40,678 nucleotides of DNA from an uncultured Clostridia bacterium (GTDB lineage: Bacteria > Bacillota > Clostridia > Christensenellales > Aristaeellaceae): positions 1 through 40,678 of the forward strand of contig CAMNGW010000007.1 in assembly GCA_946538615.1 (NCBI GenBank), written 5' to 3'. Shown piece after piece: positions 1 to 40,678 of this stretch. Numbering within the stretch: the stretch's first letter is position 1; each line of letters begins with the position of its first letter. Position numbers and translations under genes: made by a program. The notes below the pieces were generated by a model. The model did not search any database. It saw only the letters and a program-made list of their open reading frames with translations, and had not been told where the DNA came from.

Positions 1-1096
1 AGATCCTGATCTGCTGCGGACAGACCTGCTCACAGCTGCGGCACTGCAGGCAGGCCGAGGGCTGTTTGTCAGGGGAGAGCGCACTGAGGGCCATGGGGGC
101 GATAAAGCCTCCGCCGGTAAAGGCGTGCTCATTATACAGGGAGATAAGGTGGGGGATGTCCAGACCCTGGGGACAGTGGCTCACGCAGTAGTGGCAGGCG
201 GTGCAGGGGACGGTCCCCACGGAGAGCATCTGCCTGGCAATGTCCAGAAGCGCTGCCATCTCTGTGTCGCTGAGCTTTTTCTCCTCTGAGAAGGTGGCCA
301 GGTTCTTTTCCAGCTGCTCCTGGGTGGACATGCCCGACAGGATCATGGTGACGGAAGGGATGCTCTGCAGGAAGCGGAAGGCCCAGGCGGGGATTTCCTC
401 ATCCGGACGGAGCGTTTTCAGGGTCTGTTCGTGCTGGGGCAGGAGATGGGCCAGCTTGCCGCCCCTGAGCGGTTCCATGACCCAGACTGGGATGTTCCAT
501 TTCTTAAGCAGTTCCACTTTTTCCTTTCCTTGCTGGAAGGTCCAGTCCAGGAAGTTCAGCTGGAGCTGGCAGAACTCCATATCCTTGCCGTAGGCGTCCA
601 GGAAGCGCCTGAGTGTTTCCAGGCTGCCGTGGCAGGAAAAGCCCAGGTGACGGATGCGGCCCTCCCGCTTCTGCTCCATGAGATAGCTGTAGATGCCGTA
701 TTTCTCATCGTCAAGATAGGCGTCAATATTCATCTCGCAGACATTGTGGAAAAGATAGAAGTCAAAGTAATCCACCTGGAGCTTCTCCAGCTGTCTGGGG
801 AAGATTTCCTTGACTTTTCCCCAGTTCCCGGCATCGTAGCCGGGGAACTTGGTGGCCAGATGGAAGCTGTCCCTGGGGTAGGCGGACAGGGCGGCGCCGA
901 GGACGGTTTCAGAGTTCTCCCCGTGATAGCCCCAGGCGGTATCGTAGTAATTGATGCCGTTTTTCATGGCTGTATCCACCATGCGGCGCGCAGCTGCTTC
1001 GTCAATGCGGCTGTCGTCCCCGTCAATCACTGGCAGGCGCATGGCGCCAAAGCCCAATGCGGACAGTTTTTCGCCCTGAAATTCTCTGTAAATCAT
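1..1096 (-). CDS. Aldo/keto reductase with C-terminal 4Fe-4S ferredoxin domain (3' end cut by window)
   Basis: This gene is not in the ORF track because its stop lies outside the window; I translated it from the reverse strand. It starts MIYREFQGEKLSALGFGAMR. The aldo/keto reductase tetrad is visible as D52, Y57 (in YYDTAWGY), K83 (ATKFPGY) and H117 (DFYLFHN), so it should be an NAD(P)H-dependent oxidoreductase. The C-terminal part carries CTACHYCVSHCP and then CLQCRSCEQVCP, two ferredoxin-type cysteine clusters, as in the Fe-S-fused branch of the family. About 365 residues are present, close to full length. The start is supported by GAGGAGG upstream and lies 16 nt after the stop of the 73-aa gene, so the two form an operon. 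The substrate cannot be told. Confidence 0.93.
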   Translation of the reverse strand, partial: MIYREFQGEKLSALGFGAMRLPVIDGDDSRIDEAAARRMVDTAMKNGINYYDTAWGYHGENSETVLGAALSAYPRDSFHLATKFPGYDAGNWGKVKEIFPRQLEKLQVDYFDFYLFHNVCEMNIDAYLDDEKYGIYSYLMEQKREGRIRHLGFSCHGSLETLRRFLDAYGKDMEFCQLQLNFLDWTFQQGKEKVELLKKWNIPVWVMEPLRGGKLAHLLPQHEQTLKTLRPDEEIPAWAFRFLQSIPSVTMILSGMSTQEQLEKNLATFSEEKKLSDTEMAALLDIARQMLSVGTVPCTACHYCVSHCPQGLDIPHLISLYNEHAFTGGGFIAPMALSALSPDKQPSACLQCRSCEQVCPQQIRI

Positions 1097-1112
1097 CTTT
1101 GTTTCCTCCTCG

Positions 1113-1334
1113 TCAGCCCATCCGGGCCTGCTGCCTGTGGATCAGAAAGTCCATCCGGTCCACTCTCTTCTGGCTCGCATGCATTTCATCCATAAGGGTA
1201 CAGCGCCGTTTTCTCATCTGGAACAGCATTTCGGTATATCTGCCTGCTTCATACAGGGAACAGATCATGGCTGCAGTTTCAGGGTCGCACCCGGCATCTG
1301 TCAGCTCCTGTGTGAATTCTTCCGTTCCTGTCAT
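1113..1334 (-). CDS. Small conserved protein (73 aa), companion of the aldo/keto reductase
   Basis: This is a short charged helical protein with two cysteines in the N-terminal half (DAGCDPETAAMIC) and a basic middle (RKRRCTLMDEMHASQKRVDRMDFLI). It looks like the small uncharacterised proteins often found in Clostridia next to aldo/keto reductases or regulators, with a pattern of Cys-Leu-Tyr-Glu-Ala-Gly then Leu-Leu-Asp-Glu-Leu-His. It has a good GTGAGGAGG ribosome site and sits first in the leftward operon, directly downstream of the divergent promoter. No function is known to me. The gene call is well supported by the ribosome site, the spacing and the composition. Confidence 0.75.
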   Translation of the reverse strand: MTGTEEFTQELTDAGCDPETAAMICSLYEAGRYTEMLFQMRKRRCTLMDEMHASQKRVDRMDFLIHRQQARMG

Positions 1335-1374
1335 GTTTTCGGAGCCTCCTCACTACAGGATCTTCAGCACTTGC

Positions 1375-1403
1375 ATTGTAAGTCCTTGATAAGATTTAAG
1401 CAA
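1375..1403 (-). promoter_or_regulatory. Predicted sigma-A promoter of the aldo/keto reductase operon
   Basis: Read on the minus strand, TTGCTT and TACAAT are separated by 17 bases, about 40 bases before the small-protein start. It overlaps the rightward LysR promoter, so the two transcription events are likely to be mutually influenced. Confidence 0.55.
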
Positions 1404-1414
1404 ATAATTATAAT
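1386..1414 (+). promoter_or_regulatory. Predicted sigma-A promoter of the LysR gene and following train
   Basis: TTGATA and a perfect TATAAT are separated by 17 bases, about 58 bases upstream of the chosen LysR start. It overlaps the opposite-strand promoter at 1375-1403. A LysR protein bound here could repress itself and activate the divergent operon, which is the classic layout of the family. Confidence 0.65.
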
Positions 1415-1471
1415 TCATTTCATGATATGCAAAAAATGTATGCCATGATATTTCAGCAAAGAGGTAAAGGA

Positions 1472-2353
1472 ATGGAGATCCGGACACTGCGCTATTTTCT
1501 GACGGTGGCAAGGGAAGAAAACATGACCCATGCTGCGGAGCTTCTGCATGTGACACAGCCAACCCTCTCCAGGGCCCTCCGGGGGCTTGAGGAGGAGCTG
1601 GGCAAAAAGCTCTTCATCCGTCACAGTTTCAGCATACAGCTGACAGAAGAGGGGAGACTCCTGCGCAGCCGCGCAGAGGACCTTGTCACAATGGCTGACA
1701 AGATTGAACAGGAATTTTTTTCCCTGGACGATATCACGGGGGGCGATCTGTACCTTGGGCTGGCAGAATCCTATCAGATCCGCCACCTGGCCAAGGAGAT
1801 CCGCAATTTCAAGAGCCGCTTCCCCGGCCTCAGGTACCACATCACCAGCGGGGACACCGAACAGGTGACGGAAAAGCTTGACAAGGGCCTTCTGGATTTT
1901 GCCGTGGTCTGCGAATCCCCGGATACCCAGAAATATGGGTCCATCATGTTCCCGCAGGGAGACATCTGGGGCCTTGTTCTGCCGGAGGATGCCCCTTTGG
2001 CCCAAAAAGCATCCATCTGTGCTTCCGATCTGATCGGGGTTCCTCTGTTCACTTCCAGACAGGGCTGGGAGGGCGATATCCGCGGCTGGGCCGGCGAGGT
2101 GTTTGACAGTCTGCAGCTGGAAGGATCCTTCCGCCTGGCCTATAACGCCTCCGTGTTTGTCCGGGAGGGACTGGGGTACCAGCTGACATTTGAGCACCTC
2201 GTTGACGGGGCGGACGGGCTCGTGTTCCGTCCGTTATCTCCGAGACTGGAAGCGGACCTGTACCTGATCTGGGACCGCTACCGGACGTTCACGCCGCTGG
2301 CCGAACGGTTCCTGAAACAGATCAGGGAACATTTTGCGGATCGGGGAACATAA
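1472..2353 (+). CDS. LysR-family transcriptional regulator
   Basis: The N-terminal winged helix-turn-helix is typical (MEIRTLRYFLTVAREENMTHAAELLHVTQPTLSRALRGLEEELGKKLF), followed by a substrate-binding-like effector domain with LYLGLAES near residue 92. Length is 293 aa, normal for the family. The ORF track starts 15 codons earlier, but the internal ATG at 1472 follows AGAGGTAAAGGA and gives the family-typical MEIRTLRYF start. It is divergent from the aldo/keto reductase operon, the most likely target. It also heads a rightward train whose next gene begins 23 nt after its stop, so it may be cotranscribed with the hypothetical gene, the MATE exporter and the CRISPR-like genes. The inducer is unknown. 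Confidence 0.93.
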   Translation: MEIRTLRYFLTVAREENMTHAAELLHVTQPTLSRALRGLEEELGKKLFIRHSFSIQLTEEGRLLRSRAEDLVTMADKIEQEFFSLDDITGGDLYLGLAESYQIRHLAKEIRNFKSRFPGLRYHITSGDTEQVTEKLDKGLLDFAVVCESPDTQKYGSIMFPQGDIWGLVLPEDAPLAQKASICASDLIGVPLFTSRQGWEGDIRGWAGEVFDSLQLEGSFRLAYNASVFVREGLGYQLTFEHLVDGADGLVFRPLSPRLEADLYLIWDRYRTFTPLAERFLKQIREHFADRGT

Positions 2354-2376
2354 GCTCAGGAAAGGATACAGCAGGA

Positions 2377-3105
2377 ATGTTGTCTGTAAGCATTACGATA
2401 CGCCGCATGGATTATGAGGGAACACTGCGCTCCGTTTTCCCTGCCCTTTCAGGCAGGGTACGTGAGATGGACCCGGAGAGCCATCTGATCATACGGCTCT
2501 TCCAGCATCTGGGCGATGCCGCACTGCCGGTCCTCCTTGGCGTTATGCGGAAACTGGAAACCGGGACAAAAAACGAGCTCCTGGTCCGCACCCTGAATGC
2601 CTGCGGGCCGGAACTCAGGGAAAAGCTTGATGAGGAGCTCAGGAAAGACCCCTTTGGCAGGTGCTTTTCAGAGGGCGGCATGGAGGTGACAAATGAAGAC
2701 GGCATCCTCCTGCACTTCCGTCACGTTGAGGTGGACTATGCTGCGCTGCTGAAAAATGACCAGGTCCAGGACCTGATATCCGGCCATCTCGGGAGGTTCT
2801 CGTCCCTGGCACGGAAGGCTGCGGACCTCGCGGCGGCGCATGCACCGGACTCTCTGGAGAAAACGGTGCTGACCCTGCTGTGGAGAGACGACAATAAAGA
2901 AAGACTGAAGGCCGTGCTCGGGCACGTGCTTGACGTGAACGGCATCCATCTTGAAATCGGAGAGATCCGCATTGTACAGGAGGAAGATCCGCATGAGGAG
3001 GCGGCCGGGACAGCACGGCCCTTTGTGCTGACACCCGGGATGGAGGACGACATCCTGTCTGCACTTGCTGCGTACCTGCGTGAGCAGGTGTCCCATGAAC
3101 CATGA
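2377..3105 (+). CDS. Hypothetical protein (242 aa), family not recognised
   Basis: The protein is soluble with no signal peptide or membrane segment. It is mixed alpha/beta, with an N-terminal helical part (REMDPESHLIIRLFQHLGDAALPVLLGVMRKLE) and a middle stretch with hydrophobic strands (GILLHFRHVEVDYAALL). There are no evident nucleotide-binding or catalytic motifs. The start has a modest AGCAGGA just before it. It lies 23 nt after LysR and 48 nt before the MATE gene, so it belongs to the same train. It shows no RAMP glycine loops, so I do not read it as a Cas7 or Cas5 protein. It could be a small Cas11-like subunit given its position, but nothing in the sequence proves that. Confidence 0.7.
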   Translation: MLSVSITIRRMDYEGTLRSVFPALSGRVREMDPESHLIIRLFQHLGDAALPVLLGVMRKLETGTKNELLVRTLNACGPELREKLDEELRKDPFGRCFSEGGMEVTNEDGILLHFRHVEVDYAALLKNDQVQDLISGHLGRFSSLARKAADLAAAHAPDSLEKTVLTLLWRDDNKERLKAVLGHVLDVNGIHLEIGEIRIVQEEDPHEEAAGTARPFVLTPGMEDDILSALAAYLREQVSHEP

Positions 3106-3153
3106 GGGGTGCCGCAGCGCCCCTGATCCAGGACAAGGTAAGGTGAGGCACAC

Positions 3154-4488
3154 ATGTTGAAGAAAAAGGCAGGGGAAGTGCTGCGCATCGCCGCCCCTGC
3201 GGTGCTGGAAAGTCTTGTCAGTGTCGTGATCGCGTCCATCGACACGAAGATGATCTCCTCTCTGGGCAAGGGTGCGATTTCCGCAGTCTCGTTTACCACG
3301 CAGCCAAAGCTCATCTTCTTCTCTATTTTTTTCGCACTGGGGACAACCGTCTCCATGTTCGTGTCCCAGGCTTACGGGAAGAAGGACAAAGAAGAGGCGA
3401 ATGCCTATCTGATCACGGTCCTGCGTCTTGCCGTGGCCATATCGCTGGGGCTTGGCGCGGCGCTGTTTTTCCTCGCACGGCCGGTTATGGTCCTGTGCAA
3501 CAGGCAGAGTGACACGCTGGAGATGTCCGTCACATTTTTCAGGATCCTCATGGCGTTTTCTCTGTTCCAGGCGGTATCTGTCATCCTCAACGCAGCGCTG
3601 CGGGGGATCGGGAGGACCGGGGTGACACTGGTCTCGAATATAGCCATGGGCGCTGTGGACATCGTGGTCAACTATCTGCTTATTGAGGGCCACGCGGGCT
3701 TTCCCCGTCTGGAGGTTGCCGGCGATGCCATTGCCACCGTGATGGGCAGCGCAGCGGCCTGTGCCGTCAGCCTGGCTGCCATTTTACAGGGAGACGGCTT
3801 TCTGAGCCTTCGCGGTTTTTTTTCGTGCCGCCGCAGCGCGGCGGAGGATATGCGCAGGAACATAAGGGTCAAGGCGGGCAATGTCATTGCTGAGAACCTG
3901 TTCACACGTGTGGGTTTCCTGCTCTCGAGCATTATTCTGTCAGGCCTGGACTCCTCTGAAACAGCGGTCTACCATGTGGGCATGATCCTGCTCAACTATT
4001 CCTTTGCCTTCGGCGACGGCATCCAGAGTGCCGTGGTGGCACTGACCGGCAGGAGCATGGGGGCGGCCCGGTACGATGAGCTGAGAGCCTATCTGCGGAT
4101 CTGTGAGGTCATAGGAATGGTATGTTCCCTGTGCCTCAGCGTGCTCTATGTGGCCGGTTCCGGCTGGTTCTTCAGTCAGTTTTTCACGCAGGCACAGGAT
4201 ATCCGTACAGGCTTTGCCACAAGCTGCATTGCGGCTGTGCTTACGTTTCTGCAGATCATCCGCATTGTCCATATCGGGGGGATGCGGGGCATGGGAGAGG
4301 TCCAGGACCCGAGGCGCATTGCGACCCTGTGCGTATTTATCCTCAACCCGGCATGCAGTGTGCTGTTTACCGCCGTGTTCCCTTTCGGGATCTGGGGCAT
4401 ATGGGCAGCTTCGGTGGTCACGCAGGCTGTCTGGTTCATCATGGGGACAGTAAAATGCAGGAAGCACCTGGCCGGGATGGGGACATAA
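3154..4488 (+). CDS. MATE-family multidrug/metabolite exporter
   Basis: This 444-aa integral membrane protein has about twelve hydrophobic segments and the MATE layout of two similar halves. It begins with a short cytoplasmic stretch (AGEVLRIAAPAVLESLVSVVIASIDTKMIS), and the motif region AVSFTTQPKLIFFSIFFALGTTVSMFVSQAYG matches the first half of the fold. The family exports cationic drugs or metabolites in exchange for sodium ions or protons. The start is supported by AAGGTGAGG. It lies 16 nt before the Cas10-like gene, so it is likely cotranscribed with it. Whether it has anything to do with that module or is simply an older operon member is unknown. Confidence 0.93.
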   Translation: MLKKKAGEVLRIAAPAVLESLVSVVIASIDTKMISSLGKGAISAVSFTTQPKLIFFSIFFALGTTVSMFVSQAYGKKDKEEANAYLITVLRLAVAISLGLGAALFFLARPVMVLCNRQSDTLEMSVTFFRILMAFSLFQAVSVILNAALRGIGRTGVTLVSNIAMGAVDIVVNYLLIEGHAGFPRLEVAGDAIATVMGSAAACAVSLAAILQGDGFLSLRGFFSCRRSAAEDMRRNIRVKAGNVIAENLFTRVGFLLSSIILSGLDSSETAVYHVGMILLNYSFAFGDGIQSAVVALTGRSMGAARYDELRAYLRICEVIGMVCSLCLSVLYVAGSGWFFSQFFTQAQDIRTGFATSCIAAVLTFLQIIRIVHIGGMRGMGEVQDPRRIATLCVFILNPACSVLFTAVFPFGIWGIWAASVVTQAVWFIMGTVKCRKHLAGMGT

Positions 4489-4504
4489 AGAAAGGAACGG
4501 GCAT

Positions 4505-6046
4505 ATGGAAAGGACGTTAATGGACAGGGAGGTCCTCTGCATTCTGGATACCAGACAGATCCAGAGGTACATGTTCCATACCAATACATATATTGATACG
4601 CTCGGGGGAAGCGATCTGCTGACCCACATCCTCCGGGATGCGATTCTCTTCGCGCTTACCCATATCGACACGCCCCTTTCTGAAGATGAATATGATATTT
4701 CCGATGAGGCAGATATCAGCTGCATACCCTATTTCACATCAGATCAGATCAGGTTCCAGCTCATCATCTGTGCGGCTGGCAATGCGCTGTGCATTGTCCG
4801 GACGGGCTCGCTCGCGCAGAAAATCATCAGGAAGATATCAAGGTACTACCTTGAAACCGGCTATTCCCTGAATCTGGCTGCGGCAGCCATTGAAAAGACG
4901 GACAACATGGGGAACGATATCTTCTGTCTGTACCAGAAGCTGAACAGGATCAAGGCCGCTTCGGAGATATCCGATCCGGCAGAGGCTCTTCCGGTCGTGA
5001 TCCATGAGGCCCGCACAGGGGAGCCTGCAATCGGTTTTGACGAAGAAGCCGGCGATTATATTTCGAGGTCCTCCCAGCTGCGCCGCATTGAGGCGAAAAA
5101 ACGCGGGAAAGTGATAGGGCCCACGGAGATTATGACGGCAAAAGCAGCGGACGGGAAAGAGTACCTCGCCGTCATCCATGCCGACGGCAATAATCTGGGC
5201 ATCACGATCGGCAGTATCCTTCAGGCCACATCCGGGTATCAGGAAGGGATTCTGCTAAGGAGAAAAATCAACCGGAACATCACGACCGTGTACGGCAACG
5301 TGATGCGAAGGACCATCGGGGAACTGAAGGATTATTTTGTTTCCCTCGGTGAAAAGGCTGAAAATTTTCCCCTTGCTTTCCAGGTCATCCATCAGGCGGG
5401 GGACGATATCAACATTCTGTGCAGTGCATCGCTTGCTTTCCCTTTCCTCCGTTTTTTCTACCGCAATCTGGAAGGCTCCATGCTCTGGGACGATGGGAGA
5501 AGGAAAATCCCCCTGTATGTCTGTGCGGGCGTCTCCTTTGTGACTGTGGGCAGTACGTTCCACGCAGCGTTTATGCAAGCGGAGGAATGCTGCAAAAGCG
5601 CAAAGGCAGCGGCCAAAAAGGAAAGCAACCTCCGAAGCGGCCTTGCCGGCAACTGGATCGATTTTCAGGTCTGCGATGCCCCCAATGTGCAGGCGCTGGA
5701 CCTGCTCAGGGAGCGCTCCTATACGACCGCTTCCGGGGTCGATCTGATGATGAGGCCCTACTGCCTTGACAGGGAGGCAAAAGACTCGCCGTATGCTTTT
5801 GACAGGCTGATGGAGCGCGCATCAGCCCTGAAATCCGCGGGGCTTGACCAGAGACAGAGGAACATGGTGAAGGAAGCGTACCATTTTGGCCGGCTGGAAT
5901 TTGGCCAATGGGTCAGGTCGGCAAAAGCGCATGGACTGGATTTCACAGGTATGCTGGGATCACCTTTCTGTGCAGACGGGGACAGAAAGATGCATGCTGT
6001 CTGGTTCGATCCCGTGGAGATCATGGACTTTGTCCCTGAGAGGTAA
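4505..6046 (+). CDS. cas10: Cas10-like palm-domain protein without HD domain
   Basis: This 513-aa protein opens with LCILDTRQIQRYMFHTNTYIDTLGGSDLLTHI, the kind of N-terminus seen in Cas10/Cmr2 proteins after the HD domain. The palm domain follows: IHADGNNLG (D227) corresponds to the first metal-binding strand and HQAGDDINIL (A298-G299-D300-D301) to the GGDD motif, with the first glycine replaced by alanine. Both aspartates are kept, so cyclic oligoadenylate synthesis is possible. The C-terminal part is helical. There is no HD nuclease domain at the N-terminus, and the protein is shorter than typical type III-D Cas10. It lies 16 nt after the MATE gene and 3 nt before the Csx10-like gene. The family call rests on motifs and neighbours; the activity is inference. 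Confidence 0.8.
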   Translation: MERTLMDREVLCILDTRQIQRYMFHTNTYIDTLGGSDLLTHILRDAILFALTHIDTPLSEDEYDISDEADISCIPYFTSDQIRFQLIICAAGNALCIVRTGSLAQKIIRKISRYYLETGYSLNLAAAAIEKTDNMGNDIFCLYQKLNRIKAASEISDPAEALPVVIHEARTGEPAIGFDEEAGDYISRSSQLRRIEAKKRGKVIGPTEIMTAKAADGKEYLAVIHADGNNLGITIGSILQATSGYQEGILLRRKINRNITTVYGNVMRRTIGELKDYFVSLGEKAENFPLAFQVIHQAGDDINILCSASLAFPFLRFFYRNLEGSMLWDDGRRKIPLYVCAGVSFVTVGSTFHAAFMQAEECCKSAKAAAKKESNLRSGLAGNWIDFQVCDAPNVQALDLLRERSYTTASGVDLMMRPYCLDREAKDSPYAFDRLMERASALKSAGLDQRQRNMVKEAYHFGRLEFGQWVRSAKAHGLDFTGMLGSPFCADGDRKMHAVWFDPVEIMDFVPER

Positions 6047-6049
6047 TGT

Positions 6050-7810
6050 ATGCTGTATCTGGAAATCACAACAATCGGAGAAATGGCCTTTTCCCATTCC
6101 ATGAAGCTGGAAGAAGGATACCGTTTCGATATCCCTTTTGACGAAACTTCCCTCCCTTATATCCCACTGGCCGGCCTTCTCAGAAAGGAAGGGCTGCTGC
6201 CAGAAGGAACGGAGCTGAGCTTTGCCCATCCCAAGGGCTATGCAGGCATGGTGCGGAATGCGGACATGCTGCTTCGGAACTCGCCCGGCTGTGCCCGGTT
6301 CATCCGTGCATGCTTCACCAATGAGCGGTTTCTGAAAAAAGAGGGCTTCCGGGTGAGGACGCTCAAGGCAGGGCTGACGTTCCGGGCAGCACTCGTCCTG
6401 CCCAAGCATGGGGCGGAGCAGGCGCGGGCGGCACTGGAAAATATCTCGCATCTGGGGTTCACAGCGGAAGGGATCACCGGTGAGACGGTATTCAGGACCG
6501 TTGAGGATGAGCCGGCGATGGCTGGCGGGGCAGAGCTCCGCACGCTTTGCGACTATACAGCGCTGGAATATTCAGCCACGCTTTTTGCGCCGGCCTGCTT
6601 CCACGTGCCGTATGGGGACGGGCTGACAACAAGGCTGTACGTGCCGGGAGCTGTTATGATGCAGTACCTGCAGGGCCATATGGAACAGAAGGATGACACG
6701 GACTGGGAGTCCCTTCGCTTTTCCAATGCCTATATGGCAAGAAAGGGGGAGCGCCTTGTTCCGGTGCCCATGTCCATGGCCGTGATCAAACAGGACAAGC
6801 ACTCGCTCCGGTACCGGTTCGCTTCGGAAAGGGATCCCCGGCTGGTGGAGCAGGTCACCGGTCTGGACGGTGCGTTCACCGCTGATCTGGACACAAGCCT
6901 TGTCAGGCACACGACCCCGGCGACAGAGCACATCAGTGACGGGGAGGGCGGGCTCCTTGATGCGCTGAGCGCCGGGCAGAGCTTCCGGGGAATGATATAC
7001 GGAAAAGATGGAGACCTCCGCCGACTCGCGCAATGGATGGGGGAAAATCCGGTCTTCCATGTGGGAAAGCTTTCGGACACCGGCTTCGGGGAGATGTACT
7101 GTAAGGTGGAACGGCTCCTGGAGAGGGAGGTCCCGCTCGAGGCGCCTTCACGCATGTTTGACGTGCTGTGCGTTTCAGATGTGCTGCTCCTCAACAGCAG
7201 AGGGATGAACGTCTTCAGTGCGGAGGACCTTGTGGAAGAACTGGAGCACAGGCTTGGCGCGCCCGGAAGGCTGAGGATTGTCAACAGATATACCGGGGTG
7301 CACCGCGATTTCAGTGAGAACCCGCGCTGGGGGAGAGACAACCCGACAGTGCGTTTTCTGGCCAAAGGCTCAACGGTGCGCGTGGGAACCGCAGACGGCG
7401 GGTACATCGATATTTCGCCCATCAGGCACTGCTTTGTGGGGGAGAGGAACGCGGAGGGATACGGTGAGATTTGCGTGTTCCAGGCAGGGGAGCAGTATTA
7501 TCGGCACGCGGCCAATCTGCCTCCGGAAAGGTACCAGGTGGATTACCCCATCAGCATGCAGCTGGCCCAGATCGGCGCCCGTTTTACACAGAAGGTGATC
7601 CTGGACATGCTGCACAGCCGGATCAGGGGCCTGGGGGCAGCGGACCGCGAGGAACATCAGAGGGGGATCTCTGCGGATGAACTGATGCCTGCCGATCTTC
7701 TGGCATTTCTGAAGGAAAACTATGATCCGGAGCTATCTGATGAGACAGTCAGGGCGTGGTACCGGGAAGGATTGGAGGAAAACAGTGATGAATGGGATTT
7801 CCATTGGTAA
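6050..7810 (+). CDS. csx10: Csx10-like double-RAMP protein of type III-D kind
   Basis: This is a 586-aa protein. The N-terminal RAMP fold begins MLYLEITTIGEMAFS and has YIPLAGLLRKEG near residue 37, in the place of the usual PYIPGSxLKGxLR strand. It continues with sulfur-poor alpha/beta sequence typical of the first Csx10 domain. A second RAMP unit has LVRHTTPATEHI near 285, then ALSAGQSFRGMIYG and the glycine loop VGKLSDTGFGEM near 336. A third glycine-rich loop, VGERNAEGYGE, is near 462, followed by a helical tail of about 100 residues. Csx10 is the Cas5-group subunit of type III-D complexes, which caps the crRNA 5' end. The gene is 3 nt after the Cas10-like gene and overlaps the next gene by 23 nt. 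It is longer than the roughly 400-500 aa I expect for the family. Confidence 0.75.
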   Translation: MLYLEITTIGEMAFSHSMKLEEGYRFDIPFDETSLPYIPLAGLLRKEGLLPEGTELSFAHPKGYAGMVRNADMLLRNSPGCARFIRACFTNERFLKKEGFRVRTLKAGLTFRAALVLPKHGAEQARAALENISHLGFTAEGITGETVFRTVEDEPAMAGGAELRTLCDYTALEYSATLFAPACFHVPYGDGLTTRLYVPGAVMMQYLQGHMEQKDDTDWESLRFSNAYMARKGERLVPVPMSMAVIKQDKHSLRYRFASERDPRLVEQVTGLDGAFTADLDTSLVRHTTPATEHISDGEGGLLDALSAGQSFRGMIYGKDGDLRRLAQWMGENPVFHVGKLSDTGFGEMYCKVERLLEREVPLEAPSRMFDVLCVSDVLLLNSRGMNVFSAEDLVEELEHRLGAPGRLRIVNRYTGVHRDFSENPRWGRDNPTVRFLAKGSTVRVGTADGGYIDISPIRHCFVGERNAEGYGEICVFQAGEQYYRHAANLPPERYQVDYPISMQLAQIGARFTQKVILDMLHSRIRGLGAADREEHQRGISADELMPADLLAFLKENYDPELSDETVRAWYREGLEENSDEWDFHW

Positions 7811-8192
7811 GCTGCCCCGCAAAGGCTTCGTGCTGGCCTACTTCCCGGACAGACTGGTTTTTTCACCTTATTGTGTGAAGGGGGAAGAACTTCTGACACA
7901 GGAAAAAGAACTTTTCGAAAAGGTCTGCCCGGATGAGTGCCATTTTTTTGATCATGATACAGAATACAGGCTGGTGCAGAGGCGTTCGAGAGGGGAAGTG
8001 ATTGAACTTGTCCTCACTGCCGATGAAGAGGAAGGGACCGATCCGGACCTTCTCTTTACAGAGGACGTTCTGGTCAGCAAGGAGTATACGGAAACCGGCA
8101 TGCCGGAGAAGCTGCGGGTGACCAGCCGCTACCGTTACTCGGACAACGATACCCTGATCCTTGACATGTACAGGATCAGCACGGTTGACTGA
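7788..8192 (+). CDS. Short Csx19-like protein (134 aa)
   Basis: The start is set at the internal ATG MNGISIGKLPRKGFVLAYF, which has GGAGG nine bases upstream inside the end of the Csx10-like gene (23-nt overlap); the ORF-track start is 22 codons too early. The pattern fits the Csx19 family of type III-D loci: a strand ending in a DR pair (VLAYFPDRLVF), then an acidic stretch with a recording strand (HDTEYRLVQRRS), a DxxLLFTEDVLVS segment, and a C-terminal RVTSRYRYSDNDTLILDMYRIS that resembles the closing rNYxxxD...YxDxR strand. At 134 aa it is shorter than usual Csx19. The role of Csx19 as a small accessory subunit of type III-D effectors is established only loosely. The assignment is moderate and rests mostly on position. 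Confidence 0.55.
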   Translation: MNGISIGKLPRKGFVLAYFPDRLVFSPYCVKGEELLTQEKELFEKVCPDECHFFDHDTEYRLVQRRSRGEVIELVLTADEEEGTDPDLLFTEDVLVSKEYTETGMPEKLRVTSRYRYSDNDTLILDMYRISTVD

Positions 8193-8222
8193 ATGGTTTT
8201 TGCGCTTTTTGTGAGGTGACGC

Positions 8223-8996
8223 ATGTTTATTAATCTGAGCAACCATCCGAGCAGCGGGTGGCCCCAAAAGGAGCTCGAAGCCGCATCGGCCTTCGGCCGT
8301 GTCATGGACATCCCCTTCCCGGCTGTAGCCGCCGGGGGCACAGAGGAGGAAGTCCTGCGCCTGGCGGCCGGATACCTGAAAAAGATCCCGGCAGAAGACA
8401 GCGGGCCCGTGATGGTCACGGGTGAATATTCCTTTGTCTATGCCCTGGTGGACGCGCTTGTGGAAAAAGGCCGCCGTGTGGTCTGCCCGCAGGCAGATGT
8501 CAGGGTTTCCAGCACGCCGGGGCTGAATGGGGCCTCAGAGAGAAAGCTGGTCTTCGATTTCCGCAGATTTGTGGATTATGAGCGTTATCCGGGTGTCCTT
8601 GAGCCTGTGAAGGTGCGGCGCCCCATTTTTCTGAACTGCAGTACCCACTACGCAAGCAGTACCTGGGATGAACGGGCAAGGGAGATGGCAGGACACTACG
8701 GGGAGATTGTGGACTTGCCCGTCATGCCTCTGTCCGGGAGCGGACAGGACAGGCTGAACCAGGCAGACAGGTACCTGGAGGCAATTGACCGGATCGGTCC
8801 GTCTGCGGTGCTGCTGGACGGGGAATTCTGCACATTTTATATGCTGGCAAACGCACTGTACCGGAAAGGCTGTACAGTGCTGGTGAAATGCAGCAGCCGG
8901 GACACCGTGGAAAGACAGGAAAGGGACGGGACGGTCACAAAGATCACGCAGTACCGTTTCGTCCGCTACCGCCGGGTCCGGCCGCTGGGGGGATGA
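8223..8996 (+). CDS. Two-copy domain protein, candidate ligand-sensing or ring-nuclease-like partner
   Basis: This 257-aa protein is made of two tandem copies of one domain of about 125 residues. Copy 1 begins FINLSNHPSSGWPQKELEAASAFGRVMDIPFP and has VMVTGEYSFVYALVDALVEKG. Copy 2 begins FLNCSTHYASSTWDERAREMAGHYGEIVDLPV and has AVLLDGEFCTFYMLANALYRKG, ending RFVRYRRV. Each copy has alternating strands and helices like a small Rossmann-type or CARF-like fold, with a conserved Gly-Glu turn. I recall single-copy relatives (FINLSNHPSxxW) in gut bacteria, uncharacterised. Position at the end of a Cas10-containing train suggests binding or cleavage of a cyclic nucleotide, but no catalytic residue proves it. 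The start follows GAGGTGACGC. Confidence 0.75.
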   Translation: MFINLSNHPSSGWPQKELEAASAFGRVMDIPFPAVAAGGTEEEVLRLAAGYLKKIPAEDSGPVMVTGEYSFVYALVDALVEKGRRVVCPQADVRVSSTPGLNGASERKLVFDFRRFVDYERYPGVLEPVKVRRPIFLNCSTHYASSTWDERAREMAGHYGEIVDLPVMPLSGSGQDRLNQADRYLEAIDRIGPSAVLLDGEFCTFYMLANALYRKGCTVLVKCSSRDTVERQERDGTVTKITQYRFVRYRRVRPLGG

Positions 8997-9008
8997 GAGC
9001 CTGCAATG

Positions 9009-9031
9009 CACCGCTTAGGCGGTGTTTTTTT
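9009..9031 (+). terminator. Intrinsic terminator of the LysR-to-CRISPR-like train
   Basis: A perfect 6-bp stem CACCGC/GCGGTG with a TTAG loop is followed by seven T, 12 bases after the last stop codon. Confidence 0.85.
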
Positions 9032-9043
9032 GCGCACACAGGC

Positions 9044-9073
9044 AAAGAAAAACCCCTGTGCGGTGCACAAGGG
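9044..9073 (-). terminator. Intrinsic terminator of the leftward sugar ABC operon
   Basis: On the minus strand, CCCTTGTGC and GCACAGGGG form a stem followed by TTTTTCTTT. It lies 11 bases after the stop of the last permease and faces the rightward terminator at 9009-9031, so transcription from the two sides is well insulated. Confidence 0.85.
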
Positions 9074-9084
9074 TGATATGGGCT

Positions 9085-10185
9085 TTACTGCGGTTTGGTC
9101 CGTCCTCTCTTCTTCGGTTCGTTTGCTTCTTTCCTGCCTTTCCCGCGATGGCTCAGAATGACGCTCTGCAGAAGGATGAACAGGCCCAGCATGGCGCCGT
9201 TGGCCATTTCCTGCCACCAGGACTCGTTGAGAGGGCTCAGAGCAATGATTTTCTGAATGGTGGCCAGGATCATGGTGCCAAAGAAGGTGCCGATGACGTT
9301 GCCGACACCGCCGGTAAGCAGGGTGCCGCCGATGATGGAGGCCGCGATGGCGTCCATCTCACTGCGCATGGCCACACTGGCGTTGCCTGCGGGCTTGTGC
9401 ATCAGGAAAACAAAGCCGGCCAGTCCGCTGAGCAGACCGCTGAGGACATAGGTGATGAACCGCGTGCGCCGGATATTGATGCCAAGCATCAGGGCGCTCT
9501 GCTGGTTGCCGCCGAGGGCATAGATATGGCGGCCCAGAGAGGTATAGCGGAGCATGAGGTAAACCAGCACCACGACACACAGTGCGGCGATGGCCCCGAT
9601 TTCAAGCTTGGCAGGGATCAGATTGCCATTTTTGGCGGTATAGCCCAGCCAGGAAAAGGCGGCTTTGGTTTTTACCAGGGCAAGGAAGCCTTCATGGGTG
9701 ACCTTTACAGGATTGACGGAGAGCATCGTGGTCAGGCCGCGGGAAAGGAACATGCCGGCCAGGGTGACGATGAAGGGCTGGATATCCAGATAGCTGATGA
9801 GGAAGCCCTGAAGGAGGCCGAAGGCAAGACCGATCAGCAGGGCCAGAAGGAAGGTGGCCAGGATGCTGAGGGTGCTGTCGGGGATGCCGGAGGTATTGAG
9901 GAAAATGGAACAGGCCATGACGGTGAAGCTGATGACACCGCCGACGCTGATGTTGATGCCGCCGCCGATCATGACGATGGTCAGCGAGCAGGAGATGATG
10001 ATCAGGGCCGCGTTGTCATTGAGCAGGTCGAAGAACTGCTGCGTGCGCAGGAACCCGCCGCCCATGAAGACCATGGCTGCGGCATACATGGCCACGAAAA
10101 TGCCGATGGTTATGGCCATCAGGAGCTGGGAATCCGTGAGCGGCTCCCGGCGGCGTCCGGGCACTGAAATCTGCCGTGCTGACAT
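9085..10185 (-). CDS. Monosaccharide ABC transporter permease (YjfF/RbsC type), second subunit
   Basis: This 366-aa protein belongs to the ribose/xylose/galactoside permease family (BPD_transp_2). It has an N-terminal transmembrane helix, the conserved GGGINISVGGVISF loop, LDIQPFIVTLAGM, and the cytoplasmic LGINIRRTRFITYVLSG segment that contacts the ATPase, then the SIIGGTLLTGGVGNVIGT motif. It closes with a basic tail. It is the last gene of a leftward operon; its ATG follows directly after the stop of the other permease. The order ATPase, permease, permease and the similarity to YjfF suggest the galactofuranose-type system of E. coli as nearest model, but the real sugar is not proven. Confidence 0.92.
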   Translation of the reverse strand: MSARQISVPGRRREPLTDSQLLMAITIGIFVAMYAAAMVFMGGGFLRTQQFFDLLNDNAALIIISCSLTIVMIGGGINISVGGVISFTVMACSIFLNTSGIPDSTLSILATFLLALLIGLAFGLLQGFLISYLDIQPFIVTLAGMFLSRGLTTMLSVNPVKVTHEGFLALVKTKAAFSWLGYTAKNGNLIPAKLEIGAIAALCVVVLVYLMLRYTSLGRHIYALGGNQQSALMLGINIRRTRFITYVLSGLLSGLAGFVFLMHKPAGNASVAMRSEMDAIAASIIGGTLLTGGVGNVIGTFFGTMILATIQKIIALSPLNESWWQEMANGAMLGLFILLQSVILSHRGKGRKEANEPKKRGRTKPQ

Positions 10186-11256
10186 TCAGCCCACCTCCTT
10201 TGAGGGATCCGTGTGCGCGCCTGCGGACCGGATGCGGTTCCACACAGCGGTGAGCTTCTGCTTGAGCACAGGGGAGCCCGCCATCACGATGACGATGATC
10301 ACGATGGCTTTATAGGCTTTGATGTTCACAGGGTCCACCCGCATGGCGAGCAGCGTGGTGGTGAGCATCTGGATGATGTAGGCGCCCAGAATGCTCCCGC
10401 TGATCCTGAACCGTCCGCCGCCGAGGTTGTTGCCGCCAATGGCCACAGCCAGGATGGCGTCCATTTCAATATCAATGAGCAGGGTCTTGTGGCTGACCTG
10501 TCCCATGCGGCAGGTCCCGATAATGCCCGCTACGGCCACGCACAGGCCCAGGATGACAAAGGACAGCATTTTGATCCCGACAGGGTTGATGCCATTGAGC
10601 CGGGAGGCGCCCTCATTGACGCCCACGGACTCGGTGTAGAGCCGGAGCGTGGTTGTGCGGAAGATGAGCGTGAGGATCAGCCCCACCGCCGCGACGCCGA
10701 AAATGGGCGTGGGGATGGGAATGCCGGGAATGGTCATGCCTATGGCGCTGATGATCGGGCTGTCGATCTGCGGTGTGGCGCTGCCGACGATCCAGTAGGC
10801 GATGGAACGGCCGCAGGAGAACAGGATCAGGGTGGCAATCATGGGCTGGATCCTGAAAACGGACACCAGGGCGCCGTTAAAGGAAGTGAAAAGGACCGTG
10901 ACCAGACAGCAGGCAAGGATGCCCAGCAGGACCGTGCCGAAGGTGATATCCGGGAACGCCTTGAGGGTCTTGACAAAAATACTGCCCGCGATGGTGCCCA
11001 CGGCACCTACGCTGATGTCCTGGCCGCCGCAGGCCGCCGTCACCAGCGTCATGCCCATGGCGATGATGGCCAGTTCACTGGCACTGTCGATGATGCTGAT
11101 GATATTGCCGGTGAGGACCTGGTTGCCGGAGTTGTTCACTGCCATGCCGATGGCATAGAACCCGGGATCACGGATCAGATTGAACACAAGCAGGATCAGC
11201 AGGGCCACAAGGGGTATGAGCAGCTGGCCCAGGCCGGATATTTTCTTTTTCCTCAC
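10186..11256 (-). CDS. Monosaccharide ABC transporter permease (YtfT/RbsC type), first subunit
   Basis: This 356-aa membrane protein is of the same family as its downstream partner. Signature pieces are ITLVTAACGGQDISVGAVGTIAGS, FRIQPMIATLILFSCGRSIAYWIVG, and the coupling stretch LNGINPVGIKMLSFVILG, followed by AVAIGGNNLGGGRFRISGSILG. It starts with GTG, overlapping the TGA stop of the ATPase gene as GTGA, which indicates translational coupling. Two different permeases imply a heterodimeric channel, as in the YtfT-YjfF transporter. The loop ITGxxxxxGGQDIS is the usual substrate-gate region. Confidence 0.92.
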   Translation of the reverse strand: MRKKKISGLGQLLIPLVALLILLVFNLIRDPGFYAIGMAVNNSGNQVLTGNIISIIDSASELAIIAMGMTLVTAACGGQDISVGAVGTIAGSIFVKTLKAFPDITFGTVLLGILACCLVTVLFTSFNGALVSVFRIQPMIATLILFSCGRSIAYWIVGSATPQIDSPIISAIGMTIPGIPIPTPIFGVAAVGLILTLIFRTTTLRLYTESVGVNEGASRLNGINPVGIKMLSFVILGLCVAVAGIIGTCRMGQVSHKTLLIDIEMDAILAVAIGGNNLGGGRFRISGSILGAYIIQMLTTTLLAMRVDPVNIKAYKAIVIIVIVMAGSPVLKQKLTAVWNRIRSAGAHTDPSKEVG

Positions 11257-12761
11257 TGCCGTTCACCTCCCGCAATGGTTTTCATGACTTGCTGCTGGGT
11301 CAGCCCGTCCCCGGACAGCTCACCCACAATGTTCCTGTCGCGCATGACGATGAGCCGGGAGCAGGTGCGGAGCATTTCCTCAATCTCAGATGAGATGAAG
11401 GTCACGCTCATGTTCTCCTCAGCCAGTTTCAGGACCAGTTTCTGGATCTCAAGCTTGGTGCCCACGTCAATGCCGCGGGTGGGCTCGTCAAGGATCAGGT
11501 AGTCGGGGTGCGTGAGCAGCCACCGGGCAAGGATGACCTTCTGCTGATTGCCGCCTGACAGGCTGCCCACAGGGGTGTCCTGGCTCGCGGTTTTAATGTT
11601 CAGGGCCCTGATATACTCGTCGGCAAATTTTTCTTTGTCGCTTCGGCTCATGGGGTGGAAGAAGCCCTTCATCACCTGCATGGCCAGGATGATATTGTCC
11701 CGGACACTCAGGTCGGCAATGATGCCGTCGCGCTTGCGGTCCTCGGGCAGATAGCCGATCCCGTTTTTCATGGCATCATGGGGCCGGGTGATCCTGACCT
11801 CCTTGCCGTGCATGCGGACCCTGCCGCCCGTCACTCTGTCCGCACCGAAGATGGCACGGACGCTCTCGCTGCGGCCGGAGCCCAGAAGCCCGGTAAAGCC
11901 GTTCACTTCTCCTTTGCGGATATGGAAATTGAAGGGCCTGCTGGCCGAAGAGGAGAGCCCTTCGGCTTCAAAGACAATTTCGTCCCCCGGCACGCTTTTC
12001 TGACCGAACTGTTCAAGCTGGGCCATCTCGTTGAGATCTTTGCCCATCATTCTTGCTACCAGTTCGACCTCGGGCAGGTCCTGCACAAGGTACTCACCGA
12101 CCAGTTCCCCGTTGCGCAGCACGGTGATCCGGTCGCTGACGGCATAGACCTGTTCAAGGAAATGGGTGACGAAAATGATGCCCACGCCCCGTTTTTTCAG
12201 GTCCCGCATGAGAGAGAACAGCATCTCCACTTCCTTTTCATCCAGAGAGGAGGTGGGCTCGTCAAGGATCAGGACCTTGCAGTTCATATCCACTGCCCGT
12301 GCAATGGCGACCATCTGCTGCACAGCAAGGGAGCAGGAGGACAGCTCCTGCCTGGGGCGGGCGGGGATGCCCAGATTGTTCAGAATGACGGAAGCTTTTT
12401 TCTCATAGTCCTTCCAATGGACGATGGCGCCTTCTGTCCTGCCGATGAACATGTTCTCGGCCACCGTCAGGTTGGGGCACAGCGTGATTTCCTGATACAC
12501 GGTGCTGATGCCTGCATTCTGGGCGTCCTGGGGGGAATGGATGTGGGCCTCTCCCTCAATACCCTCGATGCGGATACTGCCGCTGTCTTTTTCGTGGACA
12601 CCGGTGAGCACTTTGATCAGGGTGGATTTTCCTGCGCCGTTCTCGCCCATCAGGGCATGGATCTCACCCCTGCGCAGGGTAAAGTCGACATGATTGAGCG
12701 CTTTGGTGCCCGGGAACTGCTTGCAGATCCCACGCATGGTCAATACCGCATCGGCTTGCAT
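11253..12761 (-). CDS. Sugar ABC transporter double ATPase (YtfR/RbsA/MglA type)
   Basis: This 502-aa protein has two ABC cassettes in tandem. Cassette 1 has Walker A GENGAGKST (residues 39-47) and VLILDEPTSSLD as Walker B. Cassette 2 has the degenerate Walker A GLLGSGRSE, the signature LSGGNQQKVILARWL and YLILDEPTRGIDVG. This asymmetry is normal for the monosaccharide family. The ORF track begins 28 codons early; the ATG at 12761 follows AAGGAGTGGAAAAC and gives MQADAVLTMRGICKQFPG. It lies downstream of the binding-protein gene, separated by a strong hairpin, and overlaps the first permease by 4 nt. Confidence 0.95.
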   Translation of the reverse strand: MQADAVLTMRGICKQFPGTKALNHVDFTLRRGEIHALMGENGAGKSTLIKVLTGVHEKDSGSIRIEGIEGEAHIHSPQDAQNAGISTVYQEITLCPNLTVAENMFIGRTEGAIVHWKDYEKKASVILNNLGIPARPRQELSSCSLAVQQMVAIARAVDMNCKVLILDEPTSSLDEKEVEMLFSLMRDLKKRGVGIIFVTHFLEQVYAVSDRITVLRNGELVGEYLVQDLPEVELVARMMGKDLNEMAQLEQFGQKSVPGDEIVFEAEGLSSSASRPFNFHIRKGEVNGFTGLLGSGRSESVRAIFGADRVTGGRVRMHGKEVRITRPHDAMKNGIGYLPEDRKRDGIIADLSVRDNIILAMQVMKGFFHPMSRSDKEKFADEYIRALNIKTASQDTPVGSLSGGNQQKVILARWLLTHPDYLILDEPTRGIDVGTKLEIQKLVLKLAEENMSVTFISSEIEEMLRTCSRLIVMRDRNIVGELSGDGLTQQQVMKTIAGGERQ

Positions 12762-12818
12762 GTTTTCCACTCCTTCCAGCCCCTGATGGAGCAAGGGCAT
12801 ACTGGGGTTATGAAAGAA

Positions 12819-12852
12819 GCGCGGTACGAACGCTGCTTCGTTCATACCGCGC
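12819..12852 (-). terminator. Intercistronic hairpin between binding-protein and ATPase genes
   Basis: A stem of about 14 pairs (GCGCGGTAtGAACG with CGTTCgTACCGCGC, one mismatch) lies 20 bases after the binding-protein stop. On the minus strand it is followed by TTCTTTC, a weak T tract. Such hairpins usually act as partial terminators or 3'-end stabilisers that keep binding-protein mRNA in excess. Confidence 0.6.
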
Positions 12853-12871
12853 CTTTGTGTTACGCGTCTGT

Positions 12872-13849
12872 TTATTCGCCCAGACCGTAGGTGGCAATGT
12901 CTTCTTCGGTGATGGTGCGGGCGTCGAAGCCTTTTTCTTCGTTGATGATCTGCTTGAGCTCGTTGAGGCCTTCGATTTCACCGCCGGCCTGCAGGGTCTT
13001 GATCATCTGGTCGATCAGCTTGGCCTGGAAGGGGGAGCACTGTCCATCATAGTTCCAGTTGCCGGCGAGCAGTTCCCGCAGGGCCCACTTGTTGCAGTCA
13101 AAGCCCATGACGATGACGTCACCGTTGACGCCGTGGGTGATGCCGTTGGCATCGAGTGCAGCTACGACACCCTGTGCCATGCCGTCGTTTTCAGCATAGA
13201 CGATGTTGAACTTCTCACCTGCGTTGATGGCTGCTTCAGCGATCTTGCGGGCTTCGTTGGGGTCCCAGCTGTCGCCGCCGGTGCCTTCGCGCACCATGAT
13301 CCATTTTTCGTCAGCAGCGCATTTTTCCTGCAGGGGTTCAGAACGGCCGATCTGTGCAGCGGAACCGAGCTGGCCCTGGATGTGCAGGACGTTGTAGGCT
13401 TCAAGGCCAAGGCTCTCCAGCCATGCCACGGCAGTCTCGCCTTCCTTGCGCATGTCGGAGACGACGGCAGCGGTGTACAGTTCAGGATCGCATTCGATCA
13501 TGCGGTCAAACAGGAACACGCCGATGCCGGCTTCCTTGGCTGACTCGAGGGTCTCGTCCCAGCCGGTGGTTTCAGCAGCGGACACAAGGATGTAGTCCAC
13601 GCCTTCGGTGATGAAGGTATTGGCAGCTTCCAGCTGTTTGTCAGCGGTGGGAGCAGTGACAAATTTGGCATCATAGCCGTTTTCAGCGGTAAACACAGCA
13701 TACAGGTCGTTGACGTTGGCTTCACGGTACCCGGACTCGGCGGGATCAAGGTTGATGATGCCGACTTTTATGGCTTCATCAGCCTGGGCGAAGGACATAA
13801 GTCCGGCACACATGACAAGGGCCAGAACCAGAGCGAGCATTTTTTTCAT
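12872..13849 (-). CDS. Sugar ABC transporter substrate-binding protein (periplasmic-binding type 4)
   Basis: The 325-aa secreted protein has signal peptide MKKMLALVLALVMCAGLMSFAQA, apparently cleaved before DEA; no lipobox cysteine is placed as in lipoproteins. The mature part has the type I periplasmic-binding fold: VGIINLDPAESGYREANVND, the ligand contact segment GVDYILVSAAETTGWDETLESAKEAGIGVFLFDR, and VYAENDGMAQGVVAALDANG. It is related to YtfQ and other galactoside/ribose binders. The ORF track starts 24 codons early; the ATG at 13849 follows AAGGAGGAAACGTTCC. It is the first gene of the transporter operon and has its own promoter, so it should be the most highly expressed member. Confidence 0.92.
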   Translation of the reverse strand: MKKMLALVLALVMCAGLMSFAQADEAIKVGIINLDPAESGYREANVNDLYAVFTAENGYDAKFVTAPTADKQLEAANTFITEGVDYILVSAAETTGWDETLESAKEAGIGVFLFDRMIECDPELYTAAVVSDMRKEGETAVAWLESLGLEAYNVLHIQGQLGSAAQIGRSEPLQEKCAADEKWIMVREGTGGDSWDPNEARKIAEAAINAGEKFNIVYAENDGMAQGVVAALDANGITHGVNGDVIVMGFDCNKWALRELLAGNWNYDGQCSPFQAKLIDQMIKTLQAGGEIEGLNELKQIINEEKGFDARTITEEDIATYGLGE

Positions 13850-13900
13850 GGAACGTTTCCTCCTTATGATGTGAGATTCAAACAATCTCTTGTTGGTACA

Positions 13901-13928
13901 ATTGTAGACCAATTCAGACAAATCACAA
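13901..13928 (-). promoter_or_regulatory. Predicted promoter of the sugar ABC operon
   Basis: On the minus strand, TTGTGA and TACAAT are separated by 16 bases, about 52 bases upstream of the binding-protein start. The AraC-type regulator encoded just upstream is the likely activator, but I see no clear direct repeat for it. Confidence 0.45.
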
Positions 13929-14003
13929 GGTGAAAATCCTTTTCTGCCCGTTCAAATTGATTGCATTTTTTCCCTGATCAGCCATGTCAGGTTGAATTTC
14001 ATT

Positions 14004-15230
14004 TTACTGTGGTTCAATTTGATGCTGCGAGCGGTACTCGGTGGGCGTGAGGCCCAGGTTCTTTTTGAACAGGTAGCTGAAATAATGGGCGTCGTTGTAT
14101 CCCACGTCCCGGGCAATCTGCGTGCTCTTTCTGTCCGTCCCCGACAGCAGTTCTCTGGCGCGGTTGAGCCGCAGCGAGGTCAGATATTCGGTAAAGGTCT
14201 TTCCGCATGCCTGGGAGAACACGGTGGAGAAGCGGCTCTCGCTCATGCCTACGGCGCGGGCAACGTCGCCCAGCATAAGGCCCGCGTCCTGGAAGTGCTC
14301 CATCATGTACAGCCTTGCCCGGGAGACCGCGGTGTGTTCCGCGCTGTCCCCGAAGTCCCGGATGCCGACAATCATAGACTTTTCATGGGGCATGTCCCCG
14401 AGGACGTGGCGGATATGGGCGGCGCTTTTCATACTGGCCAGGATGCGGTCGGGAGAGGAGACGGTTTCACCGATGCTGATGAGGATGTTCTGACAGCCGC
14501 ACCTCTCCATCTCTGCAACGGCAGAGTCGGCAAAGGCATAGGCGCGCTCCTCGGCATCCTCGTCACTGTCGCCCAGGATGAGGATGCGCCCGCCTGCCCG
14601 GCTGCCCGTCACATGGGCAATGCCGCTGCTGCTGTCCGCCAGTTCCCTCAGCGCGTCCAGGCCCGTCGGACCCGGCTCAAAGGCGGCGTCGACGACCACA
14701 TAACGGCTGGCGGTGAGGAACACGTTCATGGAGCGCAGCTGCCTGACCACGTTCATGGGGTCATAGGTTTCCTCGGAATAGAGGGCGGCCAGCAGCTGTT
14801 CTTTGACAAAAAGGTCCGAGGACCGCTGTGCGGTCCGTCTCCGGTCCTCCTGCTCAGCCAGGAGCTGGGCGGATACGCGGTCGAGGGCCTCCCGCAGCTC
14901 CTGGGCAGTGATGGGCTTGAGCAAGTATTCCTTGACGCCCAGCTGGATGGCCTGTCGGGCATATTCGAATTCATCATAGCCACTGAGGATGATGATGCCG
15001 ATCCAGGGCATCTGCCGGCGCACAATGCGGCACAGCTCCAGCCCGTCCATAAAGGGCATGCGGATATCCGTAATGAGAAGGTCCGGGCGGGTGTCCCGGA
15101 TCATGGAGAGGGCGATTTCGCCGTCCGGCGCTTCTCCCACCAGCTGGTAGCCCGATGTGCTCCAGGGAAAAGAATTGCGGATCCCTTCTCTGATCACGAT
15201 TTCATCGTCAGCCAGAAAGACTTTGGTCAT
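14004..15230 (-). CDS. AraC-type response regulator (YesN family)
   Basis: This 408-aa protein has an N-terminal receiver domain with VFLADDEIVIREG (acidic pair D9-D10), phospho-acceptor D55 in LLITDIRMPFMDGLEL, and the K in KEYLLKPI. A middle linker region of about 170 residues follows. The C-terminal AraC pair of helix-turn-helices includes LMLGDVARAVGMSESRFSTVFSQACGKTFTEYLTSLRLNRARELL and ends IARDVGYNDAHYFSYLFKKNLGLTPTEYR. The start at 15230 follows GAGGGAGGATATCGAAA and gives MTKVFLADDE; the gene overlaps the kinase gene by 23 nt. Its target is most likely the adjacent sugar ABC operon. Confidence 0.93.
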   Translation of the reverse strand: MTKVFLADDEIVIREGIRNSFPWSTSGYQLVGEAPDGEIALSMIRDTRPDLLITDIRMPFMDGLELCRIVRRQMPWIGIIILSGYDEFEYARQAIQLGVKEYLLKPITAQELREALDRVSAQLLAEQEDRRRTAQRSSDLFVKEQLLAALYSEETYDPMNVVRQLRSMNVFLTASRYVVVDAAFEPGPTGLDALRELADSSSGIAHVTGSRAGGRILILGDSDEDAEERAYAFADSAVAEMERCGCQNILISIGETVSSPDRILASMKSAAHIRHVLGDMPHEKSMIVGIRDFGDSAEHTAVSRARLYMMEHFQDAGLMLGDVARAVGMSESRFSTVFSQACGKTFTEYLTSLRLNRARELLSGTDRKSTQIARDVGYNDAHYFSYLFKKNLGLTPTEYRSQHQIEPQ

Positions 15231-16674
15231 TTTCGATATCCTCCCTCGTCCGGCAGGGCACACAGAAGGAGACCCGGGTGCCGTCCTGCCCGCTTTCTAT
15301 GTTCAGACCGTCCGCCTGGTTGTAATACAGCCTTATGCGCAGATTGACATTGACCAGACCGAACCCGTGTTCGCCGGGCGTCTGGGCCGGCTGCTTTTCA
15401 GCCATGCGCGCCCTGAGCGCGGCGAGCGTCGCCGGGTCCATGCCCCTGCCCGTATCGCTGACGGTAAAAACCATCCTGCCGTCTGTTTTCCGCCCTGTGA
15501 CACAGATCTTGCCCCCGCCCCGCTTGTATTTGATGCCGTGGTACAGGGCGTTTTCCACCAGGGGCTGGAGCAGCAGCTTCAGAATATATGAGCCGTCCAT
15601 GTCATCGGGGATGTCAATCTCATAGTCCAGGATGTCCCGGTAGCGGGTCTTCTGGATGCTCAGATAGCCCATGATGTGCTTTTTCTCCTGACTGATGGGG
15701 ATCCAGTCCGCACCGGAGGAGAGGCTGATGCGGAAAAAGTCGCTCAGGGCCCGGGTGAGCTGGATGACTTCCTGTTCCTGGCCGGCTTCCGCCTTCCAGA
15801 CAATGGCGTCCAGCGTATTGTAAAGGAAATGGGGATTGATCTGAGCCTGCAGTGTGCGCAGCTCAGCCTTTTTCAGGTCCCTTTCGTCCCGGATGCGCTG
15901 GTGCATCATGGTGTCAAGGTTGTCCGCCATGATGTTGACCTGTCCTGTCAGGTTCCACAGCTCTTCCACGTTCGAGGCGGGGAGACGGGCACTCAGGTCG
16001 CCTTCAGCCAGGCGCGCGGTCACGCTCTCCAGCTGTTCGATGGGCTCACGGACAAAGGTGACAGTGGACTGCGCTGTCCGGCTGGCCAGGAGCAGGATAA
16101 AAAGGGACAGCAGGACCTCGGCCACGGCCGTCCACAGAACCACCCTGTAGAGCCGGGCGCTCATGGCCGCAGCGGAGCGGATGGCTGCGGTAATGTAGTC
16201 GTTGAGCATGCTGACCACCAGTTCCGCCACGTCCCTGACCTCGCTGAGGACATTCTCGTTGACCGTCACTTTTTCCCCTCTGAGCAGGTTGTCACGGATC
16301 TGGTCGACATACTGTACCAGGGTCTCCATGGTGCGCCGGGCGAGGACCAGCTCCAGCTGGTCCTCCTTATCGGTGGTACGGGAAATATCATCTATGGTCC
16401 CGTTGGCCTGGCTGATCAGGTCATATGTCCTGCTTTCCTCCATGGTTTCACGGCCGCTGACGACCTGCCATACGGCCCCGGGGATCTCCTCGGAAATCAG
16501 GGGTTTGAGAGCCGCTATGGTGCCCATGCGCTGCATGGAGAGGGAATAGCGCACGGCGAAGACAAGCATCAGCGTCAGACTGACCGCCGCGGGCACTGTC
16601 ATGAGCAGGACAATGTGGCGGCTCATGCCCCTGATGCGGCTGACAATGCTCCGGTTCCATGTTCTTTTTCCCAT
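15208..16674 (-). CDS. Sensor histidine kinase, LytS/YesM type with HAMP domain
   Basis: This 488-aa membrane kinase has a first transmembrane helix (HIVLLMTVPAAVSLTLMLVFAV), an extracellular segment of about 130 residues, and a second helix (VVLWTAVAEVLLSLFILLLAS). A HAMP-like stretch (IEQLESVTARLAEGDLSARLP) follows. The His_kinase domain has the phospho-acceptor H282 in QINPHFLYNTLDAIVWKAE and an HATPase with LLLQPLVENALYHGIKYKRGGG and DTGRGMD, GFGLVNVNLRIRL. The start at 16674 lies 1 nt after the stop of the binding-protein gene (TGAGATG), with AAGGGGG upstream, so translation is coupled. It forms a sensing unit with the lipoprotein before it and the regulator after it. Confidence 0.93.
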   Translation of the reverse strand: MGKRTWNRSIVSRIRGMSRHIVLLMTVPAAVSLTLMLVFAVRYSLSMQRMGTIAALKPLISEEIPGAVWQVVSGRETMEESRTYDLISQANGTIDDISRTTDKEDQLELVLARRTMETLVQYVDQIRDNLLRGEKVTVNENVLSEVRDVAELVVSMLNDYITAAIRSAAAMSARLYRVVLWTAVAEVLLSLFILLLASRTAQSTVTFVREPIEQLESVTARLAEGDLSARLPASNVEELWNLTGQVNIMADNLDTMMHQRIRDERDLKKAELRTLQAQINPHFLYNTLDAIVWKAEAGQEQEVIQLTRALSDFFRISLSSGADWIPISQEKKHIMGYLSIQKTRYRDILDYEIDIPDDMDGSYILKLLLQPLVENALYHGIKYKRGGGKICVTGRKTDGRMVFTVSDTGRGMDPATLAALRARMAEKQPAQTPGEHGFGLVNVNLRIRLYYNQADGLNIESGQDGTRVSFCVPCRTREDIENDQSLSG

Positions 16675-16675
16675 C

Positions 16676-17647
16676 TCAGTACCCCCTTGGTGCAAGGGCG
16701 GACAAGTCATCGTCACTGGTGAAAACCTGCTCCGTGGGATGGATGGCCCTGTCCACGCTCCGGCCCTCTTTCACGGCCTGGGCCGTCTGCATGACAAGTG
16801 AGCCCAGCATGGGCGTGCATTCCACGATGCAGCTGATTTTCCCCTCCTTGAGCAGGTCCACGGCTTCCTGTCCCCCGTCAATGGAGATCAGCATCATATC
16901 CTCGCCGGGCGTGTAGCCGGCGGCCTCGATCTCAGGCAGCGCGCCGAGGGTCATTTCATCGTTATGGCTGAAAATGACGTCAATTTCGTTCCCGTATTTT
17001 TCAAGGAGGTAACGGATGCATTCTGCACCGCGGCTGCGCAGGAAATCCCCGCTGACGCTCTCAAGGAGCACGATGCGTCCGTCCCCTGCCACAGTGTCCC
17101 AGAAACCTTCATGGCGCTGTTTCATGGGCGTTGAGTTCTCCGTTCCGGTGATTTCCACAATGTGGAGCCTGTCTTTCCCTGAACTGTCCGCTTTGCGCAG
17201 GAGGTACTCTGCGGCCATGACACCTTCCTGATAGAAGTCAGCACCGATCTGGGAGACATACAGGCTGCTGTCCGCCGTCTGGATCTTCCGGTCCACGAGA
17301 ATCACGGGGATGCCCGCCTGTCTGGCCTCCGCCAGCACATTGTCCCATCCTTCTTCCACGATGGGGGAGAAAGCGATGACGTCCACCCGGCAGGCGATGA
17401 AGCGCCGGATGGCGTTGATCTGGTTTTCCTGCTTCTGGTTGGCATTGTCCATCATCAGGCTGATGCCATACTCTTTGGCGGCTCTCTCCATATCTTTCGT
17501 GTTGCCGATGCGGAAAGAGCTCTCACTGCCCAGCTGACTGAATCCCAGCACCAGGGCCGGGTCTGCTGTCTGCGAGGGGGCACGGCAGGCACTCAAAAAC
17601 ACAGAGCACAGAAGCAGTGCAGTCAGGGCGTACCATTTTCTTTTCAT
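16676..17647 (-). CDS. YtfQ-like sugar-binding lipoprotein, likely sensor of the two-component system
   Basis: The 323-aa protein has a lipoprotein signal, MKRKWYALTALLLCSVFLSACRAP, with lipobox LSAC. The mature part is very like galactofuranose-binding YtfQ: VLGFSQLGSESSFRIGNTKDM, DNANQKQENQINAIRRFIACRVDVIAFSPIVEEGWDNVL, and IFSHNDEMTLGALPEIEAAGYTPGEDMMLISIDG. It is the first gene of a leftward three-gene unit with the kinase and the AraC-type regulator. Because the transporter has its own binding protein at 12872-13849, this copy probably delivers the sugar signal to the kinase rather than to the permeases. That role is inference from gene order. Confidence 0.9.
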   Translation of the reverse strand: MKRKWYALTALLLCSVFLSACRAPSQTADPALVLGFSQLGSESSFRIGNTKDMERAAKEYGISLMMDNANQKQENQINAIRRFIACRVDVIAFSPIVEEGWDNVLAEARQAGIPVILVDRKIQTADSSLYVSQIGADFYQEGVMAAEYLLRKADSSGKDRLHIVEITGTENSTPMKQRHEGFWDTVAGDGRIVLLESVSGDFLRSRGAECIRYLLEKYGNEIDVIFSHNDEMTLGALPEIEAAGYTPGEDMMLISIDGGQEAVDLLKEGKISCIVECTPMLGSLVMQTAQAVKEGRSVDRAIHPTEQVFTSDDDLSALAPRGY

Positions 17648-17889
17648 AACGGCCTCCGTCCAGTTTCTTCTGTATTTTTATGTTCTCCTTTTCCGGGCTT
17701 TTTCCTGCAAACAACGTGCCCGGGGAAAGGGGAACAGGGCACAGCAGGCCCCGAAGGGGATGCAGCTTGCCGGTACTGCCCCTTTTAAGCTGATCCTTCT
17801 GTCCTGTCGGTTTTCCTGTGCTCCGGACATACAGCGGCTTCATATCCTGCAGATCATGTGTGGCATTGCGGAAACCGGAAACGAAAAGA

Positions 17890-17903
17890 CTTAAACGTTT
17901 AAG
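17890..17903. promoter_or_regulatory. Perfect 14-bp palindrome CTTAAACGTTTAAG
   Basis: The palindrome sits in the 320-base gap between the sugar-kinase end and the sensor lipoprotein start, with an AACGTT centre of the kind seen in LacI/CcpA-family operators. It may be an operator for the three-gene sensing unit. The rest of this gap has no gene I can support; the 106-aa ORF there is a shadow extension. Confidence 0.4.
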
Positions 17904-17930
17904 TAAAGCGGAGCCGGACAGGTCCTGAAC

Positions 17931-17964
17931 AGGAAAATGCCCTTTGCCGGAACGGGCAAAGGGC
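17931..17964 (-). terminator. Terminator of the LacI-sugar kinase operon
   Basis: A 10-bp stem GCCCTTTGCC/GGCAAAGGGC with a 6-base loop is followed on the minus strand by ATTTTCC. It starts 7 bases after the kinase stop. Confidence 0.7.
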
Positions 17965-17971
17965 AGGGGAT

Positions 17972-18931
17972 TTACCTTTCTTTGAGCTTTTCAGAGACGT
18001 CTTCAGGCGTGGGAACGCTGGTAATGCCCCCGTGCTTCTGCGTGGAAAGACTGGCAGCGGTACAGGCGAAGGAGACAATCTGTCTGAGCTCTTCTTCTGT
18101 CAGGGCAGAAGGGGATTTCCGGTACTTCAGGAACTGGCTCATGGCGCTCCCGCCGAAGATATCGCCGGCCCCGGTGGTATCAACCACATGGATCCCGGAT
18201 GGGCTGTGAACCAGGACGTGATGAGAGGCGTTTGCGGCATAGCAGCCTTTCGGACCGAGGGTGGCGTAGACCAGGGAGACACCGTATTCCTTAAGAAGCT
18301 TCTCTGCACCTTCTTCAGGGCTTATGCCCCACAGGAAGGCGATTTCTTCATCACTGATCTTCACAATGTCCGCCTGATGCAGGCTCCATTCGATGGCCGA
18401 TTTCGCGTCCTCTTCGCTCTTCCAAAGGGGCTTGCGCAGGTTCGGGTCCAGACTGATGTACAATCCGTGTGATTTCGCATGCTCAATGGCACAGCGGGTG
18501 GCAGAGGCGGCCGGCTCATCGGTCAGGGACAGGGTGCCGAAATGGAAGACCCTGGCTTCATCAATCAGGCCTGTGTCAATATCCTCAGGCTTAAGGCAGG
18601 TGTCCGCCCCCGGCTTGCGGGCAAAACTGAAGTCCCGGTTGCCGCTTGCATCCAGGGACACAAAGGCCAGGGTGGTAAAGACGGAAGGGTCAATACGGAT
18701 GCCCCGGGTCTCAATGCCTGCTTTTTCCAGTGTCCGTACCAGCATACGGCCGAACATGTCGTCCCCGACCTTGCCGATCATGGCGGTACGGCAGCCGTAG
18801 ACATTCAGTGCCGCCAGAAAGTTGCCCGGCGCGCCGCCGGGGTTGGCGGAGAGGGTGGGGTAGCCGTCTCCGTTTACGGATTGGGGGGCGAAGTCGATCA
18901 GCAGTTCGCCCAGAGCAACAACATCAAACAT
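17972..18931 (-). CDS. PfkB-family sugar kinase, probable fructokinase
   Basis: This 319-aa ribokinase-family protein has the N-terminal motif GGAPGNFLAALNVYG and the C-terminal signature VVDTTGAGDIFGGS, whose aspartate in GAGD is the catalytic base. Motif order and length fit fructokinases (ScrK/Cscs type). It phosphorylates free sugar with ATP in the cytoplasm. It lies 12 nt after the LacI gene, and the opposite arm of the locus encodes two GH32 fructan/sucrose enzymes, so fructose is the most likely substrate. Other ketohexoses or 2-keto-gluconate-like sugars are possible for the family but less likely here. Confidence 0.88.
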   Translation of the reverse strand: MFDVVALGELLIDFAPQSVNGDGYPTLSANPGGAPGNFLAALNVYGCRTAMIGKVGDDMFGRMLVRTLEKAGIETRGIRIDPSVFTTLAFVSLDASGNRDFSFARKPGADTCLKPEDIDTGLIDEARVFHFGTLSLTDEPAASATRCAIEHAKSHGLYISLDPNLRKPLWKSEEDAKSAIEWSLHQADIVKISDEEIAFLWGISPEEGAEKLLKEYGVSLVYATLGPKGCYAANASHHVLVHSPSGIHVVDTTGAGDIFGGSAMSQFLKYRKSPSALTEEELRQIVSFACTAASLSTQKHGGITSVPTPEDVSEKLKER

Positions 18932-18943
18932 AGCATTCTCTCC

Positions 18944-19933
18944 TTATTCTTTAGTCGTCCCGCCGTAGGCGTAGGTAACCGGGAGGCAGATCAGGGAAGG
19001 CACATTGGACAAATGCTTGGACAGTACCGTACTGACGCAGGCTTCTGCGATTTCCTGCACCGGCTGGACAATCGTGGAAACAATGTATTCCTGGTCACCG
19101 AACATCCGTATGCCGTCAAAGCCTATGACCTGCACATCTTCAGGCACACGGATGCCCATGCGCCGCAGCAGCCGGATCACCTGCCAGGCCAGGTAATCTG
19201 TGCCGATGAACAGGCCGTCAAAGGTCAAAGCACCATTTTTTATGTGGGCTCTGAGGAAGTTTTCGAACTCTGAAAAGGGCTGTCCGTCTTCAAGGATCAG
19301 GTCCTCAAAAGGCAGTCCCAGCTCCACGCAGGCGCTGACAAAGCCTTCTTTCCTTTTGCTTGGCTCGTTGGTCAGGGTGGACCCGATCCGCAGAAAGGCC
19401 ACATTGGTGCAGCCGAGTTCCTTAAGCTTATGGGCTGCCTTCCACCCGCCGCCGAAATTGTCTGAAGCAATGCATGGCACGGAGGAGGAGAAGAAGCGGT
19501 CGATGGTCACAAAGGGGATATCCCCGGGGATCTGCAGGCTGGGATTGTAGGTCAGGGCAATGATGCCGTAAACCTGATTCTGGCGGGCCATCTGGATGTA
19601 TTCGAGTTCCCGGTCCGTGTCGTATTCCGTGAAGCACAGCAGCATTTTGTAGTTCCGCTTTTCCAGGGCCATATTGATGTGGTGCACCAGCGAGGCGAAA
19701 TAGGGGTTGATGGTATTGGGAATAATCAGGGCGACAGTATTGCTGCTGCCTGTTCTGGGCGTGCGGCTGCCGGATGTGTGCCGGTAGCCCAGGCGCTCGA
19801 TGGCGAGATCCACCTTTGTTTTGAATTCTTCACCCACAGGATAGCCGTTGACCACGCGTGAAACTGTTCCAAGAGCAACGCCGGCTTCTTTTGCCACGTC
19901 GGACATAGTCGGTGTGCTTTTTTCTTTAGCCAA
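18944..19933 (-). CDS. LacI-family transcriptional regulator of the fructan locus
   Basis: The 329-aa protein has an N-terminal LacI helix-turn-helix (TMSDVAKEAGVALGTVSRVVNGYPVGEEFKTKVDLAIERLGY) followed by a sugar-binding core with VALIIPNTINPYFASLVHHINMAL and GLFIGTDYLAWQVIRLLRRMG. It is divergent from the transporter/GH32 operon, with TTTCATGAAA palindromes over its own promoter. That position supports autoregulation and repression of both arms, with release by a fructose-derived ligand. It is cotranscribed with the kinase (12-nt gap). Confidence 0.93.
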   Translation of the reverse strand: MAKEKSTPTMSDVAKEAGVALGTVSRVVNGYPVGEEFKTKVDLAIERLGYRHTSGSRTPRTGSSNTVALIIPNTINPYFASLVHHINMALEKRNYKMLLCFTEYDTDRELEYIQMARQNQVYGIIALTYNPSLQIPGDIPFVTIDRFFSSSVPCIASDNFGGGWKAAHKLKELGCTNVAFLRIGSTLTNEPSKRKEGFVSACVELGLPFEDLILEDGQPFSEFENFLRAHIKNGALTFDGLFIGTDYLAWQVIRLLRRMGIRVPEDVQVIGFDGIRMFGDQEYIVSTIVQPVQEIAEACVSTVLSKHLSNVPSLICLPVTYAYGGTTKE

Positions 19934-20014
19934 ACCATTTCATCCTTTCTGATTATATGAAACCAGTTATATGAAACCAGGCTGTATATGCATCCCTCGT
20001 GATTTCATGAAACT

Positions 20015-20043
20015 ATAATAGCATTTTCATGATACCGGGTCAA
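20015..20043 (-). promoter_or_regulatory. Predicted lacI-kinase promoter
   Basis: On the minus strand, TTGACC and TATTAT are separated by 17 bases. One operator-like palindrome lies in the spacer (20025-20034) and one immediately downstream of the -10 box (20003-20012), a layout for direct repression. Confidence 0.7.
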
Positions 20044-20231
20044 GATATGTTTTCTTCATTCGGATCATGCAATTTTTCTTGTTTTCATGAAAGTAATCGT
20101 GCACATTGGTTCACTTGTTATTTCATGAAAACAAAAACGATAATTTCATGATGCCCAAGCGGAAACTGCTTTGTCTTTTTCGGTGCGATGGAAAATTTGT
20201 CAAAAAATACAAAAAAATGGACAAAACCTTA

Positions 20232-20260
20232 TTGACAGGTGAAAAAACGAGTGATAGCAT
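20232..20260 (+). promoter_or_regulatory. Predicted promoter of the fructan transporter/GH32 operon
   Basis: A perfect TTGACA and TAGCAT are separated by 17 bases, about 63 bases before the first permease start. The operator variant ATTCATGAAG begins 8 bases after the -10 box, where a bound LacI protein would block initiation. Confidence 0.65.
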
Positions 20261-20322
20261 ATAGTCAATTCATGAAGAAAATCATGAAAGTATCAATGAA
20301 AAAGATTGAAGGAGGAATGCCT

Positions 20323-21255
20323 ATGACTTCAAAGGCTGTAGCTGCGGCACCCAAGTTCCACCGCAAAAGCCTCAAAAAGCGCCTTGCGGACAATTGGCAG
20401 CCCTACGTCCTGCTGCTGATTCCTGTAGTGATCACCATCATCTACAAGTACGGCCCCATGTACGGAATCCAGATTGCTTTCCGGCAGTACAATCCGGGCC
20501 TGGGAATTACAGGAAGTCCTTGGGTGGGCTGGAAATGGTTCGAACGCTTCTTCAGGGCTCCCAACTTTGACCGCATGATGTGGAACACGGTCAAGCTCAG
20601 TCTGTATTCCCTGCTGTGGAGCTTCCCTGTACCGATTCTCCTGAGCCTTGCGCTCAACCAGCTGCGGTTCAAGAAACTCAAGCGCACCGTACAGACTGTC
20701 ATCTACGCACCGCACTTCATTTCCGCCATGGTTATCTGCGGTATGCTGCGCATCTTCCTTTCTCCTTCAGGCGGCCTGATCAACCTGATCGCCGGAACAA
20801 AAATTGACTTCCTTACAGAAGCGGGTGCTTTCCGTACCATCTACGTGGCAAGCGGCATCTGGCAGGAAGCCGGCTGGGGCACCATCATCTATCTGGCCAC
20901 CCTGTCGAGCATTGACGTTTCTCTGTATGAAGCAGCCAAGGTGGACGGTGCTTCTGTTTTCCAGCGCATCCTCCATATTGACATTCCCTGCCTGCTGCCC
21001 ATGATCATTCTCCAGCTGATTATGAGTGCATCCGGACTGATGAGCGTCGGCTTCGAAAAGGCCTATCTGCTCCAGACCGATCTGAACCGCGCCACAAGCG
21101 ATATCATAGCGATCTATGTGTATGAGCAGGGCATTGTCAGCGCCAAGTATGAGCTTGGTACGGCTGTGGGTCTGTTCAATACAGTGATCAACATCGTGCT
21201 GCTTGTGATCGTGAACCGGATCGCCAAGAAATTTGGCGATGTCAACTTTGTGTAA
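20323..21255 (+). CDS. CUT1 sugar ABC permease, LplB type
   Basis: This 310-aa membrane protein has an N-terminal cytoplasmic stretch and six transmembrane helices beginning YVLLLIPVVITIIYKYGPMYGIQIAF, the standard opening of LplB-type permeases. The EAA coupling loop is YEAAKVDGASVFQRILHIDIPCLLP. The ORF track begins 28 codons earlier, but AGGAGG lies seven bases before the ATG at 20323 (MTSKAVAAAP). It is followed 18 nt later by its YtcP-type partner and then by the binding protein. No ATPase is encoded here, so a shared MsmX-like ATPase elsewhere is expected. Context suggests fructo-oligosaccharide import. Confidence 0.93.
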   Translation: MTSKAVAAAPKFHRKSLKKRLADNWQPYVLLLIPVVITIIYKYGPMYGIQIAFRQYNPGLGITGSPWVGWKWFERFFRAPNFDRMMWNTVKLSLYSLLWSFPVPILLSLALNQLRFKKLKRTVQTVIYAPHFISAMVICGMLRIFLSPSGGLINLIAGTKIDFLTEAGAFRTIYVASGIWQEAGWGTIIYLATLSSIDVSLYEAAKVDGASVFQRILHIDIPCLLPMIILQLIMSASGLMSVGFEKAYLLQTDLNRATSDIIAIYVYEQGIVSAKYELGTAVGLFNTVINIVLLVIVNRIAKKFGDVNFV

Positions 21256-21273
21256 GAGGGGAGGAGGAAAAAC

Positions 21274-22185
21274 ATGTCAGTATTTTCTAAGAGAAAGCAG
21301 GGTGAACTGGGCGGCTTCAGCGACCGCACCAGCGACATTATCCTGATTATTATTTCCATTCTGGTTCTGCTGATTGTGGCCTATCCTCTGTACTACGTCC
21401 TGGTTGCTTCCTTCTCGGATCCCTATGATGTCTATGCCGGAAAAACTTTCCTGCTGCCCAGCCAGGCCACGCTTGATGGCTACAAAGCCGTTTTTGCTGA
21501 GCCGAACATCGTACGCGGCTACGGCAACAGTATCCTGTATACCATTGTGGGCACGATCTATTCTGTGGCCCTGATTTATCTGGTCGCTTATCCTCTGTCC
21601 GTGCCGGAACTGCCTTTCAAGAAAGTTGTCAGCATTTTCTTCATTATCACGATGTACTTTGGCGGCGGTCTCATCCCCACGTACCTGATCGTGCAGAAGA
21701 CTGGCATTATGCAGACCATCTGGGCCATGTTCCTGCCCGGCGGCGTGGCTGTCAGCAACGTGATCATTACCCGCAACTATTTTGAGTCCAGCATCCCGGG
21801 CTCGCTCAAGGAAGCCGCCAGCATTGACGGCGCGTCCCACTTCCGCATTTTCTTCTCCATGATCATCCCGCTGTCCATGCCGATCCTGTCCGTTATGGTG
21901 GTTTTCTCCATGGTGGCCTACTGGAACGACTGGTTCACGGCTCTGATCTATATGACCAATGAACAGGCCCCGCTGCCCCTGGTGCTGCGCAATATCCTGA
22001 TCAAGTCCTCTGCATCTGCCTCCCAGGCCAGTATGATCTCCGGCGGCTACGCTGAGCTCAACAAGATGACAGAAATGATCAAGTTCTCCTCCATCATTGT
22101 GGCGGCCGCTCCTATGCTGATCGTTTACCCCTTCGTGCAGAAGTACTTCGAGAAGGGCCTGATGGCCGGCGCTGTGAAGGGCTAA
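21274..22185 (+). CDS. CUT1 sugar ABC permease, YtcP type
   Basis: The 303-aa protein has six predicted membrane helices beginning DIILIIISILVLLIVAYPLYYVLVASFSDP, with the EAA loop LKEAASIDGASHFRIFFSMIIPLSMP and the terminal PFVQKYFEKGLMAGAVKG that is typical of YtcP/MalG-group permeases in Bacillota. The ribosome site GAGGGGAGGAGG precedes the ATG. It pairs with the upstream LplB-type permease to form the channel. Confidence 0.95.
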   Translation: MSVFSKRKQGELGGFSDRTSDIILIIISILVLLIVAYPLYYVLVASFSDPYDVYAGKTFLLPSQATLDGYKAVFAEPNIVRGYGNSILYTIVGTIYSVALIYLVAYPLSVPELPFKKVVSIFFIITMYFGGGLIPTYLIVQKTGIMQTIWAMFLPGGVAVSNVIITRNYFESSIPGSLKEAASIDGASHFRIFFSMIIPLSMPILSVMVVFSMVAYWNDWFTALIYMTNEQAPLPLVLRNILIKSSASASQASMISGGYAELNKMTEMIKFSSIIVAAAPMLIVYPFVQKYFEKGLMAGAVKG

Positions 22186-22192
22186 GCTTTTC

Positions 22193-22250
22193 AACGGAGG
22201 GGGCCAGGCCCTCTCCCCACACACTGTTTTCAGGCGCCAATGGCGCTGAA
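22193..22250 (+). other. Two intercistronic hairpins before the binding-protein gene
   Basis: The first is GGAGGGGGCC with GGCCCTCTCC, and the second is TTCAGGCGCC with TGGCGCTGAA (one bulge). Neither has a T tract, so they are better read as mRNA-protecting structures at the 5' side of the binding-protein message than as terminators. Confidence 0.45.
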
Positions 22251-22287
22251 ATAATCTTTCACCCATCTACTAAAAGGAGGATTTTCC

Positions 22288-23904
22288 ATGAAGAAGCTCG
22301 TATCTCTTCTCCTGGCAGCGATGATGTTGCTGTCCCTGGCTTCCTTCGCATCCGCCGAACAGACAGAGTTCAACGTCCTCAGCGGCATCTCTGCTCTCTC
22401 CAGCGGCTACAACAACAATGAAGTTCTCAATGCCCTGCAGGAAAAGGCCGGGATCAAGATCAACTGGGACACCTGGTCCGACTCACTGGGTGAGGTTGTC
22501 GGCACCCGCATCAGCGGCAATGCGGCCAGCAAGACCCCGATCGATGCCTTCCAGGCTGTCGGCTTCAGCAACTATGATCTGATGCGTTACGGCGCTGCCG
22601 GCACCTTCATTGATCTGACCCCCTATATCACCCCTGAGGTCATGCCCAACCTTTCCGCTATTCTGGAAAAGCACCCTGAAATCAAGGCTGCCATCACCAT
22701 GAACGATGGCAAGATCTATGGCCTTCCTTCCGGAGAGCAGATGGGCACCGCCGGCATCGGCCGTGAAAAGGACTTCTCCATCTTCTCCGTGCCCCAGTTC
22801 TCCATGATCAACAAGGCATGGCTCGACGAGCTGAACCTGCCCGTCCCCACCACTCTCGAAGAACTGCATACCGCTCTTGTCGCTTTCAAAGAGAACGACA
22901 TGTCCGCCAAGTACTATGGCAATGAAGCAGGCAGCACCATCCCCATGAGCACCGGTTTTGACCAGTGGTGCTGGGGTCAGAACGTGTTCTATGCAGGCTT
23001 CGGTTTCACCAACTGGCCCAATGACATCTGCACTGACCTGATGGTGGACGCAAGCGGTGTTGTCAACTTCGTTTCTGATGATGACAACTATCGTGCTGCC
23101 CTGACCTATTTCCATGACTGGTTCGCAGAGGGCCTCATGGACCTTGAAATGTTCTCCCAGGACACCAACCAGCTCATCGCCAAGTGCTCCGGCGGCCGCG
23201 TAGGCGTCTCCACCTGGTGGGAAATCAACGAAATCATGGGCTCCTATGCCAAGGATTATGTCTATCTGCCCATCCTCACTGGCCCCGACGGCAACAGCAA
23301 TGTGACACTGCGCACCGGCGGCGCCACCAACTCTGGCCAGCTGTCCATCACCGCACAGTGCAAGGATCCCGCCAAGCTGCTTGGTTTCTATGATCTGTGG
23401 TACCAGGGCGACATCGTCATGCAGCTGCAGTATGGCCCCATCGGCGTCTACTTCACCGAGCAGGACGATAAGGGTATGTGGAAGTCCATCACCGATGAGG
23501 AATCCCGCGCCAAGTACAACAAGTCTGCCGGCGAACTCAAGGCTTCTTACGAAGTTGCAGGTCCCAAGCTCATCCTTTCTGAATACTACAATGAGTACTT
23601 CTACATGGAAGACCGCGCCATGGAGCGTCTTGCTGACACGTATGATTTCTGGTTCCAGTATGTGAAGGACTTCACCTTCTATCCGCAGGACTGCGTGTTC
23701 ACCGAAGCCGAACTCGATGACATCGACTTCTACCGTGCTGACTTTGAGCGCACCGTTTCCGAACAGGAAGCCCTGTGGCTCAAGAACGGCGGACCTACCG
23801 ATGCTGAATGGGAAGCTTACAAGTCCCAGCTCGAACGCTGCGGCATGAGCACCCTGCTTGAAATCTATCAGAATGCCTATGACCGTTATGTTGCGGCCAA
23901 ATAA
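22288..23904 (+). CDS. CUT1 extracellular sugar-binding protein (LipO type)
   Basis: This is a 538-aa secreted protein with signal peptide MKKLVSLLLAAMMLLSLASFASAEQ. The mature part opens EFNVLSGISALSSGYNNNEVLNALQEKAGIKINWDTW, as in the large family 1 binding proteins that pair with LplB/YtcP. No lipobox cysteine is visible, unusual for Gram-positive binders of this size but common in this organism group. A very strong AAAAGGAGG ribosome site precedes it. Codon use is more biased (many GCC, AAG, ATC) than in neighbours, consistent with high expression. It should capture fructo-oligosaccharides released by the secreted GH32 enzyme. Confidence 0.93.
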   Translation: MKKLVSLLLAAMMLLSLASFASAEQTEFNVLSGISALSSGYNNNEVLNALQEKAGIKINWDTWSDSLGEVVGTRISGNAASKTPIDAFQAVGFSNYDLMRYGAAGTFIDLTPYITPEVMPNLSAILEKHPEIKAAITMNDGKIYGLPSGEQMGTAGIGREKDFSIFSVPQFSMINKAWLDELNLPVPTTLEELHTALVAFKENDMSAKYYGNEAGSTIPMSTGFDQWCWGQNVFYAGFGFTNWPNDICTDLMVDASGVVNFVSDDDNYRAALTYFHDWFAEGLMDLEMFSQDTNQLIAKCSGGRVGVSTWWEINEIMGSYAKDYVYLPILTGPDGNSNVTLRTGGATNSGQLSITAQCKDPAKLLGFYDLWYQGDIVMQLQYGPIGVYFTEQDDKGMWKSITDEESRAKYNKSAGELKASYEVAGPKLILSEYYNEYFYMEDRAMERLADTYDFWFQYVKDFTFYPQDCVFTEAELDDIDFYRADFERTVSEQEALWLKNGGPTDAEWEAYKSQLERCGMSTLLEIYQNAYDRYVAAK

Positions 23905-23918
23905 TCCAGTCTGAATCC

Positions 23919-23957
23919 AAAGCCGGGAGCCGGTTAACCGGCCCCTGGCTTTCTTTA
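23919..23957 (+). terminator. Partial terminator after the binding-protein gene
   Basis: A long stem, AAAGCCgGGaGCCGG with CCGGCcCCtGGCTTT around TTAA, is followed by CTTTATT. It lies 15 bases after the stop. Since the GH32 gene follows in the same direction with no clear promoter, this probably limits rather than stops readthrough. Confidence 0.7.
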
Positions 23958-24025
23958 TTGGTGGACCGTCAGCACAGGAACGTGCTGAAATCAGCCGGTC
24001 TGCCCCTTAAAAAATGGAGGTAAAC

Positions 24026-25498
24026 ATGAGTAAGAACCCCACGCCCCTTGAAAGAGTACGGGAATATGAACGGGAACGTGCCATCCATATGTCTGCCGAT
24101 GAACGGCCCCTGTTTCATCTGACGCCTCTGGTAGGATGGATGAATGACCCGAATGGTTTTTGTTGGTACAAAGGGCAGTATCACCTGTTTTATCAGTATC
24201 ATCCCTTTTCCAGGGCGTGGGGCCCCATGCACTGGGGCCATGCCGTGAGCCATGATCTCCTGCACTGGACATATGAACCCTGCGCCCTGGCCCCTGACAC
24301 AGCGGCGGATGCGGGTGGCTGCTTTTCCGGCAGTGCCGTGGAACTTCCGGATGGAAGGCTCATGCTGGTCTATACGGGTGTGCAGCCCGCGGGTACCTTC
24401 CGGCGCGAGACACAGGCCCAGTGCATCGCCATAGGCGACGGCAAGGATTTTGAAAAATCCCTGCTCAATCCGGTGATCCGGCACGCCCACCTTCCGGAAG
24501 ATTACAGTGCCTTTGATTTCCGGGACCCCAAGGTCTGGCGCGCGCAGGACGGGACGTTCCGCATGGTGGTGGGCAACCGCCACGCTGAAAGGCAGGGCTC
24601 CATTCTCCTGCTCAGCAGCCCGGATGGGTTCACATGGCACTTTGTGGGCGAAATTGACAGCAGCAACAGTGAATACGGACGGATGTGGGAATGCCCGGAT
24701 TTCTTCCCGCTCGACGGGAAGCAAGTGCTTATCGTGAGCCCACAGGAAATGCATGCCCGCGAGGAGTTCCACGCAGGCTTCGGCACGGTCGCGATTGTGG
24801 GGCAGTTCGACGAAGGGGAGTGCCAGTTCGTGCGCGAAACGGTGCAGCCCGTCGATTTCGGCCTGAATTTCTATGCGCCACAGACCATGCTTGCCCCGGA
24901 TGGACGGCGGATCATGATCGGGTGGATGGACAACTGGGAGACCTGCAAGGAAGCCCCGCGGCGCCATCCCTGGTACGCCCAGATGAGTGCGCCCCGTGAA
25001 GTCTTCATTGAAAACGGCCGCCTGATGCAGCGCCCTGTGCGGGAATTTGAGCTCCTGTGGCAGGATACAGTCCGCCATGACCGTGTCACGGTCAGCGAGG
25101 AGACAGGACTGCCCGGCGTGCAGGGACGGCTGATGGATATGACCGTGACCCTACTTCCGGAAGGCTCTTCCTGCCGCCGTTTCACGCTGCATGTCGCTAA
25201 GGATGCCCATCATTATATCCAGATCCGGTGCGATCTGGCCCGCAGCGAACTGGTCTTTGACCGCAGCCTCGGCGGTTCGCACCGGGACATTGTCCATACC
25301 CGCCACGCGAGGGCTGAAGTGAAGGACGGCAAGCTGACGCTCCGTCTGCTGATGGACAAGGAAAGTGTGGAACTGTTCATCAACGGCGGGGAACGTGTCA
25401 TTACAGCGATCATTCCCACGCCTTTGAGCGCAGATGGCATTACCTTTGCGGCAGATGCCCCCGTCACCATGAGTGTGGAAGCGCACCACCTGGGATAA
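24026..25498 (+). CDS. GH32 hydrolase, sucrose-6-phosphate hydrolase/invertase type, cytoplasmic
   Basis: The 490-aa enzyme has no signal peptide. The three GH32 acidic residues are intact: nucleophile D41 in WMNDPNG, D167 in FRDPKVW (RDP motif), and acid/base E222 in WECPDFF. The C-terminal beta-sandwich ends with LRLLMDKESVELFINGG. It hydrolyses beta-fructosidic bonds of imported sucrose or fructo-oligosaccharides; the fructose would then be phosphorylated by the divergent kinase. The ORF track starts four codons early; GGAGGTAAAC favours the ATG at 24026. It lies between the transporter and the secreted GH32 gene. Confidence 0.95.
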   Translation: MSKNPTPLERVREYERERAIHMSADERPLFHLTPLVGWMNDPNGFCWYKGQYHLFYQYHPFSRAWGPMHWGHAVSHDLLHWTYEPCALAPDTAADAGGCFSGSAVELPDGRLMLVYTGVQPAGTFRRETQAQCIAIGDGKDFEKSLLNPVIRHAHLPEDYSAFDFRDPKVWRAQDGTFRMVVGNRHAERQGSILLLSSPDGFTWHFVGEIDSSNSEYGRMWECPDFFPLDGKQVLIVSPQEMHAREEFHAGFGTVAIVGQFDEGECQFVRETVQPVDFGLNFYAPQTMLAPDGRRIMIGWMDNWETCKEAPRRHPWYAQMSAPREVFIENGRLMQRPVREFELLWQDTVRHDRVTVSEETGLPGVQGRLMDMTVTLLPEGSSCRRFTLHVAKDAHHYIQIRCDLARSELVFDRSLGGSHRDIVHTRHARAEVKDGKLTLRLLMDKESVELFINGGERVITAIIPTPLSADGITFAADAPVTMSVEAHHLG

Positions 25499-25530
25499 GG
25501 CGCTTGCGGAACTGACCGCAGAAAATCAAT

Positions 25531-25559
25531 GGCGTTCCCTGTCTGTGCCGGGGAACGCC
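25531..25559 (+). other. Intercistronic hairpin between the two GH32 genes
   Basis: GGCGTTCCC and GGGAACGCC form a perfect 9-bp stem with a long loop. There is no T tract, so it is more likely an mRNA-processing or stabilising structure than a terminator. Confidence 0.45.
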
Positions 25560-25610
25560 ATATTACTTGAAGGACCGGACCGTACCGCGTCCAAGGAAAG
25601 GAAGATGGAC

Positions 25611-27962
25611 ATGAAAACAAAGATTTTCCCTATCCTGGCAGTGCTGATGCTCGTTCTCCTGATACCCGCTTCCTTTGCCGGGGCAGAAGAAACGCCTGTT
25701 CTCTGCCTGCATTTTGACGAAGGCGCAGGCAGCACGGTGGCCGACGCGAGCGGGCACCTGGGGCAGACTGAGGTCCAGTACCAGTACCTGTCCCCTGCCT
25801 ATACCGATCCCATGGAGCCCGAATGGCGGGACAACGGTGTGGAAAACGGGTGCCTGCTCTTTGACGGCGCGTCCACATGCATCGCGTATGGCCCGGACGA
25901 AATCTGCGTGGGCGGGAAAGCCCTGACGGTCAGCGTATGGGTGGCCCCACGCGCTTTTGAGTGGGACGATCCCAACGCAGCTGAGGCGGGGAACGCCCAT
26001 CTGACCGCAATCGCAGGACAGTACTACAAAGCGGAGAAGCAGGGTTTCCTGCTGGGGTACCAGCGCTTCGGGAGACTGTGCTTTGAAGTGGGCACAGGGG
26101 AAAACTGGTACACGCTGTGGGCAGATGATGAGAGGCTTGAACGCGGGGCATGGAACCATGTGGCGGCGGTGTTTGACGGGGATAACGGCACCATGTCGCT
26201 CTACCTGAACGGGGAGCTGGCTGCCGAGATGCAGATTGCCCAGGGCTCGGCGGTCCATTTGGCGGGGAACGAAAGCCTGCTGATCGGGAAAAATGGGTAC
26301 GGTGAGCAGATCCCTGCGGGCAATTATCAGATGTTTGCGGGCCTTATGGATGAACTGTCGCTGTACGCTTCAGCGCTTTCCGCGGAGAAAGTCGCTGCCC
26401 TTGCCGACAGGGAGACTGGGGCCATTGCCTATGAGGACATCGGCCTGGAAAACATCCTGACAGGGGACATCTATAAGACCCAGTACCACGGCGGACCTTA
26501 CCAGCACTGGATGAACGAGCCCCATGCCCCTGTGTATTACAATGGGGTCTACCACCTGTTCTTCCAGAGCAATTCTGTGGGCACTTACTGGCGGAACATC
26601 TGCTGGGGGCACCTTGTCAGTGAGGATACGGTGCACTGGCGGCCGGTCCAGGATGCCATTGTGCCCATGGAGAATACGGTTGTACCCGATGGCGTGTGGT
26701 CCGGCGGGGCCGCGATGGACTGCAACGGCGTTCCGGTCCTGTTCTTTACGGCAGGCAATGACAGCTTCCGTAAGGAAGGCCTGATCTCCAACCAGAACAT
26801 AGGGGCAGCCTATCCGGCGGACCTGAGCGACCCGGAGCTGAAAGAATGGATCGTGTGCGACGAACTGGCTATTGCGCAGCAGGAGGGCCAGGGACGGCCG
26901 GGTGAGTTCCGTGATTCCCATATCTGGAAAGAGGGGGACGCGTGGTACATGCTCGTGTGCTCCGGCAGCAGTGCCTCCCAGGGAGGAACGGCCCTTCTGT
27001 ATGTGACGGACCGCCTGGAAGTGCTGCCCGACGGCAGGATTGACATGGACTGGCAGTATAAAGGCCCTGTCTATGAGATGGAGAACCAGTCCGTGATCTA
27101 TGGCACCAGCTGGGAACTGCCTATCCTTCTGCCGCTGAGCAATGAGGCGGGGACAGTTTCCCGTTACGCCTTCTTTATTTCCCCGGCCCCCGCAAGCATT
27201 GCGGATAATAAGGTGTATTATTTCATCGGGGATTTTGACCGGGAGAGCGGAAAGTTCACGCCGGATGCGTCCATGGGCGGTCTCCCGAGAATGCTGGATT
27301 ACGGCAATAACGTGTTTACCGGGCCCAGCGTGATGCAGGACCCGGTCACAGGAAAGGTCTGCATGTTTTCCATTATGCAGGACCAGCGCCCCGGACCGGA
27401 ACAGGCTGCAGCCGGCTGGGCGCATGCCGTGGGCCTGACCCGGAACATCTTTTTGAACGATGAGGGTACAGATGTGTGCATCGCCCCGGACCCACGCGTC
27501 TATGATCTTCTGGAAGAAAAGCTGCTTGGCCTGGAAAATGTCACGGCTGAAGAAGCCAATGCGGCGCTGCAGGGGGTCAGCGGTGACCTTCTGTACATCA
27601 GGGCCGTGCTGGTGCCTCAGGACCAGAAGAATTTCTCTCTGACGTGCAAGGCGGCGGGAAGACGGAACCAGACCAGTTTCACCTATTATGGCGAGCGGGG
27701 CACGATGGACGGCTTCACCACCAACCGCGGCAAGGATGCCAAGGCGTCTGTCATAGAAGGGAAAGTGCCCCTCAGGGACGGGAAGCTCACCATGGAAGTC
27801 TTTATCGACCGTTCCCTGGTGGAGGGCTACTTTAACCGTGACAAGGCGATCAGCATTCGTTCCTATGCGGCCCCTGACGCCCAGCAGATTTTCCTGTCCG
27901 CCGACGGAGAGGTCCAGGTGGAGTCGCTTGAGGTATACAGGGTATCCTCGATTTATCAATGA
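25611..27962 (+). CDS. Secreted LamG-GH32 protein, divergent fructanase-like enzyme
   Basis: This is a 783-aa protein with signal peptide MKTKIFPILAVLMLVLLIPASFAGAEE. Residues of about 30-235 form a LamG/concanavalin-like domain (LCLHFDEGAGSTVADASG, NHVAAVFDGDNGTMSLYLNGELAAE). The GH32 part follows, but its motifs differ from the classic ones: HWMNEPHAP places E303 where the nucleophile Asp of WMNDPNG stands, FRDSHIW (D435) replaces RDP, and the acid/base E502 is kept in SWELP. I recall NEPHAP-type GH32 proteins in other Bacillota, so this is a subfamily rather than a single broken enzyme. It probably binds or cleaves fructans outside the cell. The start at 25611 has AGGAAG six bases before; ATG 25605 is the alternative. 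Confidence 0.88.
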   Translation: MKTKIFPILAVLMLVLLIPASFAGAEETPVLCLHFDEGAGSTVADASGHLGQTEVQYQYLSPAYTDPMEPEWRDNGVENGCLLFDGASTCIAYGPDEICVGGKALTVSVWVAPRAFEWDDPNAAEAGNAHLTAIAGQYYKAEKQGFLLGYQRFGRLCFEVGTGENWYTLWADDERLERGAWNHVAAVFDGDNGTMSLYLNGELAAEMQIAQGSAVHLAGNESLLIGKNGYGEQIPAGNYQMFAGLMDELSLYASALSAEKVAALADRETGAIAYEDIGLENILTGDIYKTQYHGGPYQHWMNEPHAPVYYNGVYHLFFQSNSVGTYWRNICWGHLVSEDTVHWRPVQDAIVPMENTVVPDGVWSGGAAMDCNGVPVLFFTAGNDSFRKEGLISNQNIGAAYPADLSDPELKEWIVCDELAIAQQEGQGRPGEFRDSHIWKEGDAWYMLVCSGSSASQGGTALLYVTDRLEVLPDGRIDMDWQYKGPVYEMENQSVIYGTSWELPILLPLSNEAGTVSRYAFFISPAPASIADNKVYYFIGDFDRESGKFTPDASMGGLPRMLDYGNNVFTGPSVMQDPVTGKVCMFSIMQDQRPGPEQAAAGWAHAVGLTRNIFLNDEGTDVCIAPDPRVYDLLEEKLLGLENVTAEEANAALQGVSGDLLYIRAVLVPQDQKNFSLTCKAAGRRNQTSFTYYGERGTMDGFTTNRGKDAKASVIEGKVPLRDGKLTMEVFIDRSLVEGYFNRDKAISIRSYAAPDAQQIFLSADGEVQVESLEVYRVSSIYQ

Positions 27963-28066
27963 CGGCTGCCGTGGGGCGTGAACCCGGGGAAGCCTGCCGG
28001 GAGGCGGAAAAGGATAGCTGTCCGGCCAGGCCCTGCTGAATGAACAAAAAGTCTGTATGATCTGAA

Positions 28067-28108
28067 GCACACAGGTTGCGTCTGCGAAACGTAGCCTGTG
28101 TGCTTTTC
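28067..28108 (+). terminator. Terminator of the fructan operon
   Basis: A perfect 9-bp stem GCACACAGG/CCTGTGTGC with a 19-base loop is followed by TTTTCTG. The gap 27963-28422 (460 bases) has no other feature I can support; the upstream extension of the next ORF into it lacks a ribosome site. Confidence 0.75.
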
Positions 28109-28422
28109 TGTGTCAGTGAACATCCCGGGGGTTATTCACGGTGAAGCGGTGCCCGCACGGCAGGGAGCTGTCAAAGGCGGATGAGCGTTTACGCTTTCCT
28201 GAGTGCCCGGCGGACAGGGGAGACGATCCGGGTGATGCGGGAGCACCTGTGCAGCGGAAAGGTAGGGAACAGAATGTGCATTCAGTCCCTGAAAAGGCCG
28301 GAAAAGGCAGACGGGGATGGTCTGTCCTCAATGGTTCCTTGCGGAGGAAAGCGGGGAAGCGGCTTGCAATCCGTGAAGATCCGGGTACAATGAATGCAGA
28401 AAAAGAAACAGGAGGCGTTTAT

Positions 28423-30777
28423 ATGAGAAATGGGTCCGGCAGGTACCGGGACACTGTACCTGGCACATCTGTCACTGTGGACGCACTGGCGGACGTGGCG
28501 GTTGCGGTTGTGGTGCTTATCGCTGTACTTCTGATCCAGTTTGTCGCAGTACCCTATGTCAATGAGACGTATCACTATACAGCGGAAACTGTGGGAATTG
28601 ATTACGGTTTATCCGGGCTTGTCAGAATCATCTTCACATCACCGCCGACAACGTGGTTCCAGACAAAGCTGCTGTCTTTTGATCTGCCGAATTATGCCTG
28701 GTACACTGCCCTGCTGCTGGCCGTTACGGTTCAGTTGATCACGGCCCATATTCAGTCCTGCATTGAGCTGTCCTGGGTGACGCGCTTTCATCCTGCCGTG
28801 CAGGTTGCTGTCCGGTTCCTCAAGGCATGGCTGATGACATCGTTGATGATGTCCCTTCTGACATTGGCGCTGATAACTGTTTGTCCTCAGAATGTGCCCC
28901 TGCTCTACCAGCTCTTTGAGATGTTCCTGTTCTGCCTGCCGGGCCTGATCCATACCATCATACGGTCCAGAAGGCCCAGGAAGACAAGACCCTCCCTCTG
29001 GGCGGGTCTGCCCCTGATGACTGTCAATGCACTTCTGGCTCTGCTGATGGTGGGCTATCCCCTGGTAGGCTCCCTTCTGCTGATCGCGGCAGACTATCTG
29101 AGCACACAATGGAGCGCACCGGGAACAGATACAAAACGAATGGACCGGGAGCGGCCCTTTGAGCGGCTGGCTGCGGTGGTCATATCCTCGGTGGCCATTG
29201 CTGTCATTGGGGCGGTCTTCATTATGCCGCAAGTGAAGATGCACGGACCGACCATAGAGACACACTATGAGTATTACAGTGTCAAAGCCATTGAGGCAGA
29301 CGGGCGGCGGGCCGTGTTCCTGCGTTCAGATGGTGCCGCTGTTGACCAGAACAACCGGGTCTATACGGATCATGTCCGTCAGGTCTCGCTGTGCACTTCC
29401 AATGCCTTTTTCCTGAAAGATAACGGAGACCTGGTTGTCGTTTCATCACCTGAATACGGACCTGCTCCATTTCTCAAGGACATTGTCTGGACCGATTCCT
29501 TTGATGACGTCCTGATCGCCGTCGACGGGAAGGGCAACCTTTGGGGGTACGGTGACCTGACGGGCTATCTGCCGGAAGGTGCATACTGTGCCAAGCCAAC
29601 GCTGATTGCGGAGAATCTGCACCTGGTGCAGGCCGATATCGGACCGGACCATATCCTGATGATTGACGGGGATGGCAATCTGTATGGCATGGGCGGGAAC
29701 AAAACGGGCCAGCTTGGCAATGGTGCCTGTGCCATAAAGCCCCAGCCCGTCAGCCAGATTATGGCAGGCGTTCAGCAAGCCAAGGCGGGGAACGGCTTTT
29801 CTCTGGCCCTTTTGAAGGACGGGACTGTCTGGGGGTGGGGGCGCAATGACGTCGGCCAGCTTGGTACAGGGGTCAGGATCAGAAAGTTCACCATCGGAAG
29901 GGGCTATGCTGTCAATGACGGGCTTGCCTTTGTGCCTGAGCCGACTCAGCTTTCCTTCGCTGATACCGCCATTGTGCAGATTGCAGTCGGAGCAGAAGGG
30001 GCTTTTGCCCTTGACAGTGAACAGAACATGTGGGTGTGGGGAAAGAATGTGAACAGCGAATCCATCGCGGAGCCTGTAAAGAAATGGCACAGCGTGGCAT
30101 GGATTGCAGACAACAAGGTCCAGCAAGGGGTCCTTGACCAGATCTGCAACTATGTGGCTGACGATGGGAAGGCTTATAAGGTTGCACCGGGCCAATTGCA
30201 GGAGAGCGATACAACGACAGAAACCATCGTGCTGGTCTATGACCCGATGAGCCCCGACTGGATGCCAAAACCAGTGGAGGAAATCAGTACCCGTATGGAG
30301 GAATGGCTGAAAAGCCTCCATATTTTCCCCGAACCTGAACCGGAAGCGGCACCTGAACCCATTGTCTCTGTTATCAGAGCTCCTGAGCGGAGGGACCGGT
30401 CCTGCGAGCTCCAGTTCTTCGGCGGGCATATGTACCAGATCATTCCTGAATACATGTATATGAAGAATGCACAGAGCTATTGTGAGAGCATGGGCGGACA
30501 TCTGGCGACCATTACCTCGGCAGAAGAGCACCAGTTTCTCACGGCCATGGTGGAATCAACAGATGGCGAATATGGAAGATTCTTCAGCATTGGCTTAACA
30601 AACGATCAGAACTTCGCCTGGGTCACAGGTGAATCCACAGCATATCTCAGCAAGCTGAATCTCCGGCCCGCCTATACACTTGAAAACGGTGAGGGATATA
30701 TCAGTCAGGACGGAAAGCTGAATGTGGGCGCAATCATCAAGCATCCGTTCATTTGTGAATGGGATTTCGATGAATGA
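28423..30777 (+). CDS. Membrane protein with RCC1-like repeats and C-terminal C-type lectin domain
   Basis: The start is set at the ATG with AGGAGGCG upstream (MRNGSGRYRD), 94 codons inside the ORF-track call, giving 784 aa. The N-terminal 280 residues contain about five or six hydrophobic helices. After the last one (VISSVAIAVIGAVFIMPQV) comes an extracellular part with degenerate RCC1 propeller repeats, clearest in AKAGNGFSLALLKDGTVWGWGRNDVGQLG and ILMIDGDGNLYGMGGNKTGQLG. A proline/glutamate linker (PEPEPEAAPEP) leads to a C-type lectin-like domain from about residue 664: NAQSYCESMGGHLATITSAEE, IGLTNDQNFAWVTGE, FICEWDFDE. It is probably a surface-recognition protein. The ligand is unknown, and the calcium-site EPN motif of true lectins is not evident. 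Confidence 0.85.
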   Translation: MRNGSGRYRDTVPGTSVTVDALADVAVAVVVLIAVLLIQFVAVPYVNETYHYTAETVGIDYGLSGLVRIIFTSPPTTWFQTKLLSFDLPNYAWYTALLLAVTVQLITAHIQSCIELSWVTRFHPAVQVAVRFLKAWLMTSLMMSLLTLALITVCPQNVPLLYQLFEMFLFCLPGLIHTIIRSRRPRKTRPSLWAGLPLMTVNALLALLMVGYPLVGSLLLIAADYLSTQWSAPGTDTKRMDRERPFERLAAVVISSVAIAVIGAVFIMPQVKMHGPTIETHYEYYSVKAIEADGRRAVFLRSDGAAVDQNNRVYTDHVRQVSLCTSNAFFLKDNGDLVVVSSPEYGPAPFLKDIVWTDSFDDVLIAVDGKGNLWGYGDLTGYLPEGAYCAKPTLIAENLHLVQADIGPDHILMIDGDGNLYGMGGNKTGQLGNGACAIKPQPVSQIMAGVQQAKAGNGFSLALLKDGTVWGWGRNDVGQLGTGVRIRKFTIGRGYAVNDGLAFVPEPTQLSFADTAIVQIAVGAEGAFALDSEQNMWVWGKNVNSESIAEPVKKWHSVAWIADNKVQQGVLDQICNYVADDGKAYKVAPGQLQESDTTTETIVLVYDPMSPDWMPKPVEEISTRMEEWLKSLHIFPEPEPEAAPEPIVSVIRAPERRDRSCELQFFGGHMYQIIPEYMYMKNAQSYCESMGGHLATITSAEEHQFLTAMVESTDGEYGRFFSIGLTNDQNFAWVTGESTAYLSKLNLRPAYTLENGEGYISQDGKLNVGAIIKHPFICEWDFDE

Positions 30778-30825
30778 GCACAGCGGCCTTACTGATGACA
30801 GCACCGGGAGGGCAGCTGAGTGGGT

Positions 30826-30846
30826 CCTTGGCTTACGCAGCCAAGG
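30826..30846. other. Small hairpin downstream of the RCC1/lectin gene
   Basis: CCTTGGCT and AGCCAAGG form a perfect 8-bp stem around TACGC, 48 bases after the stop. No T tract follows, so terminator function is uncertain. A second element, the 16-bp palindrome TACCGCATATGCGGTA, lies at 30876-30891. Confidence 0.4.
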
Positions 30847-30964
30847 GTCCTTCGCATGCAGGAAGTCAGTCCTTATACCGCATATGCGGTACGGGGTAAC
30901 TGTCCCAGGGGATAACGCGGCTTCAGGCATCCGAACCTGGCAAGAAGACGGATACCCGGGGAAC

Positions 30965-31680
30965 ATGAAAATATGGTTGATTCACACTGCTGCTGGCCAT
31001 GGTGCTTGCGTCTGGCAGCACGGGCAAGGGAAGGGCGGACATGATTCCTGCCCGCGGCGAGGGACAGACCGGCTTTCTGGCTGTGGTGCTGTGTGAACTT
31101 CTGACTGTGCGGCACGAGCCCAGCGCTTCTTCAGATGCCGTGAAAACGCTGCATTTCGGTGACGTGATCATTGTTCAGCCGCAGACAAGCGGATGGGTCA
31201 CCTGCTTCCTTTCCCGGATGATGTGGATGGAAGCTGCGCGGGCTGGGTCAATGAGGATGACCTGCCCATAGATCCCGACGGGTTCAGTACCAGGGCGCAG
31301 ACTCCGGTGCATGCATGGAACGATATGGCAGCTCTGCGACTTGCACGGATGGATAAAGACACGCTGCTTCCCATTCTGAAAACCGAAGGGAACTGGCTCC
31401 TGGCCGGTCTGTGTGGCGCTGTCGCGGATCAGACCGGAAGACAGAATGGGGAACGGTTTGAAACCACGATCATGCTGGAAGGCATGGAGGAAACGGTACA
31501 TTGCGAACACATCATCAATACCGGGCACGGGATTGAAATGGACTATGACTATGAAAACTTCCTTCGCCGGAGCAAAGCGGACCGGGAATGCTTCGTTCCT
31601 CTTTACGGTGCCCCTCAGGAGCCCACGGATGATCTGAAAGTGGCATTCAGCTCCCAGGATGCCGATGCTGCCGCAGAATG
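30965..31680 (+). pseudogene. Frameshifted secreted SH3b-domain protein
   Basis: Three frames together give one protein. ATGAAAATATGG starts a signal peptide; a shift then gives FTLLLAMVLASGS and an SH3b domain (LLTVRHEPSASSDAVKTLHFGDVIIVQPQTSGWVTCFL). Near 31205-31215 another single-base shift is needed to continue DDVDGSCAGWVNEDDLPIDP and a C-terminal domain with MEETVHCEHIINTGHGIEMDYDYENFLRRSKADRECFVPLY. The two ORF-track pieces (30999 and 31193) are the fragments. The EMDYDYExF...DRECF pattern is familiar from secreted proteins of gut Clostridia. The end is set where the recognisable sequence stops. Confidence 0.65.
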
Positions 31681-32181
31681 TCATACCTGCTGCCAATGGG
31701 TGTATCGTGGCAAGGGAAAAATGCACGACCGAAGGCCCCGGAGGCTTTGGGGCGCGGATCGGACACATGATGAACACTTTCGCCTTCATCAGCGCACAGG
31801 GACAGTAAGGCCGGATGGCAGCCAGTATGCCTGCGATTGCCGTTTCACTCAACAGGCCCGGGGACGTTTCTTCCCGGGCCTTCTGTGCCCCTGCAGTCCT
31901 GACGCACTGAAGGCATGCTGCACTTTTATGCGGCACGGAACATGGTGAAAGGCCGTCTGGCGGACATGTTCTTGTGGACCTCTGGCACAAATACGGCAGT
32001 CTGCCTGTAAAGCCAAAGGAGTGTATTGAAATCGGCGCAGATACTGAGGAACACTAAGGATCAAAGGATCTGAAGAGGAGAGATCATGGCATCGGGACAA
32101 GAGCAACAGCGAGTTGCTTGCTGTTCTGCTCCGGACAGGCGATAATTGAACTGCACCAGTCAAAGAAAGGAGGCCTGCTCA
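31681..32181. other. About 500 bases without a supported gene
   Basis: The 31193 ORF continues here in cysteine- and arginine-rich sequence that looks like noise. One frame before 32057 reads GGHVLVDLWHKYGSLPVKPKECIEIGADTEEH and stop, which may be the tail of another decayed gene. I cannot name it. The ribosome site of the XRE gene (GGAGG) lies at the right end. Confidence 0.4.
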
Positions 32182-32655
32182 ATGGAAGTCAAGGACATAC
32201 TGAAAAAACTCAGAGAAGAAAATAAGCTTACGCAGGATGAGCTGGCAGAACGTGTTATGGTAACAAGACAGGCTGTCAGCCGCTGGGAGACCGGGGAGAC
32301 ACAGCCAAATACGGATACACTCAAGCTGTTGTCCAAGGAATACAACGTTTCGATCAATACACTTCTTGGAAGTCCAAGACAGCTTGTATGTCAATGCTGC
32401 GGCATGCCATTGAATGACGATGGAATGATCAGCAAAGAACCGGATGGAAGTTTCAATGAGGCGTATTGCAAATGGTGCTATACGGATGGTGAATTTGTTT
32501 ATAAATCAGTGGATGCATTGCTCGAGTATCTGATTGGGCATATGCCGAACCCGGATCATTTACCTGAAAATGAGAGACGAATACAATACAACAGATATCT
32601 TTTACAGCTTAAACACTGGAAACAGGCGGGGGACAGTGCAGTCCACAACCAATAA
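32182..32655 (+). CDS. XRE-family regulator with C-terminal zinc ribbon
   Basis: The 157-aa protein has an N-terminal helix-turn-helix of the Cro/XRE class (DILKKLREENKLTQDELAERVMVTRQAVSRWETGETQPNTDTLKLLSKEYNVSINTLLG). A putative zinc ribbon follows with CQCCGMPL and CKWCYTDGEF, as in the zinc-ribbon-2 domain seen fused to such regulators in Bacillota. The C-terminal part is helical (LLEYLIGHMPNPDHLP). The start at 32182 follows AAAGGAGGCC; the ORF-track start is 12 codons early. It stands alone, with no clear partner gene. Confidence 0.9.
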   Translation: MEVKDILKKLREENKLTQDELAERVMVTRQAVSRWETGETQPNTDTLKLLSKEYNVSINTLLGSPRQLVCQCCGMPLNDDGMISKEPDGSFNEAYCKWCYTDGEFVYKSVDALLEYLIGHMPNPDHLPENERRIQYNRYLLQLKHWKQAGDSAVHNQ

Positions 32656-32731
32656 GGTGATTCCTTTGTTAAGGACATATATTGAAAGTGGTATGATCTG
32701 TAAGTTTCCTGATGAGAAGTTATCGGCACAG

Positions 32732-32780
32732 AAATATACGCCCGGAATCCCTGAAATCAAAGGGATTTGGGCGTATATTT
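32732..32780. repeat. Long inverted repeat (12-bp perfect arms plus inner stem)
   Basis: AAATATACGCCC and GGGCGTATATTT are perfect arms, and inside them AATCCCT pairs with AGGGATT, giving about 19 pairs in 49 bases. It may be the transcription stop of the XRE gene or a small mobile-element remnant. The rest of the gap 32656-33033 has no gene I can support; the 162-aa ORF there shows no recognisable family. Confidence 0.7.
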
Positions 32781-33033
32781 GTATTGAGCCGGAAATTGCG
32801 CTGCTCGCAGAGGGTGCAGAAGAGCCATTATTTTGGGGTCGTGCCAGGGGTTATACCTCTGCTGATCTCCTCAGTGAACGACAAGTCAGTCAGAATAAAA
32901 TACAGACCGCTGCTGATGTTATGGGTTGCCTGACCTCTGTGTGCCTTGGAATGGTTCGCCCGGCACGGCGATGTGTGCGTCACTTCGACATCAATGCTGC
33001 ATGTTTTACTGCAGATATCTGAACCGGTTTTCT

Positions 33034-34743
33034 TCATCCCTTCCGGATCAGGCATTCTTTCTCTTTGAAAGCGAATCCATATTTCAGAATTTTCTCTTTC
33101 GGAACCCCACGGGAGAGCAGCGCCGTCTCATACTGCTTTTCTTCAATCTGTTTCAGCGCGTTTGCTGCAGTGTCTTCCAGCGAACTCTCGTCATCTTCTT
33201 TGTCAAACACTTTGAACTCCAAAATAGCCGCGGGCTGGTCTGTCTTTTTAGGGACCATCATGACATCGTACCTGCCGTACCCGCTTTCCCGGTTGGATGT
33301 AATTTCATAGTCACGCATGTTTTCCGCCAGGAGCCCAAGTACAAGACCGTGATAAAAATTCTCCGGCATCCGACCAGAAGGCCGTTTCCCACCGTCAAAA
33401 TAACTCATGCTGTTCATCATGATCTCGTTCAGTGAACGACGTATGCCACGGGTGTCTCCCTTAAGCAGGGCTTCCGTGAAAGGAGACAATCCGCCGGATG
33501 TCTGTGCAAACCAGTCCCGGAACATGATTCTGAACATGCGCCTGACTTCGAGATTGGTCAGCTTCAGCGTGTAGAGCCGGTCTGTCCCTTCCCTGACAGC
33601 TTCCTTCTCTGTCATTGCGGTAACAATTTTCACGTACCCGGTTGCAAGCAGCAGGCTCCAGACCGCATCTGCGTTAGTATCCAGTTCGTTATAGATGATC
33701 TGTTCATTAATAGGTACGGTTACTTCTCCGCCGTTCATCAGGACCTCAAACAGACTCTTCATCTCCGGAACCCCCTGCCGGAGAAGTCTGGCAATCAGAC
33801 CGTTGCCACTGGAGTTGGCCCAGTATGTATCCAGTGTCCGGAAATTCAGATAGTTGGTCACAGACCAGGGATTGTAGATGTCCTGTACACCGCCAAAGGA
33901 AAACCCGTCATACCAGGTTTTGACTTCCTGCTTGTCTGCTTCGACAAAACCCTGCTGATCCAGCGCGTCAAAAACCTCATCTTCCGTAAATCCGAAACAG
34001 GTTGTGTAAAATGGGGATGTTGTCGTGATCACAGTCAGATTATTTAAATCAGAAAAAACGGATTCCATGCTCACGCGGGTAATTCCTGTCATGATGCCCT
34101 GCTCCATAGACATGTTGGTCTTAAAAGCGTTGTTGAACATGGTCCGGGTAAAGACCACCAGCTCATCCCAGAAACCATGAATATAAGCTTCCTGCAAAGG
34201 GGTATCATATTCATCCAGCAGGATCAGAACTTTCTTTCCGTGAATCTTTTCCAGCAGCGTTGAAAGCAAATTCAGGGACAGGGCTGCGTCATCATCCCGC
34301 ATATCTTCCCGGATCTGGTCGAGGGCTGCCTGCTCGTTCCGGTCCAGTATGTCTGTTCTGTACAGTTCAGGATGCGTGGAAAACAATTTGACAATCGTCT
34401 TCTTCATCTGAATCATCGTGCTTGCAAAGGTGCTTCCTTTGATGCCTGCAAAGCTCAGAAAAATCACTGGCCACTTTCCCTGCTGTGCCTGCATTCCTGG
34501 ATATTCCCAGACTTTCAGTCCCTCAAACAGTTCCCCGCGGTTCGCGTATTTATTTGAAAAAAAACAGTTCAGCATGGACATGTTAAGGGTTTTGCCGAAT
34601 CGCCTGGGCCGAGTGATCAGAGTAACTGCATCGTGTCGTTCCCACCAGTCACGGATCAGTCCCGACTTGTCCACATAAAAATCACCATTGTTCCGCAGCA
34701 TTTCAAAGTCCTGAATCCCTGTACCGATTTCCCGTTTCATCAT
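33034..34743 (-). CDS. AAA-ATPase-like / PD-(D/E)XK nuclease-like protein
   Basis: This is a 569-aa protein of the AAA-ATPase_like plus DUF1703 family that is common and often multicopy in gut anaerobes. The N-terminal part has FYVDKSGLIRDWWERHDAVTLITRPRRFGKTLNMSML, where RPRRFGKT is the modified Walker A, and VLILLDEYDTPLQEA as Walker B. The C-terminal part carries YGRYDVMMVPKK and AAILEFKVF, the D and ExK of a PD-(D/E)XK nuclease fold. The biological role is not established; a link to defence or mobile DNA is often proposed. The start codon is ATGATG, with no Shine-Dalgarno sequence, because the end of an IscB-type element stands immediately upstream. Confidence 0.9.
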   Translation of the reverse strand: MMKREIGTGIQDFEMLRNNGDFYVDKSGLIRDWWERHDAVTLITRPRRFGKTLNMSMLNCFFSNKYANRGELFEGLKVWEYPGMQAQQGKWPVIFLSFAGIKGSTFASTMIQMKKTIVKLFSTHPELYRTDILDRNEQAALDQIREDMRDDDAALSLNLLSTLLEKIHGKKVLILLDEYDTPLQEAYIHGFWDELVVFTRTMFNNAFKTNMSMEQGIMTGITRVSMESVFSDLNNLTVITTTSPFYTTCFGFTEDEVFDALDQQGFVEADKQEVKTWYDGFSFGGVQDIYNPWSVTNYLNFRTLDTYWANSSGNGLIARLLRQGVPEMKSLFEVLMNGGEVTVPINEQIIYNELDTNADAVWSLLLATGYVKIVTAMTEKEAVREGTDRLYTLKLTNLEVRRMFRIMFRDWFAQTSGGLSPFTEALLKGDTRGIRRSLNEIMMNSMSYFDGGKRPSGRMPENFYHGLVLGLLAENMRDYEITSNRESGYGRYDVMMVPKKTDQPAAILEFKVFDKEDDESSLEDTAANALKQIEEKQYETALLSRGVPKEKILKYGFAFKEKECLIRKG

Positions 34744-34750
34744 AAAATGT

Positions 34751-34795
34751 ACGCAAGGAGACCCCGACCTCTATAGGTCGTGGGAGGAATTGCGT
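34751..34795 (-). repeat. Terminal hairpin of the IscB-type element
   Basis: On the minus strand the order is ACGCAA, TTCC, then CGACCT-ATAG-AGGTCG and TTGCGT. Such imperfect subterminal hairpins are recognised by Y1 transposases of the IS200/IS605 group. It lies 8 bases from the start codon of the AAA-ATPase gene. Confidence 0.6.
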
Positions 34796-34862
34796 TCAGA
34801 CAACTCCAGTGCCCCCATGACATCTCCTTTCTGTTAAATAATTGGTTGCTGTTTCCAATAAT

Positions 34863-35378
34863 TTAAGTTTTCTTGTACGATACAGAGTTTGTTATGATCG
34901 TCCCGTCCAGTTTCGAAAGAGCGAAGTATCCTGAGGAGCGCCTTCCTTTAATAAAACACTTGTCCCGTCCATAACGCACCTTATCCCAAAGTCTGAAGCC
35001 ATAAACTTTGTACGGCGCCTGATTTAGTTTTCGGATGCCACCTTTCAGGAACTTCGCTTTGTGGATCTGTCGGTTGTGGCATCTTACTGGTTTAACCAGA
35101 TATGTCTCTTTTGTAGGGACAGCGTCCATCATGCCTGTTATGCACCTCGCATCGTTTGTGTGCGTCTTTGGAATGCTGTACTTCTCCCTGCGGTACTTGG
35201 CAATATATCCGTGGGTTTCCATCACTGGTACGCTCAGTGTGGATTGCAATCTCGCAATCAGCGTCTTTTTCATGATTCCCAGATGCATCACGGGTCGGCT
35301 TTCCCCGGCGCTTGCCCTCTGGAAGTGTAATCTTACCTTCGTACAGTGCGTGGCACAGCGTAATCAGCTTTTACAAAC
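34863..35378 (-). pseudogene. iscB: iscB 3' remnant (RNA-guided HNH nuclease family), frameshifted and truncated
   Basis: The 142-aa ORF reads GIMKKTLIARLQ, METHGYIAKYRREKYSIPKTHTNDARCITG, HNRQIHKAKFLKGGIRKLNQAPYKVYGFRLWDKVRYGRDKCFIKGRRSSGYFALSKLDG and SVSYKKT, the C-terminal part of IscB proteins. Upstream in another frame LITLCHALYEGKITLPEGKRRGKPTRDA continues the HNH region, so one frameshift lies near 35285. The bridge helix, the RuvC start and most of the HNH domain are missing. The remaining part cannot be an active nuclease. No transposase is present. Confidence 0.8.
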
Positions 35379-35410
35379 CCCCACTTCAAGCCTTTAGGCT
35401 AAGTGGTGGG
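35379..35410. repeat. Nested hairpin at the truncated side of the iscB remnant
   Basis: CCACTT/AAGTGG encloses AGCC-TTTA-GGCT. It may be the opposite end of the element or part of its former guide-RNA scaffold; the sequence alone does not decide. Confidence 0.5.
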
Positions 35411-36132
35411 TGGCTGACTCATCTTTTTCCGTTTAACTGTCTTCAGGCCAGGGAACCGTACAGGGAAACCGTTTGACCTTTACGGTCCGTTTCCGGGTGC
35501 TGTCCTGATCCGGATTGGCTGTGTCTCTTAATTATATCCAACCCTGAAACCATTGAAAAGATCAGAGCACCTCCTGTACAATGACCATACCTGGAGACTC
35601 CCTGATAATGCTGCTTGTCATCATACCGCATTCTGATAAAGGATATGTGAGCAAGGAAGTCCTGAATGATGCAGCCTATCATCCTCAGCAGCAGAGTTGG
35701 GATACTCAATCGGCCATTTGTGATGTATCTTTTCACCTACGAGGATTATCCCTTAACACAGGGCGTGTTATATTTCTCCCTTCCCAGTGACAGGCGGATG
35801 CTCTTATTCAGGCTTAAGTAAACCTCACTGAAGGGAAGTGGATTTTCCCGGACACTGTGCTGTTGCCGGGCTGCATTGTCCTGGCACCTTCAGGTCATAT
35901 ATAATGCACAGACAGGGGAGCCAAACGCAGGACCTGACAATTCTGACTCTGATGTCAGATTGTGACATGATTGGCTGAAAGCATCAGTGATGCGGACATC
36001 TGTGCAAAAGGCAGGAAAACATACATGTGCGGCGAAATAACCATGCAAAAATGAGACTGAATGAATGGATGACATATCCGGACATATGACAGACAAAAAA
36101 GGAAGCATTCTTTTACAGGAGGGGTGAAAACA
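35411..36132. other. About 720 bases without a supported gene
   Basis: The ORF-track entries here (97, 69, 89 and 100 aa) show no family pattern. A 51-codon frame at 35666-35821 reads as protein-like (YLFTYEDYPLTQGVLYFSLPSDRRMLLFRLK) and could be a gene fragment. The ribosome site for the next gene (AGGAGGGG) is at the right end. Confidence 0.4.
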
Positions 36133-37779
36133 ATGAATGACCACACAACAGTGCGCCACACCTGTTTTTTTGTCGCCTTTCTCCTGCTGGCAGGCGTGGC
36201 AAATGTGCTGAGCCGCTCCGGGATTGCGGTGCTGGAGTCGCTGTGCACCGGCTGCAATTATCTGATCTATGTCGGCCTGCTGCTTTACTGGTTCCAGTCC
36301 GTCAGGGCGAGGCTGCTGCCGTCCCGGACGAAAGACTGGATGATCGGTGCGGCACTTCTGCTGCTGTTTTACCAGCTGCTGCGGGTATTCGCGTACCGCT
36401 TTGCGACGGAACCGGTAGAGGTACGCTACCTGGTCTACCTGTTTTTTGTCCCAATGACGCTGGTCCCGACGCTGTTTCTGATGACCTGCCTGCGCATCTG
36501 CCGGGGGAACCGGCCGGGACGCTGGGACGAAGCCCTGCTGCTGATTCCGCCCGGCCTCCTATCACTGATCGCCCTGACTAACGATGTCCACTTTTGGGTG
36601 TACCGGCCAGAGGTGGACCTGCCCGCTTTCGCTGTCCAGACGGGCACCTATACAAGGGGCCTGGTGTTCTACACGCTCTATGCCTGGATGATCCTGAGCT
36701 TTGCAGTGGGCCTTATTCTGCTGTTCCGGGAAACGAGGATGCAGGCCAGGAAAGCGCTTCCGTACCTGATTGCTGTCGTGGGTCTGTGGCTGGGCGCGTT
36801 GACGGTGTTTGTCCGGGTGATTGACGGGACCCAGCTCCCGCGCATGTACAATAATCCGGATATCAACATGTTCGGCATGCTTGGCGTGCTGGAAGTCTGC
36901 ATCCGGTACCACATGATCCCGCACAACGCGGCCTACGCTGACTTTTTTGCTTCGCTCCGGACATCTGCTATGGTGACAGACGTGGCACTGCGGCCCGTCT
37001 TCCGCTCCGGCGGCGGACTTGCAGCAGATACGGAGCAGCTCCGGGCGGCGCTCGCCTCACCCGTATGGCTGACACCCGACCTGAAGCTGTCCGGACAGCT
37101 GGTCCGCGGCGGCTATGGCTTCTGGACGGAGGATGAGACCGATATGCACCGGGCACAGGAACAGCTGGAGGAGGCCAACGAACTCATTGAATCGGAAAAC
37201 AGCCTGATCAAGGCGGAGACGGAGCAGCGGGAGAAGGACGCCTGGCTGCAGTCCCGTCACCGTATTTATCACGAGGTCGCGGAGATCCTGTATCCCTGTC
37301 AGCAGCGCATTGGAGGGCTGCTGGGACAGATGAGGCCAGACACGCCGTTTTTCCGGGAGCAGCTGGCTGAGGTGTCTGTGCTCAATGCCTATGTCAAGCG
37401 GAAGACGAACCTGCTCCTGCTGTCTTCGGAGCGGGACTGCCTGACTACCCAGGCACTGTTCCTGGCGCTGAGGGAGTCCGCGAGCTATCTGTCGCTCGCC
37501 GGGCTGCAAACTGACGCGCGGCAGCCGGAGGCGGAGCAGACTTTGCCCTCTGCCACCGTAATTGCCCTGTACGATGCCTTCGAAACGGTGGCCGAGCAGC
37601 TGATGGGTCAAGCCTCCTCCCTGATGGTTTCCTGGCAGGGCGGTGCCCTCGTTCTGGCGACGGGGACAGCGCATGTTCCTGACCTGGAAGGCCTGCCCGT
37701 TCCGGTGCGTGTGAGGGAGGAGGAGGGCATCCTGTATCTGGACCTCCTTGCCGGTGAGAAGGGCGGTGAGCTGACATGA
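36133..37779 (+). CDS. Seven-helix membrane sensor with kinase-like dimerisation region, no ATPase domain
   Basis: This 548-aa protein has an N-terminal block of about seven transmembrane helices over roughly 230 residues, similar to 7TM histidine-kinase sensor modules (FFVAFLLLAGVANVLSRSGIAVLESLCTGCNYLIYVGLLLYW). A coiled-coil stretch follows (AQEQLEEANELIESENSLIKAETEQREKDAWLQSRHRIYHEVAEIL) where a dimerisation helix would be, and then a C-terminal domain with an HATPase-like outline but no N, G1 or G2 boxes. Its last codons overlap the next gene by 4 nt (ATGA), so it is almost certainly part of one sensor with it. The start at 36133 is spaced from AGGAGG better than the GTG of the ORF track. 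Confidence 0.8.
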   Translation: MNDHTTVRHTCFFVAFLLLAGVANVLSRSGIAVLESLCTGCNYLIYVGLLLYWFQSVRARLLPSRTKDWMIGAALLLLFYQLLRVFAYRFATEPVEVRYLVYLFFVPMTLVPTLFLMTCLRICRGNRPGRWDEALLLIPPGLLSLIALTNDVHFWVYRPEVDLPAFAVQTGTYTRGLVFYTLYAWMILSFAVGLILLFRETRMQARKALPYLIAVVGLWLGALTVFVRVIDGTQLPRMYNNPDINMFGMLGVLEVCIRYHMIPHNAAYADFFASLRTSAMVTDVALRPVFRSGGGLAADTEQLRAALASPVWLTPDLKLSGQLVRGGYGFWTEDETDMHRAQEQLEEANELIESENSLIKAETEQREKDAWLQSRHRIYHEVAEILYPCQQRIGGLLGQMRPDTPFFREQLAEVSVLNAYVKRKTNLLLLSSERDCLTTQALFLALRESASYLSLAGLQTDARQPEAEQTLPSATVIALYDAFETVAEQLMGQASSLMVSWQGGALVLATGTAHVPDLEGLPVPVRVREEEGILYLDLLAGEKGGELT

Positions 37780-39035
37780 CAGTCAAGGAAGCCATGCTGT
37801 CCGCCGCGCGGCTGCCCGTGCTGGGCATGCTGTTCCTGCTCCTGACGGCTCAGATGGCAGTGGTTATCGCTGCCTTCCGGGACAGCCGGAGCCGTAACTT
37901 CAAAGGTGCTGTGCTGGCCGTTTTTCTTCTCAGCGCATCCGTTTTCTGGTCCTGTCTTACCGTGATCAGCTGGAGGAACAACTATCCCGGCTGGACCCGG
38001 AAGCCCCCTGCCTGGCTGGATGCGGTCTGCGCCTGCCCGGTGCGGGCAGTTTGGGTATTTGAGGCTGTCATTGCCGTAATCCTGTCCTTCGAAGTCTGGA
38101 GCATCTTCCGATACCGGAGGAGCCATGTCACGCTGGGCAGCGTCAAGCAGGCCATGGACCTGCTGCCGGTGGGCATTGCCTTTGGTGAGCCTGACGGGAC
38201 AGTGATTTTCCGCAACCTGGTGATGGACCATCTCTGTGTGTCACTGACCGGGAAGCTGCTCACCGACTGGAGAGCCTTTCAGGCGGCAGCGGGCGGGGAA
38301 CAGGTGCCTGTGGAGGGCAGAATCTGGCAGCTGTGCAGCCGGGCGACGCCGGGAAGCGCTCTCACGCAGCTGACTGCCACGGACATTACGGAACAGGCCG
38401 GCATCCTCAAGGACCTTCAGGAGAAGAACCGGAAGCTGAAGGACATTCACCTGCGTCTGGAAATCTACAACCGCCAGGCTGAGCGGATCATTATCGCACA
38501 GGAACTGCTGAATGCAAGGATGTCAGTGCATGACGAGCTGGGCAGTGTGCTGCTGGAAAGCCGCCATTACCTGAGCGAACCGGCCTCTATCGATGAAGAA
38601 CTGCTGCTGCAGGCGCTGAAGAACGCCAACACCTACCTGCTGCGGGAATATGAGAGGGATGACACCGCTTCCGATCCTCTGACAGAAGCCATCAGCATGG
38701 CGGGGGCCATCGGCGTGAAGGTGGAATTGACCGGTCTTCCGCCTGCGGAGGAACGCCCCCGGGAGATTCTGGCCGCCGCTGTCCGGGAATGTGCTGCCAA
38801 TACGGTCAAGCATGCCGGGGGAGACCGCCTTGCGGTGGATGCACGGCGTGCGGATTCCGGGTACACCTTCATCTTGTCCAACAATGGACGGCCACCTGAT
38901 GCACCCATCCGGGAGACCGGCGGTCTGCTCTCCCTGCGGACACTGGTGGAGAGGCAGGGAGGGACCATGCAAACGGGATCCTGCCCGTGTTTCCGCCTGT
39001 CGGTCACAGTCCCTGGAGCAGGGGACACGGCATGA
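37776..39035 (+). CDS. Sensor histidine kinase of the NarX/HisKA_3 kind
   Basis: The 419-aa protein has two or three N-terminal membrane helices, a short PAS-like domain (LLPVGIAFGEPDGTVIFRNLVMDHLC), and a helical dimerisation region with the phospho-acceptor H252 in MSVHDELGSVLLESRHYL. The HATPase part has VRECAANTVKHAGGDRLAVDA (N box), SNNGRPPD and TGGLLSLRTLVERQGGTM. The HDxLG form matches kinases that pair with LuxR-type regulators, one of which follows at 39338. It overlaps the upstream 7TM gene by ATGA, so the two proteins probably work as a heteromeric receptor. The signal is unknown. Confidence 0.88.
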   Translation: MTVKEAMLSAARLPVLGMLFLLLTAQMAVVIAAFRDSRSRNFKGAVLAVFLLSASVFWSCLTVISWRNNYPGWTRKPPAWLDAVCACPVRAVWVFEAVIAVILSFEVWSIFRYRRSHVTLGSVKQAMDLLPVGIAFGEPDGTVIFRNLVMDHLCVSLTGKLLTDWRAFQAAAGGEQVPVEGRIWQLCSRATPGSALTQLTATDITEQAGILKDLQEKNRKLKDIHLRLEIYNRQAERIIIAQELLNARMSVHDELGSVLLESRHYLSEPASIDEELLLQALKNANTYLLREYERDDTASDPLTEAISMAGAIGVKVELTGLPPAEERPREILAAAVRECAANTVKHAGGDRLAVDARRADSGYTFILSNNGRPPDAPIRETGGLLSLRTLVERQGGTMQTGSCPCFRLSVTVPGAGDTA

Positions 39036-39238
39036 AAGCGCAGAGCAGCTTTTGGCAGAACGGTCCACTGCAGAAGAAAAGTTTCCATGTGATGGGGCCT
39101 GCTTTTTATACAGTCCCAAATCCGGATGTTTACCGGAATGCTAAAAACAGGAAGACCGCTTCCGCATACAGGGCCCCGGCGGAAGCTCCGGCTGACGGAG
39201 GGCTGCGTACACAGGCAAAAAAAGCTGGATCCGGTCTC

Positions 39239-39288
39239 TAAAATGGGCCGTCTGGCCCATGACGGGCCGTTCTTCAGGGACCTATAAT
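39239..39288 (+). promoter_or_regulatory. Inverted repeat plus promoter before the response regulator (copy 1)
   Basis: TAAAATGGGCC-GTCT-GGCCCATGAC (39239-39263) is a perfect 7-bp inverted repeat overlapping a weak -35 (ATGACG), 18 bases before TATAAT (39283-39288). The same 25-bp element occurs at 40287-40311. It is a candidate binding site for the LuxR-type regulator. The rest of the 300-base gap after the kinase holds no gene I can support. Confidence 0.6.
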
Positions 39289-39337
39289 TATGAAAGGGAA
39301 AGTCTGATTCTTCATATTCTGCCGGGAGGTGATGCGT

Positions 39338-40051
39338 TTGGAAAAGAGAGCCAGTGTGGTCGTGGTGGATGACCAGTATGTGTCCCGGAGCTTTTTTGAG
39401 ATCCAGGTGCAGATGAGCAGGGGCTATGTGCTGGCCGCCTCCCTCTCCAGTGCGGAACAGGCCATTGCGTTTTGCATGGCGCACCAGGTGGACCTGGTCA
39501 TCATGGATGTGATGATGAAATATGGGCTGGACGGCCTCACCTGCGCGAAGGCCATCCATCACAACAATCCGGGTACCAGAATCATTCTGACCACGTCCAC
39601 GGCGGAGACCCAGTGGATCAGTGAGGCACGGGAAGCGGGGATCGAGAGTTTCTGGTTCAAGGAATACTCAGACATCCCACTGACGCAGGTTATGGACCGT
39701 ACCATGGCTGGCGAGCGTGTTTTCCCGGACAGCCCGCCCAACCCGGACTTTGGCGATGCGGTAAAGACTGATCTGAGCGACCGGGAGCTGGAGGTGCTGC
39801 GGGCACTGACCCGGAACCTCACCAACGGGGAGATCGCGGAGCAGCTGCACATTTCCCCGCACACTGTGAAGCGGCACATCGAGAATATGCTGCTGAAGAC
39901 CGGATACAAGAACCGCATCGACCTGGCGGTGAACGCCAAGGCCCTGGGCCTGGTTGTACATGAGGACGACCGTACCGAGAACAGGACGCCCAAAGGGGAA
40001 AACAAAGCAGGAAGCGGGAACTTCGGACCGTCATGGCCCTGGCGGCGCTGA
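39338..40051 (+). CDS. LuxR/NarL-type response regulator
   Basis: This protein has a receiver domain starting ASVVVVDDQYVSRSFFEIQV, with phospho-acceptor D57 in LVIMDVMMKYGLDGL. The C-terminal LuxR helix-turn-helix is LSDRELEVLRALTRNLTNGEIAEQLHISPHTVKRHIENMLLKTGYKNRIDLAVNAKALGLV. I chose the TTG at 39338 because GGAGG lies eight bases before it (MEKRASVV); ATG 39332 and GTG 39329 are alternatives but stand too close. The last 27 residues (DRTENRTPKGENKAGSGNFGPSWPWRR) do not look like a natural end: their DNA matches the ribosome-site and signal-peptide region of the secreted gene at 40537 read in another frame. Confidence 0.9.
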   Translation: MEKRASVVVVDDQYVSRSFFEIQVQMSRGYVLAASLSSAEQAIAFCMAHQVDLVIMDVMMKYGLDGLTCAKAIHHNNPGTRIILTTSTAETQWISEAREAGIESFWFKEYSDIPLTQVMDRTMAGERVFPDSPPNPDFGDAVKTDLSDRELEVLRALTRNLTNGEIAEQLHISPHTVKRHIENMLLKTGYKNRIDLAVNAKALGLVVHEDDRTENRTPKGENKAGSGNFGPSWPWRR

Positions 40052-40232
40052 TCGGGCTGCGGAACCATTGTCCTTCAAGGGCAACAAGGCAGTTATGCGA
40101 ATCACCGTCGGCCAAGGTGTGAGACGTGTCATGATATCTCTTACAGAGCGGTTCCCGGCTGTACACTTCCGGGTCCCCGCGATGGATTCCGGAACAGATG
40201 ACAGCGTACCGCATGGCATGCTCTCTGAATAA
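40009..40232 (+). pseudogene. Remnant of a secreted protein gene (copy 1 of the duplication)
   Basis: One frame reads KRELRTVMALAALIGL, close in DNA and protein to MKQKLLTILALAALMMAL of the gene at 40537. Farther on, another frame reads PLSFKGNKAVMRITVGQGVRRVMISLTERFPAVHFRVPAMDSGTDDSVPHGMLSE and a stop, directly before a terminator. It fits a secreted gene that lost most of its middle and its frame. It overlaps the end of the response regulator. Confidence 0.6.
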
Positions 40233-40238
40233 GTGACC

Positions 40239-40265
40239 AGGTGCTGTGGCATACAGCACCTTTTT
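40239..40265 (+). terminator. Intrinsic terminator after the secreted-gene remnant
   Basis: AGGTGCTGT and ACAGCACCT form a 9-bp stem with a 5-base loop, followed by TTTTTC. Confidence 0.85.
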
Positions 40266-40286
40266 CAGTGAGGGGAAGTTTTGTTT

Positions 40287-40335
40287 TAAAATGGGCCGTT
40301 TGGCCCATGACAAGTCCCTGGCTGTTTGCTATCAT
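40287..40335 (+). promoter_or_regulatory. Inverted repeat plus promoter (copy 2)
   Basis: TAAAATGGGCC-GTTT-GGCCCATGAC differs from the copy at 39239 by one loop base. ATGACA and TATCAT at 40330 are 17 bases apart. It is the likely promoter of the secreted gene at 40537 and an expected target of the response regulator. Confidence 0.6.
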
Positions 40336-40354
40336 CCGGACAGACAGGTATGCC

Positions 40355-40500
40355 TGTTGGATACGGGAACTGGAAGCGCTGTGTAGCAGCCCCATCAGCC
40401 GGGAGAGCGCGGACGATTTCCCCGCACACTGTGAAACGGCACACCGGGAACATAATGAAGAGAAACGTATGCAAAAACTGCATGATCTGCGGTACAACCG
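40355..40500 (+). pseudogene. Remnant of a second LuxR-type response regulator (copy 2)
   Basis: CGGGAACTGGAAGCGCTGTG matches the start of the helix-turn-helix region of the regulator at 39338, and TTTCCCCGCACACTGTGAA is identical over 19 bases to its ISPHTVK codons. In translation a frame reads ISPHTVKRH-like sequence but frame shifts and deletions break it. The receiver domain is gone. The 99-aa ORF in the track is a chance frame across this remnant. Confidence 0.7.
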
Positions 40501-40536
40501 CACTGGGGACGGACCACTCAAAGGAGGGGACAGAGC

Positions 40537-40678
40537 ATGAAACAGAAACTGTTAACCATTCTTGCGCTGGCGGCGCTGATGATGGCGCTGTGCTGCGGTA
40601 CGGCACTGGGCGACAGCCCTTCCTTCACGCACCAGCCGTCTGGCGGCACGGTCGTCCCGGACGGTGGACGGCTCATCA
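40537..40678 (+). CDS. Secreted protein, N-terminal part only (runs off the window)
   Basis: The gene starts with GGAGGGGACAGAGC-ATG. Signal peptide MKQKLLTILALAALMMALCCGTALG is followed by DSPSFTHQPSGGTVVPDGGRLI, a low-complexity start typical of surface proteins with Ig-like repeats. Only 47 residues are visible, so the family cannot be named. It is preceded by the inverted-repeat promoter at 40287 and by the regulator remnant, and is the most likely target of the two-component system to its left. Confidence 0.7.
   Translation, partial: MKQKLLTILALAALMMALCCGTALGDSPSFTHQPSGGTVVPDGGRLI

Follow-up and report, generated by a model that had tools for sequence, protein, structure and literature searches.

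A clostridial gene joining a polytopic membrane part, an RCC1-like propeller and a C-type lectin-like domain that has lost the canonical sugar-site motifs

The window, the whole 40,678-nucleotide stretch of DNA from an uncultured Clostridia bacterium that was analysed here, carries fructan (GH32) genes, whose presence upstream of position 28423 we confirmed, followed by an unbroken open reading frame of 784 codons with an ATG start. This frame is one real bacterial gene, encoding a multi-pass membrane protein, and the features on which the argument below draws are the following:

28064-28106, forward strand: terminator-like hairpin between the fructan genes and the gene, from folding against shuffled sequences
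28364-28391, forward strand: candidate sigma-70-like promoter, TTGCAA-16-TACAAT, a sequence match not above chance
28410-28416, forward strand: Shine-Dalgarno-like AGGAGGC before the ATG at 28423, read from the sequence
28423-30777, forward strand: gene for the 784-residue protein with membrane part, RCC1-like propeller and C-type lectin-like domain (CTLD), from the open-reading-frame call and translation
28423-29223, forward strand: polytopic membrane part, residues 1-267, six to seven helices, from hydropathy and searches for families and relatives
29275-30237, forward strand: RCC1-like beta-propeller, residues ~285-605, from Pfam, phmmer against the PDB, a structure model, Foldseek and a blade profile
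30238-30399, forward strand: linker, residues ~606-659, with the Pro/Glu-rich stretch EPEPEAAPEP, from the sequence and low model confidence
30460-30756, forward strand: CTLD, residues 680-778, with the outer cysteine pair 687/778 and no EPN/QPD or WND motif, from Pfam and alignment

The sequence-only reading had set the gene apart from the fructan operon, with a terminator between them and a ribosome site of its own, and on each of these points it was borne out. The hairpin has an 18-pair stem and a folding energy of -28.8 kcal/mol (z -6.0; none of 200 shuffled sequences reached this stability) with a short T-rich tail behind it, while a GGAGG-type site stands a few nucleotides 5' of the start codon; the promoter match is of the kind expected by chance, with one site found against 1.8 expected by shuffling. 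In the two same-genus genomes that carry the operon (G001 and G008), the GH32-LamG gene is conserved at 73-74%, the next gene behind it is, by translation only, DNA topoisomerase-like in G001 and LacI-type regulator-like in G008, and neither locus matches the stretch holding the window gene. Because other genes follow the operon in both genomes, the gene at 28423-30777 is not part of it, and the neighbourhood is not a conserved operon.

The multi-helix character proposed for the N-terminal part is evident from hydropathy, which gives six strong hydrophobic segments (residues 25-43, 96-114, 136-154, 158-176, 203-221 and 249-267). Residues 195-230, a long hydrophobic stretch interrupted at its middle by Gly-Tyr-Pro, may form a hairpin, bringing the total to seven helices rather than six. 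Two loops are charged, 179-194 with six Lys/Arg and 231-247 with four; seven helices would place both inside and the C-terminus outside, the topology that we prefer, whereas a single helix at 195-230 would leave the C-terminus inside and one charged loop outside. Even with the threshold relaxed to E 10, Pfam gave no family for the membrane part, which had no credible relative in overlapping samples of 300 genomes from the family, 396 from the order and 399 from the phylum. Three family genomes gave weak N-terminal matches that were taken as chance rather than relatedness, because at two of the loci the translations look like multi-helix membrane proteins of another kind, and the match in the third contains internal stop codons. 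NCBIfam likewise held no model for the 784-residue protein.

RCC1-like repeats, also anticipated by the earlier reading, are firmly placed in the middle of the protein, where Pfam RCC1_2 (2.9e-19, 68.7 bits against a curated cut-off of 22) and RCC1 (3.3e-17, 63.2 bits against 21.7) both score over their cut-offs and phmmer against the PDB returned HERC2, UVR8 and RCC1 with E-values down to 6.8e-18; the RCC1-like domain (RLD) model WD40_RLD reached 2.1e-27, yet stayed under its 150-bit curated cut-off. Structure prediction, proposed at the outset as a check, was carried out for residues 265-649 with an alignment of 63 RCC1 relatives and with the CTLD left out. It supported the propeller (pTM 0.68), with UVR8 as the first Foldseek match (E 1.3e-15 over ~250 aligned columns) ahead of other RLD proteins, but for the ends of the modelled stretch it gave confidence below 50; the confident part covers ~359-565, with a weak spot near 485-500. 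The best PDB matches of the propeller are UVR8, RCC2, RCC1 and HERC2. Scanning with a blade profile made from these relatives places blades near 401-436, 441-487 and 515-544, and 350-378 also rises above shuffles when scanned without gaps, so that about four blades can be recognised from sequence; the flanking regions score within the shuffle range, the first and last blades being divergent. By eye the stretch can be divided into seven units, which with about four recognisable falls short of establishing a closed seven-bladed ring, and residues ~285-605 probably form a ring-shaped RCC1 domain outside the cell. A single-sequence AlphaFold model of the whole protein (pLDDT 35.5) was unusable for topology or for the CTLD fold.

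Targets of diversity-generating retroelements have a CTLD fold, and a possible link of the gene to such an element was considered for that reason. Here the predicted C-terminal domain is recognised by Pfam Lectin_C at residues 680-778 (1.2e-9, 39.3 bits against a curated cut-off of 22.6), the end of the protein matches mostly animal CTLDs in phmmer against the PDB, and the outer cysteine pair, C687 and C778, is kept; the lectin-like assignment of the earlier reading thus stands, as a fold predicted from sequence matching. When aligned with 19 relatives, the domain has RPA at the position where most carry EPS, EPN, EPD or QPD, has LNV in place of the WND that 12 of the 19 keep, and is without the long-loop Trp kept by nearly all the others. 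Judged by these three losses, sugar binding at the canonical Ca2+/sugar site, as described for CTLDs (PMC7618208), is unlikely. CTLDs lacking the Ca2+ site can bind proteins or glycans through other sites (PMC7618208), and a non-canonical ligand of either kind is possible for the window CTLD. The gene is in this respect a caution that a Lectin_C match in a bacterium does not always denote a sugar binder.

The combination had been called rare, and a survey of related genomes agrees. A Lectin_C profile found CTLDs in 31 of the 300 sampled family genomes and none in the eight other genomes of the genus, and within its own genome the window gene holds the only CTLD that the search detected. Of all open frames with a CTLD in the loci retrieved, of which several were extended and some were cut by short contigs or read in part, it alone also has RCC1 blades; conversely, the RCC1 loci retrieved from named genomes and from the genus showed no polytopic front part and no CTLD behind, with few hydrophobic segments at most. 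Viral contigs yielded no relative of the protein, the ten plasmid matches listed were confined to the propeller or slightly beyond, and a literature search found no bacterial RCC1 and C-type lectin fusion described under the terms tried. The joint RCC1 and CTLD architecture is therefore rare within the sampled genomes: taken singly its parts are common among bacteria, and the gene adds a combination met nowhere else in the survey. The survey turned up neither an ortholog nor a conserved gene neighbourhood, and hence nothing that would point to selection on the protein as a whole.

With the RLD propellers RCC1, UVR8, HERC2 and RPGR the window protein has the RCC1 repeats and fold in common, but it adds a polytopic front and a CTLD behind, and it differs from them in its roughly four sequence-recognisable blades and sub-cut-off RLD score. 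A bacterial RCC1/BLIP-II group has been described (PMC9218822). The same-genus RCC1 proteins (L002, L003, L008-L016) resemble its propeller at ~31-45% identity in matched segments, but are ~390-450 residues long, mostly with one N-terminal hydrophobic segment, and lack a CTLD; four of them (L003, L008, L010 and L014) have a common C-terminal motif, WKWTGLNLL.STW.DP.N. The CTLD proteins of the family (L105, L112, L106) and order (L133) carry Lectin_C as the window protein does, several at the C-terminus, but are without RCC1, and in the Pfam-scanned CTLD proteins the domain is joined to Big_2, CHAP or DUF6273 or accompanied by TPR-like-looking repeats. Most same-genus RCC1 and family CTLD proteins read at the N-terminus start with a signal-peptide-like segment, which in L002, L009 and L016 lies behind an uncertain start. 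By analogy only, the window CTLD is like those of dectin-1, CLEC-2 and NKG2D, which leave the canonical Ca2+ sugar site unused (PMC7618208); these are single-pass animal receptors with no propeller. As a separate observation, L105, L107, L112, L113, L118, L119 and L120 form a secreted-looking group with a C-terminal CTLD bearing EPS and WND; L105, L112 and L119 show helical repeats, TPR-like by look, and in the Pfam scan of L105 and L112 the CTLD is the sole match.

We propose, with a probability of about 0.6, that the gene encodes a surface-exposed, membrane-anchored binding protein, its C-terminus outside, probably for a protein or other non-canonical ligand and made by the joining of modules. 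The polytopic N-terminal part would anchor it in the cytoplasmic membrane, the RCC1-like propeller would serve as a rigid interaction platform, and the flexible Pro/Glu linker would display the CTLD, both domains being likely exposed at the surface. With its canonical Ca2+/sugar site lost, this tip would most likely bind a ligand on the envelope of the same cell or on a neighbour, either a protein or something else non-canonical. The gene would have arisen when modules that in relatives sit on separate, secreted-looking proteins were joined, and would exemplify the attachment of such modules to a membrane protein whose membrane part is an orphan.

Placement of the propeller and CTLD inside the cell, as a scaffold facing the cytoplasm, would agree with the six segments counted by the hydropathy windows but would put loop 231-247 and its four Lys/Arg outside; provided that 195-230 is a hairpin, the loop charges fit a C-terminus outside, most of the CTLD and RCC1 relatives that were read have a secreted look, and the outer cysteine pair of the CTLD is intact, and we prefer the outside topology for these reasons and regard the scaffold as very improbable. 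Recognition of a host or fibre ligand, suggested by the sequence-only reading, is not supported: a glycan- or fibre-binding surface lectin tied to fructan or fibre use could point to the Lectin_C match, to the fructan genes just upstream and to those CTLDs that bind glycans without a Ca2+ site (PMC7618208), but it is made unlikely by the replacement of EPN/QPD and WND, by the hairpin that separates those genes from this one, and by the other genes found next to the operon in the two same-genus genomes.

A membrane part that exceeds the needs of an anchor, and positively charged loops suited to the cytoplasmic side, would also suit a sensor that relays outside ligand binding through its six or seven helices to a cytoplasmic partner; we hold this to be doubtful, as Pfam found no output domain such as a kinase or cyclase in the protein and no partner gene was identified adjoining it. 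A receptor of a new type, in which the polytopic domain is driven from outside by an RCC1-like propeller together with a CTLD blind to sugar, is a long shot. The surface-exposed binding protein remains our preferred reading.

Elsewhere in the window, a secreted SH3-domain protein at 30967-31948 (forward strand) is apparently split over frames, with SH3_3 matched below cut-off in one frame (0.0029), which suggests either a frameshift in the gene or a fault in the assembly. The reverse strand at 33034-34743 encodes a protein with AAA-ATPase_like and PDDEXK_9 domains in a lower-GC stretch, perhaps a variable region. A HisKA_7TM protein, an unassigned 419-residue open reading frame and a response regulator whose end is of LuxR type, at 36124-40051 (forward strand) likely form a two-component cluster, and the frame at 4505-6046 (forward strand) has a weak, sub-cut-off similarity to the Cas10/Cmr2 palm domain.
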